NCBI RefSeq assembly: GCF_000516515.1
Contig: NZ_KI911784.1
Span: 62,001 to 126,000 of the forward strand
Reading direction: 5' to 3'
DNA from: Chloroflexus sp. Y-396-1
GTDB lineage: Bacteria; Chloroflexota; Chloroflexia; Chloroflexales; Chloroflexaceae
DNA: 64,000 bases
Part shown: positions 1 through 64,000 of the stretch, piece after piece
Numbering within the stretch: the stretch's first letter is position 1
Layout of the letters: every line of letters begins with the position of its first letter
Made by a program: the position numbers and the translations under genes
The notes under the pieces: model-generated
What the model saw: only the letters and a program-made list of their open reading frames with translations
The model's database searches: none
What the model was told of the DNA's origin: nothing

Positions 1-660
1 ACCCTGATGCGAGGCGTCACTAACACGCTGCGATTACAGATTGCGCACGTGGTGCAGCCAGGAAGTGCTGAGCTTGCCCTGTATGTCCAGCCGCCAGGGG
101 GGCAGGAAACTCTGGTAATCAGCCGCGAAGTTGCTCTACAACCGGCTCAACGATATGTGCTCGATGTTCCTTATAATCCGCCGGTGAATGGTTCGTACAT
201 CTTCCGCGCCGTCATCAATAGCGTCAATCCACCGGACACTAATACTGACAATAACCAGCGAACCTGGACGGCGGTGACGATACAACCACCCACTATCGGC
301 ATCAGTCTAGCCGAATCAACCACCATGACCGCATCAGTTGGCTTCTCCTTCACTCTTCCGGTCACCATTACCAATACCGGTGATCGGCCATTGCTCGTAA
401 CCAACATTGCATTTGGTGGTGCTGATGCTGCCCGCTTTGCCATCAGTCAGGATCGTTGCTGGGGAACAGCAATTGCAACGGGCGCATCTTGTACCATTGA
501 CGTCCGTTTTCGGCCACTCACGACTGGCCCGGTAAGTACGGTGCTTCAAATAACCAGCACCGACCCTCTGCATCCGTCGAGCGAACGAACCATCCACGGA
601 ATCGGCATCGAACCGAGACGTATCTATCTCCCCCTTATTCAACGGCGCTTGGAATGGTAA
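1..660 (+). CDS. C-terminal part of a secreted surface protein (CARDB-like and ASPM/Hydin-like Ig domains)
   Basis: The reading frame is open to the left edge, so only the last 219 or so codons are here and the true start lies upstream. Two Ig-like beta-sandwich modules can be recognised. Residues about 1-90 resemble a CARDB-type module, with an alternating hydrophobic pattern and a D-T-N-x-D-N-N turn. Residues about 95-200 resemble the ASPM/SPD-2/Hydin or 'choice-of-anchor D' type, with P-V-T-I-T-N-T-G-D followed by a C-T-I-D-V-R-F-R-P strand. The protein ends in RRIYLPLIQRR, a short basic-aromatic tail seen again at the end of the downstream beta-helix gene. Only 28 bases separate its stop from the next start, so the two were probably co-transcribed. 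Extracellular location and a structural or adhesive role are inferred; no enzymatic motif is visible. Confidence 0.75.
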   Translation, partial: TLMRGVTNTLRLQIAHVVQPGSAELALYVQPPGGQETLVISREVALQPAQRYVLDVPYNPPVNGSYIFRAVINSVNPPDTNTDNNQRTWTAVTIQPPTIGISLAESTTMTASVGFSFTLPVTITNTGDRPLLVTNIAFGGADAARFAISQDRCWGTAIATGASCTIDVRFRPLTTGPVSTVLQITSTDPLHPSSERTIHGIGIEPRRIYLPLIQRRLEW

Positions 661-688
661 CATCACGTTTCATTTACGGAGGTGATGT

Positions 689-3600
689 ATGCGTTCCCGT
701 ATCAACTTCTGGTCAATCATTGGCGGAATTATGCTGCTAGGCGGGCTGTTGCTGGCCGGTACAGTGGCACGTTCAGCAACCGTCCCAATGACAGTACCAC
801 CCCAACCACAGGAAATCGTGCCTGCGTGCAGCCCAATTACCACGGATACCACCTGGACAACGGGGAATGTGTATGTAGTGCAGAACTGTGCTCTGATAGT
901 ACAAGCCGGCGCCACATTGACGATCCAGCCGGGCGTGGTGGTGAAGTTTTTAAACTATTCAACCGGGCTGGGTGGAGCTGCTGGTCTGCGGGTAGACGGA
1001 CGCCTAATCGCCCAGGGTACAGCCGATCAACCGGTTGTCTTCACTAGTCTGGCTGATGACAGTGTAGGTGGTGACACCAACGGCGACGGAAATAGCAACG
1101 GCACAAAGGGCGATTGGTACGGGATGGTTTTGACCAACGGCAGTGAGACGATCCTCGACCACGTGAGTGTACGGTATACTAGCATGAGCGGGCTTCACAA
1201 CTTTGCACTTGGTTGGAATCAGGCCCAGATTGAGGTACGGCAGGGAGCGCGGTTTACCCTGACCAATAGCGAAGTACGTGATGGTGGTTTGTTAGCAGTC
1301 TATCTGAATGGTCGGGGTTTGACCCCCACTATTCGCAATGTCATAATTATGACTATACCGTTCATCAATCAACACCAAACATGCAGCCTACCTACGCCGA
1401 TCTGACGTTTAGTAACAATACGCGCAACGTGGTATCAATTGGCGGAACATACACCACTCTCACGCAGGATGTTACCCTGGGCGGGACAAATTTTGAAATC
1501 GCGCCGTGCGGCTATACAGCTTGTACTCTCACTATTCCAAGTGGACGAACATTGACCATTATGCCCGGTACAACGCTCACATTCAATGGTGCACCTGAGA
1601 AAATTATTGTGGCCGAGGGTGGGCGATTGATCGCCGAAGGAACGGCAACGCAGCCGATCACTATAACTGCAGCTACGGCGAACGCCTTTATGGGTATAGA
1701 GGCAAAAGGAGGAAGTACGTTGCGGCTGCGTCACTGCGATATAAGCAAAGCTAAAGAGTACGCTACTGCCTTAACAATAGCTACCGATGATGCCCAAGTG
1801 GCAAACTGTAACATTCATCATAACCTGGATAGAGGAATAAATATTTTGGCATGTGACGGATCGAGTTCTTGCGCAGGCAGGACAATCACGTTTACCGATG
1901 TCAATGTTTACAGTAACGGTGGCGAAATCACTCAACATAATCAAGACGGCATAGGCGTCTATTTAGTTGGTCGGCCGAACGGTACTCTCAGGTTGCCATG
2001 GGAAGGAGGGTTGGTCAAGGATAACGACGCTTCCGGCATAATCGAGTCTGGTCACATTGAAATGCGCTTGCGCAATGTGACTATTGAGGGAAATGGAAGA
2101 AACAATACCCTCTATACATCTGGTATTGGTATGCTCTCGCAGATGAGTAGTGGTAATTCTAACTTTACCCTAGAGAACGTCACGCTACGCAACAACGTCG
2201 GACCAGCCGTTGATTGGAACTGCAACAGCTCAATCACGGCACGTGGTTTGACCGCCAGTGGGAACGGCATTGATGCATTGGTGATGGGGTGATGGGTTGT
2301 GGCATCACGAGCGGACGACAATGGGATTTAGGTGATATTGGCATTCCAGTACAAGTTCGTGGTGTCACGATTCAGCCAAATGGTCTGCTCACGATCCGAC
2401 CAGGTACGGTGCTCTGGTTTGATGCAAGTAGATCTCTTTTCGTAGACAGAGAAGCATCGCTGATCGCCGTAGGTACCCCCGAACGACCGATCGTATTCAC
2501 GGCAACCGATCCAACTGCGTACTGGGAGGGCATCAGAGCAATCCTCAGCGCCACCGTTACTATGAACCATTGTGAGATTGGATATGCAGGTAGGGAGAAC
2601 CGATATTCCAGCGTATCTCTTCTCGGGGGATGGGAAGGAGGAGATGAACTACCAACGGTGAACATCCAGAACTGTGAAATTCACCACTCGTTCGGTTCGG
2701 GTGTCGAGTTTAGTTTTAATAACTATCCGGTAACAACGCCTCCGGTACTGCGATACAATCGGTTCCACGATAACGCACAAGAGGCAGTCAAAGCAATTGG
2801 TACCCCACCAATCGATGCACGATACAACTACTGGGGACACACAAGCGGGCCGTCACACCAACGCCAGAATCCGTCCGGTCAAGGTGATCGGGTGGGCGAT
2901 AATGTGCTCTTCTACCCATGGCTCCGTGAACCGGTAACCGGTGAAGTGGCCGGAGAAATGCTGATACGTACCGGCGGGCCAACGCTGATCAGTCCAGGGG
3001 AGACCGTGGATTATGCCGTTCAGTATCTGAATATGATGGATCAAACGATCAGTGGGAGTATTCTGGTGCTGCAATTACCGCACGCGGCGACATTTCTGGA
3101 GGGCACCGGTGGGGCGATCTATTGGCCGGAGCGCCATCAAGTCTTTTGGAAACTGGGCGATCTGGCGCCAAACGCCGAAGGATTCTTGACGGCGCGTGTG
3201 CGGTTTGATTGGGGCTTACCCGCTGATTATACCGATGGCACCTACACGATCTTTGCCGCACACAATTATCGGTCAGACCTCTTGAATCTGTCTGAATATG
3301 AGAGCTATCAACCGACCAGAACGCAACCACCGCAAATCACCCGCCTCAGTGAAACAGAATTGGCAACGTTACGCGCCGGTAATACAACCCTGAATCAGAT
3401 GTATCAACAGGCATTGGCCGATGGCTTCCAGTATGTTGACGCAGCACGCTTCACCGAGCAAGACGGACGGGTGATGACCCATGTCGTGCTACGCCTCCCC
3501 AACCGACGCTTCGCCCGTGTCTTGAGCGTGAGCCAGGACGGCCAGGTGACCGAGATGACTATCGGCAGCGGTCAGTTTATCGTGCGCGACACTAGCGGCG

Positions 3601-5223
3601 GCATGCAGGTAAATCTGACGGCCGGTGAATACACCTTCTCCGGCGGTTGGCTGGCCGGTCTGACACAAGCAGCCCCCCAGGCAGGAGATTGCTCGGCTGA
3701 GCGCTGTTTTGCGAATTGCATGTTCAACAAGCACACGCTTCTGGAAGTGGCGAAAAAAGCCGGCTCGGTGGTGACGACGTGGTGGATCCCCGGCGTCGGC
3801 TGGGTCTGGACGGCATATGAGGTCTACGATACCGTATCCGATTTGCGCCGGTGCCGCACTGAATGTGCAACTGCTGAAGGCCGCGCCGATCATTGCTGTA
3901 CACCGGGTCAAGTACTTTGGCGGCAGGGCACGTTGTCCGGTCAATGCGCCCAGTATCGTTGTGACGCAGCAGGGAATGCGTGGAAGGCAGCGCCCGATTT
4001 GATCGAGAAATGCTCATTCGGGCAGCGGTGCATTCCCGGTCTGGGCGCGCAAGGTGGGTGCAAAGATTGTCGTGATCTCTTGTCCAGTATTCGAGTTCTT
4101 ACGGTGGCGCGACGACCTGAAGCGGGTGTTTGTACTGCCGCTGATGATCGTTGTACGGGTCTCCGTGTTCGTCAGGCAAAAGACCCGAACGACATTACTG
4201 GCCCGACCGGCGACCTGTTACCTGGTCAGGTAGTGACCTACACCATTCGCTACGAAAACGAAGGGGAAGGGCGGGCTTACGGCGTGTATGTTGTCAATCC
4301 TTGCCGGATGTCTTTGAGAGAGCACGCTCACCTTTGTACATGGAACCGGTCAGTACGATGCAGCGAGTCGTGAAATAATCGGGTACGTCGGTGAGCTAGG
4401 GCCAAAAGGGGCCAGCGATTCGCAGGGAGTGATCACCTACACCGTAGCCTTGCGTAGTGGGCTAGCATCGGGCACAGTGGTGAGCAATCAGGCAGTAGTC
4501 TACTTCCCCAGTGTGCCGGAAGAGACCCCAACGAATACCTGGGTTAATCTGGTGACACCACTTGTGGCCGAACCGCAAACGCTGACGACAGCTTACCAGA
4601 CTCCGCTGACGATCACATTGCATGGACGTGACGTCAGTAATCTCCCCCTGACCTATGAAATTATCGAACAGCCGCACGGTGGAACCCTGAGCGGCACGCC
4701 GCCGAACCTGACCTATCATCCATTTGCCAACTTTAGCGGCGCCGATGGGTTTACCTTCCGCGTTAGTAACGGCACCTCTACCAGTTGTTCGGCTACCGTT
4801 GCAATCATCGTATCGTCACAGGGCGATACGACGACGCCAGAGGTGTTGTGGAGCGATCCAGAGCATGGCACCCAAGGGATACAGGTGTCAACTACTGCTA
4901 TCTTCAGTGATACCGAAAGTGCATTGTATGCGCCGGTCATTCGGTTCGGTGTCTCTGAAGCACTCAATGACACAACCGTTACGTCCACAACGGTGATTTT
5001 GCGGCGGAGTGGCGGTACAACTATTCCGGCACGGGTTACCTTCGATCCGGCACTCCAGCAAATTGTGCTCATGCCCCGGACGGTACTGACCACGGGCGCC
5101 TACAGCGTAACGGTGACGACAGGCGTGAAGGACAAAGCGGGGAATGTTTTGACAGCGCCATACACTATTCAATTTATGGTTGGCACCGAGCGTCGGATTT
5201 ATCTGCCGGTTATACAGCGTTAG
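689..5223 (+). pseudogene. Large beta-helix / DUF11 / Ig-like surface protein gene, broken by at least four frame lesions
   Basis: Read through its frame changes this is one protein of about 1500 residues. It starts at ATG 689 behind a strong GGAGGTGAT site and a signal peptide. It then has right-handed beta-helix repeats ('GATLTIQPGVVVKF', repeated as 'GRTLTIMPGTTLTF' and 'NGLLTIRPGTVLWF'), a DUF11-like module, a Cys-rich stretch (about 3690-4080), a second DUF11-like module, a cadherin-like module, an SbsA-type Ig module and the tail ERRIYLPVIQR. The frame changes near 1340 (about -1), at 2281-2296 (+8, exact tandem duplication), near 4297 (about -1) and at 4316-4321 (+2, GA repeat). The segments join into continuous homologous-looking sequence with no material missing, so these look like recent small indels. 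Sequencing errors are possible, but the 8-bp duplication is hard to explain that way. The longest intact piece, 2289-4373, lacks a signal peptide. Confidence 0.85.
2281..2296 (+). repeat. 8-bp tandem duplication GTGATGGG x2 that shifts the frame
   Basis: The bases read GTGATGGG GTGATGGG TTGTGG. Removing one copy restores an uninterrupted reading (A-L-V-M-G-C-G-I-T). With both copies present the frame stops at TGA 2290-2292. This is direct evidence for slippage or duplication rather than random divergence. Confidence 0.9.
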
Positions 5224-5245
5224 TGCGCTAAGCGAAATGATCGGG

Positions 5246-5270
5246 AGTGACGAGTTCACCACTCGTCACT
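5246..5270. terminator. Hairpin between convergent genes
   Basis: AGTGACGAGT, loop TCACC, ACTCGTCACT: a perfect 10-bp stem 23 bases after the stop of the beta-helix pseudogene. No T-tract follows on either strand, so terminator function is inferred from position only. Confidence 0.5.
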
Positions 5271-5380
5271 GCTGATGATCGTCATGATGGGCATTAGAGC
5301 CTGGTCGAAACATCCTGTTTCGGAAGTATGGATGTCATCGCACATCACACCCTTGTGTACATTCCGAAAGAGTAACCTTT

Positions 5381-5409
5381 GGCCTGCTGAAGCCACGTTC
5401 CAGCAGGCC
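5381..5409. terminator. Second hairpin between convergent genes
   Basis: GGCCTGCTG and CAGCAGGCC form a perfect 9-bp stem around an 11-base loop, just beyond the 3' end of the minus-strand SRPBCC gene. There is no clear T-run. Together with 5246-5270 it probably separates two converging transcripts. Confidence 0.45.
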
Positions 5410-5440
5410 ATAGATAGCGATATGCCCCAGTACAGCTCTA

Positions 5441-5911
5441 TCAGCGTGTAACTATCACCGCTTCACACACCTGACGCAGTCGTACCATCTGTGCCTGGGC
5501 ATCCAGTTTCATCAGCGGGGCAATCGTGAGCGGCCAAATGAGACCAAGACCAGGCACACGTAAGCGGTACTCAATGCGATTGTGGATAAGCGTTTGATCA
5601 GGATTTCCCTGCCATGGGAGCCACTGCCAGGCATCAAACCCTTCCCAGAAGCCATCAAACGCCCAAAGAATAAGTCCCGGCCGTCGTTCAACGACGAGAT
5701 AACCGGCTTCTAGCAGTGACCCCACGCCGGTTAGCCGCAACCGCCAGCGCGCACCGGTCGCAAAGTTCCAGCCATCAAGTGGTGTAAACTGGACGGCTGG
5801 CGACATCCAGCGTTTCATCAATGCCTCATCAGTCATGACGGTCTCAACGCGATCCATCGCGGCGTTAACGACCACAAATTCTTCGAGCAGATGGGGAAAG
5901 GGTGAGTGCAT
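5441..5911 (-). CDS. SRPBCC (START/polyketide cyclase-like) family protein
   Basis: 156 residues, the usual size of a single SRPBCC ligand-binding fold. The N-terminal strand 'EEFVVVNAAMDRVETVMTDE' followed by 'LMKRWMSP', and the later 'GSLLEAGYLVVERRPGLILW', match the typical beta1-helix-helix and central sheet of polyketide-cyclase/dehydrase relatives that bind hydrophobic ligands. It is the last gene of a minus-strand run and starts 12 bases after the stop of the zinc-ribbon membrane protein gene, which implies one transcript. No ligand can be predicted from sequence. It ends just before a hairpin at 5381-5409. Confidence 0.7.
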   Translation of the reverse strand: MHSPFPHLLEEFVVVNAAMDRVETVMTDEALMKRWMSPAVQFTPLDGWNFATGARWRLRLTGVGSLLEAGYLVVERRPGLILWAFDGFWEGFDAWQWLPWQGNPDQTLIHNRIEYRLRVPGLGLIWPLTIAPLMKLDAQAQMVRLRQVCEAVIVTR

Positions 5912-5923
5912 GATCCTGTCCTT

Positions 5924-6976
5924 TCACGATTCGGTCGGTAGCGACCAGATCCCAAAATTGTCGAAGTGAACTTCCACTCCACCTTCTTCGCGGTAGCATG
6001 CCGTTGAAACGCCAACCCGTCCGGCGCGGAAGGTGGTATCACGGAGATCGGCAGCCAGTGCCCCGTTTACGAACAGCCGAATGCGATCGCCTTGTCTGAT
6101 AACACGTAGCCGATTCTGCTCACCGATACGGGTCAAGCGCCGTGGATCACCTTCGGCTAACACAACCGGTTCGCCTTCGGTTGTGATTGCCGAAAGTCGG
6201 TAATAGTCAATGAAAAATTCAAACTTGTAGAAGCCAACATTCCGTTGCTCGGCAAAAATCAAACTGCAACTCCCATTACCTCCACCGCGAACTATCCGGC
6301 AATCGACCTCGCTGATGAAATCGGTAAATGAGCTGAGTTCGTACAGTTCATACGATGTGCCTCTGCCAGTCCATAGGACCTTGAACACACCATCTTCAAT
6401 CAGGTCAAGTTCGATCTCTTGAAATTCTCCGGTAAACCAGGCATTGCGATTATCAACAAACTCATCGTAGAAGACTCGTCGGGCATTAGCGAAGAGCGAA
6501 TTGATTTCAGCGTCGAGGGCTAGTGCTGTTTGCGTAGGGGCAACTTCCGCTAAGGCCTGGGTCGTCTGTGCCTGTGATGTTTGGGCCAGCGCAGCAGCAC
6601 CGAGGGGGGTTAGCTGACCGATGATTCCATCGATTGCGGTCGCCGATGTTTCACCGGGTGTAACAGTGGGAATACGTGCGTGAGAAGGTGTCAGCGCGGT
6701 CGCCACCGATGGCGGCACTTCTTCAGGTGAGCGAAATACTTGGATAAGAAACGCACTACCACCAATGACAACCAGAGCTAGTAGACCAACAGCCATAATG
6801 ATCCAATGCCATCTGCCCGTCTGGGTGGAGTCGATGATGGAAGATGGTGAGGGCGGAGTTTCCGATGGTAGCGGTATTTGCGTTTGTTCCGACAGATGGC
6901 GACCACAATTGGGACAAAACCGCTCGGCGGACACGACCGGCGAACCACATTGTGGGCAAAATCGTTCTGAAGACAT
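5924..6976 (-). CDS. Zinc-ribbon membrane-anchored protein with a C-terminal lectin-like domain
   Basis: 350 residues. The N-terminus carries a paired CxxC zinc ribbon (FCPQCGSP... FCPNCGRH, residues 6-26), then a Pro/Ser-rich stretch, one membrane helix near residues 55-77, a Thr/Ala/Gln-rich linker (about 85-160), and a C-terminal domain of about 180 residues. That domain has 'RNAWFTGEF', 'DCRIVRGGG', 'YKFEFFIDYYRLSA' and 'NRLRVIRQGDRIRLFVNG', a pattern typical of concanavalin-like/DUF1080-like jelly rolls. The likely topology is ribbon inside, jelly roll outside. The gene lies 28 bases after the GHMP-like gene and 12 before the SRPBCC gene. The function is unknown; the architecture suggests a surface sensor or a glycan- or polymer-binding protein. 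Confidence 0.65.
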   Translation of the reverse strand: MSSERFCPQCGSPVVSAERFCPNCGRHLSEQTQIPLPSETPPSPSSIIDSTQTGRWHWIIMAVGLLALVVIGGSAFLIQVFRSPEEVPPSVATALTPSHARIPTVTPGETSATAIDGIIGQLTPLGAAALAQTSQAQTTQALAEVAPTQTALALDAEINSLFANARRVFYDEFVDNRNAWFTGEFQEIELDLIEDGVFKVLWTGRGTSYELYELSSFTDFISEVDCRIVRGGGNGSCSLIFAEQRNVGFYKFEFFIDYYRLSAITTEGEPVVLAEGDPRRLTRIGEQNRLRVIRQGDRIRLFVNGALAADLRDTTFRAGRVGVSTACYREEGGVEVHFDNFGIWSLPTES

Positions 6977-7004
6977 AGCTTTTGCGCCTCACGCTGTTCA
7001 ATTC

Positions 7005-8306
7005 TTAAACCTGTCGTGCACCGGCAAGACTCACTCCGGCCAAACTCCCACCAACGACCCGCACCGGCAAGCCGATCAGAGACTGGTATTCAGCCGTGAT
7101 CCGTTGGATATCACCTTCAGCTTCACTTCGCCCCAATACTACGAGTGTCGCCTGCGTTGCGGCTACCGGCTGGCGTACTCCCAGAATTGTTGGTGCGACC
7201 AGACGTCCGGCTAAAGCCTGTGCGTGTGGATCGATCAAGCCAAGTGACGCCTGTTCCCAGTGACTTTGGGTGAGTAATTCACCGATGAGATGTGTATCTT
7301 CCTCGCGTTGCAGTCGGCTTGCCGCAGCGCGCAACAGGGCCATGATGATCCGCGATCGCTGTTGTTCAGCCAGAACAAAGTTGGTCAATGCGGAAGGTGT
7401 CATCTGCTCAGATGTCGCGCCGGTTGTAGCGCTCATGTGAGCAGGGAGTCGGTCACGAAGGTAGCGTATAAAATCCGTGAGACGAAGTGAAGCCAGGATT
7501 GCTCCCTCTTCACGCCGAGAATGGTCGAACGTTGTAAGTATCTCACCGACAAGGCGTTCCAGAGTCGTTAATGCGGAACGCAAGCGGAATGGTGGTTGAC
7601 GCGGTTCATCACCGACATGAATTGTCCAGATTGCATAACCCGGCGGCAGATGAACACCTCCGCCGATTAGGGCCAGATGTGGCTGCACGACCAGCACTTC
7701 ATTGGCCGGTGCGCAAACAGTCGTTAGAGTTCCGATCAACTCAAACCCGCGACTGTCGAGGTGATGCAAACCCTCGGCGCAGGTAATCGCCAGCTCGCGT
7801 GGCGCAAGGTGAACATTGTAGGCGGTCACCAAAGCCTGTGCGACCGCAGCGATAACTGTAGCAGCACTACTTTCGCCGGCGAGTGGATGTAACAGCAGCC
7901 GTGCGCCACCACCAAACCGCACAAACTCTTCGCGCATCAGGGCAACCCATGCCATCAGTGCCGGCCCCCACCACGAACTGCGCGGTGGACGATGACGATC
8001 AATCTCGGTGACAGCATCCGCATATTCGCGCGGCCCCGATGACAGAAACAAGGCAGTGCAAGGAATGGATTCAGTCCGTTGCCACACCCGAATCCGAATA
8101 ACCGGTTCAGGATCAGGCTGAAGTGCTACCAACACCCCGCCGCTGGTCGGCCAGAGCAGCGTATGGATTCCGGTTTCGGCAACCACCCCACCACACAGAT
8201 CAACCCAACCCGGTGCACGTACCACGGTTATAGAGCGGTCACGGTCGAAAAAACCACCCCGCTCGGCACGCACACGTTGCAAAAAACGCTCAAATTCAAT
8301 AGCCAC
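7005..8306 (-). CDS. Degenerate GHMP-kinase (galactokinase-like) protein, probably not a classical kinase
   Basis: 433 residues with a GTG start. The fold signature is that of galactokinase/GHMP kinases. 'RAPGWVDLCGG' (residues 30-40) corresponds to the galactokinase signature RAPGRVNLIGEH, 'PLAGESSAAT' (141-150) to the ATP-binding P-x-x-x-G-L-S-S-S-A loop, and 'GGSLAGVSLAGAR' near the C-terminus to motif 3. The E-H-T-D sugar-binding tetrad is missing (G-G-V-V-A instead), and loop 2 has E in place of L and lacks one Ser. It may act on another sugar, or bind a ligand without catalysis. It follows the VOC-family gene by 10 bases and precedes the zinc-ribbon gene by 28, within one minus-strand operon. 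Confidence 0.6.
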   Translation of the reverse strand: MAIEFERFLQRVRAERGGFFDRDRSITVVRAPGWVDLCGGVVAETGIHTLLWPTSGGVLVALQPDPEPVIRIRVWQRTESIPCTALFLSSGPREYADAVTEIDRHRPPRSSWWGPALMAWVALMREEFVRFGGGARLLLHPLAGESSAATVIAAVAQALVTAYNVHLAPRELAITCAEGLHHLDSRGFELIGTLTTVCAPANEVLVVQPHLALIGGGVHLPPGYAIWTIHVGDEPRQPPFRLRSALTTLERLVGEILTTFDHSRREEGAILASLRLTDFIRYLRDRLPAHMSATTGATSEQMTPSALTNFVLAEQQRSRIIMALLRAAASRLQREEDTHLIGELLTQSHWEQASLGLIDPHAQALAGRLVAPTILGVRQPVAATQATLVVLGRSEAEGDIQRITAEYQSLIGLPVRVVGGSLAGVSLAGARQV

Positions 8307-8316
8307 AAGCAGGGTC

Positions 8317-9066
8317 CTATGCTACATGTTCAGCCACAATCGCCGCACCAAGCGTTGCGGTAAGGTCGGGAAAATGCAACCCCTTCAGGGTAACGGCACA
8401 GATCCCTTCGCCCCGGCGCATTAGCCGATCAATCACGCGCTGATCACCTGAATCTGGACCACGCAGCACAATGGTACTTTCACCCAACGGAATGCGCACC
8501 TCAGCAGGAGTTGCCTGGGGTGTGATCCCCAACAACATTGCATAGCGGCCAGCACTCGCGATTGGATTGGTTACGGCTACGATCACCTCAGCAATACCTC
8601 GCGCACCGTTACTGTGCCCCCAAAAATCGGCATCAGGCACCCGCAACGAACGGTCGGTCACATCACCGCACAAAAATGGGAGATCGGGACTAGGCGGCCA
8701 TGCCGTCTCCCAAGCCAGGCTGAGACCATCAGGTCGAATGCGACCACCGGGAACTGGTCCATTCATCATTAAGCCACGGTCGGCTGCTGCGGCAACGGCA
8801 ATTGTCGTATTGACCGGCAACAGAGCAAAATCGATCAAACCGGGACCAGCAGCTACGTGTCGCCACCAGCGATGTTCCGGAGCCGGTCGTCGAAATGCCA
8901 GCAGCTCAAGGTAGGTTCCATCAGGAAAGCTAATTAGCGCATTATGGGTCGCACCATCGGCATGCTCGCCACCTGGCGCCACAACAAATCCGGCTGCGGT
9001 ATAGGCCGCTACCGCCGACGACAACTGCTCTACCAAAATGACGACGTGATCAAGCGCATGGATCAT
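8317..9066 (-). CDS. VOC / glyoxalase-like domain protein
   Basis: About 249 residues. ATG 9066 was chosen because GGAG lies 6 bases upstream and the conserved 'HALDHVVILVEQL' strand begins right after it; the longer open frame to 9150 runs into the divergent promoter. The opening 'LDHVVI...AAYTAAGFVVAPGGEHADGATHNALISFPDGTYLELLAF' is the usual first half of the Glyoxalase_3-like family (vicinal oxygen chelate fold), with His at the DH and Glu at the YLEL metal positions. A second, degenerate repeat follows. Family members are dioxygenases, isomerases or lyases, and the substrate cannot be told. It is the first gene of a four-gene operon and is divergent from the oxidoreductase gene at 9179. 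Confidence 0.7.
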   Translation of the reverse strand: MIHALDHVVILVEQLSSAVAAYTAAGFVVAPGGEHADGATHNALISFPDGTYLELLAFRRPAPEHRWWRHVAAGPGLIDFALLPVNTTIAVAAAADRGLMMNGPVPGGRIRPDGLSLAWETAWPPSPDLPFLCGDVTDRSLRVPDADFWGHSNGARGIAEVIVAVTNPIASAGRYAMLLGITPQATPAEVRIPLGESTIVLRGPDSGDQRVIDRLMRRGEGICAVTLKGLHFPDLTATLGAAIVAEHVA

Positions 9067-9103
9067 ACAAACTCCATCACAGAAGGTATAGTGGCGGTTC
9101 CTG

Positions 9104-9132
9104 TTGGCAAAGATTCCTATCCTCATTATAAT
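9104..9132 (+). promoter_or_regulatory. Sigma-70-type promoter for the YhdH/AcuI-like gene
   Basis: TTGGCA (9104-9109), a 17-base spacer and TATAAT (9127-9132): one mismatch to the -35 consensus and a perfect -10. The predicted start near 9139 leaves a leader of about 40 bases before ATG 9179. Confidence 0.75.
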
Positions 9133-9178
9133 CGACAATACAGAAATCACACCTGACAGCGCAGAAGGAGAAGCGGCG

Positions 9179-10183
9179 ATGAGTGAAGAACGCTTTACTG
9201 CCCTGGTAGTAGAGGAGGGGGCTGACGGCCGACGGGTTGAGTTTCGCGAGTTGCCCTTAAGCGCCTTACCGGAAGGTGAGGTATTGGTGAAAGTTGCCTA
9301 TTCTACCCTCAACTATAAAGATGGTCTAGCTATTACGGGGAAAGGTAAGATTCTGCGCAGCAGCCCGCTAGCGCCGGGGATCGATTTTGCCGGGACAGTA
9401 GTGGAGTCAGCGGATCCGCGCTATCGTCCGGGGGATAACGTGGTTCTTACCGGTTGGGGTGTCGGTGAACGGCACTGGGGCGGGTACAGTCAATACACAC
9501 GAGTAAAAGGCGAATGGTTAGTACCGCTCCCGGAGGGAATGACTCTGAAACATGCGATGACGATTGGAACCGCCGGATTCACGGCGATGCTCTGCGTACT
9601 GGCCCTTGAGCGACATGGGTTTATTCCCGGACGCGAAGTGCTGGTCACCGGCGCAGCCGGTGGTGTAGGGAGCGTTGCAGTAGCCTTGCTGGCAAAGGCT
9701 GGACATAAGGTGATTGCGGCAACCGGTCGTCCTCATGAAGAAGCTTATCTGCGTGACCTCGGTGCCAGCGGCATTCTTGATCGAAATGTACTTAGTAGCC
9801 CCGGTCGCCCACTCGAAAGCGAACGCTGGGGCGGTGCCATTGATACGGTCGGTGGGGCAGTGTTAGCGGGCGTGTTACGGGCAATGGCCATGCGCAGCGC
9901 GGTTGCGATCTGCGGCAATGCCGGTGGCGCTGAGTTTACGACCAGCGTGTATCCATTTATTTTGCGCGGTGTCACAATGATCGGGATCGAGTCGGTGATG
10001 GTACCGCGAGCAGAACGGCTCGTTGCCTGGGAACGGCTGGCCAGCGATCTAACACCAGAATTACTGGATCGAATGACGACAGTTATCCCATTCGCTGAAT
10101 TGCCCGCTTATGCTGAACAGATTACCAACGCGCAGACCCGTGGCCGTGTAGTGGTCGATGTTCAGGGAGAAGATAAAAAATAG
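9179..10183 (+). CDS. acuI: Zinc-independent MDR oxidoreductase, YhdH/YhfP (AcuI acrylyl-CoA reductase) family
   Basis: 334 residues from ATG 9179, which has GGAG seven bases upstream; an upstream TTG at 9104 is actually the -35 box. The YhdH/YhfP hallmarks are present: 'VAYSTLNYKDGLAITGKGKI', 'PGIDFAGTVVES', 'VLTGWGVGERHWGGYSQ', and the NADP-binding 'VTGAAGGVGSVAVALLAKAGHKV' Rossmann motif near residues 150-172. There are no structural-zinc cysteines, as expected for this medium-chain family. Characterised members reduce acrylyl-CoA to propionyl-CoA with NADPH. In a Chloroflexus-like cell that step belongs to the 3-hydroxypropionate bicycle but is normally done by the trifunctional propionyl-CoA synthase, so a detoxifying or accessory role is plausible. 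The symbol is given on family grounds only. Confidence 0.75.
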   Translation: MSEERFTALVVEEGADGRRVEFRELPLSALPEGEVLVKVAYSTLNYKDGLAITGKGKILRSSPLAPGIDFAGTVVESADPRYRPGDNVVLTGWGVGERHWGGYSQYTRVKGEWLVPLPEGMTLKHAMTIGTAGFTAMLCVLALERHGFIPGREVLVTGAAGGVGSVAVALLAKAGHKVIAATGRPHEEAYLRDLGASGILDRNVLSSPGRPLESERWGGAIDTVGGAVLAGVLRAMAMRSAVAICGNAGGAEFTTSVYPFILRGVTMIGIESVMVPRAERLVAWERLASDLTPELLDRMTTVIPFAELPAYAEQITNAQTRGRVVVDVQGEDKK

Positions 10184-10206
10184 GAGTGAGAGAGGAGAGG
10201 TTTTCC

Positions 10207-10258
10207 AACCCCGCCTCAACCCTCTTCCTCTCCCAAAACGAGAGAGGAAGAGGGCCAG
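10207..10258. repeat. Dispersed hairpin repeat, pyrimidine-rich family (copy 1); likely terminator
   Basis: CCCTCTTCCTCTC (10220-10232) pairs perfectly with GAGAGGAAGAGGG (10242-10254). The flanks 'CAACCC' and 'GGCCAGG' resemble those of the copies at 25470, 33170 and 62443. It lies just after the acuI-like stop, so it may end that transcript. Confidence 0.7.
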
Positions 10259-10505
10259 GGATAAATTTATTCGACCGTCTTTGATACGCTGATGAACGTC
10301 ATGTCTCCACTGACAGCGATCTCCCATTCTGCGCCGTTCGTCCAGGAGCATAAGCTGTTGACTACCCCCACATACCACGACAATCGGGAGCATTTTTCCA
10401 GACCCACCCTAAACGACTATATCGTTGCTCCGCATACTTCTCAACTCTTATTTCTTAAGAGTAGTGAACATCTTTTGCAAAGCCTTTATACTGAATTGTT
10501 CAATT

Positions 10506-10511
10506 TATAAT
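10506..10511 (+). promoter_or_regulatory. Probable -10 box of the phn operon, in a 346-base non-coding leader
   Basis: TATAAT lies about 95 bases before phnD ATG 10605, in an AT-rich stretch (10440-10540) that stands out from its surroundings. A second candidate, TATACT, lies at 10487-10492. No good -35 stands at 17 bases from either, which fits an activator-dependent promoter. I could not recognise a canonical Pho box. The rest of 10259-10604 shows no convincing gene. Confidence 0.45.
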
Positions 10512-10604
10512 CTGAACATAATTTTCTCATAACAATAACCGGTTAGACTGCACAGGGCGATGCAAAGGCGTCGTCAAGAGTGCCTGCTAAGGAGGGTGCC
10601 CTGT

Positions 10605-11651
10605 ATGCAGTCGATGCGATTCCTGATCTTTTTGTTGATGGTGACGCTGGCCCTATCGGCGTGTGGCGCCAGCGATGGCGGTACGACAGCAAATCCAAAT
10701 TCACCGATCATCATTGCCTGGCTACCAAACGAGTCTGGCGCCGAACTGAAGGATGCACGAGACGCTATCGGTGCTGTTGTTAGTGAAACATTAGGTCGTC
10801 CAGTTGAGCATCGGACGACAACTGACTACCTGATCGCAGTAGAAGCTCTGGCTAACAACACTGCTCATCTTGGCTTCTTCGGTGCTGAAGCATACGTACA
10901 GGCTCATGATAAGAACAACAAGGTTATCCCATTAGTGATCCCCAGTGGATCGGATGGTCGCCTTGAAACAGCGGTCTACTATAGCTGGCTGGCGGTTTTG
11001 CGTGGTCAAGAAGGCAACTATCAGGAAAACGGCGTCTTCAAGATCGATAATATTCAGGGTAAGCGTTTCTCATTCGTTTCGCCTAGCTCAACCTCGGGTT
11101 TCCGCGTACCGGCTGCGGGTATTGTCAAATACTTCGGTCAGCGGGAACAGTGGAAGAGTTTGACTGTTGATGAGCTGATTGAAGGTGGCCCGAATAAATT
11201 CTTCAGTGAAGTCTTGTTCGGCCAATCGCACCAGGGAGCTGCCGTTAACCTCCTTTCGGGTAAAGCGGACATTGCCTCGTTTTGCGATGCCTGTGTTGCC
11301 AACTATATCGAGTTGGTATCCGGTGAGGAAAACAAGCCCGGTGCGGTGTATCGTGTTCTGAATAGCGCTCCCGAACCGTTTGATAAGTTCCCCGGCACCG
11401 AGTTTGTGATTATCTCGTCGACACCGGTCATTAATGCTCCATTTGTTGCCAACAGCAGTATGCTGACTGCTGATGAGATCAAACGTTTGCAGGATGCGCT
11501 AACTTCCGACGCTGTCGCCAACAATCCACGCATCTTTGCGACAAAAGCAGAGATTGATGCCGGCTTCAAGCCATTGTTCCGCAAGACAAAGGACGAACGG
11601 TTCCTGGTTGTTGACGACGCATTCTTCAACCCGATCCGAGAGCTGCGCTAA
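10605..11651 (+). CDS. phnD: Phosphonate/phosphate/phosphite ABC transporter substrate-binding lipoprotein
   Basis: 348 residues from ATG 10605, chosen over 10560 because AAGGAGGG stands 9 bases upstream. The signal peptide 'MRFLIFLLMVTLALSAC' ends in an LSAC lipobox, so the protein is lipid-anchored outside the membrane. The PhnD family signatures follow: 'IIIAWLPNESGAELKDARDAIGAVVSETLGRPVE', 'DYLIAVEALANNTAHLGFFGAEAYV' and 'FVSPSSTSGFRVPAAG', the last being the anion-binding Ser/Thr region. It captures phosphonates and delivers them to the PhnE permeases. It is the first gene of the phn operon and is followed by an intercistronic hairpin, a common way to make binding protein in excess of the membrane subunits. 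Confidence 0.92.
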   Translation: MQSMRFLIFLLMVTLALSACGASDGGTTANPNSPIIIAWLPNESGAELKDARDAIGAVVSETLGRPVEHRTTTDYLIAVEALANNTAHLGFFGAEAYVQAHDKNNKVIPLVIPSGSDGRLETAVYYSWLAVLRGQEGNYQENGVFKIDNIQGKRFSFVSPSSTSGFRVPAAGIVKYFGQREQWKSLTVDELIEGGPNKFFSEVLFGQSHQGAAVNLLSGKADIASFCDACVANYIELVSGEENKPGAVYRVLNSAPEPFDKFPGTEFVIISSTPVINAPFVANSSMLTADEIKRLQDALTSDAVANNPRIFATKAEIDAGFKPLFRKTKDERFLVVDDAFFNPIRELR

Positions 11652-11669
11652 CGAAAGTTACAAGACACT

Positions 11670-11703
11670 GCACTGGCGCTGATTGTCAGATTGGCGCCAG
11701 TGC
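11670..11703 (+). terminator. Intercistronic hairpin between phnD and phnC
   Basis: GCACTGGCGC and GCGCCAGTGC form a perfect 10-bp stem with a 14-base loop, followed by TTCATCT. It probably gives partial termination or 3'-end protection, keeping phnD expression above that of the rest of the operon. Confidence 0.6.
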
Positions 11704-11725
11704 TTCATCTGTGAAAAGAGGTTCT

Positions 11726-12511
11726 ATGAGCCTGCTTGAACTGCATTCGGTGACAAAGCGCTACGGCGCCGAAACCCTTGCTCTTAACTCGATTACTTTT
11801 TCGGTTCAATCCGGTGAGTTCGTTGCGATTATCGGCCCTTCTGGTGCTGGTAAATCGACTCTGCTGCGCTGCATCAATCGCCTGATCGATGTTTCAGATG
11901 GTGATATTCTGTTCAACGGTGTGAGCGTACCGAAATTACGGGGTAAGGAACTCCGCCATCACCGTACTCAGATCGGAATGATCTTCCAGCATTACAATTT
12001 GGTAAACCGGCTTAGTGTGCTCGAAAATGTGTTACACGGGCGATTGGGATACAAAAACACCCTTCAGGGCATTCTTGGTCTCTACAGTGAGCAAGAAAAG
12101 CGTGAAGCGGTACGTATTCTTGAAACGCTCGGACTAAGTGATCAGATGTATAAGCGCTGTGATCAGCTTAGCGGTGGTCAGAAGCAACGTGTCGGCATTG
12201 CCCGTGCATTGGTGCAACAGCCAAAGATGCTGCTCTGCGATGAGCCAATTGCCTCACTCGATCCGAGTTCAGCCAAGGTGATCATGGATACCCTGCGCGA
12301 CATTAACCGCACGATGGGGATTACAGTCTTGGTTAATCTTCATCAGGTTGACGTGGCATTGCACTATGCCGAACGGATCATCGGTATCAATCGCGGCCAA
12401 GTCATCTACGACGGCCCACCACATGCACTGAGCAACGCGCAAATCTACCAGATTTACGGCTCAGAGGCTGGCGAACTGATCCTCGATCTAAAGGAGCGCT
12501 ATGCAGCCTGA
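11726..12511 (+). CDS. phnC: Phosphonate ABC transporter ATP-binding protein
   Basis: 261 residues from ATG 11726 (AGAGG upstream; an in-frame GTG at 11711 is less likely). It has Walker A GPSGAGKST, the LSGGQKQRVGIARAL signature and Walker B 'MLLCDEPIASLDP'. The PhnC-specific 'IGMIFQHYNLVNRLSVLENVLHGRLG' helical-domain sequence separates it from general ABC ATPases. It drives phosphonate import together with PhnD and the two PhnE subunits. Its 3' end overlaps phnE1 by 11 bases, so translation is coupled. Confidence 0.93.
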   Translation: MSLLELHSVTKRYGAETLALNSITFSVQSGEFVAIIGPSGAGKSTLLRCINRLIDVSDGDILFNGVSVPKLRGKELRHHRTQIGMIFQHYNLVNRLSVLENVLHGRLGYKNTLQGILGLYSEQEKREAVRILETLGLSDQMYKRCDQLSGGQKQRVGIARALVQQPKMLLCDEPIASLDPSSAKVIMDTLRDINRTMGITVLVNLHQVDVALHYAERIIGINRGQVIYDGPPHALSNAQIYQIYGSEAGELILDLKERYAA

Positions 12512-13289
12512 TACTTTTTTCCGTCGTCGCCGTCTCCAATCACTGCTCTTTTTCGTCGTTATTCTTGGTGTTACCTACGGCAGCATTGTACTCACGCAGT
12601 TCGATGTGGTAAGAGGATTACTTGCCGTACCACAGGCATTTGCTTGGGCGGTAGTAAACTTCATCCCAGACGAACGGGCCTGGTCGCGGCTACCAAATAT
12701 TCTGAGCAAGCTGCAAGAGACGGTACTGGTTGCGATCGCATCATCGACTATCGCCGCCGTGCTCGGCCTAGGATTAGCGCTCCTAGGTGCAAACACTACC
12801 CGTCCTCATCCATGGTTTAGCCTGCCGGCCCGTGCGATAGCCAGTGTGTTTCGGAATATAGATGTATCGGTTTGGGCGTTAATCTTGCTCTTCTCGTTTG
12901 GGCAAAGTGGGTTTACCGGCTTTTTCGCTCTTTTCTTCGTTACACTTGGCTTCATCACACGTGTAATGATTGAGACTATCGACGAAGTGGGAGTGGAACC
13001 GATTGAAGCACTACGCGCCACCGGAGCAAGTTATGGTGCGATTATCAGTCAGAGCGTTATTCCATCTTGTTTGCCGCAACTGATCAGTTGGCTCCTGTAC
13101 ATGATCGAAACCAATATCCGTAGTGCCACATTAGTCGGGATTCTGACCGGAACCGGTATTGGATTTTTGTTTGATCTTTATTTTAAGAACTTCAACTACG
13201 GGTCGGCCAGCCTAGTAGTATTGGTGACAGTTGCCGCCGTTTTACTCATCGAAACGGTATCGAACGCTATCCGAAGGACAATTCTGTGA
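12501..13289 (+). CDS. phnE: Phosphonate ABC transporter permease, first copy
   Basis: 262 residues with about six membrane helices. The permease EAA loop reads 'EALRATGASYGAIISQSVIPSCLPQLISW', and the family-typical 'NIDVSVWALILLFSFGQSGFTGFFAL' segment precedes it. It starts inside the end of phnC (ATG 12501) and its TGA overlaps the next ATG (TGATG). Two different PhnE genes in a row imply a heterodimeric membrane channel, as known in several bacteria; E. coli has a single phnE. Confidence 0.9.
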   Translation: MQPDTFFRRRRLQSLLFFVVILGVTYGSIVLTQFDVVRGLLAVPQAFAWAVVNFIPDERAWSRLPNILSKLQETVLVAIASSTIAAVLGLGLALLGANTTRPHPWFSLPARAIASVFRNIDVSVWALILLFSFGQSGFTGFFALFFVTLGFITRVMIETIDEVGVEPIEALRATGASYGAIISQSVIPSCLPQLISWLLYMIETNIRSATLVGILTGTGIGFLFDLYFKNFNYGSASLVVLVTVAAVLLIETVSNAIRRTIL

Positions 13290-14119
13290 TGGAAGCATCT
13301 TTACCCTCACGCCGAATCCGTTTGCGCCCACGCAATCGCGCCAACACCGTATTACAAGTCACTCTAATCACTTTGGTGTTGCTGACTGCGTATGGCCTGG
13401 CAACACTCGACACTCGCAACATCGATGTGTTTGCCGCTTTGGGCAATATGTTCAACGACTTTCGGATTGTGTTTCTCGAAGCACGATTAGAACGATTAAG
13501 TTGGTTTGAATTGTTTCGGGAGTTGATGATTACTGTCGGTCTGGGGCTACTAACAACCATTACTGGTGGAATCATTGCTTTTTTCCTTTCCTTATTTGCC
13601 GCCCAGAATCTTACCCCTCGTCGGGTTACTGACGCTATGAAAGCAGTGATGGCTTTCATCCGTGCGGTTCCGACCGTTCTCTGGGTTCTTTTCTTTGCGG
13701 TCACAACTGGCCTGGGCAGTGTTGCAGCCGTTATTGGTATGACCTTCCATTCGATCAGTTATCTGGTGAAGGCATACGCTGAAACATTTGAGGAACTTGA
13801 TGCCGGTATTCTCGAAGCACTACGTGCGAGTGGCGCCAACTGGTGGCAGACGGTGTTTCAGGCTGTTGTGCCGTCTACTGCCTCTGCACTCCTGTCGTGG
13901 ACGTTTGTTCGCTTCGAGATTAACTTCTCTGTTGCGATTGCGATGGGCGCAACTGCCGGTGCTGGCGGTATCGGGTTCGATATGTTTATGGCAAGCGCCT
14001 TTTATCTCGATTTACGCGAGCTAGGTATGTTCACGTATGCGGTGCTGATCTTCGCTATTCTGCTGGAATGGATCGCAACCCGATTGAAAGAAACGGTTGG
14101 AATTAAGCGTCCAGTATAG
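13289..14119 (+). CDS. phnE: Phosphonate ABC transporter permease, second copy
   Basis: 276 residues from ATG 13289, overlapping the previous stop as TGATG. An N-terminal basic tail (PSRRIRLRPRNR) is followed by about six helices. 'FIRAVPTVLWVLFFAVTTGLG' and the EAA loop 'EALRASGANWWQTVFQAVVPS' mark it as PhnE. It is clearly diverged from the first copy, so this is an old duplication and not a recent one. It is the last transporter gene before the C-P lyase genes, 18 bases ahead of phnG. Confidence 0.9.
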   Translation: MEASLPSRRIRLRPRNRANTVLQVTLITLVLLTAYGLATLDTRNIDVFAALGNMFNDFRIVFLEARLERLSWFELFRELMITVGLGLLTTITGGIIAFFLSLFAAQNLTPRRVTDAMKAVMAFIRAVPTVLWVLFFAVTTGLGSVAAVIGMTFHSISYLVKAYAETFEELDAGILEALRASGANWWQTVFQAVVPSTASALLSWTFVRFEINFSVAIAMGATAGAGGIGFDMFMASAFYLDLRELGMFTYAVLIFAILLEWIATRLKETVGIKRPV

Positions 14120-14137
14120 TGCTGATTAGGAGTTGCC

Positions 14138-14557
14138 ATGCTTAGCACATCTCATATTCTCAGTTGTAGTCCACCGCATCTGGTCTGTGAATTGGCCGAA
14201 CAGGTGCTGACTAAATACGACCGTGAGGCAATAACATTCATCAGTGGGCCAAGGTATGTGCTAGTGCAATTGCGGGTCGTTGATGGGGTAGCCGAGACGG
14301 TGTTTAACGCAGGTGAAATCTTGGCCACAGAAACCAGACTGGAACTGAACGGACAGTTTGGCTTTGGTATGGTGATCGGACGCGATCCCGATCACGCTAC
14401 TGCGCTGGCTGTGCTCGATGCTGCTCTGCGTATGCCGGGCGATCCACATGCCGATCTGTATCCGCGCATTGCCGAATTAGAGCGCACCCTACACGCTGCC
14501 TATGAACAGCGCTTTGCCGCTGCCGCTGCCACCAGAGTCGCGTTTGAGACTTTTTGA
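14138..14557 (+). CDS. phnG: C-P lyase core complex subunit PhnG
   Basis: 139 residues, close to the usual 150. The family core 'GPRYVLVQLRVVDGVAETVFNAGEILATETRLELNGQFGFGMVIGRDPDHATALAVLDAA' is well conserved, as is the trailing 'IAELERTLHAAYEQRFAAAAATRVAFETF'. With PhnH, PhnI and PhnJ it forms the core complex. PhnI, helped by PhnG, PhnH and PhnL, couples the phosphonate to the C1 of ribose from ATP. ATG 14138 has an AGGAG site. Confidence 0.92.
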   Translation: MLSTSHILSCSPPHLVCELAEQVLTKYDREAITFISGPRYVLVQLRVVDGVAETVFNAGEILATETRLELNGQFGFGMVIGRDPDHATALAVLDAALRMPGDPHADLYPRIAELERTLHAAYEQRFAAAAATRVAFETF

Positions 14558-14574
14558 TAAGAAGAGTAATCTCT

Positions 14575-15201
14575 ATGAGCCTCGTTGCTGCACCACCCAC
14601 ACCACTTGAGCGATTTAACGGGCAAACCTTTCGTGTCTTACTTGACTGCCTGGCTCGTCCTGGTAAGATCGGGAGTTTACCTTCACCACCATTTACGAAT
14701 GTTCCCGCGCCTGCTGACGCAACACCGCCGAACATCACCGCCATTGCTGCCTGTATGAGCCTACTCGATCAGACAGTGAGCTTCGTGCAGGCCGTTGACA
14801 AGACTTGGCTACCTGCTACCCACCCACTGTCGCAATGGATTATGGTGCGTAGCAATGCCCGTTTGGTCACACCGGCCATGGCTGACTTCGCGCTTTTGCA
14901 CGATTTTGCCAGTATTGCACTGCTACCCCGGTTACACGAAGGCACGTTGCTGTACCCCGAACGCAGTTGTACGGCCTTTCTCTGTGTACCGGCGATCGTT
15001 GCTGGTGGCAAAACCCTACGACTGACAGGGCCGGGTATCGCTACAGTGACAACCGTAGGGCTACCTGAAGCTACACCGAATGATCTGGTAGGACTAATGG
15101 CTCGTCGTGGACTGTTTCCCCTAGGCGTCGATCTCTTTCTCATTGATCGGCAAGGTTTCTGCCTGGGTTTACCACGCACGACAGAAATCTCGTTATGCTA
15201 A
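14575..15201 (+). CDS. phnH: C-P lyase core complex subunit PhnH
   Basis: 208 residues from ATG 14575, preceded by AAGAAGAG. 'FRVLLDCLARPGKIGSLP' near the N-terminus is the PhnH signature (R-x-x-x-x-x-x-x-RPG). The later 'GGKTLRLTGPGIATVTTV' and 'FPLGVDLFLIDRQGFCLGLPRTTEI' also match. The protein is a PLP-transferase-like fold without PLP that acts as a scaffold of the GHIJ core. It follows phnG by 17 bases; a 50-base gap separates it from phnI. Confidence 0.92.
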   Translation: MSLVAAPPTPLERFNGQTFRVLLDCLARPGKIGSLPSPPFTNVPAPADATPPNITAIAACMSLLDQTVSFVQAVDKTWLPATHPLSQWIMVRSNARLVTPAMADFALLHDFASIALLPRLHEGTLLYPERSCTAFLCVPAIVAGGKTLRLTGPGIATVTTVGLPEATPNDLVGLMARRGLFPLGVDLFLIDRQGFCLGLPRTTEISLC

Positions 15202-15251
15202 CGCTGAGACGTACATCTTTCACCATGCACAAGTTAGGTTGAGGAAATGCT

Positions 15252-16418
15252 ATGGGATATGTTGCTGTACGCGGTGGTAGTGAAGCAGTAGCGCGTGCTG
15301 AAGAGCTAGTTGATTGCCTGCGACTACTCGGCGGCAGTACCCCGCTTCAATTGCCGCAAATACGGGATCAGCTACGCCATGCAGTTAGTCGGGCAATGCA
15401 CGAGGGGGCCTTGTATGCCCCGCTCCTGGCTGCATTGGCAGTCAAGCAGGCCGAGGGTGATAGCATTGAAGCTGCTTTTCTGCTGCGGGCTTATCGCACG
15501 ACACTACCACGCATTATGGCCTCGTTGCCGGTCAGCGGACGAGACATGCGCTGCCTGCGTCGTATTTCTGCTTCGTTCAAGGATATACCTGGCGGTCAGA
15601 TATTAGGGCCAACGACCGACTATTTGATCCGGTTGTTACAACCAGCCTTGATGCATGAAGACGTGCGAGCGGTGATCACGGCTGCCGAACGGTATCAAGT
15701 GCTCATTGCCAGCGGTTATCAGCAGCAAGGAGAAGTTGGTCAATTTCCAAAGGTTATCGATTACATGCGCCAGGAACAGATGGTCGTTGATCCTCCGCCA
15801 GAACCAGTTGCTGAAGAACCTTATGACATTACCCGCGAACCGCTCATCTTTCCATGTCCACGCAGTGCCCGCTTACAGGCACTTGCCCAAGCCGATACGG
15901 GCAGTTTGATGAGTCTTGCGTATAGCAGTGTGCGTGGCTATGGCGATGCCCACCCGACTCTGATCGAGTTACGGTACGGCTATGTCGCAGTGCAGGTTGC
16001 TCATCCCCTCACAGGTGAACCGGTCGTGATTGGCGAGATCGAGGTAACTGAGGCTGAAGTTGCTTCAAAAGCTCACAGTGTAACTAATACTAGCGAACCA
16101 CCGCGCTTCAATGTCGGTTACGGCTTTGCGTTTGGTCAGAGTGAACTAAAAGTCATGAGCATGGCCATTCTCGACAGTGTCCTAACTCAGGCTCGCGCCG
16201 GTAGCCTGGCAGGTGAGACAGGACCGGCCGCACAGGAAGAGTTTGTACTACTCCATACTGACGGTATCGAGGCTAGTGGGTTTGTGGCTCACTTCAAACT
16301 ACCCCACTATGTCACATTTGAAGCTGACTTGAGCGTCCTTGACCGCGCCCGCGATCACCATGCGCAACGGCAGACACGCCTCGGCCGGTTGGTTGATCAA
16401 GCTACTGAGGAACAATGA
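15252..16418 (+). CDS. phnI: C-P lyase core complex subunit PhnI (nucleosidase/transferase component)
   Basis: 388 residues, slightly longer than E. coli PhnI (354). The start 'MGYVAVRGGSEAVARAEELV', the central 'DITREPLIFPCPRSARLQALAQADTGSLMSLAYSSVRGYGDAHPTLIELR' and 'RFNVGYGFAFGQSELKVMSMAILD' are diagnostic for PhnI, which replaces the adenine of ATP by phosphonate. The extra length is mostly a C-terminal tail after 'FVAHFKLPHYVTFEADLS'. The stop overlaps phnJ by four bases (ATGA). Confidence 0.94.
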   Translation: MGYVAVRGGSEAVARAEELVDCLRLLGGSTPLQLPQIRDQLRHAVSRAMHEGALYAPLLAALAVKQAEGDSIEAAFLLRAYRTTLPRIMASLPVSGRDMRCLRRISASFKDIPGGQILGPTTDYLIRLLQPALMHEDVRAVITAAERYQVLIASGYQQQGEVGQFPKVIDYMRQEQMVVDPPPEPVAEEPYDITREPLIFPCPRSARLQALAQADTGSLMSLAYSSVRGYGDAHPTLIELRYGYVAVQVAHPLTGEPVVIGEIEVTEAEVASKAHSVTNTSEPPRFNVGYGFAFGQSELKVMSMAILDSVLTQARAGSLAGETGPAAQEEFVLLHTDGIEASGFVAHFKLPHYVTFEADLSVLDRARDHHAQRQTRLGRLVDQATEEQ

Positions 16419-17284
16419 TGACTGAACCGACAGACCAGTTGTACCATTTTGCGCTGCTCGATGAAGATGCACGACGGGAAATTCGGCGCAAGCTGTTGAA
16501 GGCAGTTGCGATACCAGGGCACCTCGTTCCTTTTGCCAGCCGTGACATGCCTATCACACGTGGATGGGGTACCGGCGGGCTGCAAATTACGCTGGCATTG
16601 ATCACGCCTGACGACACGCTCAAAGTGATCGATCAGGGTGATGATGAAAGTGTGAACGCAGTCAATCTGCGTCGTCTCATTACCCGTACCACCGGGGTGG
16701 CTACGACGACCGATACTACCGCAGCAACCATTATTCAAACTCGCCATCGAATACCTGAAGAACGGATGCGGGCCGATCAAATCCTAGTCCTGCAGGTACC
16801 AATGGCCGACCCACTCCGCTGGGTCGAACCAAATCTGGAGCGTGCAACGATAATGCATAGTGAAGCCGATTACGGCAAGATGTGGGTATACATGTACGAG
16901 AGCGTTGTACGTGCTGGAGATCTACGCATCGCCAGTCAATATCCGGTTGTGGTGAATCGTCGTTACCTGATGGACACCACGCCAATTCCGCGCTGGGATG
17001 TACCAAAACTTCACATGGCCGAAACCCTCTATCTCTTTGGCGCCGGACGCGAAAAACGGATCTACGCCGTTCCACCTTACACGGTGGTCGAGCCGCTTCA
17101 GTTCGAGGATTATCCTTTTCGGACGGAATATCGACCAGGCCAACGTTGTGCCCGCTGCGGCGCTGAGAATACCTTTCTTACCAGTCATTTTGTAGCCGAT
17201 GCGTATGGCGGTCGGTGGGAAACCACCTGCTCGGATGCATCGTATTGTGCAAAACGATGTGCAGCAGCGGAGGCAAACATATGA
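16415..17284 (+). CDS. phnJ: Alpha-D-ribose 1-methylphosphonate 5-phosphate C-P lyase (radical SAM)
   Basis: 289 residues, near the family length. PhnJ cleaves the carbon-phosphorus bond by radical SAM chemistry and gives the hydrocarbon and ribose 1,2-cyclic phosphate 5-phosphate. The iron-sulfur cysteines are at C245, C248 and C272, with C278 as the likely thiyl-radical residue; the spacing (3, 24, 6) compares with 3, 22, 6 in the E. coli protein. An extra Cys (C282) is present. 'FASRDMPITRGWGTGGLQITLALI' and 'GADQ'-region relatives 'RMRADQILVLQVPMADPLRWVEP' are also typical. ATGA overlaps couple it to phnI and phnK. Confidence 0.95.
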   Translation: MMTEPTDQLYHFALLDEDARREIRRKLLKAVAIPGHLVPFASRDMPITRGWGTGGLQITLALITPDDTLKVIDQGDDESVNAVNLRRLITRTTGVATTTDTTAATIIQTRHRIPEERMRADQILVLQVPMADPLRWVEPNLERATIMHSEADYGKMWVYMYESVVRAGDLRIASQYPVVVNRRYLMDTTPIPRWDVPKLHMAETLYLFGAGREKRIYAVPPYTVVEPLQFEDYPFRTEYRPGQRCARCGAENTFLTSHFVADAYGGRWETTCSDASYCAKRCAAAEANI

Positions 17285-18120
17285 GTGAACAGTGGCTCCT
17301 GCGAGTCGAGCAGCTTGAAAAGCACTTCGGCCCTACCTGTCCGGCATGCACTCAGCTTACTGGCCCGGCAACCGGACAATCACGCTGTCCACGTTGTGGC
17401 ACCGTCTGGGCTTGCGTTGATGTCAATCTAGAACTACACGCTGGCGAAGTTCTAGGCATTGTCGGCGAAAGTGGCAGCGGCAAGAGCACCCTGCTCCAAA
17501 TGATCTATCTTGCCTTGCGCCCCGACAGCGGTCATATCTGGTATCGCGAGAGCGACGGTCAACTGCGTGATCTGACCATCCTTAACCGCTACGAAGCGCG
17601 TCTGTTCCAGAACACGCGCCTTGGAATCGTCTATCAACGGCCAGAGCTTGGCCTGAACATGCGCTTTTCAGTTGGTGGAAATGTCGCCGAAAAATTGTTA
17701 CTGGCCGAATGGCGTCACTTTGGGCGTATTCGCGTTCGTACCACCGAATTGATGAACAAGACCGAATTACCACCCGAACGAATCGACGATGAACCAACGA
17801 CCTTCAGTGGCGGGATGCTCCAGCGCGTTCAGATTGCCCGAGCATTAGCCAGCCATCCAACCATCCTGTTACTCGACGAAGTCACCAGCGGTCTCGATGT
17901 TTCAGTTCAGGCCAGAGTACTCGATCTGCTTCGTTGGATTCAATGGGAGGATCGGATCACCATGCTGCTGGTTTCACACGATCTGGGTGTAGTACGTCAA
18001 CTTGCACGCCACACTATCGTGATGAAGAACGGCCATATCGTCGAATCCGGTCTTACCGATCAAATCCTGGAAGACCCTCAGCATCCGTATACCCAGCTCC
18101 TGGTTTCGTCAGCATTGTAA
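17281..18120 (+). CDS. phnK: C-P lyase ABC-type ATPase PhnK, form with a zinc-ribbon insert
   Basis: 279 residues from ATG 17281, with GGAGG upstream and a four-base overlap with phnJ. Walker A is GESGSGKST, the signature is TFSGGMLQRVQIARALA, and Walker B is 'ILLLDEVTSGLDVSVQARVL'. Between the first strand and Walker A sits 'CPAC' then 'CPRC' (residues about 19-40), an insert absent from E. coli PhnK and likely to bind zinc. PhnK docks on the GHIJ core and is needed in vivo. Family knowledge gives the role; the zinc is an inference from the cysteine pattern. The C-terminal 'HPYTQLLVSS' is conserved. Confidence 0.93.
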   Translation: MSEQWLLRVEQLEKHFGPTCPACTQLTGPATGQSRCPRCGTVWACVDVNLELHAGEVLGIVGESGSGKSTLLQMIYLALRPDSGHIWYRESDGQLRDLTILNRYEARLFQNTRLGIVYQRPELGLNMRFSVGGNVAEKLLLAEWRHFGRIRVRTTELMNKTELPPERIDDEPTTFSGGMLQRVQIARALASHPTILLLDEVTSGLDVSVQARVLDLLRWIQWEDRITMLLVSHDLGVVRQLARHTIVMKNGHIVESGLTDQILEDPQHPYTQLLVSSAL

Positions 18121-18134
18121 ACAATCCAACGCAT

Positions 18135-18824
18135 ATGAATCATCTACTTGAAGTCAAAAACCTGTACAAATCATTTACACTGCATCTAATCGATGGACGC
18201 ACTATTACTCCGGTGTGTGACGTCAGTTTTAGTGTGGCTGCTGGTGAGCATCTCATGATTCATGGGCGCAGTGGGATGGGGAAAACCAGCATTCTAAAAT
18301 GTATCTATCGCACCTATGTGCCGACGTCAGGTGCAATCTGGTTCGACTCTCACCAGTTTGGGCGGATCAATCTGAGCTGTGCCGAGGAACGAATCATCTT
18401 GCAACTACGCGAACGTGAAATTGGTTTCTGTTCACAATTCTTGCGCGTCCTACCACGTGTCTCTGCCCTTGACACGATCTGCGAACCTCTTTATCGCCAG
18501 GGCCTAGATCGTACCGCGGCCCAGGAGATTGGGCGTGAATGGTTGCGTCGATTAGGGATTGCTGCCGAATTGTGGCAGGCCAGCCCGATGACCTTTAGCG
18601 GCGGCGAGCAACAACGAATCAACTTGGGACGGGCATTTATTGCCCGTCCGCGTCTGCTGCTCCTCGATGAACCAACCGCCAGCCTCGATGAGACCACCAA
18701 ACAGGTAGTTATAAGCATGATCCGGGCTGCACAACGCGAAGGAACCGCCATTATCAGCGTCTCTCACGATCTGGCGGGGTTAGGAGTGTATGCGGATCGG
18801 CAGTGGACATTCTCATCAAGGTAA
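18135..18824 (+). CDS. phnL: C-P lyase ABC-type ATPase PhnL
   Basis: 229 residues from ATG 18135, 14 bases after phnK. Walker A GRSGMGKTS, signature 'TFSGGEQQRINLGRAFI', Walker B 'LLLLDEPTASLD'. PhnL-specific features include the 'IGFCSQFLRVLPRVSALDTICEPL' segment. It supports the PhnGHI reaction and belongs to the LolD-like ABC proteins without a membrane partner. No strong Shine-Dalgarno is seen, so translation probably depends on coupling to phnK. A 53-base gap separates it from phnM. Confidence 0.92.
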   Translation: MNHLLEVKNLYKSFTLHLIDGRTITPVCDVSFSVAAGEHLMIHGRSGMGKTSILKCIYRTYVPTSGAIWFDSHQFGRINLSCAEERIILQLREREIGFCSQFLRVLPRVSALDTICEPLYRQGLDRTAAQEIGREWLRRLGIAAELWQASPMTFSGGEQQRINLGRAFIARPRLLLLDEPTASLDETTKQVVISMIRAAQREGTAIISVSHDLAGLGVYADRQWTFSSR

Positions 18825-18877
18825 ATGTTGGTACGTTTTTCGATCAGTGATCTACTCGCTGGAACACGAGGAAAGCT

Positions 18878-20095
18878 GTGCAATTCTTACTCACTAATAC
18901 TACTGTAGTATTACCTGATCGAGTCATTGAAGAGGGCTGGGTTGTGATTGAACGCGGGCACATCAGCGCCGTCGGGCGAGGTTTACACCCACGCAGTGCA
19001 ACGATTCCCCAACTCGATCTCGCCGGTGCGTATCTGCTCCCTGGCCTGATCGACCTGCACTGTGACGCCATTGAAAAGCTGGTACAACCACGCCCCGGTG
19101 TCGAAATTGAAATCGGTATTGCGCTGCACGCCGCCGACCGTCTCTTGCTCGGCTGTGGCGTTACTTGCCAGTTCCATGCCCTTTCACTCGATGATGCTGA
19201 ATTTGGAGTACGCAGTGACCGTTTTGTTCATGACTTTCTCTACCGTCTGACGACAGAGCAACATTGCGGGGCACGTCATCTCGTTCATGCCCGTGTCGAG
19301 ATTAGCAGTCAACGCGGCCTTGAAGCACTAAAAACGATGCTGGGACATCCACTTGTACGGTTGGTGTCGATCATGGATCACAGCCCAGGACAGGGACAAT
19401 ACACGACTGAAGCGGCATTTCGAGCGTATGTTGCCCAGACGACAGGCCGCAGCGCGACAGAGATTGATGAAATCTTGCACCGCAAACGGGCTGCGCAGAA
19501 AGACCTTCCTGAACGGATCAAACACGTCATTGAATGGGCTACTCGACATGGATTACCGGTCGCCAGCCACGATGACGACACTCCAGAAAAGGTGGCCCAG
19601 TGGGTTCAGTATGGAGTACGGATTGCCGAATTTCCCACCACATTGCGCGCTGCGCATGCTGCACACGCTGCCGGGATGGCAGTGGGAATGGGGGCGCCGA
19701 ATGTATTACGCGGGAAATCGAGCGGCGGTAACCTGAGTGCGTTGACCGCGATTGAAGCCGGTGTTGTCGACTGGCTCTGCGCTGACTATTATCCGGCCTC
19801 GCTCTTGCCGGTGATCTTTCGACTAGCTGACCGTGGGACGCTCAGTTTACCTGCTGCTGTAGCATTGATCAGCCACAACCCAGCACGGGCAGTTGGTCTC
19901 GATCATCTGATCGGAAGCATTCAGCCCGGTCGCATTGCTGATCTGATCGTTGTGCGCCGCATGCCCGATCCAGTAGTACAACAGGTCTTTGTAGGAGGGC
20001 GACCGGTCTACACTTGGGCCGAGCACATCGAGCCGTTACCCTTTACCGGTCACCATCCGCTGCCCAACCACCTGACGCCACCACATAGCGATTGA
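18878..20095 (+). CDS. phnM: Alpha-D-ribose 1-methylphosphonate 5-triphosphate diphosphatase
   Basis: 405 residues, GTG start with GAGGAAAG upstream. This amidohydrolase-superfamily protein removes pyrophosphate from the 5-triphosphate intermediate to give the PhnJ substrate. The metal-site region 'LLPGLIDLHCDAIEK' has the H-x-D variant typical of PhnM, followed by 'SIMDHSPGQGQY' and 'VASHDDDTPEKV'. The last 60 bases overlap the 3' end of a minus-strand membrane-protein gene. phnN, phnP, phnO and phnF are not found in this window, so the last catabolic steps and regulation must be encoded elsewhere or done by other enzymes. Confidence 0.94.
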   Translation: MQFLLTNTTVVLPDRVIEEGWVVIERGHISAVGRGLHPRSATIPQLDLAGAYLLPGLIDLHCDAIEKLVQPRPGVEIEIGIALHAADRLLLGCGVTCQFHALSLDDAEFGVRSDRFVHDFLYRLTTEQHCGARHLVHARVEISSQRGLEALKTMLGHPLVRLVSIMDHSPGQGQYTTEAAFRAYVAQTTGRSATEIDEILHRKRAAQKDLPERIKHVIEWATRHGLPVASHDDDTPEKVAQWVQYGVRIAEFPTTLRAAHAAHAAGMAVGMGAPNVLRGKSSGGNLSALTAIEAGVVDWLCADYYPASLLPVIFRLADRGTLSLPAAVALISHNPARAVGLDHLIGSIQPGRIADLIVVRRMPDPVVQQVFVGGRPVYTWAEHIEPLPFTGHHPLPNHLTPPHSD

Positions 20096-20548
20096 CACGA
20101 ACGACCAACGGACAAGACCTTCAGGGCCGATAGCAAAGAGGAGTGCCAGCGAGATACCGCTCAACCAGCGTCCCCATTCTGGAGGTGGTTGACCATCAAT
20201 CGATAGCATACCAATGTAGCGAATACTGTAACCGTTGAAAATCCCGCTAGCCTCCAGGCCCACCACTGCTAGCCAGAAGACGAGGGCTGGAATACCCCAT
20301 TGACGGGTAAGAGTGCCAGTCGGCCAGAAGAGTAATTTGACCAGACTACTCAGGACGTACCCGACGCCAAGAAGAATGATTGTTACGAAACCACTGCTCT
20401 GTAAGGTGGAAATGAGCCAGATCACGAATCGCTGAAATCCTTCGTTATGACCAAGGAGCCATTCAGTGATCCAGATACTGCGCTCAAACCACCACCAGCC
20501 AGCCAGTGGGAGAAACACTACTGCTAATGCACATTTGAGATGCAGCAT
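20036..20548 (-). CDS. Small integral membrane protein of unknown function
   Basis: About 171 residues with four or so hydrophobic segments ('ALAVVFLPLAGWWWF', 'FVTIILLGVGYVLSSLVKLLF', 'WGIPALVFWLAVVGLEASGIF', 'GISLALLFAIGPEGLVRWSF'). I chose ATG 20548 over the longer frame to 20641 because candidate -10 sequences (TATACT/TATGAT on the minus strand, about 20585-20600) and the left end of a MITE-like element lie in between. No strong ribosome site is visible. The gene converges on phnM and overlaps its last 60 bases. I recognise no family. Confidence 0.5.
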   Translation of the reverse strand: MLHLKCALAVVFLPLAGWWWFERSIWITEWLLGHNEGFQRFVIWLISTLQSSGFVTIILLGVGYVLSSLVKLLFWPTGTLTRQWGIPALVFWLAVVGLEASGIFNGYSIRYIGMLSIDGQPPPEWGRWLSGISLALLFAIGPEGLVRWSFVSIAMWWRQVVGQRMVTGKG

Positions 20549-20590
20549 AGGATAGAGAGTGAAGACCTCGTAATTGTACAGGGTATCATA

Positions 20591-20812
20591 GTATAGTATG
20601 ACTCCACTGCAAAAAGGTGATCTTTCCACCACAGAGATCACGGAGATCGCAGAGACTAAAGATAATGTTATCTTTCATTGAACATAGGGTTGTGACAATT
20701 GTTCTTACAATGCGCCCAATGGCCAAAAATGATCCTTTTATTCATAAACCTTACACGCTCTGTGTACTCTGTGTGCTCCGTGGTACGTTTTTGCAGTGCA
20801 CTCATAGTATAC
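20591..20812. mobile_element. MITE-like element, 222 bp, with long imperfect terminal inverted repeats
   Basis: The left arm begins GTATAGTATGACTCCACTGC (20591 on) and runs to 20654. The reverse complement of the right arm begins GTATACTATGAGTGCACTGC (from 20812) and runs to 20758. The first 28 bases match at 24 positions. The inner parts, ACCAC(A/G)GAG with repeated CAC(A/G)GAG units, match at 20 of 27. The core holds a small AAAGATAA/TTATCTTT hairpin and no gene. Target duplication is not evident. No transposase is nearby, so movement would need one elsewhere in the genome. Confidence 0.65.
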
Positions 20813-20949
20813 AGCATTTCGATTGAGAGTATCTCAGCGCCTACGATCTGACGTGATACCCGAATCATTGTTCCGATACCAGATGGCTGCAATATCCAAT
20901 CGCTGATACTGATTGCATTTGTGATCAGCGGTGTCAATCGTACAACCGC

Positions 20950-21048
20950 ATCAACGGTATCAACGGAACAAACAGAATTGACGCGACGGGCGCAACGGAC
21001 GTGACGGACGTGACAGACTCAATGGACGCGATAGGCGCGACAGGCGGT
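20950..21048 (+). repeat. Degenerate 9-bp tandem array, 11 units
   Basis: Successive nonamers read ATCAACGGT, ATCAACGGA, ACAAACAGA, ATTGACGCG, ACGGGCGCA, ACGGACGTG, ACGGACGTG, ACAGACTCA, ATGGACGCG, ATAGGCGCG, ACAGGCGGT. It is non-coding on both strands as far as I can see and leads directly into the hairpin at 21050. Confidence 0.75.
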
Positions 21049-21049
21049 A

Positions 21050-21074
21050 GGGGCGAAAAAATTTTTTTCGCCCC
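21050..21074. repeat. GGGGCG...CGCCCC hairpin (second dispersed hairpin family, copy 1)
   Basis: GGGGCGAAAAAA is followed by TTTTTTTCGCCCC, a near-perfect palindrome with an A/T centre. Related hairpins flanked by GTAG or CTAC-like bases occur at 36917 and 53830. From 21075 to 21336 I see only an imperfect hairpin near 21227-21258 and no gene. Confidence 0.65.
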
Positions 21075-21336
21075 GCCCTCGTGCCATCGCCCCATCCTAG
21101 CGTCGCGGCATCACCCCTGCTCTGGTACCGTACCGACGGAACTTGATTCCACCCCTACCCCCTGCTTGGGCAAGGCCAATCGCGTACCTTGGGACGCAGG
21201 CCAGAAATTCACGCACTTAGTTAAGTAGCGTAAGAGATCATCACTGCTCTTATGCGCTCGTGCACAAAGTACAAAGGCAAGAGTTTCCCCTGACAGGTCG
21301 GTTAGTCGCCGCTGCGCAGTCTTGGGGATAAATTCC

Positions 21337-21345
21337 TGGTATAAT
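21337..21345 (+). promoter_or_regulatory. Extended -10 promoter
   Basis: TGGTATAAT is a TGn-extended -10 element. It lies 50 bases before the ATG of the small membrane-protein gene; no -35 box is visible at the standard distance. Confidence 0.55.
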
Positions 21346-21395
21346 AAAGAATAAATATATCTTCTCGTAAGCGATACCTTGGAGATGCAGTTCCT

Positions 21396-21809
21396 ATGTC
21401 TGCCATAACTGACACACTTGATCGAATGTTTGATCGCTTACTGTTCCTGCCGCCGCAACCATCTGCACCAGAAGTCGTAATCACTGAAGAGACTGTTGAA
21501 GAAGAGGTCGTACCGGCCACACCTGGCGAGCGAGCTTTCAGCCTCTCACTCTTTATTTCGGCAACTCGTTGTACCCTGCAATATGTACTCTTACCAATCG
21601 TATTGCCATTGATCGGACTGACAACCGACATCTCGCTTCCCCTGGTCATTCTCCTCGATCTGCTGGCAATCGCCATGCTAGTGCGCAGTTTGCGCTACTT
21701 CTGGCAAACACGCCATCCACGTCGGTTTGATATGCTGCCTCTTTCCGGTGTTATCCTCTTCATTATTCTCTTCTCGCTAGGATTCGATCTCTGGCAACTA
21801 TTGAGCTAA
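21396..21809 (+). CDS. Small membrane protein of unknown function
   Basis: 137 residues. An acidic cytosol-like N-terminus ('VVITEETVEEEVV') precedes three hydrophobic segments: 'LQYVLLPIVLPLIGL', 'ISLPLVILLDLLAIAMLV' and 'MLPLSGVILFIILFSLGF'. Between the second and third is a short basic loop (RYFWQTRHPRRFD). ATG 21396 lies 50 bases downstream of an extended -10 promoter. It is followed by a 157-base gap before the GGDEF-EAL gene on the same strand. I recognise no family and cannot predict a role. Confidence 0.6.
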   Translation: MSAITDTLDRMFDRLLFLPPQPSAPEVVITEETVEEEVVPATPGERAFSLSLFISATRCTLQYVLLPIVLPLIGLTTDISLPLVILLDLLAIAMLVRSLRYFWQTRHPRRFDMLPLSGVILFIILFSLGFDLWQLLS

Positions 21810-21966
21810 ACACCGTACACCTTCGTTTATACGGGTGCCTGTTGTAAGCCTGAATTTATGCTCAGGCTCAGTCAGGCATCTATTACTGTAAACATCATTG
21901 CAACACTATGCAGCAAAAGCGGTATACTACAACCGATGAACACCAGCACAAAGATATACAAATGGT

Positions 21967-24900
21967 ATGAACAGTCACGAATCATTGCCGCAAAGCACCT
22001 TCCTGCACAACAGCTCAGCGTCAGAAGCTATACGAACGTTTGCAGAATGTATCGCTGAAATTGTTATTATTCTCGCACCTGATTATACTGTTCAATTCAT
22101 CAACAGCGCAGTTAATACCTTACTTGGCTACGAATCAACAACCATCCTCAACCGCTCCTTTTATCAACTCATTCATCCAGATGAATACGTAATTGTCCGG
22201 CAATACCTGGATCAACTAGCAGTTGGCCGGTGTGGCGCGCAACCGTTGCGGGTGCGCCTGCGCCACGATGATGGAAGCTGGCGTATCTTTGAACTGCACG
22301 TCTGTAATCGCCAACACCAGGCGCCGATTACCGGTATTGTACTGAGTGGGTACGACATCACCGCATTAATTGCTGCCGATCATGCGCTGCGGAATAATGA
22401 GATCCGTTATCGCCAACTCCTCGAACTGATGCCAATGCTGATCGTGATCAGCAGTTATTCCGAGGGATTGATCCGTTACTGCAATCCAGCCGGTGCCCGC
22501 ATTTTCGGTGTCTCCGATCCGGCAGAGGTATTGAATTGCCCACTCACCGAATTCCTTTCGGCGGAAGAGCACGCCCTTATGTGGCATCGGCGACAGCGAC
22601 TGCGTAATGGCGAGACGATCGCGCCCGTTCGCTATCATATTTATGCACGTGATCAGGTAGTGCGAGTAGTTGAGTTGCAGGGGGTCTTCATCGAAGGTTC
22701 TGGTGAACCACAGGTACTCAGCTTCGGATTTGATGTTAGTGACCGGCTCGAAGCCGAACGTCAACTTAATTTGCGGGCAAAGGTACTGGCCCAGATCAAC
22801 GAAGCGGTGATTGTGACTGACCGCAGCGGCGCAATTATCTACCTGAATGAAACGGCAGCCTACCTCTACGGAGTACGACCAGAAGAGGTGATTGATCAAC
22901 CACTCTCGCGTCTCTTTATTGCCGAGCCATTACCTCACCAACTCCCTAACCTCGCCGACCGGAATACGACTCCAAATCGAGGTTGGCGCGGTGAATTGCT
23001 GCATCGTTTACCCAACGGGCGCACGATGATCGTTGATGTCAGCATCGATCCTCTCTGCCACGATGAACTGGCTACTGGCGGCACCTTAATAGTTGTGCGC
23101 GATATTACCCATCGTAAGCAGGTTGAAGAGCGATTGCGCCTACTTGAGTCGGTGGTTGTTAATACCAACGATGCCGTGCTCATTCTCGATGCTGAGCCAC
23201 TTCAGGCCCCAGGACCTTTCATCCGTTATGCCAACGCTGCCTGCACCCGTTTGACCGGCTACGCAACCCAAGAGCTGATTGGCCGTAGCCTGCGTATTCT
23301 GCATGGCCCGGCGACCGATCCAACTACGCTGGCTATGCTCTGGCAGGCAATGGAACGGCAACAAACGATCCGCCTTGAATTACTCTACTACAGCCGTGCC
23401 GGCGAACCGATCTGGGTCGATATGAGCCTGTCACCGGTTACAAATGAGCGCAATCAGACAACCCACTTTATCGCGCTGCACCGAGATATTAGTGCGCAAA
23501 AGCTGGCTACGTTCCTTGAGCATGACCGTTCCGAAATTCTGGCACTCTTGCTTCAGCACAGTCCGGTGAACACCGTTCTAACGAAGCTGGTTGAATTGAT
23601 CGAGCGACAACGCCCGCACTGGTTGGTATGGACGGGGATCGATGGCCATACGTCTGTGTTCAGTAAACGATTGAGCGAAGGGGCTGAACAAATTGAATTA
23701 CGCATTCGCCAGTTACTTACCCACACCCATCATTCGCGACCAATCCCGATTGATCTGCGTACTCACTGGACTGAGTTATGCCGCTACGATGTGACCGGCT
23801 GCTGGCTCTGGCCCCTTGCTGGGACGAAAGGTGCTCTGGCTATCTTTCACAACCAAAATGAATGGATGCCTGAGCGCGATCAGGCACTCTTACGAGTTGT
23901 CACCGATCTGCTGAACTTAATCGCCGACCATACCAGGTTGAACTCTCAACTACGCTATCAAGAACGGTATGACACTCTGACCGGCTTACCCAATCGTCAT
24001 CTGTTACAAGAACGAATCGATCTGGCACTACGTGATGCGCGTGAACATCGGCATACAGTTGCGCTCCTCTTTATCGATCTCGATGGCTTCAAGCAGGTCA
24101 ATGACTCGATGGGTCATCCAACGGGTGATCGATTCCTGAAGCATGTCAGTCAGGTATTTGCATCGTGTGTGCGTCCTCAAGACACGCTGGGCCGTATGGG
24201 TGGCGACGAGTTTCTGCTGCTGATGCCCGATCTGCCGGATGCACGCCTGGCCGATATGGCTGCTTGCCGCCTCCTTGAGGCTCTGCAAACGCCGTATGTC
24301 CACGAAGGACAGGAATTACGTCTGACCGCCAGTATCGGCATTAGCCTTTTCCCACGCGATGGGATTGATAGCATAACACTACTCAAGAATGCCGAAAGTG
24401 CTATGCATCGGGCAAAGGAAACAAAGCGGAACGGTTTTTTGCATTATCGTCCCGAACATAGCCGCCGTGCTCATAACCGACTCGCGTTAGAAGTACAGTT
24501 GCGACGTGCTATCGAACGCCACGAACTCAAGGTCTACTATCAGCCTCAATACGATCTGGTCAGTGAACGGATCGTCAGTGTCGAGGCTTTGGTACGCTGG
24601 CATCATCCCCAACGCGGCCCTATCGCCCCTGGTGAATTTATCCCTATTGCCGAGCAAAGTGATCTGATCGTAGACATCGGGTCATGGGTCCTGCGCGAAG
24701 CTTGCCGTCAGGCAATGGAATGGCATCAGGCTGGCCATCCCCTGTTGCGTATGAGTGTTAACATTTCTGCTCGTCAATTGTTACGACCCGAGTTTATCGC
24801 TGAAGTGGCAGCGATCATCCACACGACGGGCTTGCCAGCTCACTGCCTTGAGCTAGAGATTACTGAAGGGGTTATGCTCGATGACCCGATGTATGCTGCG

Positions 24901-25269
24901 CACCAGATCGATCAGCTACACCAGATAGGTGTGCGGGTAGTGCTCGATGATTTCGGCACTGGTTACTCATCGCTCGCATACCTGCGACAGTTACCGCTCG
25001 ATGCACTCAAGATTGATCAAGCTTTTGTACGCGCAATCGATGAGGAGAGCAATCTGGTAACGAACAGCCGGGCCTTACTGCGGGCAATTATCAATCTGGC
25101 CCATAGCCTCGGTCTAGCTGTTATCGCCGAAGGTGTAGAGACCCTCGAACAACGCATCGCGCTGGTCAGTATGGGCTGTGACATTCTACAAGGTTACTTG
25201 TTCGCTCCGCCGTTACCGGCAGCGGAGGTCTGGCCGACTATTTCACGCCTGCAAGGTCACGATAAGTAA
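21967..25269 (+). CDS. Sensor diguanylate cyclase / phosphodiesterase: PAS x4, GAF-like, GGDEF, EAL
   Basis: 1100 residues, no membrane segment, so cytosolic. Four PAS modules occupy about 25-135, 140-255, 265-385 and 390-515. A GAF-like stretch (about 525-650) links to GGDEF (motif at 745-749) and EAL (motif at 873-875). The GGDEF site is intact, with an inhibitory I-site RPQD at 736-739. The EAL domain keeps the metal and catalytic signatures NISARQ, ELEITEG, DDFGTGYSS, KIDQAF and EGVET, so both activities look possible. The fourth PAS has GRSLRILHG (439-447) where photoactive LOV domains have GRNCRFLQG; the flavin-binding Cys is Leu, so no LOV photochemistry is expected. It makes or degrades cyclic di-GMP in response to an unknown signal. 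Confidence 0.88.
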   Translation: MNSHESLPQSTFLHNSSASEAIRTFAECIAEIVIILAPDYTVQFINSAVNTLLGYESTTILNRSFYQLIHPDEYVIVRQYLDQLAVGRCGAQPLRVRLRHDDGSWRIFELHVCNRQHQAPITGIVLSGYDITALIAADHALRNNEIRYRQLLELMPMLIVISSYSEGLIRYCNPAGARIFGVSDPAEVLNCPLTEFLSAEEHALMWHRRQRLRNGETIAPVRYHIYARDQVVRVVELQGVFIEGSGEPQVLSFGFDVSDRLEAERQLNLRAKVLAQINEAVIVTDRSGAIIYLNETAAYLYGVRPEEVIDQPLSRLFIAEPLPHQLPNLADRNTTPNRGWRGELLHRLPNGRTMIVDVSIDPLCHDELATGGTLIVVRDITHRKQVEERLRLLESVVVNTNDAVLILDAEPLQAPGPFIRYANAACTRLTGYATQELIGRSLRILHGPATDPTTLAMLWQAMERQQTIRLELLYYSRAGEPIWVDMSLSPVTNERNQTTHFIALHRDISAQKLATFLEHDRSEILALLLQHSPVNTVLTKLVELIERQRPHWLVWTGIDGHTSVFSKRLSEGAEQIELRIRQLLTHTHHSRPIPIDLRTHWTELCRYDVTGCWLWPLAGTKGALAIFHNQNEWMPERDQALLRVVTDLLNLIADHTRLNSQLRYQERYDTLTGLPNRHLLQERIDLALRDAREHRHTVALLFIDLDGFKQVNDSMGHPTGDRFLKHVSQVFASCVRPQDTLGRMGGDEFLLLMPDLPDARLADMAACRLLEALQTPYVHEGQELRLTASIGISLFPRDGIDSITLLKNAESAMHRAKETKRNGFLHYRPEHSRRAHNRLALEVQLRRAIERHELKVYYQPQYDLVSERIVSVEALVRWHHPQRGPIAPGEFIPIAEQSDLIVDIGSWVLREACRQAMEWHQAGHPLLRMSVNISARQLLRPEFIAEVAAIIHTTGLPAHCLELEITEGVMLDDPMYAAHQIDQLHQIGVRVVLDDFGTGYSSLAYLRQLPLDALKIDQAFVRAIDEESNLVTNSRALLRAIINLAHSLGLAVIAEGVETLEQRIALVSMGCDILQGYLFAPPLPAAEVWPTISRLQGHDK

Positions 25270-25469
25270 GGTCATTGACTACCCTCTAAGGTATGCTGAT
25301 GCAGCACACACATCTGAGAGCGTGATCAACAACCTGGTCTTTTGATGAGGCTCGACAATGGTACGATAGTATTTCGAGGAACGCTGGTAGGCAATGCATA
25401 CGTCTCCGCGACGCGATGGAACAGAGTTTTAACAGGTTCAGGATCGGTGCTGCGGAGCGCGCTTGGCGG

Positions 25470-25520
25470 CCCTCACCTTCCCCCTAGTCCCCTTCCTCTC
25501 CCCGTGGAGGAGAGGGGAGA
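25470..25520. repeat. Dispersed hairpin repeat, pyrimidine-rich family (copy 2); likely bidirectional terminator
   Basis: CCCTCACCTTCCCCCTAGTC leads into CCTTCCTCTCC, then GTG and GGAGGAGAGGGG, a near-perfect stem. It lies between the convergent GGDEF-EAL and MoxR genes (25270-25664). I see no gene in the rest of that gap. Confidence 0.65.
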
Positions 25521-25664
25521 CCGTAGCGTGGCTGGAGCGAAAGAATATTGGCACCCCCTCACGTAATGGTCACATGGTTACGGTACCTGCCGAATGAGAA
25601 ATCTGGATTTTTTGATCACGCCCTAAAGACACCGTATTGCAACCGGAGAACTTACTCACCGAAG

Positions 25665-26636
25665 TTATTCTTCTCCCTCCACCGGTACCGGAATCTGCGT
25701 CAACATCTGTTGGAGAATACCGGTCGTCGTCTGGCCGCGCAAACGTGCCTCGGCCGTCAGAATGAGACGATGGTTGAGCGCCGGTATCACCATGGCCTTT
25801 ACGTCATCGGGGAGCACAAAGCTGCGACCGGCCATTGCTGCACGTGCCTGAGCCAGATGGGCAAGCGCCAGCGAACCACGCGGACTCGCGCCCAACTCGA
25901 TGTCAGGGCGCTCACGAGTAGCGCGTGTGATCGTCACTAGGTATCGACGTACTGGAGGACTAATGGCGACTCCACGTACTGCCGTCTGTAGTGCACGCAC
26001 TTCGCTTGCAGACACAACTGGTGATAGGGTCGATCCTGTTGTTGCGGTGAGTGAACGCTGCACAATCTCTTCCTCTTCGGCAGCACTTGGATAGCCCATC
26101 GTAACCTTGATCAAAAAGCGGTCAAGCTGTGCTTCGGGCAACGGGAAGGTACCTTCCAGCTCAATCGGATTTTGGGTCGCAATGACCATAAAGGGCCTTG
26201 GAAGGGGACGTGTTTCTCCATCAATCGAGACCGTGCGCTCTTGCATAGCTTCGAGGAGCGCGCTTTGCGTGCGCGGCGTTGCCCGATTGATTTCATCGGT
26301 GAGCACGATCTGGGCAAAGATGGGACCAGGGCGAAACTGAAACTCACCGATCTTCTGATTAAAGAACGAAAGGCCGGTCACATCAGACGGTAACAGATCA
26401 GGAGTAAACTGAATGCGCTGAAACGTACAGCCCAGAGCGCCAGCCAGTGCCCGAGCAAGTGTTGTCTTGCCCGTACCGGGCACATCTTCGAGAAGCACGT
26501 GACCTTCACACAGTAAAGCAGCGAGGAGCAGATCAATGATCGCTTCTTTGCCAACAATAATTTGACCGATCTGATTACGAATAGCCGTCGTGATGCGATG
26601 TATTTCGACGATAGCAGTTGCAGGAACTATCGACAC
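25665..26636 (-). CDS. MoxR-family AAA+ ATPase
   Basis: 323 residues, typical length. Walker A GTGKTT lies in 'HVLLEDVPGTGKTTLARALA', Walker B is 'VLTDEIN', and sensor 1 is in 'FMVIATQNPIELEGTFPLPEAQLDRFL', the best MoxR fingerprint. Members act as chaperone-like ATPases that insert metals or mature partner proteins, usually with a DUF58 and VWA-domain protein encoded next to them. Here no such partner is adjacent: the downstream neighbour is convergent and the upstream gene is a beta-propeller. An extended -10 promoter at 26701-26709 suggests it is expressed alone. Confidence 0.9.
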   Translation of the reverse strand: MSIVPATAIVEIHRITTAIRNQIGQIIVGKEAIIDLLLAALLCEGHVLLEDVPGTGKTTLARALAGALGCTFQRIQFTPDLLPSDVTGLSFFNQKIGEFQFRPGPIFAQIVLTDEINRATPRTQSALLEAMQERTVSIDGETRPLPRPFMVIATQNPIELEGTFPLPEAQLDRFLIKVTMGYPSAAEEEEIVQRSLTATTGSTLSPVVSASEVRALQTAVRGVAISPPVRRYLVTITRATRERPDIELGASPRGSLALAHLAQARAAMAGRSFVLPDDVKAMVIPALNHRLILTAEARLRGQTTTGILQQMLTQIPVPVEGEE

Positions 26637-26700
26637 AATGAATACCCTACCCTAGAAAGTAATAAGAATTGCTACCAATCTACCCTCATCGAGCAACGGC

Positions 26701-26709
26701 ATTATAGCA
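26701..26709 (-). promoter_or_regulatory. Extended -10 promoter of the MoxR gene
   Basis: Read on the minus strand the bases are TGCTATAAT, a TGn-extended -10 box, about 65 bases before the MoxR ATG. No clear -35 is seen. Confidence 0.5.
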
Positions 26710-26738
26710 GACGTTGCAACTCCCATTGCTTTTATCGG

Positions 26739-28136
26739 TTAGCGGTTCAATGGCATCGTGACATAGTATCCATCAGTACCTCCGAGTCGCGTGGCGAACA
26801 TCGGATTCCCAGTGGTGACCAGCGCTCGCGAATTCGCCGAGTTCGGATTTAAATTGACCACAACTACCAGTCGATCTGCGGTGACGGCTGCCGCAACCGC
26901 TGGCGAACCGCCAGCAGTTGCATCTGGCGCCGCGAGTGCCGTCCACAACAGGCGCTGAGCGAAATCAGATTTGACAACCAGCACAAACGGTTCACCGCTT
27001 TCGTAATTCCCCAGCGTTTGAGCAAACAATTGCATGCCATTGCGACTCTGCAAACAACACGCTGTATCACCCACAAGAAGCAACGTTCCGTCTGCCGCAG
27101 CCGCCAGCCCCCGAATTGAGATGGAGTTTCCCTTCCCATCGCTCAAACGGGTCAGCAGCCACTGTCCCCGCAACAACGTACCGGTAGCCGGATCAAAACG
27201 TCCATACCATGCCAGCGATCTAGCACCGCTGAGATTAAACGGATTATTATAGGTATCAAATTTGATCAATTCACTCGCGCTCAATGTGCGATGAATATCA
27301 GCCGGATCGCGCGTAAAGATAGAGTTCCCGCCATCGGTAAATCCGGCCATGTAGAGCATTCCATCAGCCCCCATTGCCAAACGCCGACCTTCGCTATCAG
27401 CGGTAAGGCCAGCTCCTTTAACAACACTCGCACTAAAGCCGTAGCGTTGCCATGCCAGCCCACCATCGTTCAGCCGATACGCACGAAGAAAGGCAACTTT
27501 CAAATCAGAAGCTGCCTGCGTATAGCCGGTAGCAAAAACCAATCCGCTTGTTGCGTCAATGGCAATATCGTGTACCGCCGTGCCAGGTACGTTGATTGAA
27601 CGCGGCATCCCACCGTTGGCCGGATACACTAGCAGCGTTCGGTCGGCAGACATGAGCGCCGCTACTCGGCCATCGAGGGCGATAGCACAACGTGCTACGT
27701 TCCCTGGCGTTGCCGTCCACCGGATTGTCGTCAAATCCGGAGCAACCACAATCAATCCGTCTGGGCCACATACAACCACGCTACCATCACCGGCTAACGC
27801 CGCATGACTCAGCGTAGATGCGACACGAACAATCCGACTGATTGTGCGGCCATCAGCAGCAATCTGCACCAGTGCACCCGATCCACCGTTCGGTAAAACA
27901 GTCTCTGGTACACCGGCCAGTACCGGCACGTTTCCGGCAATGATGATATTGCCGGTAGATGTTATACCAACGGCGACAAGTGCATCGTTCTGCTCACTCC
28001 CAAGATAACCGGCAACGGTCGGTGGCGGGCTTTGCACAATGGGAATCCAGAGTGTTACCGGCCCCGACTGCTGTGCTTGAGCTACAGATACCAACATGAT
28101 GACGAGTAAAAAGAGACTTGTCATGCGGAAAATCAT
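26739..28136 (-). CDS. Secreted beta-propeller (WD40/PQQ-like repeat) protein
   Basis: 465 residues. The signal peptide 'MTSLFLLVIMLVSVAQAQ' is followed at once by 'VTLWIPIVQSPPP', a motif that resembles the C-terminal YLPLIQR tails of other exported proteins in this window. The rest consists of repeated four-stranded blades such as 'ALAGDGSVVVCGPDGLIVV', 'CAIALDGRVAALMSADRTLLVY' and 'LAAAADGTLLLVGDTACC', with a 'DSEGRRLAMGADGMLYMAGFTDGG' blade in the middle, fitting a six- to eight-bladed propeller. There is a CC pair at about residue 360. Binding or sensing outside the cell is inferred; no catalytic residues are recognisable. Confidence 0.65.
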   Translation of the reverse strand: MIFRMTSLFLLVIMLVSVAQAQQSGPVTLWIPIVQSPPPTVAGYLGSEQNDALVAVGITSTGNIIIAGNVPVLAGVPETVLPNGGSGALVQIAADGRTISRIVRVASTLSHAALAGDGSVVVCGPDGLIVVAPDLTTIRWTATPGNVARCAIALDGRVAALMSADRTLLVYPANGGMPRSINVPGTAVHDIAIDATSGLVFATGYTQAASDLKVAFLRAYRLNDGGLAWQRYGFSASVVKGAGLTADSEGRRLAMGADGMLYMAGFTDGGNSIFTRDPADIHRTLSASELIKFDTYNNPFNLSGARSLAWYGRFDPATGTLLRGQWLLTRLSDGKGNSISIRGLAAAADGTLLLVGDTACCLQSRNGMQLFAQTLGNYESGEPFVLVVKSDFAQRLLWTALAAPDATAGGSPAVAAAVTADRLVVVVNLNPNSANSRALVTTGNPMFATRLGGTDGYYVTMPLNR

Positions 28137-28282
28137 AGTGATGTAGTCCTGATTATGTTAATTCTTCATACATCGGTACTAACCGGCATGTCTCATTGTC
28201 ACCGCATAAGCGGTACATGCTTCACCTAAGCTATTGCATCCATCAACATACCAAACGGTTTCTGGCAAAACCAGCCTTACTT

Positions 28283-28291
28283 TGGTATGAT
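28283..28291 (+). promoter_or_regulatory. Candidate extended -10 promoter for the dps-like gene
   Basis: TGGTATGAT, a TGn-extended -10 with one mismatch, about 100 bases before the ATG. TGGCAA at 28263-28268 is a weak -35 at 17 bases. Confidence 0.4.
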
Positions 28292-28389
28292 GATAGTACC
28301 AGTGATGACACCCTCGACTGCTGTCATCGCCATCACCAGCCGTAATCGTTACGGTCTGGCAAGGACAAAGCAACACAAGGAGGGACAGC

Positions 28390-28881
28390 ATGACCCAGAC
28401 AACCGAATTCACAACGCGCATTGATATTCCGTTGGAGCATCGACGCACGCTGATTGCGATGCTGAATCAGCAATTGGCCGATACGTTCGATCTGATGAGT
28501 CAGGCCAAGCAAGCGCACTGGAACGTTAAAGGGCCACAGTTTTTAGAGCTACACGAGTTATTTGATGAACTTGCCGGTCGGCTGGCCGGCTTTGTTGACC
28601 TGCTAGCCGAACGTGTTACGGCGCTAGGCGGCACTGCCCTTGGTACAGCCCGTATGGCCGCCGCTGCCTCTCGCCTGCCGGAATATCCGACTGATATTAT
28701 CGACGGGATGAGCCATGTCACCGCGCTTGCCGACCGCTTTGCAGCGTATGCCCAGACCACCCGTCAGGGGATCGATCTCGCTACCAGCCTGAACGATCAG
28801 GCAACGGCTGATTTAATGATCGAGATCGTCCGTGCTGTTGATAAGGATTTGTGGTTCCTTGAAGCTCACTTACAGGGATAA
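28390..28881 (+). CDS. dps: Dps/ferritin-like DNA-protection protein
   Basis: 163 residues, standard Dps length, with AAGGAGGGA upstream of ATG 28390. 'LADTFDLMSQAKQAHWNVKGPQFLELHELFDEL' is the Dps helix-loop carrying ferroxidase ligands at the dimer interface (H43, H55, D59 by pattern). The later 'DLWFLEAHLQG' is the usual end of the fourth helix. Members form dodecamers that oxidise and store iron using peroxide and can protect DNA. The N-terminal tail is short and has few Lys or Arg residues, so DNA binding through it is doubtful. The downstream lipoprotein gene starts four bases after its stop. Confidence 0.88.
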   Translation: MTQTTEFTTRIDIPLEHRRTLIAMLNQQLADTFDLMSQAKQAHWNVKGPQFLELHELFDELAGRLAGFVDLLAERVTALGGTALGTARMAAAASRLPEYPTDIIDGMSHVTALADRFAAYAQTTRQGIDLATSLNDQATADLMIEIVRAVDKDLWFLEAHLQG

Positions 28882-28885
28882 CACG

Positions 28886-30190
28886 GTGTACCGTTGTGTG
28901 ATTCGTGCCGCGGCGCTCATTGGCGTCGTGGCATTCGTGTGTACGGCGTGTGCTGTGCCAGTACCATCGGCAACGCCAATTCCCGTTTCCCCCACCGTTA
29001 CTGCCACATCAACACCTGTCCCAGCACCCACACTAATGCCATCGCCCACTACAACGCCAATCCCAACAGCCACACCAGTCGCCCGTCGATTAACCATCTG
29101 GATTGCAGAGCCCGACGATGCACAATCAGCAATCGCCACCGAGCTACAACAGGCAGCTCAGATCGCCACACTTGATATAACTATCGTTCCACACAATCCT
29201 GATGGTCTATTGCTAAGCCTGGCAACCGATCAGATGCTCGGTCTGCCACCACCAGACTTGATCTGGGCCAATCAGGAAGCGTTAGTGGGTCTGCTTGCTG
29301 ATAACGCGCTGGCGCCACTCAACGTTGATCTACCACTTGATCTGCTGCCTGGCCTGCAAGCGATTGCGCAAACGGATACAACGTTGTGGGGAGCGCCAAT
29401 CACGGCCCAGGACATGCTCTTATTACTTTACCAGCTTGACCGCATACCACCAGCGACAACAGCCGATCTCGTAACGCTCACTCAGGCCGCCCGTACACCG
29501 GAGCGCGCCGGATTTGTGCAGGGTTGGGGAGCAGCACGCTGGTTGGCACCATGGTTGTACGCTGCGGGAGGCGCCTTTACGACTCCCGATGGTACACAAC
29601 CAACGCTTGACACACCAGCGATGACGGCGACGCTAACCCTGTTGCGTGATCTCTACCAGGCAGCACCCCGTAACGGTGATAGCTATGCTCGTGGTCAGCG
29701 CTTGCTGGTACAGGGAATGGCAGCCTACGCCATCGACGGTGACTGGGCATGGTCAACCTATCAGACCATAAGTGATACGTTCCAGATCGGGATTGCGCCA
29801 CTCCCTACCTTCACCGGTGCGCCGGCACGTCCGCTGATCGGCGGTAGTCTGCTGATGCGCCACCGTGATAGCCAAGCCACAACCGACGACATCACAGCAC
29901 TCCTTGCCGTGCTTTATCAACCTGAAGTTCAATTACGGCTGAGTGCAGCTCTGGGACGCCTGCCAGCACTTGGAAGCCTGCTATCCGATCCGAGTGTTCA
30001 ATCCAACCCACGCCGGGCTATAGCCGCTGTGCACGCGGTTACGGCGCCAGGTCTACCACCAACACCGGCTGCCCGCTGTGCAGTGTTCGGTATTGAATCG
30101 TATTTGTACAGTGCAACAACCGCAGAAGTGCCCCTCAATGATATACCGGCAAAGATGCAGCAAGCAGCACTGGCATGTCTACGTCAATAA
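28886..30190 (+). CDS. Extracellular solute-binding lipoprotein (family 1-like)
   Basis: 434 residues from GTG 28886, chosen because the signal peptide 'AALIGVVAFVCTAC' with its lipobox VCTAC begins right there; earlier codons overlap dps. A Thr/Pro-rich spacer (about residues 20-70) tethers the domain to the membrane. 'LTIWIAEPDDAQSAIATELQQAAQI', 'PDLIWANQEALVGLLADNALAPL', 'TLWGAPITAQDMLLLLYQLDRIP' and 'GMAAYAIDGDWAWSTY' match the type 1 sugar-binding-protein fold. No permease or ATPase genes are adjacent, so it may work with a distant transporter or as a sensor. It is tightly coupled to the dps gene. Confidence 0.75.
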   Translation: MYRCVIRAAALIGVVAFVCTACAVPVPSATPIPVSPTVTATSTPVPAPTLMPSPTTTPIPTATPVARRLTIWIAEPDDAQSAIATELQQAAQIATLDITIVPHNPDGLLLSLATDQMLGLPPPDLIWANQEALVGLLADNALAPLNVDLPLDLLPGLQAIAQTDTTLWGAPITAQDMLLLLYQLDRIPPATTADLVTLTQAARTPERAGFVQGWGAARWLAPWLYAAGGAFTTPDGTQPTLDTPAMTATLTLLRDLYQAAPRNGDSYARGQRLLVQGMAAYAIDGDWAWSTYQTISDTFQIGIAPLPTFTGAPARPLIGGSLLMRHRDSQATTDDITALLAVLYQPEVQLRLSAALGRLPALGSLLSDPSVQSNPRRAIAAVHAVTAPGLPPTPAARCAVFGIESYLYSATTAEVPLNDIPAKMQQAALACLRQ

Positions 30191-30261
30191 TATGCAACCT
30201 TAACTCGATTGTTTGCGTCATATCACCAGACGTACAATGTTGAACGCAGAAAGGGAATGCT

Positions 30262-30828
30262 ATGCATTGCCCGCATTGTCAGACTGAATTACCCGATGAT
30301 GCCCGATTCTGTATCGAATGCGGCACAGCAGTACGAGTGACAACCGGTGAAACCGTTCCACTGCCGTCATCACCAGACGCAACAATTGCCTGCCCGGCTT
30401 GCCATACCATCAATCCGCCTCATGCTCGCTTTTGCGTCTTCTGTGGTGCTGCGATACACCATGGTACCGTGCGACCAGCAGTGAGCCTGCCGCGCAGCAC
30501 TTCATTACCACAGCCACAACAGGTACATGATAGTGGGTTTGAGGCTGGTATCACACTCCTGCTCATCGGCGCAGCTTTTTTAATCCCGATGATCTTCAGG
30601 CTGCCACTGATAATCTGGCCCAACATTCTAATGGTTCTTGGTATCGCCCAATTATTAATTCACCTACGCCGGGGCACTATTCTCCCTGGTATCCGCAAGG
30701 CGATTTGGTTGTTCGGATTAGGTGTTCTCTTCTTAGTACCGAGGCTTTTGCTACCGGGATTGTTCCTGCTGGTTGGCCTCACCTTGCTGATCGAAAGCTG
30801 GAATTGGAGACGAAAAGCACCATTTTGA
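30262..30828 (+). CDS. Double zinc-ribbon membrane protein
   Basis: 188 residues. Two zinc ribbons (CPHC...FCIECG at 3-22 and CPAC...FCVFCG at about 45-62) are followed by a linker and three or four hydrophobic helices ('GITLLLIGAAFLIPMIF', 'LIIWPNILMVLGIAQLLI', 'AIWLFGLGVLFLVPRLLLPGLFLLVGLTLLIE'), ending in a basic tail. The ribbon-plus-helices layout resembles the protein at 5924-6976, without the lectin-like part. ATG 30262 has AAAGGGAA upstream. It converges with the methyltransferase gene, with 28 bases between stops. Function unknown. Confidence 0.65.
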   Translation: MHCPHCQTELPDDARFCIECGTAVRVTTGETVPLPSSPDATIACPACHTINPPHARFCVFCGAAIHHGTVRPAVSLPRSTSLPQPQQVHDSGFEAGITLLLIGAAFLIPMIFRLPLIIWPNILMVLGIAQLLIHLRRGTILPGIRKAIWLFGLGVLFLVPRLLLPGLFLLVGLTLLIESWNWRRKAPF

Positions 30829-30856
30829 CATTAGCTAAACATACCCATTGTTATCT

Positions 30857-32095
30857 TCATTTCCAGTAAGCAACAACATCAAACTCAAAGAGGTGCTTAT
30901 TCGAGTTTCGTTTCCGAATAGGACGGCATTCGATGCGAGAAAATCCGAGTTCCGATAACATCTCAACATACAATTGTTCCGTTGAAACTAATGTCCCATA
31001 AAATGTGGAGTTGCCGACGATATAGTGTATTTCTGCGCCAGACGCTAATAGCTTTGGCAACTCACAAAAATGTTTCCACATATCCTCAACATACCTGGCG
31101 ACATACCTGGCAAGTAACGCTCCACTTTTTTGCCGTGAACTTGCAATTGTTTGCAAGACACTCTCAAGATAGGTGCTTTTGAAGTGCTGTTCCGGTCGCT
31201 CCCAGTCAACAAGCCGACTCGTAGCGATTCCCCAAGTCCCTCCAATCGCTGTCCAATCAAGTTCACCTGCCTCCCGCCCATTGCTTAGAAACCCCAGCCA
31301 GTACATATATGGACGTAATTCACGAATGTATGACATCCGATTGGCATAGGGAGGGGAAGTGATCACCAGATCGAATGGACCAGCGACACATTCTGCGAGG
31401 TGACGTGCATCAGCCAGAGAGACAAAGGCTTCACCGGGCGGATTATCGGCAGCACCGCTAAGAACAAACTGAACATGATTGGCAAACACATCTCCTGAGT
31501 TGAAAAGCAAAAGGCGTCCGGTATTTTGTTCTCTCCGAAACGACAACGATTGATGGTGGAAAGCGGCATTCGATTCCTCCATTAATGTGCGACAGAAGGC
31601 TACTAATAAGAGGTGACGCACTGAAGTATTTGGTTGGGTCACATGCTCAATAGCCGCACGGAGATAACAGAGAAATTCACAAGTCTCTGGACTCCACCAG
31701 CGCTCGATATGAAACAGTGGTGGCACCGGTATTGGTTCGATAGCACGACTTTCCACAAGGTGTAACACCTCACGGCATGCTGCACGCGTCTCCTCGATCT
31801 GTTTCGTCGAGTACCGAGCACTTTTGACTTGCGCCAGCCATACCAGGAATGGATTGATGTCTGTGGTTACACAGACATGGCCATGATATGCGGCGGAGAG
31901 CGCTGTTGTTCCTGTTCCACAGAATGGGTCTAAAATCCGTCGGAAGCCGGAGCAGCCTGTGATAATCTCTTCAACAAGTCTCAGAGAGTAAGCTGGGGTC
32001 AGTCTGATCCATCCATGTCTCCCACTGTTAGCGTTCAATTTTTGAGTATACTCGGCTCGTTGCCGAAGGTGTTCTCTTCTTACACATATACTCAT
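30857..32095 (-). CDS. Type II DNA methyltransferase, probable N4-cytosine (SPPY) enzyme
   Basis: 412 residues, ATG 32095 with AAGGTGATG upstream. Motif I, 'ILDPFCGTGTTALSAA' (DPFCGTGTT at 56-64), binds S-adenosylmethionine. Motif IV is TSPPY (246-250), the form typical of N4-cytosine methylases. About 180 residues separate motifs I and IV, which is unusually long and may hold the target-recognition domain. It follows the putative restriction enzyme gene by 11 bases on the same strand, as expected for a restriction-modification pair. The target sequence cannot be read from the protein; if the partner is CfrBI-like, C-C-W-W-G-G would be the guess. Confidence 0.85.
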   Translation of the reverse strand: MSICVRREHLRQRAEYTQKLNANSGRHGWIRLTPAYSLRLVEEIITGCSGFRRILDPFCGTGTTALSAAYHGHVCVTTDINPFLVWLAQVKSARYSTKQIEETRAACREVLHLVESRAIEPIPVPPLFHIERWWSPETCEFLCYLRAAIEHVTQPNTSVRHLLLVAFCRTLMEESNAAFHHQSLSFRREQNTGRLLLFNSGDVFANHVQFVLSGAADNPPGEAFVSLADARHLAECVAGPFDLVITSPPYANRMSYIRELRPYMYWLGFLSNGREAGELDWTAIGGTWGIATSRLVDWERPEQHFKSTYLESVLQTIASSRQKSGALLARYVARYVEDMWKHFCELPKLLASGAEIHYIVGNSTFYGTLVSTEQLYVEMLSELGFSRIECRPIRKRNSNKHLFEFDVVAYWK

Positions 32096-32106
32096 ACATC
32101 ACCTTG

Positions 32107-32934
32107 TTATGTCAACAAAACTCTTAAAATATCTTCTACTGCCTTACGCAGAGTCGGACTATTTCGCTCGAAGAAACTCGCCAGGTCATAGCCAATCACG
32201 TCTCGCATAAAATCGTAAACGGAAATAAGTGAATCATTTGCACCAACAACACCTGTGAGCAACATCCATTTCTCACGTCTATATCGATCCGAAATATCTG
32301 TGTCGATTTGTGTTGAAAGAATAGCAGCACATGGTAAGTAAGCTTGTGTATATGCTGTTGCTGCATTCGCAATATCAGCATTTTGGCGCTTTGCGTCCTT
32401 ACTCTTATAACCCTGTCGAACCTCAAAGACCATTCCTTTTAACGTAGCAGCGACTCCTGGATCTACACCGATTTTCTTGGTTGATTCTTGCATCCATGCA
32501 AAAATTTTCTCTCGTTTCTCCTTATCAGCAATTCGATCAAGAGGGATACGACCGTCAAGGTGCAGGGTTCGTTTCTTACCCGATGCTAAGTGGACATCAT
32601 AAGACCATATCACATCTTCGTCTGAGAGGTTTAAAGTGTCTTTCAGTATTGTTCTAAAAAGTCTTTCGCATCCGATACCGATCTGTCGATAGAGACTCGT
32701 CATCCCACCTGCGGCTCTATGTGCGGTATACATCATTGGATTATCTAGTCCTAACCAGCCATACGACGAGTCAGCTTTGTAAAGGCTTTGAAACTGTTGT
32801 AATGTTAAGCCTCCGCTTGGAGTACCCTGACCAAACCGAGGCTTATATTCCGCACAAGTTTTAATCGGGTCGAGGAGGATTTTGAGGTATAATTCATCCC
32901 CACCTTGCAAGCAACATTTCCTTTCCGGACACAT
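32107..32934 (-). CDS. Putative type II restriction endonuclease
   Basis: About 275 residues. The start is uncertain: ATG 32934 is used, GTG 32940 is in frame, and a TTG at 32910 has the best-placed AAGGA. The core 'HLDGRIPL' followed about 40 residues later by 'VFEVRQGYKSKDAKRQNADI' looks like a PD-(D/E)XK nuclease site, with Asp in the first segment and Glu plus Lys in the second. I associate the QGYKSKD-KRQNADI signature with CfrBI-type enzymes, from memory only. The region is visibly richer in A and T than its surroundings, which suggests acquisition. It is encoded upstream of the methylase, 57 bases after the tRNA-Leu 3' end. Confidence 0.65.
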   Translation of the reverse strand: MCPERKCCLQGGDELYLKILLDPIKTCAEYKPRFGQGTPSGGLTLQQFQSLYKADSSYGWLGLDNPMMYTAHRAAGGMTSLYRQIGIGCERLFRTILKDTLNLSDEDVIWSYDVHLASGKKRTLHLDGRIPLDRIADKEKREKIFAWMQESTKKIGVDPGVAATLKGMVFEVRQGYKSKDAKRQNADIANAATAYTQAYLPCAAILSTQIDTDISDRYRREKWMLLTGVVGANDSLISVYDFMRDVIGYDLASFFERNSPTLRKAVEDILRVLLT

Positions 32935-32960
32935 CGACACATTTCCAGTTTCTCAAATGA

Positions 32961-32987
32961 GTAGCACGACCATGATGGTCGCGCTAC
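32961..32987 (-). terminator. Hairpin downstream of tRNA-Leu
   Basis: GTAGCACGACC, loop ATGAT, GGTCGCGCTAC: an 11-bp stem with one A/C mismatch (on the plus-strand reading), 10 bases beyond the tRNA CCA end. Only a weak T-rich stretch follows, so read-through into the restriction gene is possible. Confidence 0.45.
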
Positions 32988-32997
32988 ATCATCTGTA

Positions 32998-33083
32998 TGG
33001 TGCCGGAGACGGGACTCGAACCCGTAAGGGGTTTCCCCCAGCGGTTTTTAAGACCGCAGCGTTTGCCTTTTCGCCACTCCGGC
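32998..33083 (-). tRNA. tRNA-Leu (anticodon UAA), CCA end encoded
   Basis: On the minus strand the 5' acceptor GCCGGAG (from 33083) pairs with CTCCGGC, followed by A and an encoded CCA (32998-33000). The D-stem is GCG/CGC. The anticodon stem is GCGGT/ACCGC with loop CTTAAAA, so the anticodon is TAA. A long variable arm (GGGGG-AAA-CCCCT) marks a class II tRNA. The T-arm is ACGGG-TTCGAGT-CCCGT. A TATAAT -10 box lies at 33111-33116 on the same strand. Confidence 0.96.
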
Positions 33084-33169
33084 TTTTTGAAAGGTTGTTT
33101 CCGGCTTCTTATTATATCACTATTCAGGAACAACGTTGCAATGATGGACGTTGCTCGCAGGGTTTTTCA

Positions 33170-33215
33170 ACCCCTCACCCCTGGCCCCTCTCCCGCGCTG
33201 CGGGAGAGGGGTGTG
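33170..33215. repeat. Dispersed hairpin repeat, pyrimidine-rich family (copy 3)
   Basis: CCCCTCACCCCTGGC leads into a perfect 12-bp stem: CCCCTCTCCCGC (33185-33196), loop GCT, GCGGGAGAGGGG (33200-33211). It lies between tRNA-Leu and the DUF1800 gene. It is the most regular copy of the family. Confidence 0.75.
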
Positions 33216-33456
33216 TCGCAACGGATGTTATACCAATTCGGTGTAAACCTTTGTACAATGCTCCCACCTGCAATCCTACAACGTGTAAAACGCGGTAATG
33301 AGATCGGGGCGCGGCAAGCAAACCGAGTGCAGAATCGGCAGCTTCCAGTTCCGACAGTGTTCTACAATTAGCCCTCTCGTCGGTGCGCCAATGATGTCCG
33401 TCAGCGCACGGCAATGGCAGGGGCCAAACGCCTCAGCTTGCGAGGATGAGGTGTGC

Positions 33457-33485
33457 TGATGCGCCAACCGATGGCTTTCAGCCGT
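33457..33485. repeat. Short dispersed repeat, also present at 42468-42496
   Basis: TGAT-G/A-CGCCAACCGATGG, then CTTTCAGCCGT here and GTTCCAGCCGT in the other copy: about 26 of 29 bases agree. Both lie in non-coding gaps. The rest of 33216-33673 shows no gene; the bases TTATACCAATTC at 33226-33237 recall ATACCAAT at 42635. Confidence 0.55.
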
Positions 33486-33673
33486 GATCTTGCTCGCTCC
33501 TCACTCCTCTCGCTTATTGCACGGCAGGGAAAGAATCTTGAAAAGTCCCAATTGAGCGGGAGTAGTAATTGATAGCAAAAGATAGTACCTTTAGGCGATT
33601 TTCAATCCTCCCAGTCAAGATTACAATTTTTTCAGATCGTTGAGCAATGACTCAAGTATCTGAAAGGTAAGCT

Positions 33674-35473
33674 ATGGAACTTACGCGCCGCAACTTTCTG
33701 GAAGGAAGTGTAGCCCTCGTTGCTGGTCTGGTTACTGCTGGAGTGGCTGCTACCGGAACACCACCAGCACTGGTGGCTGCATGTTCATACACACAACCCG
33801 CATCGCTTCGCACGATTGCGATGCGCCGTTTGGCATTTGGCCCCAGCCCTGAATTGATGGCAATGTATGATGCTACACCGGGCGCCAGTGACGAGGAGCG
33901 GTTTGACAACTGGGTGCGTCAGCAACTCAACTATACAGCCATCGACGACACACCCTGCGCGAATCGGATTGCCTCGGCCCAGCTCAAGATTCTTTACACC
34001 TACAACAATCGTACCGTCAATGAAGTCCGTCCGCTCAGTTGGTTATCCGCCTCGCGTGAAACACTCTGGCAGCAGCGCGTTGTTCCTGATTTACACTGGA
34101 TCGAACGGATACGCCCATACAACGAAGTGCGCGTCGCCACCTGGATTCGCGCTGTGTACAGTCGCCGACAACTCTTCGAGGTGATGGTTGATTTCTGGCA
34201 CAACCATTTCAACGTGAATGCCACAGCCAATCAACGTATTGCTGCCACCTGGTCAGACTACGACCGCATCATCCGTACTCATGCACTGGGGAATTTCCAC
34301 TCAATGCTGACTGAGGTTACCAAAAGTGTGGCGATGATGTACTACCTCAACAATGTCAGCAATAAAGCTGGTGGTGGCGAGGGCGGTAACGAAAATTTTG
34401 CCCGTGAACTCTTCGAACTACACACACTGGGTAGCGACAACTACCTCAAGTTCTACGATCAACGGGGAAATATCCCGGTGGTGGAATATGGGAGCGAACG
34501 CTACGCAGCGTCCTACATCGACTACGATGTCTACGAAGCCTCGCGTTGTCTGACCGGATGGACTATTGCAAACGGAAGTGACGGCCGGCCCAACACGGGA
34601 GCTTTCTACTTGATGGAGTCGTGGCACGATAACTATCCCAAAACCGTGCTAGCGCCACCTCCCCTCCCCGGCATTGAACCGGCGCCCAACTTCCCCTTCA
34701 ACCACGGCACCGAGCAAGATGGAACCAAGCTCCTGCGTCTGGTGGCTTATCATCCCGGTACGGCCAGACACCTCTGCACCAAGTTGTGTCGAAGGCTTGT
34801 TGCCGATAACCCACCGGAATCGCTCATTAATACCGCGTACAACGTCTGGATGCAACACCGTGAATCGCCAGATCAGATTCGGCGCGTGGTTGAGGCTATT
34901 CTGCTTGCACCAGAAGCGAAGAGCACCTTCGGCGCCAAAATACGGCGGCCATTAGAAGCAATTTGGGCCTTTCTGCGGGCAACCAATGCTTCGCTCCCTA
35001 ACGACGTGGCAGAAGTTAACGGTGATGCAACCAAAGGTAACTACTGGGAGAGTCTGTTCTGGAGTGTTGCTCAGACCGGTCACCGGCTGTTTGGATGGGA
35101 CACACCAACCGGCCATCCTGACCGCGCTGAATACTGGGCAAATACAAATGCCTTGCTCAGGACATGGAACAGTTTCTACACCTTAGCCCAATCCTGGGGT
35201 GGGAATGTTGGGATCGATATCGTTGGTCAGACGCCGGCTGGTCTGTCTTGCGTGGGTATTGTCGATTTCTGGTTGCAGCGGATGCTGACTTACACGCCGA
35301 CTGGCGATTTGCGAACGTTGTTGATCAACTTTTTGGCCCAGGGCTTTGATCCAAATCAACCACCACAGCCGCTTCCAGGCGCACCTGACTGGAGATCACC
35401 TGAAGCGGTACGTGATCGCATTGTGGCGATGGTTCAGTTACTGGCAATGAGCCCCGAATTCTGGCTTCGTTAA
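33674..35473 (+). CDS. DUF1800 family protein, Tat-exported
   Basis: 599 residues, with AAAGGT five bases before ATG 33674. The N-terminus has a twin-arginine signal, TRRNFLEGS, then a hydrophobic run ('VALVAGLVTAGVAATG'). The DUF1800 fingerprints are clear: 'RRLAFGPSPELM', 'VMVDFWHNHFNVN', 'GGNENFARELFELHTLG', 'DVYEASRCLTGWTI' and 'HLCTKLCRRLVADNPP'. Family proteins are exported, folded before transport, and of unknown biochemistry. They are nearly always encoded next to a DUF1501 protein, as here (30 bases downstream), so both probably act in one extracellular complex. Confidence 0.9.
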   Translation: MELTRRNFLEGSVALVAGLVTAGVAATGTPPALVAACSYTQPASLRTIAMRRLAFGPSPELMAMYDATPGASDEERFDNWVRQQLNYTAIDDTPCANRIASAQLKILYTYNNRTVNEVRPLSWLSASRETLWQQRVVPDLHWIERIRPYNEVRVATWIRAVYSRRQLFEVMVDFWHNHFNVNATANQRIAATWSDYDRIIRTHALGNFHSMLTEVTKSVAMMYYLNNVSNKAGGGEGGNENFARELFELHTLGSDNYLKFYDQRGNIPVVEYGSERYAASYIDYDVYEASRCLTGWTIANGSDGRPNTGAFYLMESWHDNYPKTVLAPPPLPGIEPAPNFPFNHGTEQDGTKLLRLVAYHPGTARHLCTKLCRRLVADNPPESLINTAYNVWMQHRESPDQIRRVVEAILLAPEAKSTFGAKIRRPLEAIWAFLRATNASLPNDVAEVNGDATKGNYWESLFWSVAQTGHRLFGWDTPTGHPDRAEYWANTNALLRTWNSFYTLAQSWGGNVGIDIVGQTPAGLSCVGIVDFWLQRMLTYTPTGDLRTLLINFLAQGFDPNQPPQPLPGAPDWRSPEAVRDRIVAMVQLLAMSPEFWLR

Positions 35474-35503
35474 CGAGCACCGTACCAGAGGAGAACCCTA
35501 CCT

Positions 35504-36874
35504 ATGCAATGGACACGCCGTGAATTTTTGATGGGATGTAGCGCCGCAATTGCGGCTATGGCTGCTGCCCGCATCGGTCAGTTGGCATTTGCCGAACCGG
35601 CTCAACCGCAAGCTACGAACGAGATTTTCATCCAAATTTTTCTGCGCGGAGGGTGTGATGGGTTGAGTCTGCTCTGCCCGTATGAAGATAACTATTATCG
35701 GACGGCGCGTGGTTCGCTGGCATTACCGACAAGCGGAGCACATGCACCGCTGCGAATTGAACCAAACAATCCCTCTTTCAGCATGACAGCCTTTGGCCTT
35801 AATAGCCGAATGCCTCACCTGCGTGATCTGTACAATAGTGGACATCTCGCATTCATCCATGCTTGCGGGCTGGTCGATGACACACGCAGTCATTTTGACG
35901 CAATGGATTACATCGAGCGTGGCACACCTGGGAATAAGACGACTAACAGTGGCTGGCTCACGCGCCACTTGCAAACTCAGGGTGGTGCAACGACCCTCTT
36001 ACCGGCAGTGGCTGCCAGCAGTGCAGCGCCAGCTTCACTTCTGAGTTACAATGGAGCAGTAGCCGTTACGTCACCCAGTAGCTTCAACGTAAGTACCGTC
36101 TGGCGTTACAATCGGCCCCAAGAAAATTATCCGTTCCTCAATGTTCTGCGCGAGATGTACAACCGCAGCTCGATTAATCCGCTCGCTCAGGCCGGACGGC
36201 GCGTCACGCAGGTGATCGATCTGATGCGTGCCTTGGGGGATTATACGCCAGCCAGTGGTATTACGTACCCTGACAATTCATTCGGTAATGCCCTTAAGAC
36301 AGTTGCACAGTTGATCAAGGCCGATCTGGGGCTTCAAGTGGCAACGATTGATTTTGGCGGTTGGGATACGCACGAAGCGCAAGCGAATAGTGACGGTACC
36401 GGGTATTTACCTGACTGGCTCGGCATCCTCTCGCAGGGCTTGGGGGCTTTTTACAACGATCTCAGTGCTTATCATAGCCGGTTGACCATTGTCGTGCTGA
36501 GTGAGTTTGGTCGTCGGCTTGGCCGTAATCAGTCGAATGGAACCGATCACGGGCACGGCAATGTGATGATGGTGCTGGGTGGAAATGTGAATGGTCGTCG
36601 TATCTACGGAACCTGGCCAGGCCTCCATCCCGATCAGCTCGATAAGAGGCAGGACCTCCAGATTACGACCGACTACCGACAAGTCCTGAGTGAGATTCTG
36701 GTACGTCGTCTTGGGAACCCGAAGCTCGGTGTGGTCTTCCCCGGATTAGCAGCGTACAATCCACTAGGTATTGTAAGAGGCCCTGATCTGCCACCTGATC
36801 TTTCGGCGAACACGACTACGCTGGCAGATACTGGCTATCAGGTATTTGTGCCGGTGATTCAACAGTGTCGTTAG
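35504..36874 (+). CDS. DUF1501 family protein, Tat-exported
   Basis: 456 residues, GAGGAG upstream. A Tat signal TRREFLMGC is followed by an Ala-rich hydrophobic stretch. 'FLRGGCDGLSLLCPYEDNYYRTARGSLALP', 'THFDAMD'-type 'DTRSHFDAMDYIERGTPG' and 'LTIVVLSEFGRRLGRNQSNGTDHGHGNVMMVLGG' are DUF1501 hallmarks, the family being a relative of alkaline phosphatase/sulfatase folds; the D-H-G-H motif is a likely metal site. The protein ends 'YQVFVPVIQQCR', similar to the IYLPLIQR tails of other exported proteins here. It pairs with the DUF1800 gene in one operon. Confidence 0.9.
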   Translation: MQWTRREFLMGCSAAIAAMAAARIGQLAFAEPAQPQATNEIFIQIFLRGGCDGLSLLCPYEDNYYRTARGSLALPTSGAHAPLRIEPNNPSFSMTAFGLNSRMPHLRDLYNSGHLAFIHACGLVDDTRSHFDAMDYIERGTPGNKTTNSGWLTRHLQTQGGATTLLPAVAASSAAPASLLSYNGAVAVTSPSSFNVSTVWRYNRPQENYPFLNVLREMYNRSSINPLAQAGRRVTQVIDLMRALGDYTPASGITYPDNSFGNALKTVAQLIKADLGLQVATIDFGGWDTHEAQANSDGTGYLPDWLGILSQGLGAFYNDLSAYHSRLTIVVLSEFGRRLGRNQSNGTDHGHGNVMMVLGGNVNGRRIYGTWPGLHPDQLDKRQDLQITTDYRQVLSEILVRRLGNPKLGVVFPGLAAYNPLGIVRGPDLPPDLSANTTTLADTGYQVFVPVIQQCR

Positions 36875-36916
36875 CCGGTTGAATGCCGGTACGTCTTATA
36901 CGCTACCGGATGCAAA

Positions 36917-36939
36917 GGGGCAGGTTCTAAACCTGCCCC
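36917..36939. repeat. GGGGC hairpin (second dispersed family, copy 2)
   Basis: GGGGCAGGTT, loop CTA, AACCTGCCCC, followed by TACC: a perfect 10-bp stem between the DUF1501 gene and the small lipoprotein gene. Confidence 0.65.
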
Positions 36940-36956
36940 TACCGTTCCAGAATGAT

Positions 36957-37385
36957 ATGATGTCTATCAGATGGCTGCTGGTACTCTTGACATTTCTGCT
37001 CAGCGCCTGTGCTACCCCCACAGCAGCCGTTGATCTTACCATTCGCAGCAACGGCTGTACTCCGGCGACGGTCATCATCCCGCCCGAACGCGAGCCGAAA
37101 TTGACCATTCGCAATACCACTACTGAAACAATGGTGGTGAGTATACCGACGATGGATCGCTGGATTGAAGTAGCGCCGGGCACTGATAGCGTGCTCGAAT
37201 TGCCCCGCTACATTATGGGGTCGTTTGATCTCTTTTGCCTTAGCGCTACCGATCATAGTGCACTAGACGGTGATAACCCGTTTCTCTGTGTGTTGGAACC
37301 GGCAGAATTGATGCCGGTAGCCCGCTCGGCGGGTATACTGGTGATCGAACCGCACGACCGGATTCGCGAGATTCTCGGGAAGTAG
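36957..37385 (+). CDS. Small lipoprotein, possibly cupredoxin-like
   Basis: 142 residues from ATG 36957 (ATG 36960 equally possible); codons before it run through a hairpin and are not used. The signal 'WLLVLLTFLLSAC' ends in a lipobox. The mature part has 'CTPATVIIPPEREPKLTIRNTTTETMVVSIPTM' and 'FDLFCLSATDHSALDGDNPFLCVLEP', beta-rich and with three further cysteines. This layout recalls cupredoxin-like domains, but the usual Cys/Met/His copper set is not clear. It follows the DUF1800-DUF1501 pair, although the hairpin between suggests separate regulation. Confidence 0.55.
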   Translation: MMSIRWLLVLLTFLLSACATPTAAVDLTIRSNGCTPATVIIPPEREPKLTIRNTTTETMVVSIPTMDRWIEVAPGTDSVLELPRYIMGSFDLFCLSATDHSALDGDNPFLCVLEPAELMPVARSAGILVIEPHDRIREILGK

Positions 37386-37573
37386 TCGCACGCGCATTGA
37401 GATGAAGAGAAAGAAGAGTGAGCGGAAAGGGCAAGTGCGTACCCGGTCGGTAGTGTGCAGAGCCGCGCAGCTTCCTGTACCGGTGGCGGTCACGACCTGC
37501 CCTCGTCATCTTGCCGGTCATGCCTGTCGCCACATGCGAAGGACGTGATTTACGCTCACCCTTCCCATAGCCA

Positions 37574-38626
37574 TTATCCCTTGATCGCTGCTGCTGGTAC
37601 CTGCTGACTGAGGCAGTGCCACGATCCCAGCCCCCAGATCACATCGGTTGCATCGATGCCTACCACCCGGCGGGTAGGGAAGCAGCGCTGCAACACTTCA
37701 CACGCCCGAACATCGTTGGGATGATTGAAGGTCGGGACAATAACGGCATGATTGGCAATGTAGAAATTGGCATACGACGCGGGCAGGCGCTGACCCTGAA
37801 ACACGATTGGCGGCGGCATCGGGATTGTTATGATGGTAAGCGGCTTCCCGGCAGTATCACGCATCAACTGCAACCGTCGCAAATTGTCTTGCAGCACGTG
37901 GTAGTTCTCATCACTAGGGTCTTCCTCGACGACCGCAACGACAACACTAGGTGCGACAAACCGTGCAATATCATCGATATGACCGTCGGTATCATCGCCA
38001 ACAATTCCTTCACCCAACCAGAGAATTGAATGCACGCCGAGCATATCGCGCAGGCGCTGCTCAATTGTGGCCCGATCAAGGTGTGGATTGCGGTTAGGGT
38101 TGAGCAAACATTGTTCGGACGTCAGCAGTAAGCCATTTCCATCGACGTCAATTGAACCACCCTCCAACACCATACCACCGCAGAAGCGGGGTACACCGAG
38201 ATATTCGGCCATTCGTGCCGGAATCTGATTGTCGAGGTCGTAAGGCGGGTACTTATTACCCCAGGCGTTAAATTCCCAATCGGTAGCAGCCAGTTCCCGT
38301 CCATTAGGGGTATCACGTACCACAAAGATCGCACCGTGATCACGGCACCATGCATCATTGGTCGGAAACTCGTGCAATCGAATATCACCAGTAGCACCGG
38401 CTTCAGCAAGGAAAGCCCGCGCCTGCTCGGCCATCGCAGCATCGTTTATATTGATATGAACGGTCTCACCGCGAGCCAGTTCAGCCACGAAGCGAGCGTA
38501 CACCAGCCAGATACGGTCGATGATCCCAGGCCAGCTTTCTTCCTTATGAGGCCACGACAGCCAGGTGGCCTGATGCGGCTCCCATTCAGCGGGCATCCGG
38601 TAACCCAACTCAGCAGGGGTTGCCAT
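37574..38626 (-). CDS. aguA: Agmatine deiminase
   Basis: 350 residues, family length. It converts agmatine to N-carbamoylputrescine and ammonia. Typical blocks: 'GYRMPAEWEPHQATWLSWPHKEESWPG', 'PTNDAWCRDHGAIFVV', 'LEGGSIDVDGNGLLLTSEQCLLNPNRNP', 'GEGIVGDDTDGHIDDIARFV' and the C-terminal catalytic Cys in 'GLGSWHCLSQQVP' (C338). Asp, Glu and His of the guanidine-modifying active site are present in these blocks. The gene starts five bases after aguB ends, with the GAGGAG site lying over that stop, so the two enzymes of putrescine synthesis are made together. Confidence 0.95.
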   Translation of the reverse strand: MATPAELGYRMPAEWEPHQATWLSWPHKEESWPGIIDRIWLVYARFVAELARGETVHININDAAMAEQARAFLAEAGATGDIRLHEFPTNDAWCRDHGAIFVVRDTPNGRELAATDWEFNAWGNKYPPYDLDNQIPARMAEYLGVPRFCGGMVLEGGSIDVDGNGLLLTSEQCLLNPNRNPHLDRATIEQRLRDMLGVHSILWLGEGIVGDDTDGHIDDIARFVAPSVVVAVVEEDPSDENYHVLQDNLRRLQLMRDTAGKPLTIITIPMPPPIVFQGQRLPASYANFYIANHAVIVPTFNHPNDVRACEVLQRCFPTRRVVGIDATDVIWGLGSWHCLSQQVPAAAIKG

Positions 38627-38631
38627 CGTGT

Positions 38632-39519
38632 TTACTCCTCATCGATATAACGGCGCGTTATCTCGCCGTAGGCGTCAATTCGTCGATCACGCAGGAATGG
38701 CCAATGAGTACGCTGCACATCGATCCGGGATAGATCAACGGGAGCGACCAGTACTGCCGGTTCATCAACCGGTGCACGGGCAATAACTACCCCGGCCGGA
38801 TCGGCGATAAAACTTTGCCCCCAGAACTCGATGCCACCGGCGGGATCGCCTTCGTGACCGGTACGATTGATACTAACCACATAACAACCGTTGGCAATCC
38901 CATGCGACCGCTGGATGATCTCCCAACTTTGATGTTGGGCCACGCCGTATTCAGCCTTCTCGGCGGGATGCCAGCCGATCGCTGTCGGATAGCATAAAAT
39001 ATCGGCGCCCCGCAGGGCAGTGAGCCGGGCTGCTTCGGGATACCACTGATCCCAGCAAATAAGCACACCAATGCGGGCGTAGCGGGTCTTGAACACCTTA
39101 AAGCCTAGATCACCCGGTGTAAAGTAAAACTTCTCGTAAAACAGCGGATCATCGGGAATGTGCATCTTGCGATACTTTCCCAGATAACGACCATCGGCAT
39201 CAATAACGGCGGCTGTGTTGTGGTAGAGACCTTCAGCTCGCTTCTCGAAGAGACTGGCAACGATCACCACCTGCAACTCAGCAGCCAGACCGGCAAGTCG
39301 CTCAGTACTGGGGCCAGGTACCGGTTCAGCCAGCGCAAAGAAATCATGGTTCTCGCTCTGGCAAAAGTAGAGGGAACGAAACAATTCAGGCAGACACACA
39401 ATCTGCGCTCCCTGCTCAGCCGCAGCACGAATACCAGCCTCCGCGGCTGCCATATTGGTTTCGGGATCGGCCGTGCAACGCATCTGCACCAGACCGACCT
39501 GAACGATTCGTTGAGTCAT
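38632..39519 (-). CDS. aguB: N-carbamoylputrescine amidase
   Basis: 295 residues from ATG 39519, chosen for AAGGAG upstream and because family members begin at this point. A nitrilase-superfamily amidase, it hydrolyses N-carbamoylputrescine to putrescine, CO2 and ammonia. The catalytic triad is E45 (CLPELF), K118 (YRKMHIP) and C155 (LICWDQWYPE). 'FYFTPGDLGFKVF' and 'GIEFWGQSFIADP' are typical of AguB. It lies 25 bases downstream of the cyclotransferase-like gene and just ahead of aguA. Confidence 0.95.
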   Translation of the reverse strand: MTQRIVQVGLVQMRCTADPETNMAAAEAGIRAAAEQGAQIVCLPELFRSLYFCQSENHDFFALAEPVPGPSTERLAGLAAELQVVIVASLFEKRAEGLYHNTAAVIDADGRYLGKYRKMHIPDDPLFYEKFYFTPGDLGFKVFKTRYARIGVLICWDQWYPEAARLTALRGADILCYPTAIGWHPAEKAEYGVAQHQSWEIIQRSHGIANGCYVVSINRTGHEGDPAGGIEFWGQSFIADPAGVVIARAPVDEPAVLVAPVDLSRIDVQRTHWPFLRDRRIDAYGEITRRYIDEE

Positions 39520-39544
39520 TATTGTACTCCTTGTTGTCGAGGAC

Positions 39545-39955
39545 TTACCATTCTCCACTCTTGATCAAGCGTAACTCACCGCGTCGAATCGCTAATTCAA
39601 CCGCAGCACCAGCCACATACACCCAGGCGGGTCGCGTACCACCAACCGTCTGTACCGGTAATTCCACCCGTTCGTACAAATTGTTAGCACGACCGGGAAC
39701 GTAATCCTCCAACTCATCGAGTAGTTCCAGCACGTGCTGATAGCTTGCCGGATGAATCTCAATCAGCTCACCGAAGACGGTTGCGTTTGGCGGGAGGAGA
39801 TCGGCGGCCCGCACGAGAAACGGGTACGGCCCGGCAGTGTAGAGAGCAGCGTCCGGCAACCAGGCGCGTGTTTCGCTCACGGTGCGCCCTGCCAACAGGC
39901 GGGCATAATTCATTTGTCCTCGTTTCAATGTTCCGTAGACAAAAAATGGACGCAT
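39545..39955 (-). CDS. Gamma-glutamylcyclotransferase-like (AIG2/GGCT fold) protein
   Basis: 136 residues from ATG 39955. The signature 'FFVYGTLKRGQMNYARLL' near the N-terminus and 'GELIEIHPASYQHVLELLDELEDY' with the catalytic-type Glu match the GGCT-like family; the C-terminal 'AWVYVAG' strand closes the barrel. Members act on gamma-glutamyl amines or gamma-glutamyl amino acids, which would fit beside polyamine genes. No Shine-Dalgarno is visible upstream (AAAAATAATTG), and -10-like bases stand about 18 bases before the ATG, so the leader would be very short. Confidence 0.8.
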   Translation of the reverse strand: MRPFFVYGTLKRGQMNYARLLAGRTVSETRAWLPDAALYTAGPYPFLVRAADLLPPNATVFGELIEIHPASYQHVLELLDELEDYVPGRANNLYERVELPVQTVGGTRPAWVYVAGAAVELAIRRGELRLIKSGEW

Positions 39956-40114
39956 CAATTATTTTTCGCGGTATACTATCAACACGCCGCAACGCGGCTC
40001 ATACATACTATAGCAGGTTTCACCGGATCGGTGAGAAGCACAGGCAGCCGCTACAAGGTGACTGCCCAAACCGCACTGAACTGCAAGGGCGGAAACATTC
40101 TCAGGAGAAGCGCG

Positions 40115-41038
40115 ATGAAGATTGAAGTAGCACTGATGATCGAAGGTCAAAACGGGCTAACCTGGCCGCGCTGGCAACGACTGGTGCAGGCAGCAGAGGA
40201 TTTGGGTTTTGTGGGGCTGTACCGCTCCGACCACTTTACCAATGCGAATCCCCCCGAAAAAGAATCGCTGGAGTTGTGGGTTTCACTCACCTGGCTCGCC
40301 TCACAGACAAAGCGGATTGAATTCGGGCCATTGGTTTCACCGGTTTCATTCCGGCACCCGGCATTGACGGCAAGAATAGCAGCCGCCGTTGACGACCTCT
40401 CAGGTGGGCGACTACAGCTTGGATTGGGGGCCGGCTGGCAGGAACGTGAACATTCCATGTTTGGCTTTGACTTGTTGGCAGTTGGCCCTCGATTTCAACG
40501 GTTTCGCGAAGGGCTGGAGGTCATCACTCGCCTTTTACGCAGCGATAAACCGGTTACCTGGATCGGTGAGTATTATCAACTGCGGGAAGCAATTCTGTTG
40601 CCACGTCCTTTGCGATCCGGCGGACCACCGATTGTCATCGGGGGCAATGGAGAACGGCGTACGCTACCACTTGCTGCTCGTTATGCCGATGAATGGAATG
40701 CCGTGTTCGTACCGCCGGCCCGTTTTGCCGAACTCAATGCCAGACTCGATACGCTGCTAGACGCGGCGGGCCGCCCACGCAACGCGGTACGGCGTTCGCT
40801 CATGATAGGTTCGGTGTTCGGACGTGATGAGCGCGAAGTTGAACGGTTGCTGGCCGGCCGCAGCCGTGCACAATTGCGAGATCGCGGGATTCTGGTCGGT
40901 GTTGCTAGCGAAATTGTTGAGCAGATTACGGCTTTTGCCGCTGTTGGTGTCGAGCGCATCATGGTGCAGTGGCTCGATCTCGACAACCTCGACCGCTTAG
41001 CAGCCTTCGCCAACAGGGTATTACCCCAACTTGCGTGA
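40115..41038 (+). CDS. LLM-class (luciferase-like) flavin- or F420-dependent oxidoreductase
   Basis: 307 residues from ATG 40115, with CAGGAGAA seven bases upstream. 'GFVGLYRSDHF', 'WVSLTWLASQTKRIEFGPLVSPVSFRHPALTARIAAAVDDLSGGRLQLGLGAGWQEREHSMFG' and 'GGPPIVIGGNGERRTLPLAARYADEWNAV' are the hallmarks of the bacterial luciferase-like monooxygenase family, in its F420-binding branch. These proteins are TIM barrels that reduce or oxygenate small molecules. The substrate is unknown. The gene is divergent from the cyclotransferase-aguBA operon. Confidence 0.88.
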   Translation: MKIEVALMIEGQNGLTWPRWQRLVQAAEDLGFVGLYRSDHFTNANPPEKESLELWVSLTWLASQTKRIEFGPLVSPVSFRHPALTARIAAAVDDLSGGRLQLGLGAGWQEREHSMFGFDLLAVGPRFQRFREGLEVITRLLRSDKPVTWIGEYYQLREAILLPRPLRSGGPPIVIGGNGERRTLPLAARYADEWNAVFVPPARFAELNARLDTLLDAAGRPRNAVRRSLMIGSVFGRDEREVERLLAGRSRAQLRDRGILVGVASEIVEQITAFAAVGVERIMVQWLDLDNLDRLAAFANRVLPQLA

Positions 41039-41205
41039 GTGCATGCCTCTACCAGCGAAGAATACATTGCAAATACTTCCATTTACTTTGATTCCTGCGC
41101 CATATGGAATCTTGCGTCAAATGTTGTGTTGAACCAGGCAGTGTTTTCCCTCTCTGTGACAGATGAGAGGGTATGGAGAGCGCCTGATATGGAGCGATTT
41201 TCAAA

Positions 41206-42426
41206 ATGAATACTGCGCAACATATACCCAACCGCTGGCAAACAATGCTCTGGATCATGTTTGCTGCCCAGTTTCTTTCGGCAATCGGCTTTTCCATCAT
41301 CTTTCCATTTCTTCCACTATATGTCGCGTATCTTGGTGTAGCCACGGTTGGAACGGTGGCCCTATGGTCAGGATTAGTCTTCTCGCTCCAGGCTTTGACA
41401 ATGGCGATTGCGGCGCCGATCTGGGGATCACTGGCCGACCGATTCGGATACAAACTGATGGTTGAACGGGCAATGTACGGTGGTGCTGTGATCTTGCTGT
41501 TGATGGGGTTTGCTCGTTCGGCTGAAGAATTAACGCTATTGCGGGCAATTCAAGGCATGATTACCGGTACCATCTCGGCTGCTAATGCCCTGGTCGCAAC
41601 GATCACCCCACGTGAACGCATGGGTTTTGCGATGGGAACACTACAAATGGGTTTGTGGAGTGGAACGGCTGCCGGCCCGCTGATCGGTGGTGTAATGGCT
41701 GATACACTTGGCTTTCGCGCCACGTTTATCACCACTGCCGCGCTACTGTTCGTATCGGGCATTCTGGTAACGATTGGAGTTCGTGGGAATAAGCGGCCAT
41801 CCACGCTCCACAAACAACAACCCTTGGGTATGTGGCAAGGGTGGTTAACGATCATCCGCACACCGGGCATCAGTCCGGCCTACGGTATGCGCTTCCTCAG
41901 CAGTCTTTCCCAAACCATCTTGCTTCCTTTTGCGCCATTGTTTATTGCCAGTTTGCTTCAAACGAATGATCCAGTCAGTGCGTACACCGGTCTAATCGTT
42001 GGAGTATCTTCGGCAGCAGGAACAGCAACAGCGATCTGGCTTGGTCGGCTTGGTGATCGGATCGGTCATCAACAGGTATTGATGATGAGTGCGGTACTGG
42101 CTGGGATCGCCTTTTTGCCGCAAGGACTGGTTACAAATGTCTGGCAGTTGCTGATCCTGCAGGCGCTCAGCGGGGCAGCAATAGGCGGTATCACACCTTC
42201 ATTAAGCGCACTGCTTGGTCGTTACACAGCAGCCGGCAATGAAGGCGCCGTTTATGGGTTGGATAGCTCGATTGTTTCTGCTGCCCGTGCAGTTGCTCCG
42301 CTCATCGGTACCATAGTGGTAGACGCTTTTGGGTTGGGAAGTGTCTTCTTGATCAGCGGACTAGCATGTCTGATGATCGTGATGAGTGCTGCACGCCTCC
42401 CGGCGCTAGTTGCTACCACCAAATGA
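41206..42426 (+). CDS. Major facilitator superfamily transporter, probable multidrug efflux type
   Basis: 406 residues with twelve hydrophobic helices. The loop 2-3 motif is 'GSLADRFGYKLMV', and 'GMITGTISAANALVATITPRERMGFAMGTLQMGLWSGTAAGPLIGGVMAD' resembles the drug/H+ antiporter helix-5 motif (G-x-x-x-G-P-x-x-G-G), which argues for export. The second half repeats the pattern with 'GRLGDRIGHQQVLMMSA'. The MdtG-like branch is my best guess. GGAG stands ten bases before ATG 41206. It follows the LLM gene after a 167-base gap without a clear terminator. Confidence 0.85.
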   Translation: MNTAQHIPNRWQTMLWIMFAAQFLSAIGFSIIFPFLPLYVAYLGVATVGTVALWSGLVFSLQALTMAIAAPIWGSLADRFGYKLMVERAMYGGAVILLLMGFARSAEELTLLRAIQGMITGTISAANALVATITPRERMGFAMGTLQMGLWSGTAAGPLIGGVMADTLGFRATFITTAALLFVSGILVTIGVRGNKRPSTLHKQQPLGMWQGWLTIIRTPGISPAYGMRFLSSLSQTILLPFAPLFIASLLQTNDPVSAYTGLIVGVSSAAGTATAIWLGRLGDRIGHQQVLMMSAVLAGIAFLPQGLVTNVWQLLILQALSGAAIGGITPSLSALLGRYTAAGNEGAVYGLDSSIVSAARAVAPLIGTIVVDAFGLGSVFLISGLACLMIVMSAARLPALVATTK

Positions 42427-42429
42427 CCA

Positions 42430-42702
42430 CCCCGCAAGCGGAGGTCTAGGGAGCGACGATAGTGTCTTGATACGCCAACCGATGGGTTCCAGCCGTCAGC
42501 CGCTTAACGCGGGCTAGAGGCCCGCGCATCCAGGAAAACCGTGCAGGTTGGGAGTCTCTGTCAGCAAGTGCGTGATGTTCGTCGGTACCGCTCAGTTTCT
42601 CAGCCGTTCGATCATCGAAGGAAACCAAAGCTGATACCAATCCTGTCTGTGCAAGCCGTGTATCATACTGTCAGGCGCTGCTAGTACCCACCGCTTGCGG
42701 GG
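42430..42702. repeat. Non-coding repeat region bounded by 12-bp inverted repeats
   Basis: CCCCGCAAGCGG (42430-42441) and its exact complement CCGCTTGCGGGG (42691-42702) bound 273 bases without a convincing gene. Inside are the dispersed repeat shared with 33457, and a GCGGGC/GCCCGC hairpin around 42508-42526. AGAGGCCCGCGCA (42517) recurs just outside at 42719. ATACCAAT occurs at 42635 and, inverted, at 42759. It may be a decayed MITE or nested small repeats. Confidence 0.5.
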
Positions 42703-42925
42703 GGAAGGGAGGTGATCCAGAGGCCCGCGCACCAGGATACACGGTTTTCGCGAACGAAATTGGTATGAGAACTCCCAAAACTCCTAACGTCCCTCAGCTC
42801 GCTTCCGCTCCCATTTTGCGAGGTTGAGTAACAGGAAGGGAATATTCAGACCGACTTCAATAACGATATCTAGCATCCACTGTGGTAAAAAGAGGGTAGA
42901 CAACGACCAGACCGGAGGTGTGCGT

Positions 42926-43642
42926 TTGAGCCATCGTTTTTGTCTTCTCAGCCTCGTCCTGCTAGGCGTGGTCTGCATTGGCGGATTCTTCGTCTGGCAG
43001 CGGGCACGTCACTTTGAACGACTCTTCTACCTTACCCGTCTCGATCCAATTGGATTGAATATGATCCGGAATGAACCATCATCAACGGCATCGATTGTGA
43101 TATTCGGTGACTCACGAGCGGCCACCTGGCCAGCACCGGCAGGTTTTTCCATCATTAACCGGGGTATTCCTGGGCACACCAGTACCCAATCGTTACTTCG
43201 GTATCGTATGCACGTCAGTCCCTTGCAGCCAGCGCTGGTTATCATTCAGGTAGGGGTAAATGATCTGGTTGCGCTGCCATTGTTAGCCAACGATGCTGAG
43301 TCAATCGTCCAGACTACTATCGCGAATCTCCGTGCGATGGTAGACCTGGCTAGAGCCGATGGCAATCAGGTAATCCTCACGACCATCTTTCCGCTCGGCC
43401 CTAATCTGTTCGAGCAACTCGATCCGGGGACAGGTCGGATTCAGACCGCGATTGAGCAGGTGAATACCGCTATACGGGCAATGAGTGCGCCAGATGTGAT
43501 CATATTTGACAGTGCAGCGATCCTGGCCGACGCAAGTGGTTACGTAGCTGAGGCATACCGCGCTGATCTGCTTCACATTAATCCAAAAGGTTATCAGGTG
43601 CTGAATGAGGCGTTGTCGATGCTGTTAACCGATACTCAGTGA
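42926..43642 (+). CDS. SGNH/GDSL-type hydrolase, membrane-anchored or secreted
   Basis: About 238 residues from TTG 42926, chosen because GGAGG stands seven bases upstream; no ATG is close by. A single hydrophobic helix ('FCLLSLVLLGVVCIGGFFVW') opens the protein. The four SGNH blocks follow: 'IVIFGDSRAATWP' (catalytic Ser), 'INRGIPGHTSTQSLLRY' (Gly), 'IIQVGVNDLVAL' (Asn) and 'ADLLHINPKGYQVLNEAL' (D-x-x-H). Such enzymes deacylate lipids, sugars or peptidoglycan. With the anchor it should act outside the membrane. The nearest relatives look like GDSL lipase/acylhydrolases; the substrate is not predictable. Confidence 0.85.
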   Translation: MSHRFCLLSLVLLGVVCIGGFFVWQRARHFERLFYLTRLDPIGLNMIRNEPSSTASIVIFGDSRAATWPAPAGFSIINRGIPGHTSTQSLLRYRMHVSPLQPALVIIQVGVNDLVALPLLANDAESIVQTTIANLRAMVDLARADGNQVILTTIFPLGPNLFEQLDPGTGRIQTAIEQVNTAIRAMSAPDVIIFDSAAILADASGYVAEAYRADLLHINPKGYQVLNEALSMLLTDTQ

Positions 43643-43659
43643 GTCTTTGTGCGACAAAG
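43643..43659 (+). terminator. Small hairpin after the SGNH gene
   Basis: TCTTTGT, loop GCG, ACAAAGA: a 7-bp stem directly after the stop codon. It lacks a T-tract, so it is only a candidate. Confidence 0.35.
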
Positions 43660-43781
43660 AACCGAGGAACTCAATGGAACGTCAGATGAACAACCGTCCC
43701 CAATTTCACAACGAAATACTGACGCGGCATAACACAAAACAGATGGTGACGCCTACCCACGGAAAATTTCCTCACAGATCG

Positions 43782-44558
43782 TCAACAGCCACGCCGCACA
43801 TCAAGTGGTACCGCCGCAAGTGAGTTAAAAACCGGTACTTCGCGACCAAGCGTGATACCTGTGATCGAGACAGGACAACTGTAGGCGTACACCTCCACTC
43901 CTACCGAGCGTGCAAGCCGTAGTGCACGACTGAAATCAATATCGATCGTTTCATCAGGAGCAAACGCACAGCCTTTAGAACGTTGAATGATAAACACCAC
44001 GGCTGCCCGTTGACCATTACGGGCCGCATTGATCAACAGCTCGAGATGACGATGACCACGCTCGGTCGGTGCGTCGGGAAAGACGGCAACACCCTCGACA
44101 AGGTGAGTAACTGACTTCACCTCTAAGAGACAGGTGTCTAGTCCTTCACTCAGGCGAAAATCGATGCGATGGGGACCCAGTTGCACATCACGCTGCACAC
44201 GTGAATAACGGGCAAACTGTGGGAGCGCACCGAGTGACAAAGCCGCAGCAACTAGACGATTGGGTAATTGGCTATCAAGTGAAACGAGATCACCATTTTG
44301 ATAGACAGCTACAACCTGAAACGCGGTCTTCCGGCCAATTTCCTCACGTGGCGCGAGTAACAGGCGTGCCCCTGGAACGAGAAGATCGATCAAACGACCT
44401 CTGTCGGCGAGATGGGCACGTACCATTCGTCCACCCATCTGCGCTTCAACCAAGAATTGACCGGATCGCGCTGCAAAGCTGGCTTCAACCAACGGTGCAC
44501 CGGTTGAGAGCGGCACCCGAACGATGGTGTGTTGTCCTGATCCTTGTCCTGTTGGCAT
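43782..44558 (-). CDS. sfsA: SfsA family DNA/RNA nuclease-like protein (sugar fermentation stimulation protein A)
   Basis: 258 residues. It has an OB-fold-like N-terminal half ('[21 protein letters not shown]') and a C-terminal half with the PD-(D/E)XK-type site: '[23 protein letters not shown]' and '[16 protein letters not shown]'. These are the SfsA fingerprints. The E. coli protein was named for stimulating maltose fermentation; its true role is unsettled. A TGGTATACT element ends only six bases before the ATG, so the message may be leaderless. Confidence 0.9.
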
Positions 44559-44564
44559 ACCTGT

Positions 44565-44573
44565 AGTATACCA
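44565..44573 (-). promoter_or_regulatory. Extended -10 promoter giving a probably leaderless sfsA message
   Basis: On the minus strand TGGTATACT is followed by ACAGGT and then the ATG, so transcription should start at or within a base or two of the start codon. A TTGCAA at 44590-44595 is a weak -35 at 19 bases. Confidence 0.5.
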
Positions 44574-44732
44574 CGACCGGTTTCATCTCTTGCAATCGTA
44601 TAGCGTGGGGATAAGGATAATCCCTTATCCGGCAAGCGCATCCTGATAGAAGGGTGCAGCGCGCTGCGCCCCGACCGATGCATCCCAACAGGCGGCGGGC
44701 AATACTGTCGAGCGGAACCCGATGCTGTCCGT

Positions 44733-44759
44733 AGAGGGCGGTTTGCGAACCGACCCTCT
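44733..44759 (+). terminator. Hairpin in the gap before the phosphotransferase gene
   Basis: AGAGGGCGGTT, loop TGCG, AACCGACCCTCT, then TT: an 11-bp stem with one bulge. It lies inside the 345-base gap 44559-44903, which otherwise holds only the promoter-like TACAAT at 44867-44872 and a short leader frame. Confidence 0.4.
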
Positions 44760-44890
44760 TTCGCCAACCGATATTTCGGATAGACACCAACGAAACCTGG
44801 TAAATAGTTCTTCCTGGCGTCTCATTCGCCTACACCTACATCTGTATGTCACCGATCCTCGCGATGGTACAATACAGGAGGAAGCTGACG

Positions 44891-44917
44891 ATGAGGGAGC
44901 TAGATGCTGACTCATGA
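44891..44917 (+). CDS. Possible 8-residue leader peptide overlapping the phosphotransferase start
   Basis: ATG AGG GAG CTA GAT GCT GAC TCA TGA reads MRELDADS. AGGAGG at 44876-44881 is nine bases upstream, a better site than the GGGAG used by the downstream ATG 44904. The leader stop lies 14 bases inside the main gene, in another frame, so re-initiation or competition is possible. No codon bias hints at amino-acid attenuation. Confidence 0.3.
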   Translation: MRELDADS

Positions 44918-45908
44918 AGATATTGCCCGCGTACTGGCACACTACGATGTCGGCGAGCTACGGTCGAGCCGCGCCGCTGGTCACGGTATGATCAATGAAA
45001 CAGCGATTGTTGAGACCAGCTTCGGACGCTTTGTGCTCCGCCGTAACCGGCGCTCCAGTGGCTTGCAAACGATCAAACTACGTCACCGCCTACTCGAATG
45101 GCTCCGACAACGAGGCTTTCCCGCACCACGTGTCCTGCCAACCAGGAATGGCGAAACAATGGTGATCATCGATGAACAAGTCTACGAGCTTAGCATATTT
45201 ATCGTCGGCGATGAGTTCGATCCCGCTCGTCCACGACAACTGAGCGATGTTGGTCGGGTACTGAGTAGTTATCATCGGGCCGTCACCGATTTTCCCGAAC
45301 CACCACCACCATCTGCACCGCGTTATTTACCTTCCAGCTTACGTGGACTGACCGAACGCTTGATCACTCGTGACATACTCGGTGATTTAACGCTCTCACT
45401 GCACTGGTACGAGCGACGCATTGCCGAGTTATGCCGTCAGTTGAGCGATGAGACCTACGAATCTTTACCACATCTGCTGATCCACGGCGACATGCATCGC
45501 GATAATATCATCTTTCGCGGTGATGCGGTAGCGGCCTTGATTGATTACGACCAGATTTGCATTGACGCTCGCCTGGTCGATATAGCCGATGCACTGGTCG
45601 ATATGGCGATCGGTTCGCCGCCCCCCAATTGGCCAATGTGGGGAGTGTACCGAGCGCCACTTGATCTCGAACGAGTACGACTCTTTCTCAGAGCCTATAA
45701 TGCAGTTGTTCCGTTATCGCGCACCGAAGTTCAGGCACTACCGGCGATGCTCGAAGTCATCTGGCTTCAGGGAAATTTGCGCCGAACACTCAGCACGCCA
45801 GATGCCGAACCTGAATATCACCTTGAATTGCTGGGACAGGGACAATGGCTAGCTGAGTGGATGGATCGTCATCGTGACCGCATTTTGGAAGCGGTAATGG
45901 TATACTGA
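44904..45908 (+). CDS. APH/ChoK-type phosphotransferase (homoserine kinase II-like)
   Basis: 334 residues. The aminoglycoside-phosphotransferase fold is shown by 'GMINETAIVETSFGRFVLRRNRR' (N-lobe, nucleotide loop), the catalytic loop 'LLIHGDMHRDNIIF' and the metal-binding 'ALIDYDQICIDARLVDIADALVD'. Family members phosphorylate hydroxyl groups of small molecules such as homoserine, choline or aminoglycosides; the pattern 'RLLEWLRQRGFPAPRVLPTRNGET' is common in the homoserine kinase II/SrkA branch. The genomic context does not reveal the substrate. A short leader frame precedes it. Confidence 0.82.
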   Translation: MLTHEDIARVLAHYDVGELRSSRAAGHGMINETAIVETSFGRFVLRRNRRSSGLQTIKLRHRLLEWLRQRGFPAPRVLPTRNGETMVIIDEQVYELSIFIVGDEFDPARPRQLSDVGRVLSSYHRAVTDFPEPPPPSAPRYLPSSLRGLTERLITRDILGDLTLSLHWYERRIAELCRQLSDETYESLPHLLIHGDMHRDNIIFRGDAVAALIDYDQICIDARLVDIADALVDMAIGSPPPNWPMWGVYRAPLDLERVRLFLRAYNAVVPLSRTEVQALPAMLEVIWLQGNLRRTLSTPDAEPEYHLELLGQGQWLAEWMDRHRDRILEAVMVY

Positions 45909-45958
45909 GCACTATGTAGCATCACGAGTGAGCATATTTTCATACAGTTCTACTTCGC

Positions 45959-48900
45959 ATGAGAGCAAGCATTCAGCGAAGAATACGTGCGCTAGCCCAC
46001 CTCTGGATGATCCTCCTGAGTGGGGTGGTGATCACGTTACTAAGTGGCCTGGTCATACGCTGGCTGGCGCCGTTGTCCCCATGGGTTGAAACCCCAACGG
46101 TTCAACTGCGCGATCCGTTGCCGCAGAGCAGCGCGGTACATCCTCGCAGTACGATGACACTCGTGTTCAGCACACCGATGAATCCGTTCACGGTTATGCG
46201 CTCACTCCGTATCGATCCGCCACTAGATAGCTCATATCAGTGGTCGGAAGATATGCGCGTGTTGCGCATTATTCCTAATCAAGCGCTTCAACCGGCTACG
46301 ACGTACCGAATACAGGTTTTCGCTACTGCTCAGAGCCGGTGGTGGCGACCGTTGGCGCAAGCGCTCGATGTGTCATTTGTTACCGCAGCTCGACCAACAG
46401 TTCAAACTGCCCTCGCCCCGCGCAGACTCGACGCTCCAATCGTACTCATCTTTAGTCAACCAATGATTCCTGCCGATGCTATCGATCAACCGGCTTCGCT
46501 CCAAGGGATACGACTCTCACCACCATGGCCACTACGCGGTCAATGGCTTGATCAACGAACGCTGCTGCTTCAGCCGACCATCGCGTTTACCGCAGCTTCA
46601 ACCTATACTCTCACAGTAGACAGTACCTTCAGCAATGCACAGGGTATCGAATTAGGACAGTCATTCCACTGGCAATTCACTACACCCTGGCCGAACCTGA
46701 TTGAGCAGACACCTCCGCCGGAAGCGCGTTGGGTAAACCCGCAGCAACCGTTGGTGTTGGTATTCGATGCCCCTGTTGATACTCGTCTACTCAGCACGGC
46801 GCTCGATATTACGCCGTCAATCAGTGGTAGTTTTACCAGCGCCACAACGAACAACCGATACATGGTTACCTTTACGCCGTACACCGGCTGGATACCCGGG
46901 CAGACCTACCAGGTTCAGTTGCATCTCCCGAATACAACCAATCTGCTCCAGCGCTGGCGCTTTTATGTCGAGCCAGAACCAACATTACTGGCCTCATTTC
47001 CAGGTCAAGGCCAGATTCTGATGCCTGATCAAGAGATTCGCCTGCTGTTCAGTACTCCTATGGACGAATCCGAGCTGCGGGCTGGCCTCAGCTTTGAACC
47101 ACCAGTAGACGAATTCAAACTAACCGTTGAGGAAAATCGGGTAAGTTTACAGCCGGTAATCCAGGCGGCAACGACCTATACCATTACGATTGCGGCCGGT
47201 GTTCGTGATCGCCGCGGAGTCCCGTTACGCATACCAGTATCGTTAACAGTACGAACAGCCAGCAATCCACCACTATTACGGGTCTCCGGTGATGTCTTGC
47301 AACGCTTTCCCGCCAATGCTTCGCCGGCAATTGTCGTTGAACGCACAAATCTGCGAGCATTTCAGGCGTATCTCTATCAGCTTGATACAACAACCCTGAT
47401 CCGAGCGCTCTCCCTGCGCCCAGAAGAATGGCCGCGTTTTGTACCAGAACGGTATGGACAAACGCCGGTGCGGGTCTGGCGTGAAACCTTGAACGATCCA
47501 CCTGACAGTCTGGTACGCAGTGTCTTTACCATTACCGCGAACAGTAGCGGCGAATTATTACCTGCTGGCGCCTACTATTTACGGCTTACTACTGATAGTG
47601 GATTACGGGTCGATCGGCTCTTGCTCATCTCGTCAATGCGTCTGACAGTGTTGCCAAACGCCAATGAACTCTTGCTATGGGTGACAAAGAGTGGAAGTGG
47701 CGCACCGGTAAGCGACATCCCATTGACTATCTATCTCGACGAAACAATGCTTGCCAGTGGCAAAAGCGACGAACAGGGTCTCTGGCGTGTACCGCTCACC
47801 AGTTTGAGTACGTTCACCAGCAGCAGCGCTGGTCGTACTCTGGTAGCGGTAGCCGAAGGCGATGGTATTACCCTGAGCAGTGTTCAGCTTCCCAGTACGC
47901 TTACCCCCCCCGTTAAAGCCCTGCTGGCTGTTGATCGATTGAGCTACCGACCAGGTAGTATCGTGCGCGTCAACGGCATTGTTCGCGAACAACAGGCAGA
48001 TGGCCGATTAACGCTACCCAGTACAAGAGCGTGTCTCCTCGAACTCGATAGCACGACTGTGATTAGCGATGCCACTGCCGTCACCTGCACAATATCCGAT
48101 AAAGGTATCCTCAACGGCAGTCTGCGGCTTGATGCGCGCACAGCGCCAGGAATATACACCGTGCAGATTACTATTGGCGACACAATCTATCAGATACCAA
48201 TCAGAGTTACGATCCCAGCCACCGGCGCTACGCTCCGCATAACTCCAACCCGTCCCACCGGTCTTGCTGTTGATGTTACCCGTGCCAATCTGCCCATTAG
48301 TGGCGCGGTGATAAGCTGGAGCCTCCGTCTCGAAACACTATCAATCGTTGAACTCGATGGTATAGCTGGTGAAGTGCTGGGATCAACCAGTGAAACCTCA
48401 TCGAGTGCAACGACCGATCAGAGCGGGCGCGTCCAGATTAACCTGCCAGCAGATGAAAACCTGATCCGCCCACTTCGGTATGATCTCCACCTGACTGCAC
48501 AGTTACCCGACGGCGAGCAACTCCAGCAGAACGTTGGTGGGATCATTCACCCGCGCGGTCCGCGGTTGTCTATCGACGCACCAACCGTCATTGAGCAGAA
48601 CGAACGGGCTACAGTTACTATTACTCTGCAGAACACTGACGGTCAACCCGTGGCTAATACACCGGTAGAGCTGGAAGTTCGGCGTCAGACTGGCGATCCA
48701 CCACTGATCACGCGGCGGGTGCGAACCGACCAGAATGGTCAGGCAACTACCTCATTGGTACCGCTCCTTTCTGGACGCTACGAACTGAACGCCCGTTCTG
48801 AATCGAGTTTGAGTCGTCGGCAGCTATGGGTGGCAGGTTCTGGAATTGCCACTAGTGAACCTCAGTTAATGACCGACCGCGCTACCTATTCAGTCGGTGA

Positions 48901-51142
48901 CACAGCCCGTCTCCTTGTGAGCGGGCCGACGAGTAGTGGTACTCTTCTACTTATTGTCGGACAGGGTGAAACAGCACGTATCTCCCTGACCAGAGTACAA
49001 GCCGGTAATATTATTTCGCTTCCGATTACAGATGATCTACCGCCAGTAACAACCATTACCGCACTCATTGATGACGGTGCGAATCTATGGACAAGCACAG
49101 CAAGCCTGTCCATTGATCCACCATTACCACCGCAGATCGCATTGTCGCAACGAGAAGTGCTGCCGGGCAAAACACTCACCCTGACAGTTACTGCGTCGAC
49201 CGCAAATTTGTTCGTGACCCTCAGCCCAATTCATGCACCTATGATCAATCTCGATGATTGGAATCGCCAGCGAACCGGTTCCCCATTACTTCGGCGAGGA
49301 CTCCCTGGCATCATCCTGCCAACCACCGTTGAGTCGACCGATCAGCAACACCGGATCACGGTTCGTCTACCACAGCAACCGGGGCGCTGGCGCTTCGACG
49401 TGATCGCAGTCGATGATCGCGGTATTGCGACAACAGCCAGTACCCTGCTCGATACCATTCAGTCAATTGAAGCAATTGCCGCTCCGTTACCACCGCTCCG
49501 TGCAAACGACACCGCCATCGCCACTCTCATCCTGCGTAACATCGACCGCGAAGCGCATACTGTGCGTACTCGCCTCTGGTTAAGCGGCGGCATCCTGCTC
49601 GATCCAATCGAACAAATCGTTACCATTCCGGCACATACTGTTATTCCTATCCATTGGAATATACAACCACAAACGAACGTCTCGATTATCGGTCTGCGTT
49701 ACGAGGTGATAGACATCAACGCCTTACCACCGATCGAATACGCTATACCGGTTATCCGCGAGCCATTTTCGCCCCAAATCACCCAAACCCGTTTGGTCAA
49801 TGATCCACTTGAACTGAGTCTGGCCGATGACGAACACGAAATTATTATTGCAGCTAACACCCGATCTGCTCTCGCTGATCAGGCGCAACGCCTCTTCCAC
49901 TCCACGACACCAACCGCCGAAAGTCTGGCTGCGGTAATCATTATTGGCAGCGAACTACAGCGCACTGCTCCAACAACGACTGAAGCTGAGTATTGGCAGA
50001 CGGCCATTGATGGCGCATTACTCCAATTACGCACCCTCCGTAATCCTGACGGCGGTTGGGGTTGGTGGCCGGATCACTCATCTGATCCGTTTGTCACTGC
50101 TTTTGTACTCGAAGCAGTCGCCAAGATTGACCGTCGCAATGGACAGAACCCATTGCCGAGCGAATCGGCAATACGTTATTTGCAACGCGAACGATCAGCT
50201 CTGCCTCTCGATGTGCAGGCGTACATCGATTATGTGCTGTCAAAACACGGTGTTAATGACAATCAGGAACCAGCATCCGATGATCTAACCCCAACTGCAC
50301 GCGCCTTTACCGCATTACGACTACGACAACCCAGGAACCAGCTCCTGGCTCGATTCTGGGCCGCGGCCAGTAGTGGCTTGCCATGGGCTGGCGCCGAAGG
50401 AATGCCTGCCAGCGCACTAGCCGTAAGTGCAAGTGTTATTCAGGCCCTAGCAGAAGAAAAACCTACCGATCCTAAACTCACGACCTGGCGTACCGCTCTC
50501 TTGCGACGCTGGCAAGGCGAGGGCTGGCCGACTCCATACGAAGCGGCGCGCGTAGCCCTGGCACTAGGGCCAATGCTTTTGGTAAATGATGCAGAAGTTA
50601 CGGTATGGTATAACAACGACCGGCTAACTGAAGCGCAACCACTGACCGGTGTAGAACGCTGGCGATTACGAGGGGGAACATTACGCATCGATCCCACTAA
50701 TGGTCCAGCACTCATCGCCATTCGGAGTGCCACCGCTGAGCCGGTACAGATCGAAGCAATACAAGCACAGCTCAAGTATCACAGAGGTATCGATCCACTG
50801 ACTATCGATCAACCTGTCCAGCTCGATCTCCTCCTGATCGTCAAAGAAACCTTTCTTCGCCTTGATGTCACGATTCCACTACCAGCAGGGTTAACCCCGA
50901 TCCAGGTAGATAGCGGTACGCCGTTTGCTTCCACTCAGATTGAACGTGAACGCCGTATAGTTCGATTCGGTGGAATCCATCTAGCCCCTGGCGTCTATCG
51001 ATTAACTGTTACTGCCAGAGCAACGACCGCTGGTCACTTTCAAATACCTCCAGCAATAGTTACCACACCGGGGAGTGGGTTACCCGAATTGTTTGTGAGA
51101 GGAACAGATACGATCAGCATCACAACGGCGCCAAAGAACTGA
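45959..51142 (+). CDS. Giant alpha-2-macroglobulin-like protein with N-terminal Ig-like (SbsA/Big_5) domains
   Basis: 1727 residues. An N-terminal signal or anchor helix ('LWMILLSGVVITLLSGLVIRWL') is followed by four SbsA-type Ig modules (about 45-430), each with the 'LVFSTPMNP' and 'PATTYRIQV' pattern. MG-type macroglobulin domains follow: 'LLLWVTKSGSGAPVSDIPLTIY' and 'SYRPGSIVRVNGIVREQQ' (the MG2-like strand), then a late A2M-like segment near 'PGRWRFDVIAVDDRG' and an all-helical toroid (about 1290-1500) with 'NPDGGWGWWPDHSSDPFVTAFVL'. No C-x-E-Q thioester motif is present. Bacterial relatives trap or inhibit external proteases; without a thioester, covalent trapping is not expected. No pbpC gene is adjacent. 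Start at ATG 45959; no clear ribosome site. Confidence 0.8.
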   Translation: MRASIQRRIRALAHLWMILLSGVVITLLSGLVIRWLAPLSPWVETPTVQLRDPLPQSSAVHPRSTMTLVFSTPMNPFTVMRSLRIDPPLDSSYQWSEDMRVLRIIPNQALQPATTYRIQVFATAQSRWWRPLAQALDVSFVTAARPTVQTALAPRRLDAPIVLIFSQPMIPADAIDQPASLQGIRLSPPWPLRGQWLDQRTLLLQPTIAFTAASTYTLTVDSTFSNAQGIELGQSFHWQFTTPWPNLIEQTPPPEARWVNPQQPLVLVFDAPVDTRLLSTALDITPSISGSFTSATTNNRYMVTFTPYTGWIPGQTYQVQLHLPNTTNLLQRWRFYVEPEPTLLASFPGQGQILMPDQEIRLLFSTPMDESELRAGLSFEPPVDEFKLTVEENRVSLQPVIQAATTYTITIAAGVRDRRGVPLRIPVSLTVRTASNPPLLRVSGDVLQRFPANASPAIVVERTNLRAFQAYLYQLDTTTLIRALSLRPEEWPRFVPERYGQTPVRVWRETLNDPPDSLVRSVFTITANSSGELLPAGAYYLRLTTDSGLRVDRLLLISSMRLTVLPNANELLLWVTKSGSGAPVSDIPLTIYLDETMLASGKSDEQGLWRVPLTSLSTFTSSSAGRTLVAVAEGDGITLSSVQLPSTLTPPVKALLAVDRLSYRPGSIVRVNGIVREQQADGRLTLPSTRACLLELDSTTVISDATAVTCTISDKGILNGSLRLDARTAPGIYTVQITIGDTIYQIPIRVTIPATGATLRITPTRPTGLAVDVTRANLPISGAVISWSLRLETLSIVELDGIAGEVLGSTSETSSSATTDQSGRVQINLPADENLIRPLRYDLHLTAQLPDGEQLQQNVGGIIHPRGPRLSIDAPTVIEQNERATVTITLQNTDGQPVANTPVELEVRRQTGDPPLITRRVRTDQNGQATTSLVPLLSGRYELNARSESSLSRRQLWVAGSGIATSEPQLMTDRATYSVGDTARLLVSGPTSSGTLLLIVGQGETARISLTRVQAGNIISLPITDDLPPVTTITALIDDGANLWTSTASLSIDPPLPPQIALSQREVLPGKTLTLTVTASTANLFVTLSPIHAPMINLDDWNRQRTGSPLLRRGLPGIILPTTVESTDQQHRITVRLPQQPGRWRFDVIAVDDRGIATTASTLLDTIQSIEAIAAPLPPLRANDTAIATLILRNIDREAHTVRTRLWLSGGILLDPIEQIVTIPAHTVIPIHWNIQPQTNVSIIGLRYEVIDINALPPIEYAIPVIREPFSPQITQTRLVNDPLELSLADDEHEIIIAANTRSALADQAQRLFHSTTPTAESLAAVIIIGSELQRTAPTTTEAEYWQTAIDGALLQLRTLRNPDGGWGWWPDHSSDPFVTAFVLEAVAKIDRRNGQNPLPSESAIRYLQRERSALPLDVQAYIDYVLSKHGVNDNQEPASDDLTPTARAFTALRLRQPRNQLLARFWAAASSGLPWAGAEGMPASALAVSASVIQALAEEKPTDPKLTTWRTALLRRWQGEGWPTPYEAARVALALGPMLLVNDAEVTVWYNNDRLTEAQPLTGVERWRLRGGTLRIDPTNGPALIAIRSATAEPVQIEAIQAQLKYHRGIDPLTIDQPVQLDLLLIVKETFLRLDVTIPLPAGLTPIQVDSGTPFASTQIERERRIVRFGGIHLAPGVYRLTVTARATTAGHFQIPPAIVTTPGSGLPELFVRGTDTISITTAPKN

Positions 51143-51210
51143 TACCGGACGGATGCATCCCCAGAGATTTTCTGAAGTTTCATCGTTTGGTTTCATAGCT
51201 ACAGTCGCTG

Positions 51211-51481
51211 GGGAGCGCGAGCCTCCGGCTCGCATCCTGCACCGTGCCCAGCTCAGCCGCACACCGTCGCCCCGTGACTCTCCATAGGCAAGGCGAAGAA
51301 CTCACCCCTGCTGATGAAGATGCTCCTCCCGCCGTCTGGTCTCATAACCACCGTCACCTGGGAGCGCGAGCCTCCGGCTCGCATCCTGCACCGTGCCCAG
51401 CTCAGCCGCACACCGTCGCCCCGTGACTCTCCATAGGCAAGGCGAAGAACTCACCCCTGCTGATGAAGATGCTCCTCCCGC
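51211..51481 (+). repeat. Direct duplication: two identical 122-bp copies, period 149
   Basis: Copy 1 is 51211-51332 and copy 2 is 51360-51481; reading them in parallel I see no difference. The 27-base spacer (51333-51359) and the bases before copy 1 are similar but diverged (GTTTGGTTTCATA against GTCTGGTCTCATA). Each copy holds a GCGAGCC-TCC-GGCTCGC hairpin. No gene is evident. Confidence 0.9.
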
Positions 51482-52004
51482 TCACTCTTCTTCTCTCTTT
51501 TCTCGTCCCTCTCCTCACTTAACCACGGCTAGGACTGGTAAACCTCATCAACCAATGTTGCAATATTGAAACACTTTTGCTCAGTATCTAGCATAGCCAT
51601 AGCTTGACGCTCCTGTTTCCCCTCTGCTACCATACTTGCACAGCAACTCAATGAAGAGGGGCAATCTCCCAACATTCGTGTATGCCCCACAAGACGTTAC
51701 AAAACATATCTGTCGGCCAGTAAATCCAGTCAACCCAGATAGCGCATTGCGCAGTGCAATGCATTGCGTTGCCATACACTGTGATAGGAAAGGAGGTGCG
51801 CAGGGCGGGTCGCCGATTGCTACCCACTAGACGGCGTGTACGCCCAGTTCAGATGCGCCGGTACGCCACGAACAGCGTACAACGCGACAGGACACGGTCG
51901 CATGACAGTTGGCGCATATCACGTTCTCTGCTTGAACGCTGGATCAAAGGTGATTCGTTGGGAACTGGTTCTGGCTGTTTTGTATTGCAAGGAGGAGACC
52001 CTCT
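51482..52004 (+). other. Non-coding region upstream of the glycerol operon, with a 12-bp palindrome
   Basis: GCAATGCATTGC at 51756-51767 is a perfect palindrome, flanked by TTGCGCAGT and GTTGCC, and could be an operator. TTGACG (51604-51609) and TACCAT (51628-51633) form a weak promoter candidate at 18 bases. AAAGGAGGTG at 51788-51797 looks like a ribosome site with no start codon behind it. The true glpF site is AAGGAGGAG at about 51989. I see no gene here. Confidence 0.4.
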
Positions 52005-52739
52005 ATGCCTGCGTCCTTTCTAGGCGAAGTTTTTGGTACCATGGTGCTGATCTTGTTTGGCAATGGTGTTGTAGCTAACGTCCTGCTGACGCAATCGAAG
52101 GGCAACGGTGGTGGCTGGATTGTGATTACCACAGGCTGGGCATTTGCGGTGATGTGTGGTGTCTTCACGGCGACAGCCCTGGGCAGCCCTGGCGCTGACC
52201 TTAATCCCGCAGTCACGGTGGCAGTTCTGATTCGCGGAGGTTACGACATCGGTACTGCCGTGATGCACATTGTGGCGCAATTTATCGGCGCTTTCATTGG
52301 CGCCACTCTGGTCTGGCTCACCTACCTTTCACACTGGGAAGTAACGAAAGACCCTGGCCTCAAACTGGCTTGTTTTAGCACCGGCCCGGCGATCAGCAAT
52401 CCGGTTAACAACATCATTACTGAAGTGATCGGTACCTTCGCGCTGGTATTCATCATCTTCGCCATCTTTAGCGCCAATGGCGCCACAGGCGGCAATCCGG
52501 CGAGCGGGCTGGGTCCATATCTCGTTGCGGCACTGGTTTGGGGTATTGGTCTTTCACTCGGCGGTCCCACCGGCTACGCGATTAACCCGGCGCGTGATCT
52601 TGGTCCGCGAATTGCGCACTTTGTGTTACCCATCGCCGGAAAGGGCGACAGCAACTGGGGGTATTCGTGGATACCGGTCGTCGGCCCGCTCATCGGTGGC
52701 TCAATTGCCGCCTTACTGGCGAATGCGCTAGGTATGTGA
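52005..52739 (+). CDS. glpF: Glycerol uptake facilitator (aquaglyceroporin)
   Basis: 244 residues, six membrane helices plus the two half-helices carrying NPA boxes: 'GADLNPAVTVAV' and 'YAINPARDLGPRIAH'. The Asp directly after the second NPAR is the residue that marks glycerol facilitators rather than water-only aquaporins. AAGGAGGAG stands eight bases before ATG 52005. It lets glycerol diffuse into the cell, where GlpK traps it. It is the first gene of the glycerol operon, 72 bases ahead of dhaK. Confidence 0.93.
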   Translation: MPASFLGEVFGTMVLILFGNGVVANVLLTQSKGNGGGWIVITTGWAFAVMCGVFTATALGSPGADLNPAVTVAVLIRGGYDIGTAVMHIVAQFIGAFIGATLVWLTYLSHWEVTKDPGLKLACFSTGPAISNPVNNIITEVIGTFALVFIIFAIFSANGATGGNPASGLGPYLVAALVWGIGLSLGGPTGYAINPARDLGPRIAHFVLPIAGKGDSNWGYSWIPVVGPLIGGSIAALLANALGM

Positions 52740-52811
52740 GATACTAGATTCAGATACTGTTGCGCATCGCCTACGAACGGTTAGCAATTATCACTTCAAG
52801 GGAGGAAGCCT

Positions 52812-53810
52812 GTGAAGAAGTTGATTAACGCTCCGGAGAATGTCGTCAAGGAAGCACTGGCCGGTATGGCAATTGCCCATGCCGATCTGATCCAGGTGCA
52901 CTTCGATCCCGATTACATCGTGCGCGTCGGTGCACCACATAACAAGGTCGGCGTTATCTCTGGAGGTGGCTCTGGTCACGAACCAATGCACGGTGGCTTT
53001 GTCGGCTACGGCATGCTCGACGCTGCCTGTCCGGGTGCCGTCTTTACCTCACCGGTACCGGATCAGATGCTCGCCGCGACCAAGGCTGTCAATGCTGGGA
53101 AAGGGGTGTTGCACGTCGTCAAGAACTATACTGGAGACGTGATGAACTTCGAGATGGCGGCGGAACTGGCTGCCGCCGAAGGGATTGAGGTCGCCAGTGT
53201 GATCACCAACGACGATGTGGCAGTCGAAAACAGCACCTGGACGGCCGGTCGGCGCGGGGTTGGAGTGACCGTGCTGCTCGAGAAGATCGTTGGTGCTGCG
53301 GCAGAAGCCGGTGCTGATCTGGCGACGTGCAAAGCAATTGCCGAGCGAGTCAACGCGAACGGGCGCAGTATGGGGATGGCTCTGACCCCCTGCACCGTAC
53401 CCCAGGCTGGGAAACCAGGCTTCGAGCTGGCCGAAGACGAGATGGAAGTTGGGATCGGCATCCACGGTGAACCTGGCCGACGCCGCGAGAAGCTAGCTCC
53501 GGCACGTGATATTGCCGAAATGCTGGCCGGCCCTATTCTTGAAGACCTGCCCTTCAAGAGTGGTGATGCCGTACTGGCCTTTGTCAATGGCATGGGTGGT
53601 ACACCGCTGATTGAGTTGTATGTGATGTATAATGAACTTGCCCGTATCTTGAAGGATCGGAACATTACCATAGCCCGCTCGCTCGTCGGCAGCTACATCA
53701 CGTCACTCGAAATGGCAGGCGTGAGCTTTACTCTGCTCCGTCTTGACGATGAGATGATCAAACTCTGGGACGCACCAGTACATACGCCGGCGCTACGCTG
53801 GGGAATGTAA
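52812..53810 (+). CDS. dhaK: Dihydroxyacetone kinase, substrate-binding subunit DhaK
   Basis: 332 residues from GTG 52812 with GGGAGGAAG upstream. DhaK binds dihydroxyacetone covalently through a His hemiaminal; the residue is H218 in '[11 protein letters not shown]'. '[34 protein letters not shown]' is the family signature. In the PTS-dependent system DhaK works with the ADP-binding DhaL and the phosphate donor DhaM. DhaL follows, but no DhaM is present in the window. A small hairpin (53830-53852) separates dhaK from dhaL. Confidence 0.94.
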
Positions 53811-53829
53811 GGTAGGTTATCAGTACGTA

Positions 53830-53852
53830 TAGCGGGGCGAATTGCCCCGCTA
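53830..53852. repeat. GGGGC hairpin (second dispersed family, copy 3) between dhaK and dhaL
   Basis: TAGCGGGGC, loop GAATT, GCCCCGCTA: a perfect 9-bp stem 20 bases after the dhaK stop and 22 bases before dhaL ATG 53875. It could modulate the ratio of the two subunits. Confidence 0.6.
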
Positions 53853-53874
53853 CCAGATTGCACGCAGAGGAACT

Positions 53875-54519
53875 ATGCAGATCACCGCCGATCATGTGAT
53901 AAGTTTTCTCCAATTGGTCGCAGAACGGGTTAAAGAGCAGCGCGACTATCTGACCAAACTCGATGCCGCAATTGGTGATGCTGACCACGGTGTCAATCTT
54001 GATCGTGGTTTCAGCACGGTGATGAGTAAACTACCAACTGCAACCGACCGAAGTATCAGTGGTCTACTGAAACTGACTGGCATGACACTGATTTCCACCG
54101 TTGGCGGCGCTAGTGGGCCACTATACGGCACAGCCTTCCTGCGCGCAGGTACTGCCATCGGCGATCGGGAGACGATTGGCGCCGAAGAACTGATTGCGGC
54201 GCTAAGCGCTGCACTTGATGGTATTCAAACCCGTGGGAAAGCGACTCGCGGTGAAAAGACGATGATCGATGCGATTGCACCAGCAATCGATACGCTGAAA
54301 GAGCAGTATGCGGCGAGCGGTGATCTGTTGGTTGCAATGCGTGCCGCCGTCGCTGCATGCGAGCAGGGCATGATTGCAACCGAACCAATGCTGGCAACCA
54401 AAGGCCGTGCATCATATCTCGGTGAACGTTCAATTGGTCATCGTGACCCCGGTGCTGCCTCGGCTTATCTGATGGCCCAGGCGCTGCTCGAGACAATCGA
54501 ACGTGTAGCACAAGGTTAA
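53875..54519 (+). CDS. dhaL: Dihydroxyacetone kinase, ADP-binding subunit DhaL
   Basis: 214 residues from ATG 53875, with AGAGGA upstream; the longer frame from 53842 runs through a hairpin. 'YLTKLDAAIGDADHGVNLDRGF' carries the Asp residues that hold the two Mg ions and the ADP, and 'VGGASGPLYGTAFLRAG' is the nucleotide-binding loop. 'ATRGEKTMIDAI' and 'GRASYLGERSIGHRDPGAASAYLMAQAL' complete the family pattern. It transfers phosphate from tightly bound ATP to dihydroxyacetone on DhaK; ADP is then re-phosphorylated by DhaM, which is not seen here. Confidence 0.94.
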   Translation: MQITADHVISFLQLVAERVKEQRDYLTKLDAAIGDADHGVNLDRGFSTVMSKLPTATDRSISGLLKLTGMTLISTVGGASGPLYGTAFLRAGTAIGDRETIGAEELIAALSAALDGIQTRGKATRGEKTMIDAIAPAIDTLKEQYAASGDLLVAMRAAVAACEQGMIATEPMLATKGRASYLGERSIGHRDPGAASAYLMAQALLETIERVAQG

Positions 54520-54539
54520 TGCGATCCTTAGTATCGCAT
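54519..54539 (+). other. Small hairpin between dhaL and glpK
   Basis: ATGCGAT, loop CCTTAGT, ATCGCAT: a 7-bp stem starting at the last base of the dhaL stop. It is too weak to be a terminator on its own, and the role is unknown. Confidence 0.35.
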
Positions 54540-54563
54540 AGGTAGACAAAGGAGTCGTGAATT

Positions 54564-56060
54564 ATGGCAAAGTATGCCGCCGCAATCGATCAGGGAACGA
54601 CCAGCACCCGCTGTATGATTTTTGACCACAGTGGCAATGTGATTTGCTACGATCAGAAAGAACACGAACAGATTTATCCCCGACCCGGCTGGGTTGAGCA
54701 TAGCCCTGATGAGATTTGGGAACGTACTCAAAGTGTGATCCGCAGCGCATTGAGCAAAGGTGGTCTTAGCGCGAGCGACATCGTAGCCGTCGGGATTACC
54801 AATCAACGCGAGACGACAGTGGTCTGGAACCGCAAAACCGGACGACCGGTCTACAATGCGATTGTCTGGCAAGATACGCGAACCGATCAGATTTGTAATG
54901 AACTGGCGGCTGATGGTGGTCAGGATCGCTTCCGGCCTAAAGTTGGCCTTCCCCTAGCAACCTACTTCTCTGGCCCTAAGATTCGCTGGATTCTCGACAA
55001 TGTACCCGGTGCGCGCGAAGCGGCTGAAGCTGGTGATGTGATCTTTGGCAATATCGATACCTTCTTGACCTGGTGGCTGACCGGTGGGCCTGATGGTGGC
55101 GTTCATGTCACCGATGTCACGAACGCTTCACGCACGATGCTGATGAATCTCGAAACCCTTGATTGGGACGATGAGATTCTCGGCATTATGGGTATTCCAC
55201 GGCAGATGCTGCCCAAGATTATGCCGTCGAGTATGGTCTACGGCACCGCCACCGGCGAGCTGGCCGGGGTACCGGTAGCCGGCATCTTAGGTGACCAACA
55301 AGCGGCAATGGTTGGTCAGACCTGCTTCGATGTCGGTGAGGCGAAGAATACTTATGGCACCGGGTCGTTTATGTTGCTCAATACCGGGACCAAACTCGTT
55401 CCCTCGAAGAGCGGTCTGTTGACAACCGTTTGTTACAAGTTCGGTGATCAGCCTGCCGTGTATGCTCTTGAAGGCTCTATCGCTATTACCGGTGCATTGG
55501 TGCAATGGCTACGAGACAATCTTGGCCTGATCACCTCTTCGGCTGAGGTTGAAGCGCTGGCTAATCTGGTCGAGGACAACGGTGGTATCTATTTCGTACC
55601 AGCTTTCTCTGGTCTCTTCGCCCCGTACTGGCGTTCCGATGCACGTGGGGTAATCGTCGGCCTAACGCGGTATGTCAATAAAGGTCACATTGCCCGTGCG
55701 GTACTTGAAGCGACTGCGTACCAAACCCGCGAAGTCCTCGACGCGATGGAACAGGATTCGGGTGTGAAACTGACCGCATTGAAGGTCGATGGTGGTATGG
55801 TGTACAATAACACCCTGATGCAGTTCCAGGCCGACATCCTGGGAGTGCCGGTGATCAGGCCCAAGGTTGCCGAAACAACATCGCTTGGCGCTGCGTATGC
55901 CGCTGGCCTGGCGGTTGGCTTCTGGTCGAACACTGATGAGATGCGCGCTAACTGGGGCGTTGATCATACGTGGACGCCGCAGATGGATGAGGCAACCCGC
56001 GAGCGACTCTATCGAGGTTGGAAGAAGGCAGTCACCCGCACTTTCGATTGGGTTGAGTAA
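54564..56060 (+). CDS. glpK: Glycerol kinase
   Basis: 498 residues, standard length. It phosphorylates glycerol to sn-glycerol 3-phosphate with ATP. The FGGY-family marks are '[20 protein letters not shown]', '[31 protein letters not shown]', '[12 protein letters not shown]' and '[25 protein letters not shown]'. AAAGGAG stands ahead of ATG 54564. The gene sits between dhaL and glpA. A strong hairpin follows at 56087-56125. Many glycerol kinases are controlled by fructose-1,6-bisphosphate or HPr; nothing here tells which applies. Confidence 0.96.
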
Positions 56061-56086
56061 CCACCTTCTCGTACTCATACAATGAT

Positions 56087-56125
56087 AGCAAGACCGGCGG
56101 GAATCAATGCCCTGCCGGTCTTGCT
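56087..56125 (+). other. Strong intercistronic hairpin between glpK and glpA
   Basis: AGCAAGACCGGC and GCCGGTCTTGCT form a perfect 12-bp stem around a 15-base loop, 26 bases after glpK. No T-tract follows, so it is more likely a processing or stability element than a full terminator. TAGGAG of glpA follows it closely. Confidence 0.55.
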
Positions 56126-56140
56126 GACGATTAGGAGCTT

Positions 56141-57814
56141 ATGATGCAGACTATCTCCACCGATGTACTGGTTATTGGCGGCGGTGCTACCGGCACGGGC
56201 TGTGCGCTCGATCTCGCGATGCGTGGAATTCGTTGTGTGCTGGTTGAAAAGGGGGACTTGACCCATGGCACGACTGGTCGGTATCACGGTCTTCTGCATT
56301 CGGGCGGGCGCTATGTGACCAAAGACCCGCAATCGGCACGTGAATGTGCACAGGAGAATGCAATCTTGCGCCGCATTATGCCGCATTGTATCGAGCAGAC
56401 GTCTGGGTTCTTTGTGATCACACCATGGGACGATGAAAGCTATGGCGATGTCTTCGTCGCTAATTGCCACCGTACCGGTGTGCCGGTGCAAGAGATCAGT
56501 GTCGCCGAAATGCTGCGTCGTGAACCACTCCTCAATCCCCGTATTTCACGGGTCTTTGAGGTTCCCGACGCTTCCGCGGATTCGTTTCTTGCAACTCATT
56601 CGGTAGCGCTAGCCGCACGCGAGTACGGCGCCGACATTCGTACCTATCACAATGTGGTCGAATTGATCCGAGTTGGCGACCGGGTTGTGGGAGCAATTGT
56701 TGAAGACCTGCGTAACGGTGAACGGATTCGAATCGACTGTGCTTATGTCTTAAATGCGGCTGGGGCCTGGGCCGGTAAAATTGCCGCACTGGCAGGTGTG
56801 ACGGTAACGGTCGTGCCGGGCAAAGGTACGATGGTGGCGATGAATCACCGCATGGTAAACACGGTAGTGAACCGCTGTAAACTACCATCCGATGGCGACA
56901 TTATTGTGCCCATTCACACGGTAGCCGTGATTGGTACGACTGATGTCCACGTCCCCGATCCTGATGTCTTCGGGATCGAACCAGAAGAAATTCAATTTAT
57001 GCTCGATGAAGGTGAGAAGCTGGTACCCGGCTTCCGCCAGTATCGCGCCTTACGTGCCTGGGCCGGTGTCCGTCCGCTTTACAAAGACAAGGATGTTGCC
57101 AGTGACCGTGATATTCCTCGCACATTCAAACTACTCGATCACGAAGAGCGCGATGGCGTGAGTGGTATTTTTTCGATTGTTGGTGGGAAATGGACAACGT
57201 ATCGCCTGATGGCCGAGCAGACCGTTAATGTGATTGCACAGCGGCTGGGTAATACGCAACCCTGTCGTACTGCTAGTGAGGTGCTGCCAATCCCACGGTT
57301 CGAGCATAGTAGTCATGCGACTGTAACCGTTTCACCTGATCCGGCAGCGCAGACTCCCCACTACTGGCTTGGAAAACCACTGGCGCTGGTCGAGAGCCAA
57401 CACGCTGCTGGTGATCTGATCTGTGAATGTGAACTGGTAACTCGTGATCGGATACAGGCCGCAATCGATGCCGGCGCTCACAACCTCGACGACATCCGAC
57501 GCGATGTACGGATGGGAATGGGGCCATGTCAGGGTGGCTGGTGTATTTATCGCACTGCGAACATTTTGTATGAACGACGCTGTGCCGATGGCCTGAGCCA
57601 CGTTCATACCAACGAAGCGATATTGCATTTCCTCCAGGAACGCTGGAAAGGTCTGACACCAGTCCTGTGGGGTGATCAGTTACGCCAGGCCCGCCTCGAT
57701 GAATTGATCTATTGTGGCGTTCTGGGAATTCAACGTCTGCGGGCACTGGCCGAACCAGGGGGTGGTCTAGTGACCCAACATCCGGCTATCGCGACCGAAT
57801 ATGTACAGGCGTAG
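56141..57814 (+). CDS. glpA: Anaerobic glycerol-3-phosphate dehydrogenase subunit A
   Basis: 557 residues, close to the E. coli GlpA length, starting at ATG 56141 or 56144 behind TAGGAG. The FAD-binding 'DVLVIGGGATGTGCALDLAMRG' opens the protein, and 'HGTTGRYHGLLHSGGRYVTKDP' and 'VVPGKGTMVAMNHR' match the family. The C-terminal [2Fe-2S] BFD-like domain is marked by 'LICECELVTRDRI' and 'GPCQGGWCIYR'. It oxidises glycerol-3-phosphate to dihydroxyacetone phosphate on the cytosolic face of the membrane together with GlpB and GlpC. The presence of GlpABC rather than the aerobic GlpD suits low-oxygen growth. Confidence 0.95.
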   Translation: MMQTISTDVLVIGGGATGTGCALDLAMRGIRCVLVEKGDLTHGTTGRYHGLLHSGGRYVTKDPQSARECAQENAILRRIMPHCIEQTSGFFVITPWDDESYGDVFVANCHRTGVPVQEISVAEMLRREPLLNPRISRVFEVPDASADSFLATHSVALAAREYGADIRTYHNVVELIRVGDRVVGAIVEDLRNGERIRIDCAYVLNAAGAWAGKIAALAGVTVTVVPGKGTMVAMNHRMVNTVVNRCKLPSDGDIIVPIHTVAVIGTTDVHVPDPDVFGIEPEEIQFMLDEGEKLVPGFRQYRALRAWAGVRPLYKDKDVASDRDIPRTFKLLDHEERDGVSGIFSIVGGKWTTYRLMAEQTVNVIAQRLGNTQPCRTASEVLPIPRFEHSSHATVTVSPDPAAQTPHYWLGKPLALVESQHAAGDLICECELVTRDRIQAAIDAGAHNLDDIRRDVRMGMGPCQGGWCIYRTANILYERRCADGLSHVHTNEAILHFLQERWKGLTPVLWGDQLRQARLDELIYCGVLGIQRLRALAEPGGGLVTQHPAIATEYVQA

Positions 57815-57832
57815 GGTGCCAGGAGAGCTGTT

Positions 57833-59071
57833 ATGTATGATACGATCGTCATCGGCGCCGGCTTAGCCGGTTTAATGGCAGCAATTGGGCGCGCCGAACG
57901 TGGCGAGAAGGTGCTGGTGCTTGCTAAGGGTCACGGCACGACGCATTGGACAACCGGCTGTCTCGATCTCTTGGCCGAGGTCGATGATCCTATCGCCGGT
58001 ATTATCGATCTCACACACCAGCGGCCACACCATCCTTACGCACTGGTTGGCCCCACCATGATCGAGCAAGGCATAGCCCGATTCCGGGCTATATGCGAAG
58101 CGGCTGGCTACCCGATGGTTGGTAACTACAACCGAAATCTGCTACTCCCTACTGCTCTAGGCGCGTTGCGCCCTACCGCTTTTGCTCCTGCAACGATGAT
58201 AAATGGTGATGCCCGTCAGTTGCGCGATGGTCGACCAACACTGATCGCCAGCTTTGGCGTACTCCGTGACTTTTTTCCACCACTTATTGCCGCCAATCTC
58301 CGTGCTCAGGGGATTGCTGCCGAAGCAGCGTTGTTGACTCTGCCACCGACCGGTCGCCAACACGATTTCAGCCCAGTCATTCTGGCGCGCATGTTCGACC
58401 AACCAGACTTTCGGGCCAGAGTTGGTGAACAACTTGCTGCATTCGTGCGCAAGGGTGGCTATGCTCGCATTGGTATGCCAGCAATTCTGGGCTTGAAGCA
58501 TCCTACCGAGGTGATACGCGACCTCCAGAATCGGGCGGGTGCCCTGATCTTCGAGATTCCCACACTACCAACCTCTGTCGCCGGTATGCGGTTATATCAC
58601 ATTCTGGAAAACGCATTGCTCAGTCTTGGTGGTAGAATTCAGTTGGGTGGATTTGTCCAACGCGGAGAACACCTCAAGGAAACCCTGGTAGCAGTGTTCA
58701 GTGAAGCAGCAGCCCGTGAACAACGTCATACGGCCCGGCGCTGGGTATTGGCAACCGGTGGTATTCTTGGGGGTGGCATTCGCGCTACGCCGGAAGGTCA
58801 CCTGCGTGAAACTGCTCTTAACCTACCCCTTCAGATACCCGACAGCCGATCCGGCTGGTTTGCAGCACGTTTTCTGGCCGAACAAGGTCATCCCGTCTTT
58901 CAGAGTGGGGTGCGCGTTGATCGGTCATTACGCCCCCTCGATGCCAGCGGTCGCTTAGTATACGAAAACGTGATGGTAGCTGGCAGCGCACTCGCCGGCT
59001 TTGATCCGGTTCGCGAAGGATGCCTTGAGGGGGTTGCAATTGCCACCGGCTGGGCAGCCGGACAGCAGTAG
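57833..59071 (+). CDS. glpB: Anaerobic glycerol-3-phosphate dehydrogenase subunit B
   Basis: 412 residues, FAD/NAD-type Rossmann N-terminus 'DTIVIGAGLAGLMAAIGRAERGEKVLVL', then 'GTTHWTTGCLDLLA'. Later blocks 'GHPVFQSGVRVDRSLRPLDASGRLVYENVMVAGSALAGFDP' with a terminal 'GCLEGVAIATGWAAG' are GlpB-like. The subunit probably binds flavin and passes electrons from GlpA to GlpC. It starts 18 bases after glpA behind AGGAG and precedes glpC by 28 bases. Confidence 0.92.
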   Translation: MYDTIVIGAGLAGLMAAIGRAERGEKVLVLAKGHGTTHWTTGCLDLLAEVDDPIAGIIDLTHQRPHHPYALVGPTMIEQGIARFRAICEAAGYPMVGNYNRNLLLPTALGALRPTAFAPATMINGDARQLRDGRPTLIASFGVLRDFFPPLIAANLRAQGIAAEAALLTLPPTGRQHDFSPVILARMFDQPDFRARVGEQLAAFVRKGGYARIGMPAILGLKHPTEVIRDLQNRAGALIFEIPTLPTSVAGMRLYHILENALLSLGGRIQLGGFVQRGEHLKETLVAVFSEAAAREQRHTARRWVLATGGILGGGIRATPEGHLRETALNLPLQIPDSRSGWFAARFLAEQGHPVFQSGVRVDRSLRPLDASGRLVYENVMVAGSALAGFDPVREGCLEGVAIATGWAAGQQ

Positions 59072-59099
59072 CTGCCCATTTGCGAGAGGAACGATCACC

Positions 59100-60326
59100 A
59101 TGGATCACATTGAGCTATCGCTCACGCAATCGCTCGATCACTGTATCAAATGCAACATCTGCACGGCGGCATGCCCCGTGGCAGCAGTGACTGATGCCTT
59201 CCCCGGCCCAAAATATGTCGGGCCACAAGCCCAACGTTTTCGTCATGCTGCACAGCCGGTTCCCGATGCCTCCGTCGATTACTGTTCGGGATGTCGGGTT
59301 TGTAACCAGGTCTGTCCGACCGGGGTGCGGATCGCTGAACTTAACGCCCGCGCTCGGGCGCAGATGGTCGCCGAGCGAGGGATGCCGCTTCGTAACCGGA
59401 TCATTGCGCGTTCTGGGTTGGTTGGGCGCCTGAGTTGTGGCCCACAGGCTCCCCTGGTCAATTTCACGCTAAGCTTTGCGCCAGCGCGCTGGCTCATCGA
59501 ACACGTATTAGGGATTCACCGCCACGCTCCACTGCCAAAAGCAAGCACCTACACGTTCCAACACTGGTTCCGACGTCGGAAATCAACGGTGGCCGGTCGA
59601 CGCCCTAAAGTGGTCTACTTCCACGGTTGTAGCACAAACTACTACGAACCACATGTTGGCAAAGCGGCAGTGGCTGTGCTCGAACATCTTGGGTTCGAGG
59701 TGATCATTCCGCCACAGCGCTGCTGTGGCTTGCCATTGCTCTCAAATGGCGATTTCCCGGCTGCGCAAAAGCACCACCAGTATAACGTTGCCCAACTCTT
59801 ACCATTCGTCCGCGCCGGTATACCCATCGTCGGTACTAGCACCAGTTGTACGCTCACTCTGAAAGAGGAAGCTCCAGAACTCCTTGGTCTCCACGGTGAC
59901 GATGTTCGCGCTGTGGCTGCCGGCACGTATGACATCTTCGAGTTCTTACGCAACCTTCACGAGCAAGGTAAACTACGCACCGACTTCCGCCCGATTGAAC
60001 GTCGTATCCCGTATCACCCGCCGTGTCAGTTACGCGCCCATCGCATTGGCCGTCCGGTGCTCGATATACTAGGCATGGTACCGGGCTTACACCTTGATGA
60101 GAGTCGGGCTGAGTGCTGCGGTATCGCCGGTACCTATGGCTTGAAACGTGAAAAGTACCAGATTGCAATGGACGTCGGGAAACCACTGTTTGACTTTGTA
60201 CAAGCCAGCGGCCAGAGTCTCGCTTTATGCGATAGCGAAACTTGTCGCTGGCAAATTAGTGGTGCTACCGGGGTAGTAACCCGTCATCCGATTGAAATCC
60301 TGGCTGAAGCATACGGACTTCTGTAG
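59100..60326 (+). CDS. glpC: Anaerobic glycerol-3-phosphate dehydrogenase subunit C (iron-sulfur, membrane link)
   Basis: 408 residues from ATG 59100, behind GAGAGGAAC; codons before it are glpB 3' sequence. Two [4Fe-4S] sites are seen, CIKCNICTAACPV and CSGCRVCNQVCPTG, followed by two CCG domains with 'CCGLPLLSNGDF' and 'CCGIAGTYGL'. This is the heterodisulfide-reductase-like arrangement of GlpC. It carries electrons from GlpAB to the quinone pool. It is the last gene of the operon, and a terminator hairpin lies 31 bases beyond the stop. Confidence 0.94.
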   Translation: MDHIELSLTQSLDHCIKCNICTAACPVAAVTDAFPGPKYVGPQAQRFRHAAQPVPDASVDYCSGCRVCNQVCPTGVRIAELNARARAQMVAERGMPLRNRIIARSGLVGRLSCGPQAPLVNFTLSFAPARWLIEHVLGIHRHAPLPKASTYTFQHWFRRRKSTVAGRRPKVVYFHGCSTNYYEPHVGKAAVAVLEHLGFEVIIPPQRCCGLPLLSNGDFPAAQKHHQYNVAQLLPFVRAGIPIVGTSTSCTLTLKEEAPELLGLHGDDVRAVAAGTYDIFEFLRNLHEQGKLRTDFRPIERRIPYHPPCQLRAHRIGRPVLDILGMVPGLHLDESRAECCGIAGTYGLKREKYQIAMDVGKPLFDFVQASGQSLALCDSETCRWQISGATGVVTRHPIEILAEAYGLL

Positions 60327-60357
60327 TATATCTCCATGTACTCTTCTACTTTTATTC

Positions 60358-60386
60358 GGAGCAGCGTACTATCTCACCGCTGCTCC
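60358..60386 (+). terminator. Terminator of the glycerol operon
   Basis: GGAGCAGCG, an 11-base loop, CGCTGCTCC, then TACATTTTGTT: a 9-bp stem followed by a T-rich tail, as in Rho-independent terminators. The T-rich tail also serves as the upstream part of the next promoter. Confidence 0.75.
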
Positions 60387-60393
60387 TACATTT

Positions 60394-60402
60394 TGTTATA
60401 AT
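60394..60402 (+). promoter_or_regulatory. Extended -10 promoter of the kinase-WD40 gene
   Basis: TGTTATAAT, a TGn-extended perfect -10, lies 42 bases before ATG 60445 and only eight bases after the operon terminator stem. Confidence 0.65.
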
Positions 60403-60444
60403 ACGGGCTAGTCTTGTGCCACATTTACGCAGGAACTATTGTCG

Positions 60445-62388
60445 ATGATTGCACCAGAAACAGTCTTACAAGGTCGTTATCGTATCATCTCCCAAATTGC
60501 CAAGGGAGGTATGGGAGCGGTCTATCGAGCGCGCGACCTCCGCTTGCGCATCGATGTTGCCATCAAACAGACCTTGTTTAACGATGAGGCATATCGACAG
60601 GCATTTGAACGCGAAGCTCAAATCCTGGCCCGCTTGCGCCATCAAGCATTACCACGGGTCATTGATCATTTCATTGAACCACAAGGTCAATTTCTGGTCA
60701 TGGAGTTTATCCATGGTGAAGACCTAGGCAATCAACTGGCCCGTCTCGGTCGTCGTTTCGTCTCACCGCAAGTCTTACCATTGGTAGTAAAATGGGCCGA
60801 TCAACTCCTCGACGTGCTACATTACTTGCACACGCGACCGGTGCCGGTCATTCATCGTGATATTAAACCAAAAAATCTGAAATTAACCCCAAACCACGAT
60901 ATTATCTTGCTCGATTTTGGGCTAGCGCGCGGCGGAATGACGGTTGTAGCCGGAATTGACGGCTCAGGGTCACGTAAGGTCTACGGCTTTACCCCACCGT
61001 ATGCACCTTACGAACAGATGCGCGACGGCGAACCAGACCCGCGCAGCGACATTTATTCGCTCTCGGCAACTCTGTACCATCTGCTAACCGGCGTTTTGCC
61101 ACCTGATGCAATGACTCGGATGGCAAAACTGATCCATGGTCAGCCCGATCCACTTCAGCCGATTCGCAGTCTGGCACCCCATGTGCCAGAAGGATTAGCC
61201 CGGTTGATCGAGCAAGGAATGGCTACCCTGATCGATCAACGTCCGCAATCGGCCCGTGAAATGCGTGAAGCCTTGCACCGACTACGCGGAAAACCGGCAA
61301 CACCAGCAACACCGGTGACAGTACGTCCTGTCGCTTCAGGACCATCGCCAGCACCACCTGATACGACCGAGACACCAACCGAACCGGTACCAACACCATC
61401 GCAGGTGTCACCGATTACCCCACCAGCAACGCCATCCCAGGCGTCACCGATCACCCCATCAGCAACGCCATCGCGTTCATCATCATCGACGCCTGTGGGA
61501 ACACAGCATCGTCGCCTGGTAGCCGGTAGTCAAATTCGTAGTCTGGCATTTACGCCTGATGGCAAATCGATCATTGCTGGCCACGATGATTATACCGTCA
61601 GTGTCTGGGATGTAACGCACGGTGAACAAACTCAAACCCTACGCGGCCACGAGAGTACCGTGCGTGCGGTTGCCGTCAGTCCTGATGGAACACTGGTTGC
61701 TAGCGGAAGCGATGACGAAACAGTCCGAATCTGGACCACTACCGACTGGCAGTCTGTACAGATCATCCGTCAGCCCGGTACTCCCATCGAGAGTCTCTGC
61801 TTCAGTCCTGACGGTCGTTATCTGGCGGTTGGCGGTTGGGGAACGGCGGTTACACTGTACGAGATCCGAAAAGGGAAGATCGAGCCAATTGGCCTGTTTA
61901 ACTGCCCTTTTGTTCATTCGCTGACCTTCTCACCAGATAGCTCATTGCTGGCAGCCGGTTGTTACGATGGCGCTATCTATCTCTGGCAGACGGCGACGCA
62001 TCAGCAGTTGAAACCAATTGAGGGGTTTAATACCTTCATCTACAGTGTTGCCTTCAATACTGCCGGTACCATCATCACCGCCTGTAGCGGCACTACTATT
62101 CGCCTCTGGCGAGTGAAAGATTTTCTCCCACTGGAGACATTGCAAGGCCACACTGCACCGGTGCGCGGTTTGGCGTGTAGTCCACGTATCCCACTGCTGG
62201 CTTCAGGAAGTGAAGATCGGAGTGCCCGCTTTTGGCTGATAGATCAGTACCAGCCACTACCACTTATTCTCGAACACAGCTCTGGCGTCAGTTGCCTGAG
62301 ATTCAGCCCCGATGGTCAACTCCTGGCTACCGGTACCCACGATGGCCGCATTTACCTCTGGCAAGCGCCGGTCGAGAGTCAGATTTAG
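60445..62388 (+). CDS. Hanks-type Ser/Thr protein kinase fused to WD40 repeats
   Basis: 647 residues from ATG 60445; a TTG at 60439 is the alternative and has AGGA at closer spacing. The kinase domain (about 1-280) is complete: GGMGAVYRA loop, K41 in VAIK, HRD with D139, DFG with D157, and 'YEQMRDGEPDPRSDIYSL' after it. A Pro/Thr/Ser linker (about 285-355) contains repeated 'TPSQ-SPIT-P-AT' units. The C-terminus (about 355-647) has seven WD40-type blades, for example 'LRGHESTVRAVAVSPDGTLVASGSDDETVRIW'. There is no membrane helix, so it is cytosolic, unlike PknB types with PASTA domains. The propeller presumably recruits substrates. Confidence 0.92.
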   Translation: MIAPETVLQGRYRIISQIAKGGMGAVYRARDLRLRIDVAIKQTLFNDEAYRQAFEREAQILARLRHQALPRVIDHFIEPQGQFLVMEFIHGEDLGNQLARLGRRFVSPQVLPLVVKWADQLLDVLHYLHTRPVPVIHRDIKPKNLKLTPNHDIILLDFGLARGGMTVVAGIDGSGSRKVYGFTPPYAPYEQMRDGEPDPRSDIYSLSATLYHLLTGVLPPDAMTRMAKLIHGQPDPLQPIRSLAPHVPEGLARLIEQGMATLIDQRPQSAREMREALHRLRGKPATPATPVTVRPVASGPSPAPPDTTETPTEPVPTPSQVSPITPPATPSQASPITPSATPSRSSSSTPVGTQHRRLVAGSQIRSLAFTPDGKSIIAGHDDYTVSVWDVTHGEQTQTLRGHESTVRAVAVSPDGTLVASGSDDETVRIWTTTDWQSVQIIRQPGTPIESLCFSPDGRYLAVGGWGTAVTLYEIRKGKIEPIGLFNCPFVHSLTFSPDSSLLAAGCYDGAIYLWQTATHQQLKPIEGFNTFIYSVAFNTAGTIITACSGTTIRLWRVKDFLPLETLQGHTAPVRGLACSPRIPLLASGSEDRSARFWLIDQYQPLPLILEHSSGVSCLRFSPDGQLLATGTHDGRIYLWQAPVESQI

Positions 62389-62442
62389 CGTCCTCATACC
62401 TTGATTTCCAATGCAACGTGATATGAGCAGGCATAACCCTTA

Positions 62443-62495
62443 ACTCCCCCCCGTCCCTTCCTTTCCGCTCCCACATAGGGAAAGGAAGGCCAGTG
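62443..62495. repeat. Dispersed hairpin repeat, pyrimidine-rich family (copy 4); likely bidirectional terminator
   Basis: CCTTCCTTTCC (62456-62466) pairs with GGAAAGGAAGG (62479-62489), followed by CCAG. It lies in the 408-base gap between the convergent kinase and glycosyltransferase genes. The rest of that gap shows no gene. Confidence 0.65.
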
Positions 62496-62796
62496 AAGAT
62501 CGCCCCTGATCAGATCGGTGTCTATCTGCAAGCGTCATTTCTCACAATTCGAGACCATGTTCGGACACCGACAGGCATCATAGACCATTCGACAATCGCA
62601 GGGGTAAGACAATACCCTACTCCGAGCGATGCCTTGCCCTCTTGCATCGACAGATTTCATCTATGGGAATACGACAACGAGGTATTCAGATAGTGCAATC
62701 GCGGAGAGACGACGTGTACATTGCCCCTCCACAACGCAATAGGAGCATGGCATGAAACTGAGCAAAAACTCAGATTTTTGTTCACGTTCCCACACC

Positions 62797-63996
62797 TCAC
62801 CGTACCCGCTCAACCAGAGCAATGATCCGCTCAGCTCGTCGGCCATACGTGTGTTCGGCAGCCACTTTCTGCCGTGCAGCCATCAGCGCCGGGTCGCATT
62901 CGTTCAGAGCTGCGGTCAATGCCGCCTGTAAACCAGCCAGATCACGCCGTGGAAAACTATAGGCGAGCTGCGGTGGCACAATCTCGTGTAATGCTGGAAT
63001 CGCCGGTATGACAATCGGCAGGCCCAATGCCAGATATTCAAACAATTTCAACGGTGAGGCTGTGACATCGGTAACTGTATCGGGAATGACCAGGACATCG
63101 GCGGCGCCTAAACAGCGTACAACCTCGGCCTGCGGTCGTGGCGACAATACGTAGAGATCGGCTGGCGTTGTCGTGGTCTCGGCAACCCGTAATCCTTCAC
63201 TGACCGCGTGCGCAATGAGGGCTGCTCGCTCACCAGGTCGGCCACCGAGGATCAGGCCACACAATGTCGGATGGGTTGCCTTGAGTGCCCGCAGGGCGCT
63301 GAGGAGACCCTCAAGCCAGCGATGAGCAAAGGTCATACCCGCGTATGCAATGATCGGTATAGTCGGCGACAAACCAAGCTCGGCACGACACTGAGCACGA
63401 TCTTGCGGTGTAAATATTCGTTCATCGTAAGCATCTGGAATAACCGCAACATCTGCCGGATCACGCCAACCGAGTCGGGCCAGCAGGTATCGAAAATCGT
63501 TCGTCAGTGATGCAACTGCGGTTGCCCGGCACAGTGCGGTACGGTCAATCAAATCGAGTAATCCGCGCGCCCAGCGCTCTTTCGCCCGTGATGGATTCCG
63601 TGACTCAAAATCGTGGGCTTCGTAAATCACCGGTATCCCTAACCGCGGGCCGAAGACAGCAGCCCACCATGCCGCAATAATCGGCTGACGAATATAGACA
63701 GCTTCGACCTGATGGCGTTGTGGTGCGACCCGCATCGCGGTCATCGCTGCAAAGACCGAGTGCTCCAGGTAGTACAACAACGTACTCTTGTAGAAGCGTG
63801 AGAGCTTGCCGATGGCCGGTCGTGGCAAATGCACGACATTCAATTCGCTGAAGCGACTCGGTTCCAAACCCCAACGCGGAATCAACGCTAGCGTATCCGG
63901 TCGGCGAGCCATCAGCTCGCGGAGCGTGGTAAACGTTTGCAGGGCATTGGCCGACTGCAAATTCAAACTGGTGGGATATGCAATATAGACGATCAT
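62797..63996 (-). CDS. Family 4 glycosyltransferase (GT-B fold)
   Basis: 399 residues, starting four bases from the window edge, so its upstream region is not visible. The GT-B C-lobe is clear: 'PIIAYAGMTFAHRWLEGLLSALRAL', 'LILGGRPGERAALIAHA' and the donor-binding 'ADVLVIPDTVTDVTASPLKLFEYLALGLPIVIPAIPALHEIV', which contains the E-x7-E-like pattern (S-P-L-K-L-F-E-Y). 'VIYEAHDFESRNPSRAKERW' is typical of the N-lobe. It transfers a sugar from a nucleotide donor to a cell-surface polysaccharide or lipid; donor and acceptor are unknown. Neighbouring genes outside the window may belong to the same cluster. Confidence 0.88.
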   Translation of the reverse strand: MIVYIAYPTSLNLQSANALQTFTTLRELMARRPDTLALIPRWGLEPSRFSELNVVHLPRPAIGKLSRFYKSTLLYYLEHSVFAAMTAMRVAPQRHQVEAVYIRQPIIAAWWAAVFGPRLGIPVIYEAHDFESRNPSRAKERWARGLLDLIDRTALCRATAVASLTNDFRYLLARLGWRDPADVAVIPDAYDERIFTPQDRAQCRAELGLSPTIPIIAYAGMTFAHRWLEGLLSALRALKATHPTLCGLILGGRPGERAALIAHAVSEGLRVAETTTTPADLYVLSPRPQAEVVRCLGAADVLVIPDTVTDVTASPLKLFEYLALGLPIVIPAIPALHEIVPPQLAYSFPRRDLAGLQAALTAALNECDPALMAARQKVAAEHTYGRRAERIIALVERVR

Positions 63997-64000
63997 CTTA

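What the first reader, a model, noticed from the sequence alone, without database searches (positions are those of the whole stretch)
689..5223. A ~1500-residue beta-helix surface gene broken by four small indels, one an exact 8-bp duplication
The four reading frames join end to end with no homologous sequence lost. The GTGATGGG x2 tract at 2281 restores the frame if one copy is removed, and the GA repeat at 4316-4321 does so if two bases are removed. This is either recent decay or a gene that can revert by slippage (phase variation of a surface protein).
Basis: seen in the sequence. Interest (0 to 1): 0.6.

Follow-up and report, generated by a model that had tools for sequence, protein, structure and literature searches.

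The report
Recently broken Chloroflexus surface-protein gene (pseudogene)
A gene for a large secreted beta-helix protein, intact in five related species, has been knocked out in this Chloroflexus genome by a few small insertions and deletions; this is ordinary recent gene decay and shows no sign of a reversible on/off switch.

Summary
Window 689-5223 (+) is one ~1,510-codon gene lying in successive reading frames. A frameshift-aware alignment to an intact Chloroflexus homologue (G007, 1,533-aa open frame) pairs 1,477 residues at 55% identity, with no in-frame stop. Breaks fall at ~1343-1349, 2281-2296, ~4299-4302 and ~4316-4319. Two corrections: the first break is a net loss of ~25-31 bp, so "no sequence lost" is wrong; and the two breaks near 4300 are best read as two 1-bp losses (four orthologues have 75 nt where the window has 73), so the GA tract is not a 2-bp gain. 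The 8-bp duplication is real and is the only exact 8-bp tandem in the 64 kb. Every homologue recovered has one uninterrupted frame. About 200 kb of other coding DNA from the same assembly shows no comparable break, which argues against general assembly error. Third-position excess and the absence of nonsense codons indicate long purifying selection and recent inactivation. Four separate breaks, a two-copy repeat and no conserved frameshift site argue against phase variation and programmed frameshifting. Verdict: a young pseudogene of a dispensable surface protein, ordinary. Raw reads and conspecific genomes were not available.

The parts
678..691 (+). Shine-Dalgarno-like GGAGGTGAT followed by the ATG at 689: start signal apparently intact
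   Evidence: read directly in the sequence
689..1342 (+). piece 1: signal-peptide-like N-terminus and first part of the protein; the homologous frame ends at about 1342, the ORF itself runs on to 1405
   Evidence: (63% identity to G007 over 1-218)
1340..1353 (.). break 1: net loss of ~25-31 bp against four orthologues; junction inside the perfect palindrome GTCATAATTATGAC
1351..2289 (+). piece 2: right-handed beta-helix (PF13229, E 3.5e-7)
2281..2296 (.). break 2: exact tandem duplication GTGATGGG x2, the only exact 8-bp tandem in the window
2289..4298 (+). piece 3: second beta-helix stretch, DUF11-like domain, Cys-rich region, first part of a DUF7619/DUF11 domain
4299..4319 (.). breaks 3 and 4: two 1-bp losses ~17 nt apart against four orthologues; they split the DUF7619/DUF11 domain
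4318..5223 (+). piece 4: end of DUF7619/DUF11, Big_9, Big_5 and the C-terminal tail RRIYLPVIQR

Best explanation
The locus is a recently inactivated gene (pseudogene) for a secreted ~1,510-residue cell-surface protein made of right-handed beta-helix, DUF11 and bacterial Ig-like domains. Shown: all relatives carry it as one open frame; here it is interrupted by four small lesions (a ~28-bp deletion, an 8-bp tandem duplication and two 1-bp losses close together). Inferred: translation from the intact start yields only a short secreted N-terminal stub, and the other three pieces lack signal peptides and clear ribosome-binding sites, so no functional protein is made. Inferred: the gene was dispensable in this lineage, one lesion killed it and the others accumulated afterwards. 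The lesions are of kinds that replication slippage and hairpin-associated deletion ordinarily produce.
For: Intact homologues of 1,392-1,545 aa in G007, G011, G012, G009 and G008 (same genus), more in G022 and G040, and an uninterrupted homologue in L003. Frameshift-aware alignment places the same breaks against independent orthologues. Codon-position differences of the window against G007 (0.35, 0.27, 0.64) match those between intact orthologues (for example 0.33, 0.25, 0.60), so most of its history was under purifying selection. There are no in-frame stops in 1,508 codons; with 3.05% of substitutions expected to be nonsense, fewer than ~97 neutral substitutions (2.1% divergence) have passed since loss, at 95%. 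The gene is absent from two other genus members, G006 and G010, which have only a 43-residue motif match, so loss is tolerated. 183 G007 genes aligned to ~200 kb of the same assembly gave no other convincing internal frameshift in G000.
Against: No reads and no second genome of the same species were available, so an assembly error, above all for the two 1-bp losses, cannot be formally excluded. The branch of the window's copy (0.67) is not clearly longer than the path to G011 (0.57) or L003 (0.60), though it is longer than that to G007 (0.34); this shows no strong relaxation, as expected only if the loss is very recent.
Confidence: 0.83

Rival explanations
1. Assembly or consensus errors: the gene is intact in the organism and the breaks are artefacts.
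For: All homologues are intact, no nonsense codons, and two 1-bp losses lie within ~17 nt, which can happen in a poorly resolved stretch. A published survey expects single, unclustered frameshifts with good homology support to be mostly sequencing errors (PMC3711429).
Against: An exact 8-bp duplication and a ~28-bp deletion are not typical consensus errors. ~200 kb of other coding DNA of the same one-contig assembly shows no comparable break, so four in one 4.5-kb gene is far above the background.
Confidence: 0.12
2. Phase variation: the gene is switched off and on by slippage at the 8-bp duplication and the GA tract.
For: The 8-bp tandem is exact and unique in the window and the protein is surface-type. 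Loss of one copy of a duplication is possible in principle.
Against: Four separate breaks must change together. Two copies are far from a slippage-prone tract. Length conservation among orthologues makes the GA-tract break a 1-bp loss, not a gain of a GA unit. No orthologue has a frame change there.
Confidence: 0.03
3. Programmed frameshifting or four separately translated proteins.
For: The frames overlap at the first two joins.
Against: No homologue has a frame change. The breaks split a single DUF7619/DUF11 domain. Pieces 2-4 have no signal peptide or clear Shine-Dalgarno sequence (read).
Confidence: 0.02

Closest known systems
Intact orthologue in G007 (5,258,541 bp; size as remembered for C. 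aurantiacus J-10-fl, identity not tested), C1:98.4-103.0 kb
   Same: Same domain order from signal peptide to the R-x-[IV]-Y-[LV]-P C-terminal tail, 55% identity over 1,477 residues; both lie near homologous mannosyltransferase-like and glycosyltransferase genes
   Different: One open frame; gene order is B-gene-A, against A-B-X-gene in the window's genome, where X is a 1,449-aa protein without a full-length relative in the genus
Bacterial singleton frameshift pseudogenes (class in the GeneTack survey, PMC3711429)
   Same: Frame breaks limited to one genome, intact homologues elsewhere, no conserved frameshift site
   Different: Four breaks in one gene, not one
Slipped-strand phase-variable surface genes
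   Same: Surface protein with a repeat at one break
   Different: Only two repeat copies, four breaks, no frame change in relatives

Membership tests
Bacterial pseudogene | Homologous to an intact functional-type gene in relatives | tested here: met
   Single open frames of 1,392-1,545 aa in five genus members
Bacterial pseudogene | Disabling lesions private to this genome | tested here: met
   No breaks in any other homologue examined; other strains of the same species not available
Bacterial pseudogene | Lesions present in the organism and not in the assembly alone | tested here: inconclusive
   No other convincing internal frameshift in ~200 kb of the same assembly; reads not available
Slipped-strand phase-variable gene | Multi-copy short repeat at the frame switch | tested here: not met
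   Two copies of 8 bp; no array found
Slipped-strand phase-variable gene | One repeat change is enough to restore the frame | tested here: not met
   Four separate breaks
Slipped-strand phase-variable gene | Different frame states among isolates or reads | not testable with these tools
   No reads or conspecific genomes
Programmed frameshift gene | Frame change conserved among homologues | tested here: not met
   All homologues have one frame
Right-handed beta-helix surface protein | Pfam Beta_helix above cut-off | tested here: met
   PF13229: 30.4 bits against 25.9 in piece 2; 69.1 bits in the G007 homologue
Right-handed beta-helix surface protein | Located at the cell surface | not testable with these tools
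   Inferred from the signal-peptide-like N-terminus and Ig-like/DUF11 domains

The most novel reading that the evidence does not exclude
The 8-bp duplication is a reversible lesion that segregates in hot-spring mat populations, so that the surface protein is polymorphic (present or absent) among co-occurring filaments.
Probability: 0.03. Interest if true: 0.45.

Novelty: new member of a known kind. Interest (0 to 1): 0.13.

Why it matters
Little beyond annotation: these ORFs should be annotated as one pseudogene and not as four proteins, and the family (a large beta-helix/DUF11/Ig surface protein) is variably present in Chloroflexus. The cluster of different lesion types in a gene that was until recently constrained is a small, clean example of early gene decay.

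Tried and rejected
Tandem-repeat arrays as phase-variation tracts: none found. A paralogue in the same genome that might replace the gene: only partial matches, about 32-44% identity, at C1:2.044-2.047 Mb, an 883-aa frame. A general frameshift problem in the assembly: the apparent breaks in other genes that were inspected were upstream non-coding sequence, an out-of-frame ORF extension and C-terminal drift. The 258098 candidate (G000 C1 ~300.1 kb) looks out of frame on the G007 side, not in the window's genome. The PDB has no sequence relative of the G007 homologue at E 0.01. A paper search for a Chloroflexi C-terminal sorting motif gave nothing relevant. No structure prediction was run, as the Pfam matches settle the fold class and it would not decide between explanations.

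Full report
What is there. The window lies at 62,001-126,000 of a one-contig 4.89-Mb genome. Between 689 and 5223 four ORFs follow each other on the + strand in different frames. A good Shine-Dalgarno sequence (GGAGGTGAT) precedes the ATG at 689 and the first piece begins with a signal-peptide-like sequence (read directly). Pfam finds a right-handed beta-helix in piece 2 (E 3.5e-7), a DUF11 match in piece 3 (2.3e-5), and Big_9 (2.6e-12) and Big_5 (1.4e-10) in piece 4.

Homologues. A family-wide search of 41 genomes found single open frames of 1,533, 1,508, 1,545, 1,531 and 1,392 aa in five genus members (G007, G011, G012, G009, G008) and further homologues in G022 and G040; a MAG contig (L003) also carries it without interruption. 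Two genus members, G006 and G010, show only a short motif match, so the gene is not universal.

The breaks. A frameshift-aware protein-to-DNA alignment, run against five homologues separately, puts the breaks at ~1343-1349, 2281-2288, ~4293-4302 and ~4316-4319. Against G009 the last two were merged into one net shift, and against the most distant, G008, which aligned only from 1486 on and so does not cover break 1, the last break was placed at 4352. Break 1: the window has 83 nt where four orthologues have 111, 111, 114 and 108, so about 25-31 bp are gone. The junction lies in the perfect 14-bp palindrome GTCATAATTATGAC (1340-1353), one of seven in the 64 kb; a deletion between short inverted repeats would leave this, but that is inference. 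Break 2: GTGATGGG twice, the only exact 8-bp tandem in the window. Breaks 3 and 4: all four orthologues have 75 nt where the window has 73, so two single-base losses fit better than one loss plus a gain of GA. These two breaks cut a DUF7619/DUF11 domain that is whole in G007 (residues 1181-1300; E 3.9e-14) and in the window is matched in part at the end of piece 3 and the start of piece 4.

Real or artefact. To test assembly quality, G007 ORFs were aligned to 484 kb of the window's genome in the same way. 183 genes (207 kb aligned, about 202 kb distinct) were compared. With at least 50 and 30 aligned residues on either side, the clear frame breaks were those of this gene. Three other frameshift candidates were inspected and were upstream sequence, an ORF out of frame on the G007 side, and C-terminal drift. 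One further frameshift candidate (110819, at the far N-terminal side of its ORF) and the stop-only cases were not inspected one by one; they look like upstream sequence and antisense or drifting ORFs. Four breaks in one gene therefore stand out from the rest of the assembly. Reads were not available, so this is strong but not final.

Age. Differences by codon position between the window and G007 are 0.35, 0.27, 0.64, like those between intact orthologues: most of the divergence was under purifying selection. No in-frame stop occurs in 1,508 codons. With 3.05% of possible substitutions giving a stop (transition:transversion 2), fewer than about 97 neutral substitutions, 2.1% divergence, have passed since inactivation at 95%. 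In the tree the window's copy groups with G007, G011 and L003 (99/100) with a branch of 0.67, not clearly longer than the paths to G011 and L003 (0.57, 0.60).

Mechanism. Best reading: a recently dead gene. One lesion stopped the protein; the others followed in a gene no longer selected. Which came first cannot be told. Phase variation would need all four breaks to be undone together, and the only repeat has two copies. In the classes of the GeneTack survey (PMC3711429) phase variation is marked by tandem repeats and clustered occurrence, and programmed frameshifts by a conserved site; here no homologue shows a frame change at all. That survey also warns that singletons are often sequencing errors, which is why the assembly test matters.

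Surroundings. In G007 the gene lies between a glycosyltransferase gene and a mannosyltransferase-like gene; in the window's genome both lie upstream in another order, with a 1,449-aa uninterrupted surface-type protein (HEMGH metalloprotease-like motif, same C-terminal tail RRIYLPLIQR) between them and the broken gene. That neighbour has no full-length relative in the genus. Whether it replaced the broken gene is speculation.

The organism's name was not established. Genome sizes suggest G007 is C. aurantiacus and G006 C. aggregans, and the window's genome could be Chloroflexus sp. Y-396-1 (named in PMC10927633), but this is from memory and was not tested.

Noticed in passing
L075:16311-20000 continuing to window 660 (G000:C1:58311-62660): 1,449-aa uninterrupted secreted-type protein with an HEMGHALGLY metalloprotease-like motif and a C-terminal tail (RRIYLPLIQR) almost the same as that of the broken gene; no full-length homologue in seven other genus members.
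   Followed up: partly
window 621-657 and 5191-5220; also G000:C1 ~322.8-328.0 kb: Short C-terminal tail of the form [IV]-[YF]-[LI]-P-[LVI]-[IV]-x-R, shared by the broken gene, its homologues and its neighbour; 3 of 494 stop-to-stop frames of 150 aa or more in 484 kb end this way. It may be a Chloroflexota sorting or anchoring signal.
   Followed up: partly
window 1340-1353: Perfect 14-bp palindrome GTCATAATTATGAC exactly at the deletion junction (one of 7 in 64 kb), as a deletion between short inverted repeats would leave.
   Followed up: partly
G007:C1 452586-453605 (L139): The N-terminal part of a transporter-like ORF aligns out of frame with the window's genome (G000 C1 ~300.1 kb), which suggests a frame break or sequence error on the G007 side.
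   Followed up: no
window 39565-40027: About 400 bp around and upstream of the ORF start at 39734 stay similar to G007 in translated alignment although probably not coding in this frame; possibly a conserved leader or an antisense gene.
   Followed up: no

Follow-up and report, generated by a model that had tools for sequence, protein, structure and literature searches.

A multi-copy MITE in Chloroflexus with the terminal inverted repeats of an IS1182-related transposon of other Chloroflexota

Introduction

What is the repeat at positions 20591-20812 of the window, how did it come to be there and which enzyme could have moved it? The window is the whole 64,000-nucleotide stretch of the Chloroflexus sp. 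Y-396-1 genome analysed here, and in it two imperfect inverted arms carrying CAC(A/G)GAG units face each other beside a small putative membrane-protein gene. The original prediction was of a MITE-like element. That reading is borne out by the many copies of the repeat, by their target-site duplications (TSDs) and by a transposase with common ends, found in other Chloroflexota.

Results

The window repeat is a 206-bp MITE

The window repeat is a real MITE and not a chance palindrome, because copies recur and mostly carry 4-bp TSDs in an A-N4-T / CA-N4-TG target. Aligned together, 36 copies (35 from the same genome and one from G042, which we take to be Roseiflexus sp. RS-1) have a mean column identity of 90% and define a unit of about 206 bp that starts with TGA and finishes with TCA (Table 1). 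The window copy, 206 bp with 17-bp ends, has no gene-sized ORF in its interior. The inverted arms drawn across 20591-20812 are real, but the element is shorter than their full extent: the outermost bases are host sequence, including the TAGTA duplication in a near-palindromic site. Both predicted arm blocks were recovered, as an outer pair of 28 bp each (20591-20618 / 20785-20812; 86% complementary) and the inner CAC(A/G)GAG pair. Single-strand folding of the repeat gave z = -4.4, and none of 200 shuffled sequences folded equally well. A mechanical minus-strand ORF (20668-20937) runs through the MITE and yields a TEHTEYTE peptide, a typical spurious repeat-derived protein.

Table 1. Coordinates, in window positions, of the MITE, its parts and the neighbouring ORFs.
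Feature	Position	Strand	Basis and remarks
MITE, TGA...TCA, 206 bp	20599-20804	+	Alignment of 36 copies; TSD analysis
Left target-site duplication, TAGTA	20594-20598		Flank comparison; 5 bp here, 4 bp in most copies
Right target-site duplication, TAGTA	20805-20809		Flank comparison
Left terminal inverted repeat, TGACTCCACTGCAAAAA	20599-20615	+	End-pattern search; common to IS1182-related elements
Right terminal inverted repeat, TGAGTGCACTGCAAAAA on minus strand	20788-20804	-	End-pattern search
Left inner arm, CAC(A/G)GAG-type units	20628-20655	+	Sequence reading
Right inner arm, CAC(A/G)GAG-type units inverted	about 20756-20784	-	Sequence reading
170-aa membrane-protein-like ORF, ATG at 20548	20036-20548	-	ORF list; no Pfam match
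137-aa ORF	21396-21809	+	No Pfam match

Copies are abundant in this genome and recur in related lineages

A BLAST search of the genome (G000; 4.89 Mb, one contig) gave at least 49 strong matches: 38 lie at places of their own, and the other 11 are parts of two tandem arrays. This is a lower bound, since scoring covered 40 of 71 first-look candidates. The end pattern TGANNYCACTGCAAAAA, with 2 mismatches allowed, matched 67+61 times against 3+6 for a reversed control, and on its own added 13 sites (several with a second core, some composite) to the at least 40 from full-length matching. A single copy would have spoken against a MITE; instead more than 50 sites are occupied, the proposed BLASTN comparison recovered copies in this genome, and comparison of their flanks revealed TSDs. 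In the tandem arrays (L034, 4109-5107; L039, 4515-5260), successive MITE cores of 166 bp are fused at GGTGA, the outer ends being lost between units; one array has a single pair of ends with CCTT on either side.

Among 158 genomes of the class, only three have the end-plus-arm pattern in abundance: the window's genome (22+23 matches), G042 (31+30) and G054 (20+25); G005 and G082 have single matches. G056 abounds in elements that combine these ends with a different interior (end matches 91+92). A wider scan of a species-genome collection for CA-N4 followed by the end returned 49 stretches, 48 of them in Chloroflexi MAGs or named members (the phylum of the named genera is our own placement) and one in a Paludibacteraceae MAG. 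The 25 stretches inspected, namely the 24 that come from genomes other than the CALGYB Roseiflexus MAG and one viral match, comprised 19 paired short elements, one paired 1777-bp element and five solitary ends. Solitary matches lacking a partner end (G082, L206, L209, L230) were treated as chance.

Elements of 1316 bp between terminal inverted repeats in G042, considered as autonomous copies, proved to be MITEs interrupted by an IS110-type element. IS110-type transposase genes lie within the MITE arms at L070, L071, L072 and L077 (DEDD_Tnp_IS110 in L070), and their apparently identical position in several copies suggests that the MITE is the target of a site-specific IS110 element.

Insertion duplicates 4 bp and re-creates the target

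Exact 4-bp TSDs flank 30 of 52 elements in the window's genome, against 0.63 expected from pairing the left flank of one copy with the right flank of another; five of the 52, the window copy among them, have a 5-bp TSD (0.2 expected). Elsewhere, exact 4-bp TSDs were seen in 6/13 elements of G042, 7/17 of G056 and 1/7 of G054, with 0.25, 0.25 and 0.17 expected, respectively. These counts include parts of composite elements and leave out several copies of the window's genome in which one end matched at fewer than 14 of 17 positions. Elements with an exact 4-bp TSD have A at flank position -5 in 41 of 44 cases and T at +5 in 40 of 44, while CA is present in 22, TG in 24 and one or the other in 38. 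Because the element starts with TGA and finishes with TCA, both junctions again read (C)A-N4-T(G) after insertion, and this re-created target may favour nested and side-by-side copies. At L134, two elements lie 4 bp apart and their outer flanks match (AACA/AACA), which suggests that both travelled together as one unit.

The same ends bound an IS1182-related transposase in other Chloroflexota

A transposase sharing the MITE ends, as the original prediction had envisaged, was found in other Chloroflexota and not in the window's own genome. L185, from a Pelolinea sp. MAG, is the 1777-bp element; its ends match at 17/17 and 14/17 positions and enclose ORF1, a DUF772 protein, and ORF2, a DDE_Tnp_1_6/DDE_Tnp_1 protein, both with Pfam matches above cut-off. 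Among NCBIfam models, ORF2 matches IS1182 best (1.8e-26), although the score of 93 bits, obtained on half of a protein split in two ORFs, falls below the curated cut-off of 270; we therefore call the element IS1182-related and not a settled IS1182 member. By eye, solitary ends at L169 (Pelolinea sp. MAG) and L175 (HGW-Chloroflexi-2) run into a matching transposase start.

A search of 400 genomes of the phylum found relatives of L185 ORF2 at E <= 1e-20 in four genomes and none in the window's genome. In G400 (L231), ends matching at 17/17 and 16/17 positions lie 1887 bp apart around the relative, with flanks whose TSDs do not match; in G457 and G320 one 15/17 end lies just downstream of the gene, and the fourth genome, G472, has no such ends. 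The background for an end match of 15/17 or better is 1 in 464,550 positions, and the true value is lower since the sample includes L139, whose 17/17 end is a real MITE end. A PF13751 match is absent from G000, G005, G042, G054 and G056. Viral contigs searched with ORF1 gave no match, and plasmids held no close relative of the transposase, only proteins of <60% identity (best about 33%).

DDE_Tnp_1 (PF01609) proteins were also considered as partners and rejected: none of 30 loci taken from 73 matches in four genomes is bounded by MITE ends, and the sole full-score match is an IS5-like element inserted next to a MITE end. At L139 (G056:C175, about 210-1108) an IS5-like element, with ends that we take to be of IS5/IS1031 type, abuts a MITE end.

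The site is empty in six congeners

The MITE lies about 50 bp 5' of the minus-strand membrane-protein-like ORF, in agreement with its predicted position, and a longer call of this ORF, to 20641, begins inside the element. The suggestion that it supplies a promoter is not supported: 20500-21400 contains one promoter-like site against 1.6 expected. Six congeners (G001, G002, G003, G004, G005 and G007) align on both sides of the site and lack the MITE there, since their spacers are about 206-316 bp long compared with about 840-880 bp of query; a search of the seventh, G006, with the site gave no match. G005 is the only congener with an element of this kind, a single copy of another subfamily. Between one G042 copy and one copy of the window's genome, identity reaches 95.4%; copies within the window's genome average 92% among themselves. 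This identity points to horizontal passage between the lineages, in either direction, which would be the simplest reading of the sequence comparison.

The inner arms vary by lineage

The CAC(A/G)GAG-type unit pair is absent from both transposase-bearing copies with two ends (L185 and L231). Short elements carry it in 42/43 cases in the window's genome, 13/13 in G056, 10/10 in a Thermoflexus MAG, 2/2 in 626A.7 and 1/1 in G005; it is less complete in G054 (5/7), G042 (4/11), S1bins192 (0/4) and an Ardenticatenaceae element (0/1), and shuffled interiors gave 0. Arm units vary by lineage (CACAGAG, CGCAGAG, CACGAAGG/CACAAAGG, CGCAAGG), and the two arms of an element remain complementary. Over 30 chosen elements the mean complementarity score is 23.1 within an element and 11.8 for shuffled arms; the between-lineage score of 20.2 is inflated by related lineages, so that this comparison is confounded by relatedness. 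Within the family of the window's genome, 1 of 40 predicted pairs shows a double change. With almost no covariation there, arm pairing is seen between lineages and selection for it is not proven.

Similar arms flank GxxExxY genes

The window's genome has a single GxxExxY gene (PF13366 PDDEXK_3, 6.8e-46). At this locus (L052; G000:C1:4040385-4043735), tandem arrays of CACAGAG hairpin units at 1278-1494 and 1908-2192, with periods of 77 and 92, flank the gene on both sides. GxxExxY genes are carried by 50 of 82 genomes of the order, and from all matches in these we took the 30 top-scoring loci, one per genome (L052 and L241-L269). Near flanks contain the unit pair at 18 of the 30 loci and far flanks at 3, compared with 0 of 44 control loci. 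When no unit was assumed, the 450-bp flanks were complementary above the shuffled maximum at 27/30 loci, compared with 1/27 for far flanks and 1/43 for controls, these being the numbers of loci that could be measured. Plasmid-borne GxxExxY loci of other phyla gave 4/8 by the same measure (Bernardetia, Bacteroides finegoldii, Gemmatirosa and Sphingomonas).

These loci resemble the window MITE in having inverted arms of 8-10-nt units, often starting ACCAC and with the same polarity, but differ from it in carrying a gene and in showing no MITE-type ends; 29 of the 30 fall within the background end sample, whose total count is 1. Arm units also mismatch within a genome: G042 has CACGGATG around GxxExxY and CGCAGAG in its MITEs, while G056 has CACAGAG around GxxExxY and CACGAAGG/CACAAAGG in its MITEs. 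Because MITE ends are absent from the inspected GxxExxY loci and the arm units differ, we do not claim that GxxExxY mobilises the MITE directly.

Discussion

We consider it very probable that the window repeat is a non-autonomous DNA transposon whose ends, TGANTYCRCTGCAAAAA, derive from an IS1182-related DDE transposon of other Chloroflexota that moved it in trans. On this account the 17-bp ends would be those of the transposon itself, its transposase would have moved the short element into A-N4-T / CA-N4-TG targets with a stagger of 4 bp, and mobilisation in the window's genome would be historical or would have come from outside. The copies there are probably stranded at present, because this genome has no PF13751 match; three MITE-rich Roseiflexus-type genomes also lack one, and their copies likewise look orphaned. 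The inner arms may be a separate, exchangeable hairpin module outside the transposon ends. The nature of the repeat is thereby settled and a candidate transposase named; it is an orphan MITE at more than 50 sites, with its likely enzyme found only in distant relatives.

The main competitor is another DDE transposon, so far unseen; its ends would be the source of those on the MITE, and the IS1182-related element would resemble them by convergence. The window's genome has no partner, the shared sequence is just 17 bp, and 4-bp duplications occur in other transposon families too. Such convergence is nevertheless improbable given that relatives of a single transposase carry these ends in at least four genomes against so low a background, and that the 30 loci from 73 PF01609 matches in four genomes yielded no other partner. 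The hairpin, the intergenic position and the tandem arrays would also suit an extragenic palindrome, REP/BIME-like or of another type, that owes its spread to recombination or a REP-associated enzyme and not to a DDE transposase. REP/BIME repeats lack target-site duplications and have a RAYT partner; the precise ends and 4-bp duplications seen here make this reading very unlikely. Hardest of all to credit is a role of the repeat in the adjoining gene, whether as regulatory RNA or as promoter element: the hairpin and its place 5' of the minus-strand ORF are in keeping with one, but Rfam gives no match up to E = 1, covariation is nearly nil, the promoter scan is at chance level, copies are dispersed in the genome and six congeners that retain the neighbouring sequence lack the element here.

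Derivation from an IS1182-related transposon has precedents. Archaea are already known to harbour MITEs that belong to IS1182 elements and have 4-bp repeats: those listed for ISMac2 in Methanosarcina acetivorans measure 160 bp with a direct repeat of 4 and 169 bp with one of 0 (PMC3852290). Like the window MITE, these short elements of about 160-170 bp are multi-copy, with inverted ends, an IS1182 partner and, in one case, 4-bp repeats; they differ in their archaeal host and 25-26-bp ends. ISPse1, listed as an IS1182-family element with inverted repeats of 16/16 and a 4-bp direct repeat (PMC3281130), resembles the proposed MITE source in its IS1182-type transposase, 16-bp ends and 4-bp repeats, but is autonomous whereas the window MITE has no gene. 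The 4-bp direct repeats of ISPse1 and of one ISMac2 MITE, an IS1182 trait, are thus matched by the window family. IS1272, placed with IS1182, shares the importance of palindromic features; it replaces target stem-loops and leaves no duplication (PMC5678879), whereas the window family leaves one of 4 bp. Within the open-licence PMC literature, the only match for Chloroflexus MITEs was a Porphyromonas study, by title, and nothing was found on a Roseiflexus MITE with a transposase.

The arms tie the MITE to a widely annotated nuclease-like gene, GxxExxY, for which open-licence PMC papers yielded no description of a function or of a link to inverted short-unit arms. Tentatively, the two could be nested mobile systems, in which the inner arms are the boundary or hairpin module of GxxExxY (PDDEXK_3) cassettes, an unrecognised element type present in several phyla, and an IS1182-type MITE repeatedly captured gene-less versions, perhaps as GxxExxY nucleases or the hairpins aid copying, tandem expansion or survival. 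If GxxExxY and the inverted short-unit arms do form one element, a common annotation artefact (TEHTEYTE-type repeat peptides) and an unexplained gene family would be jointly explained.

Elsewhere in the window, 51211-51481 is a perfect tandem duplication (period 149, 1.8 copies, 100% match).
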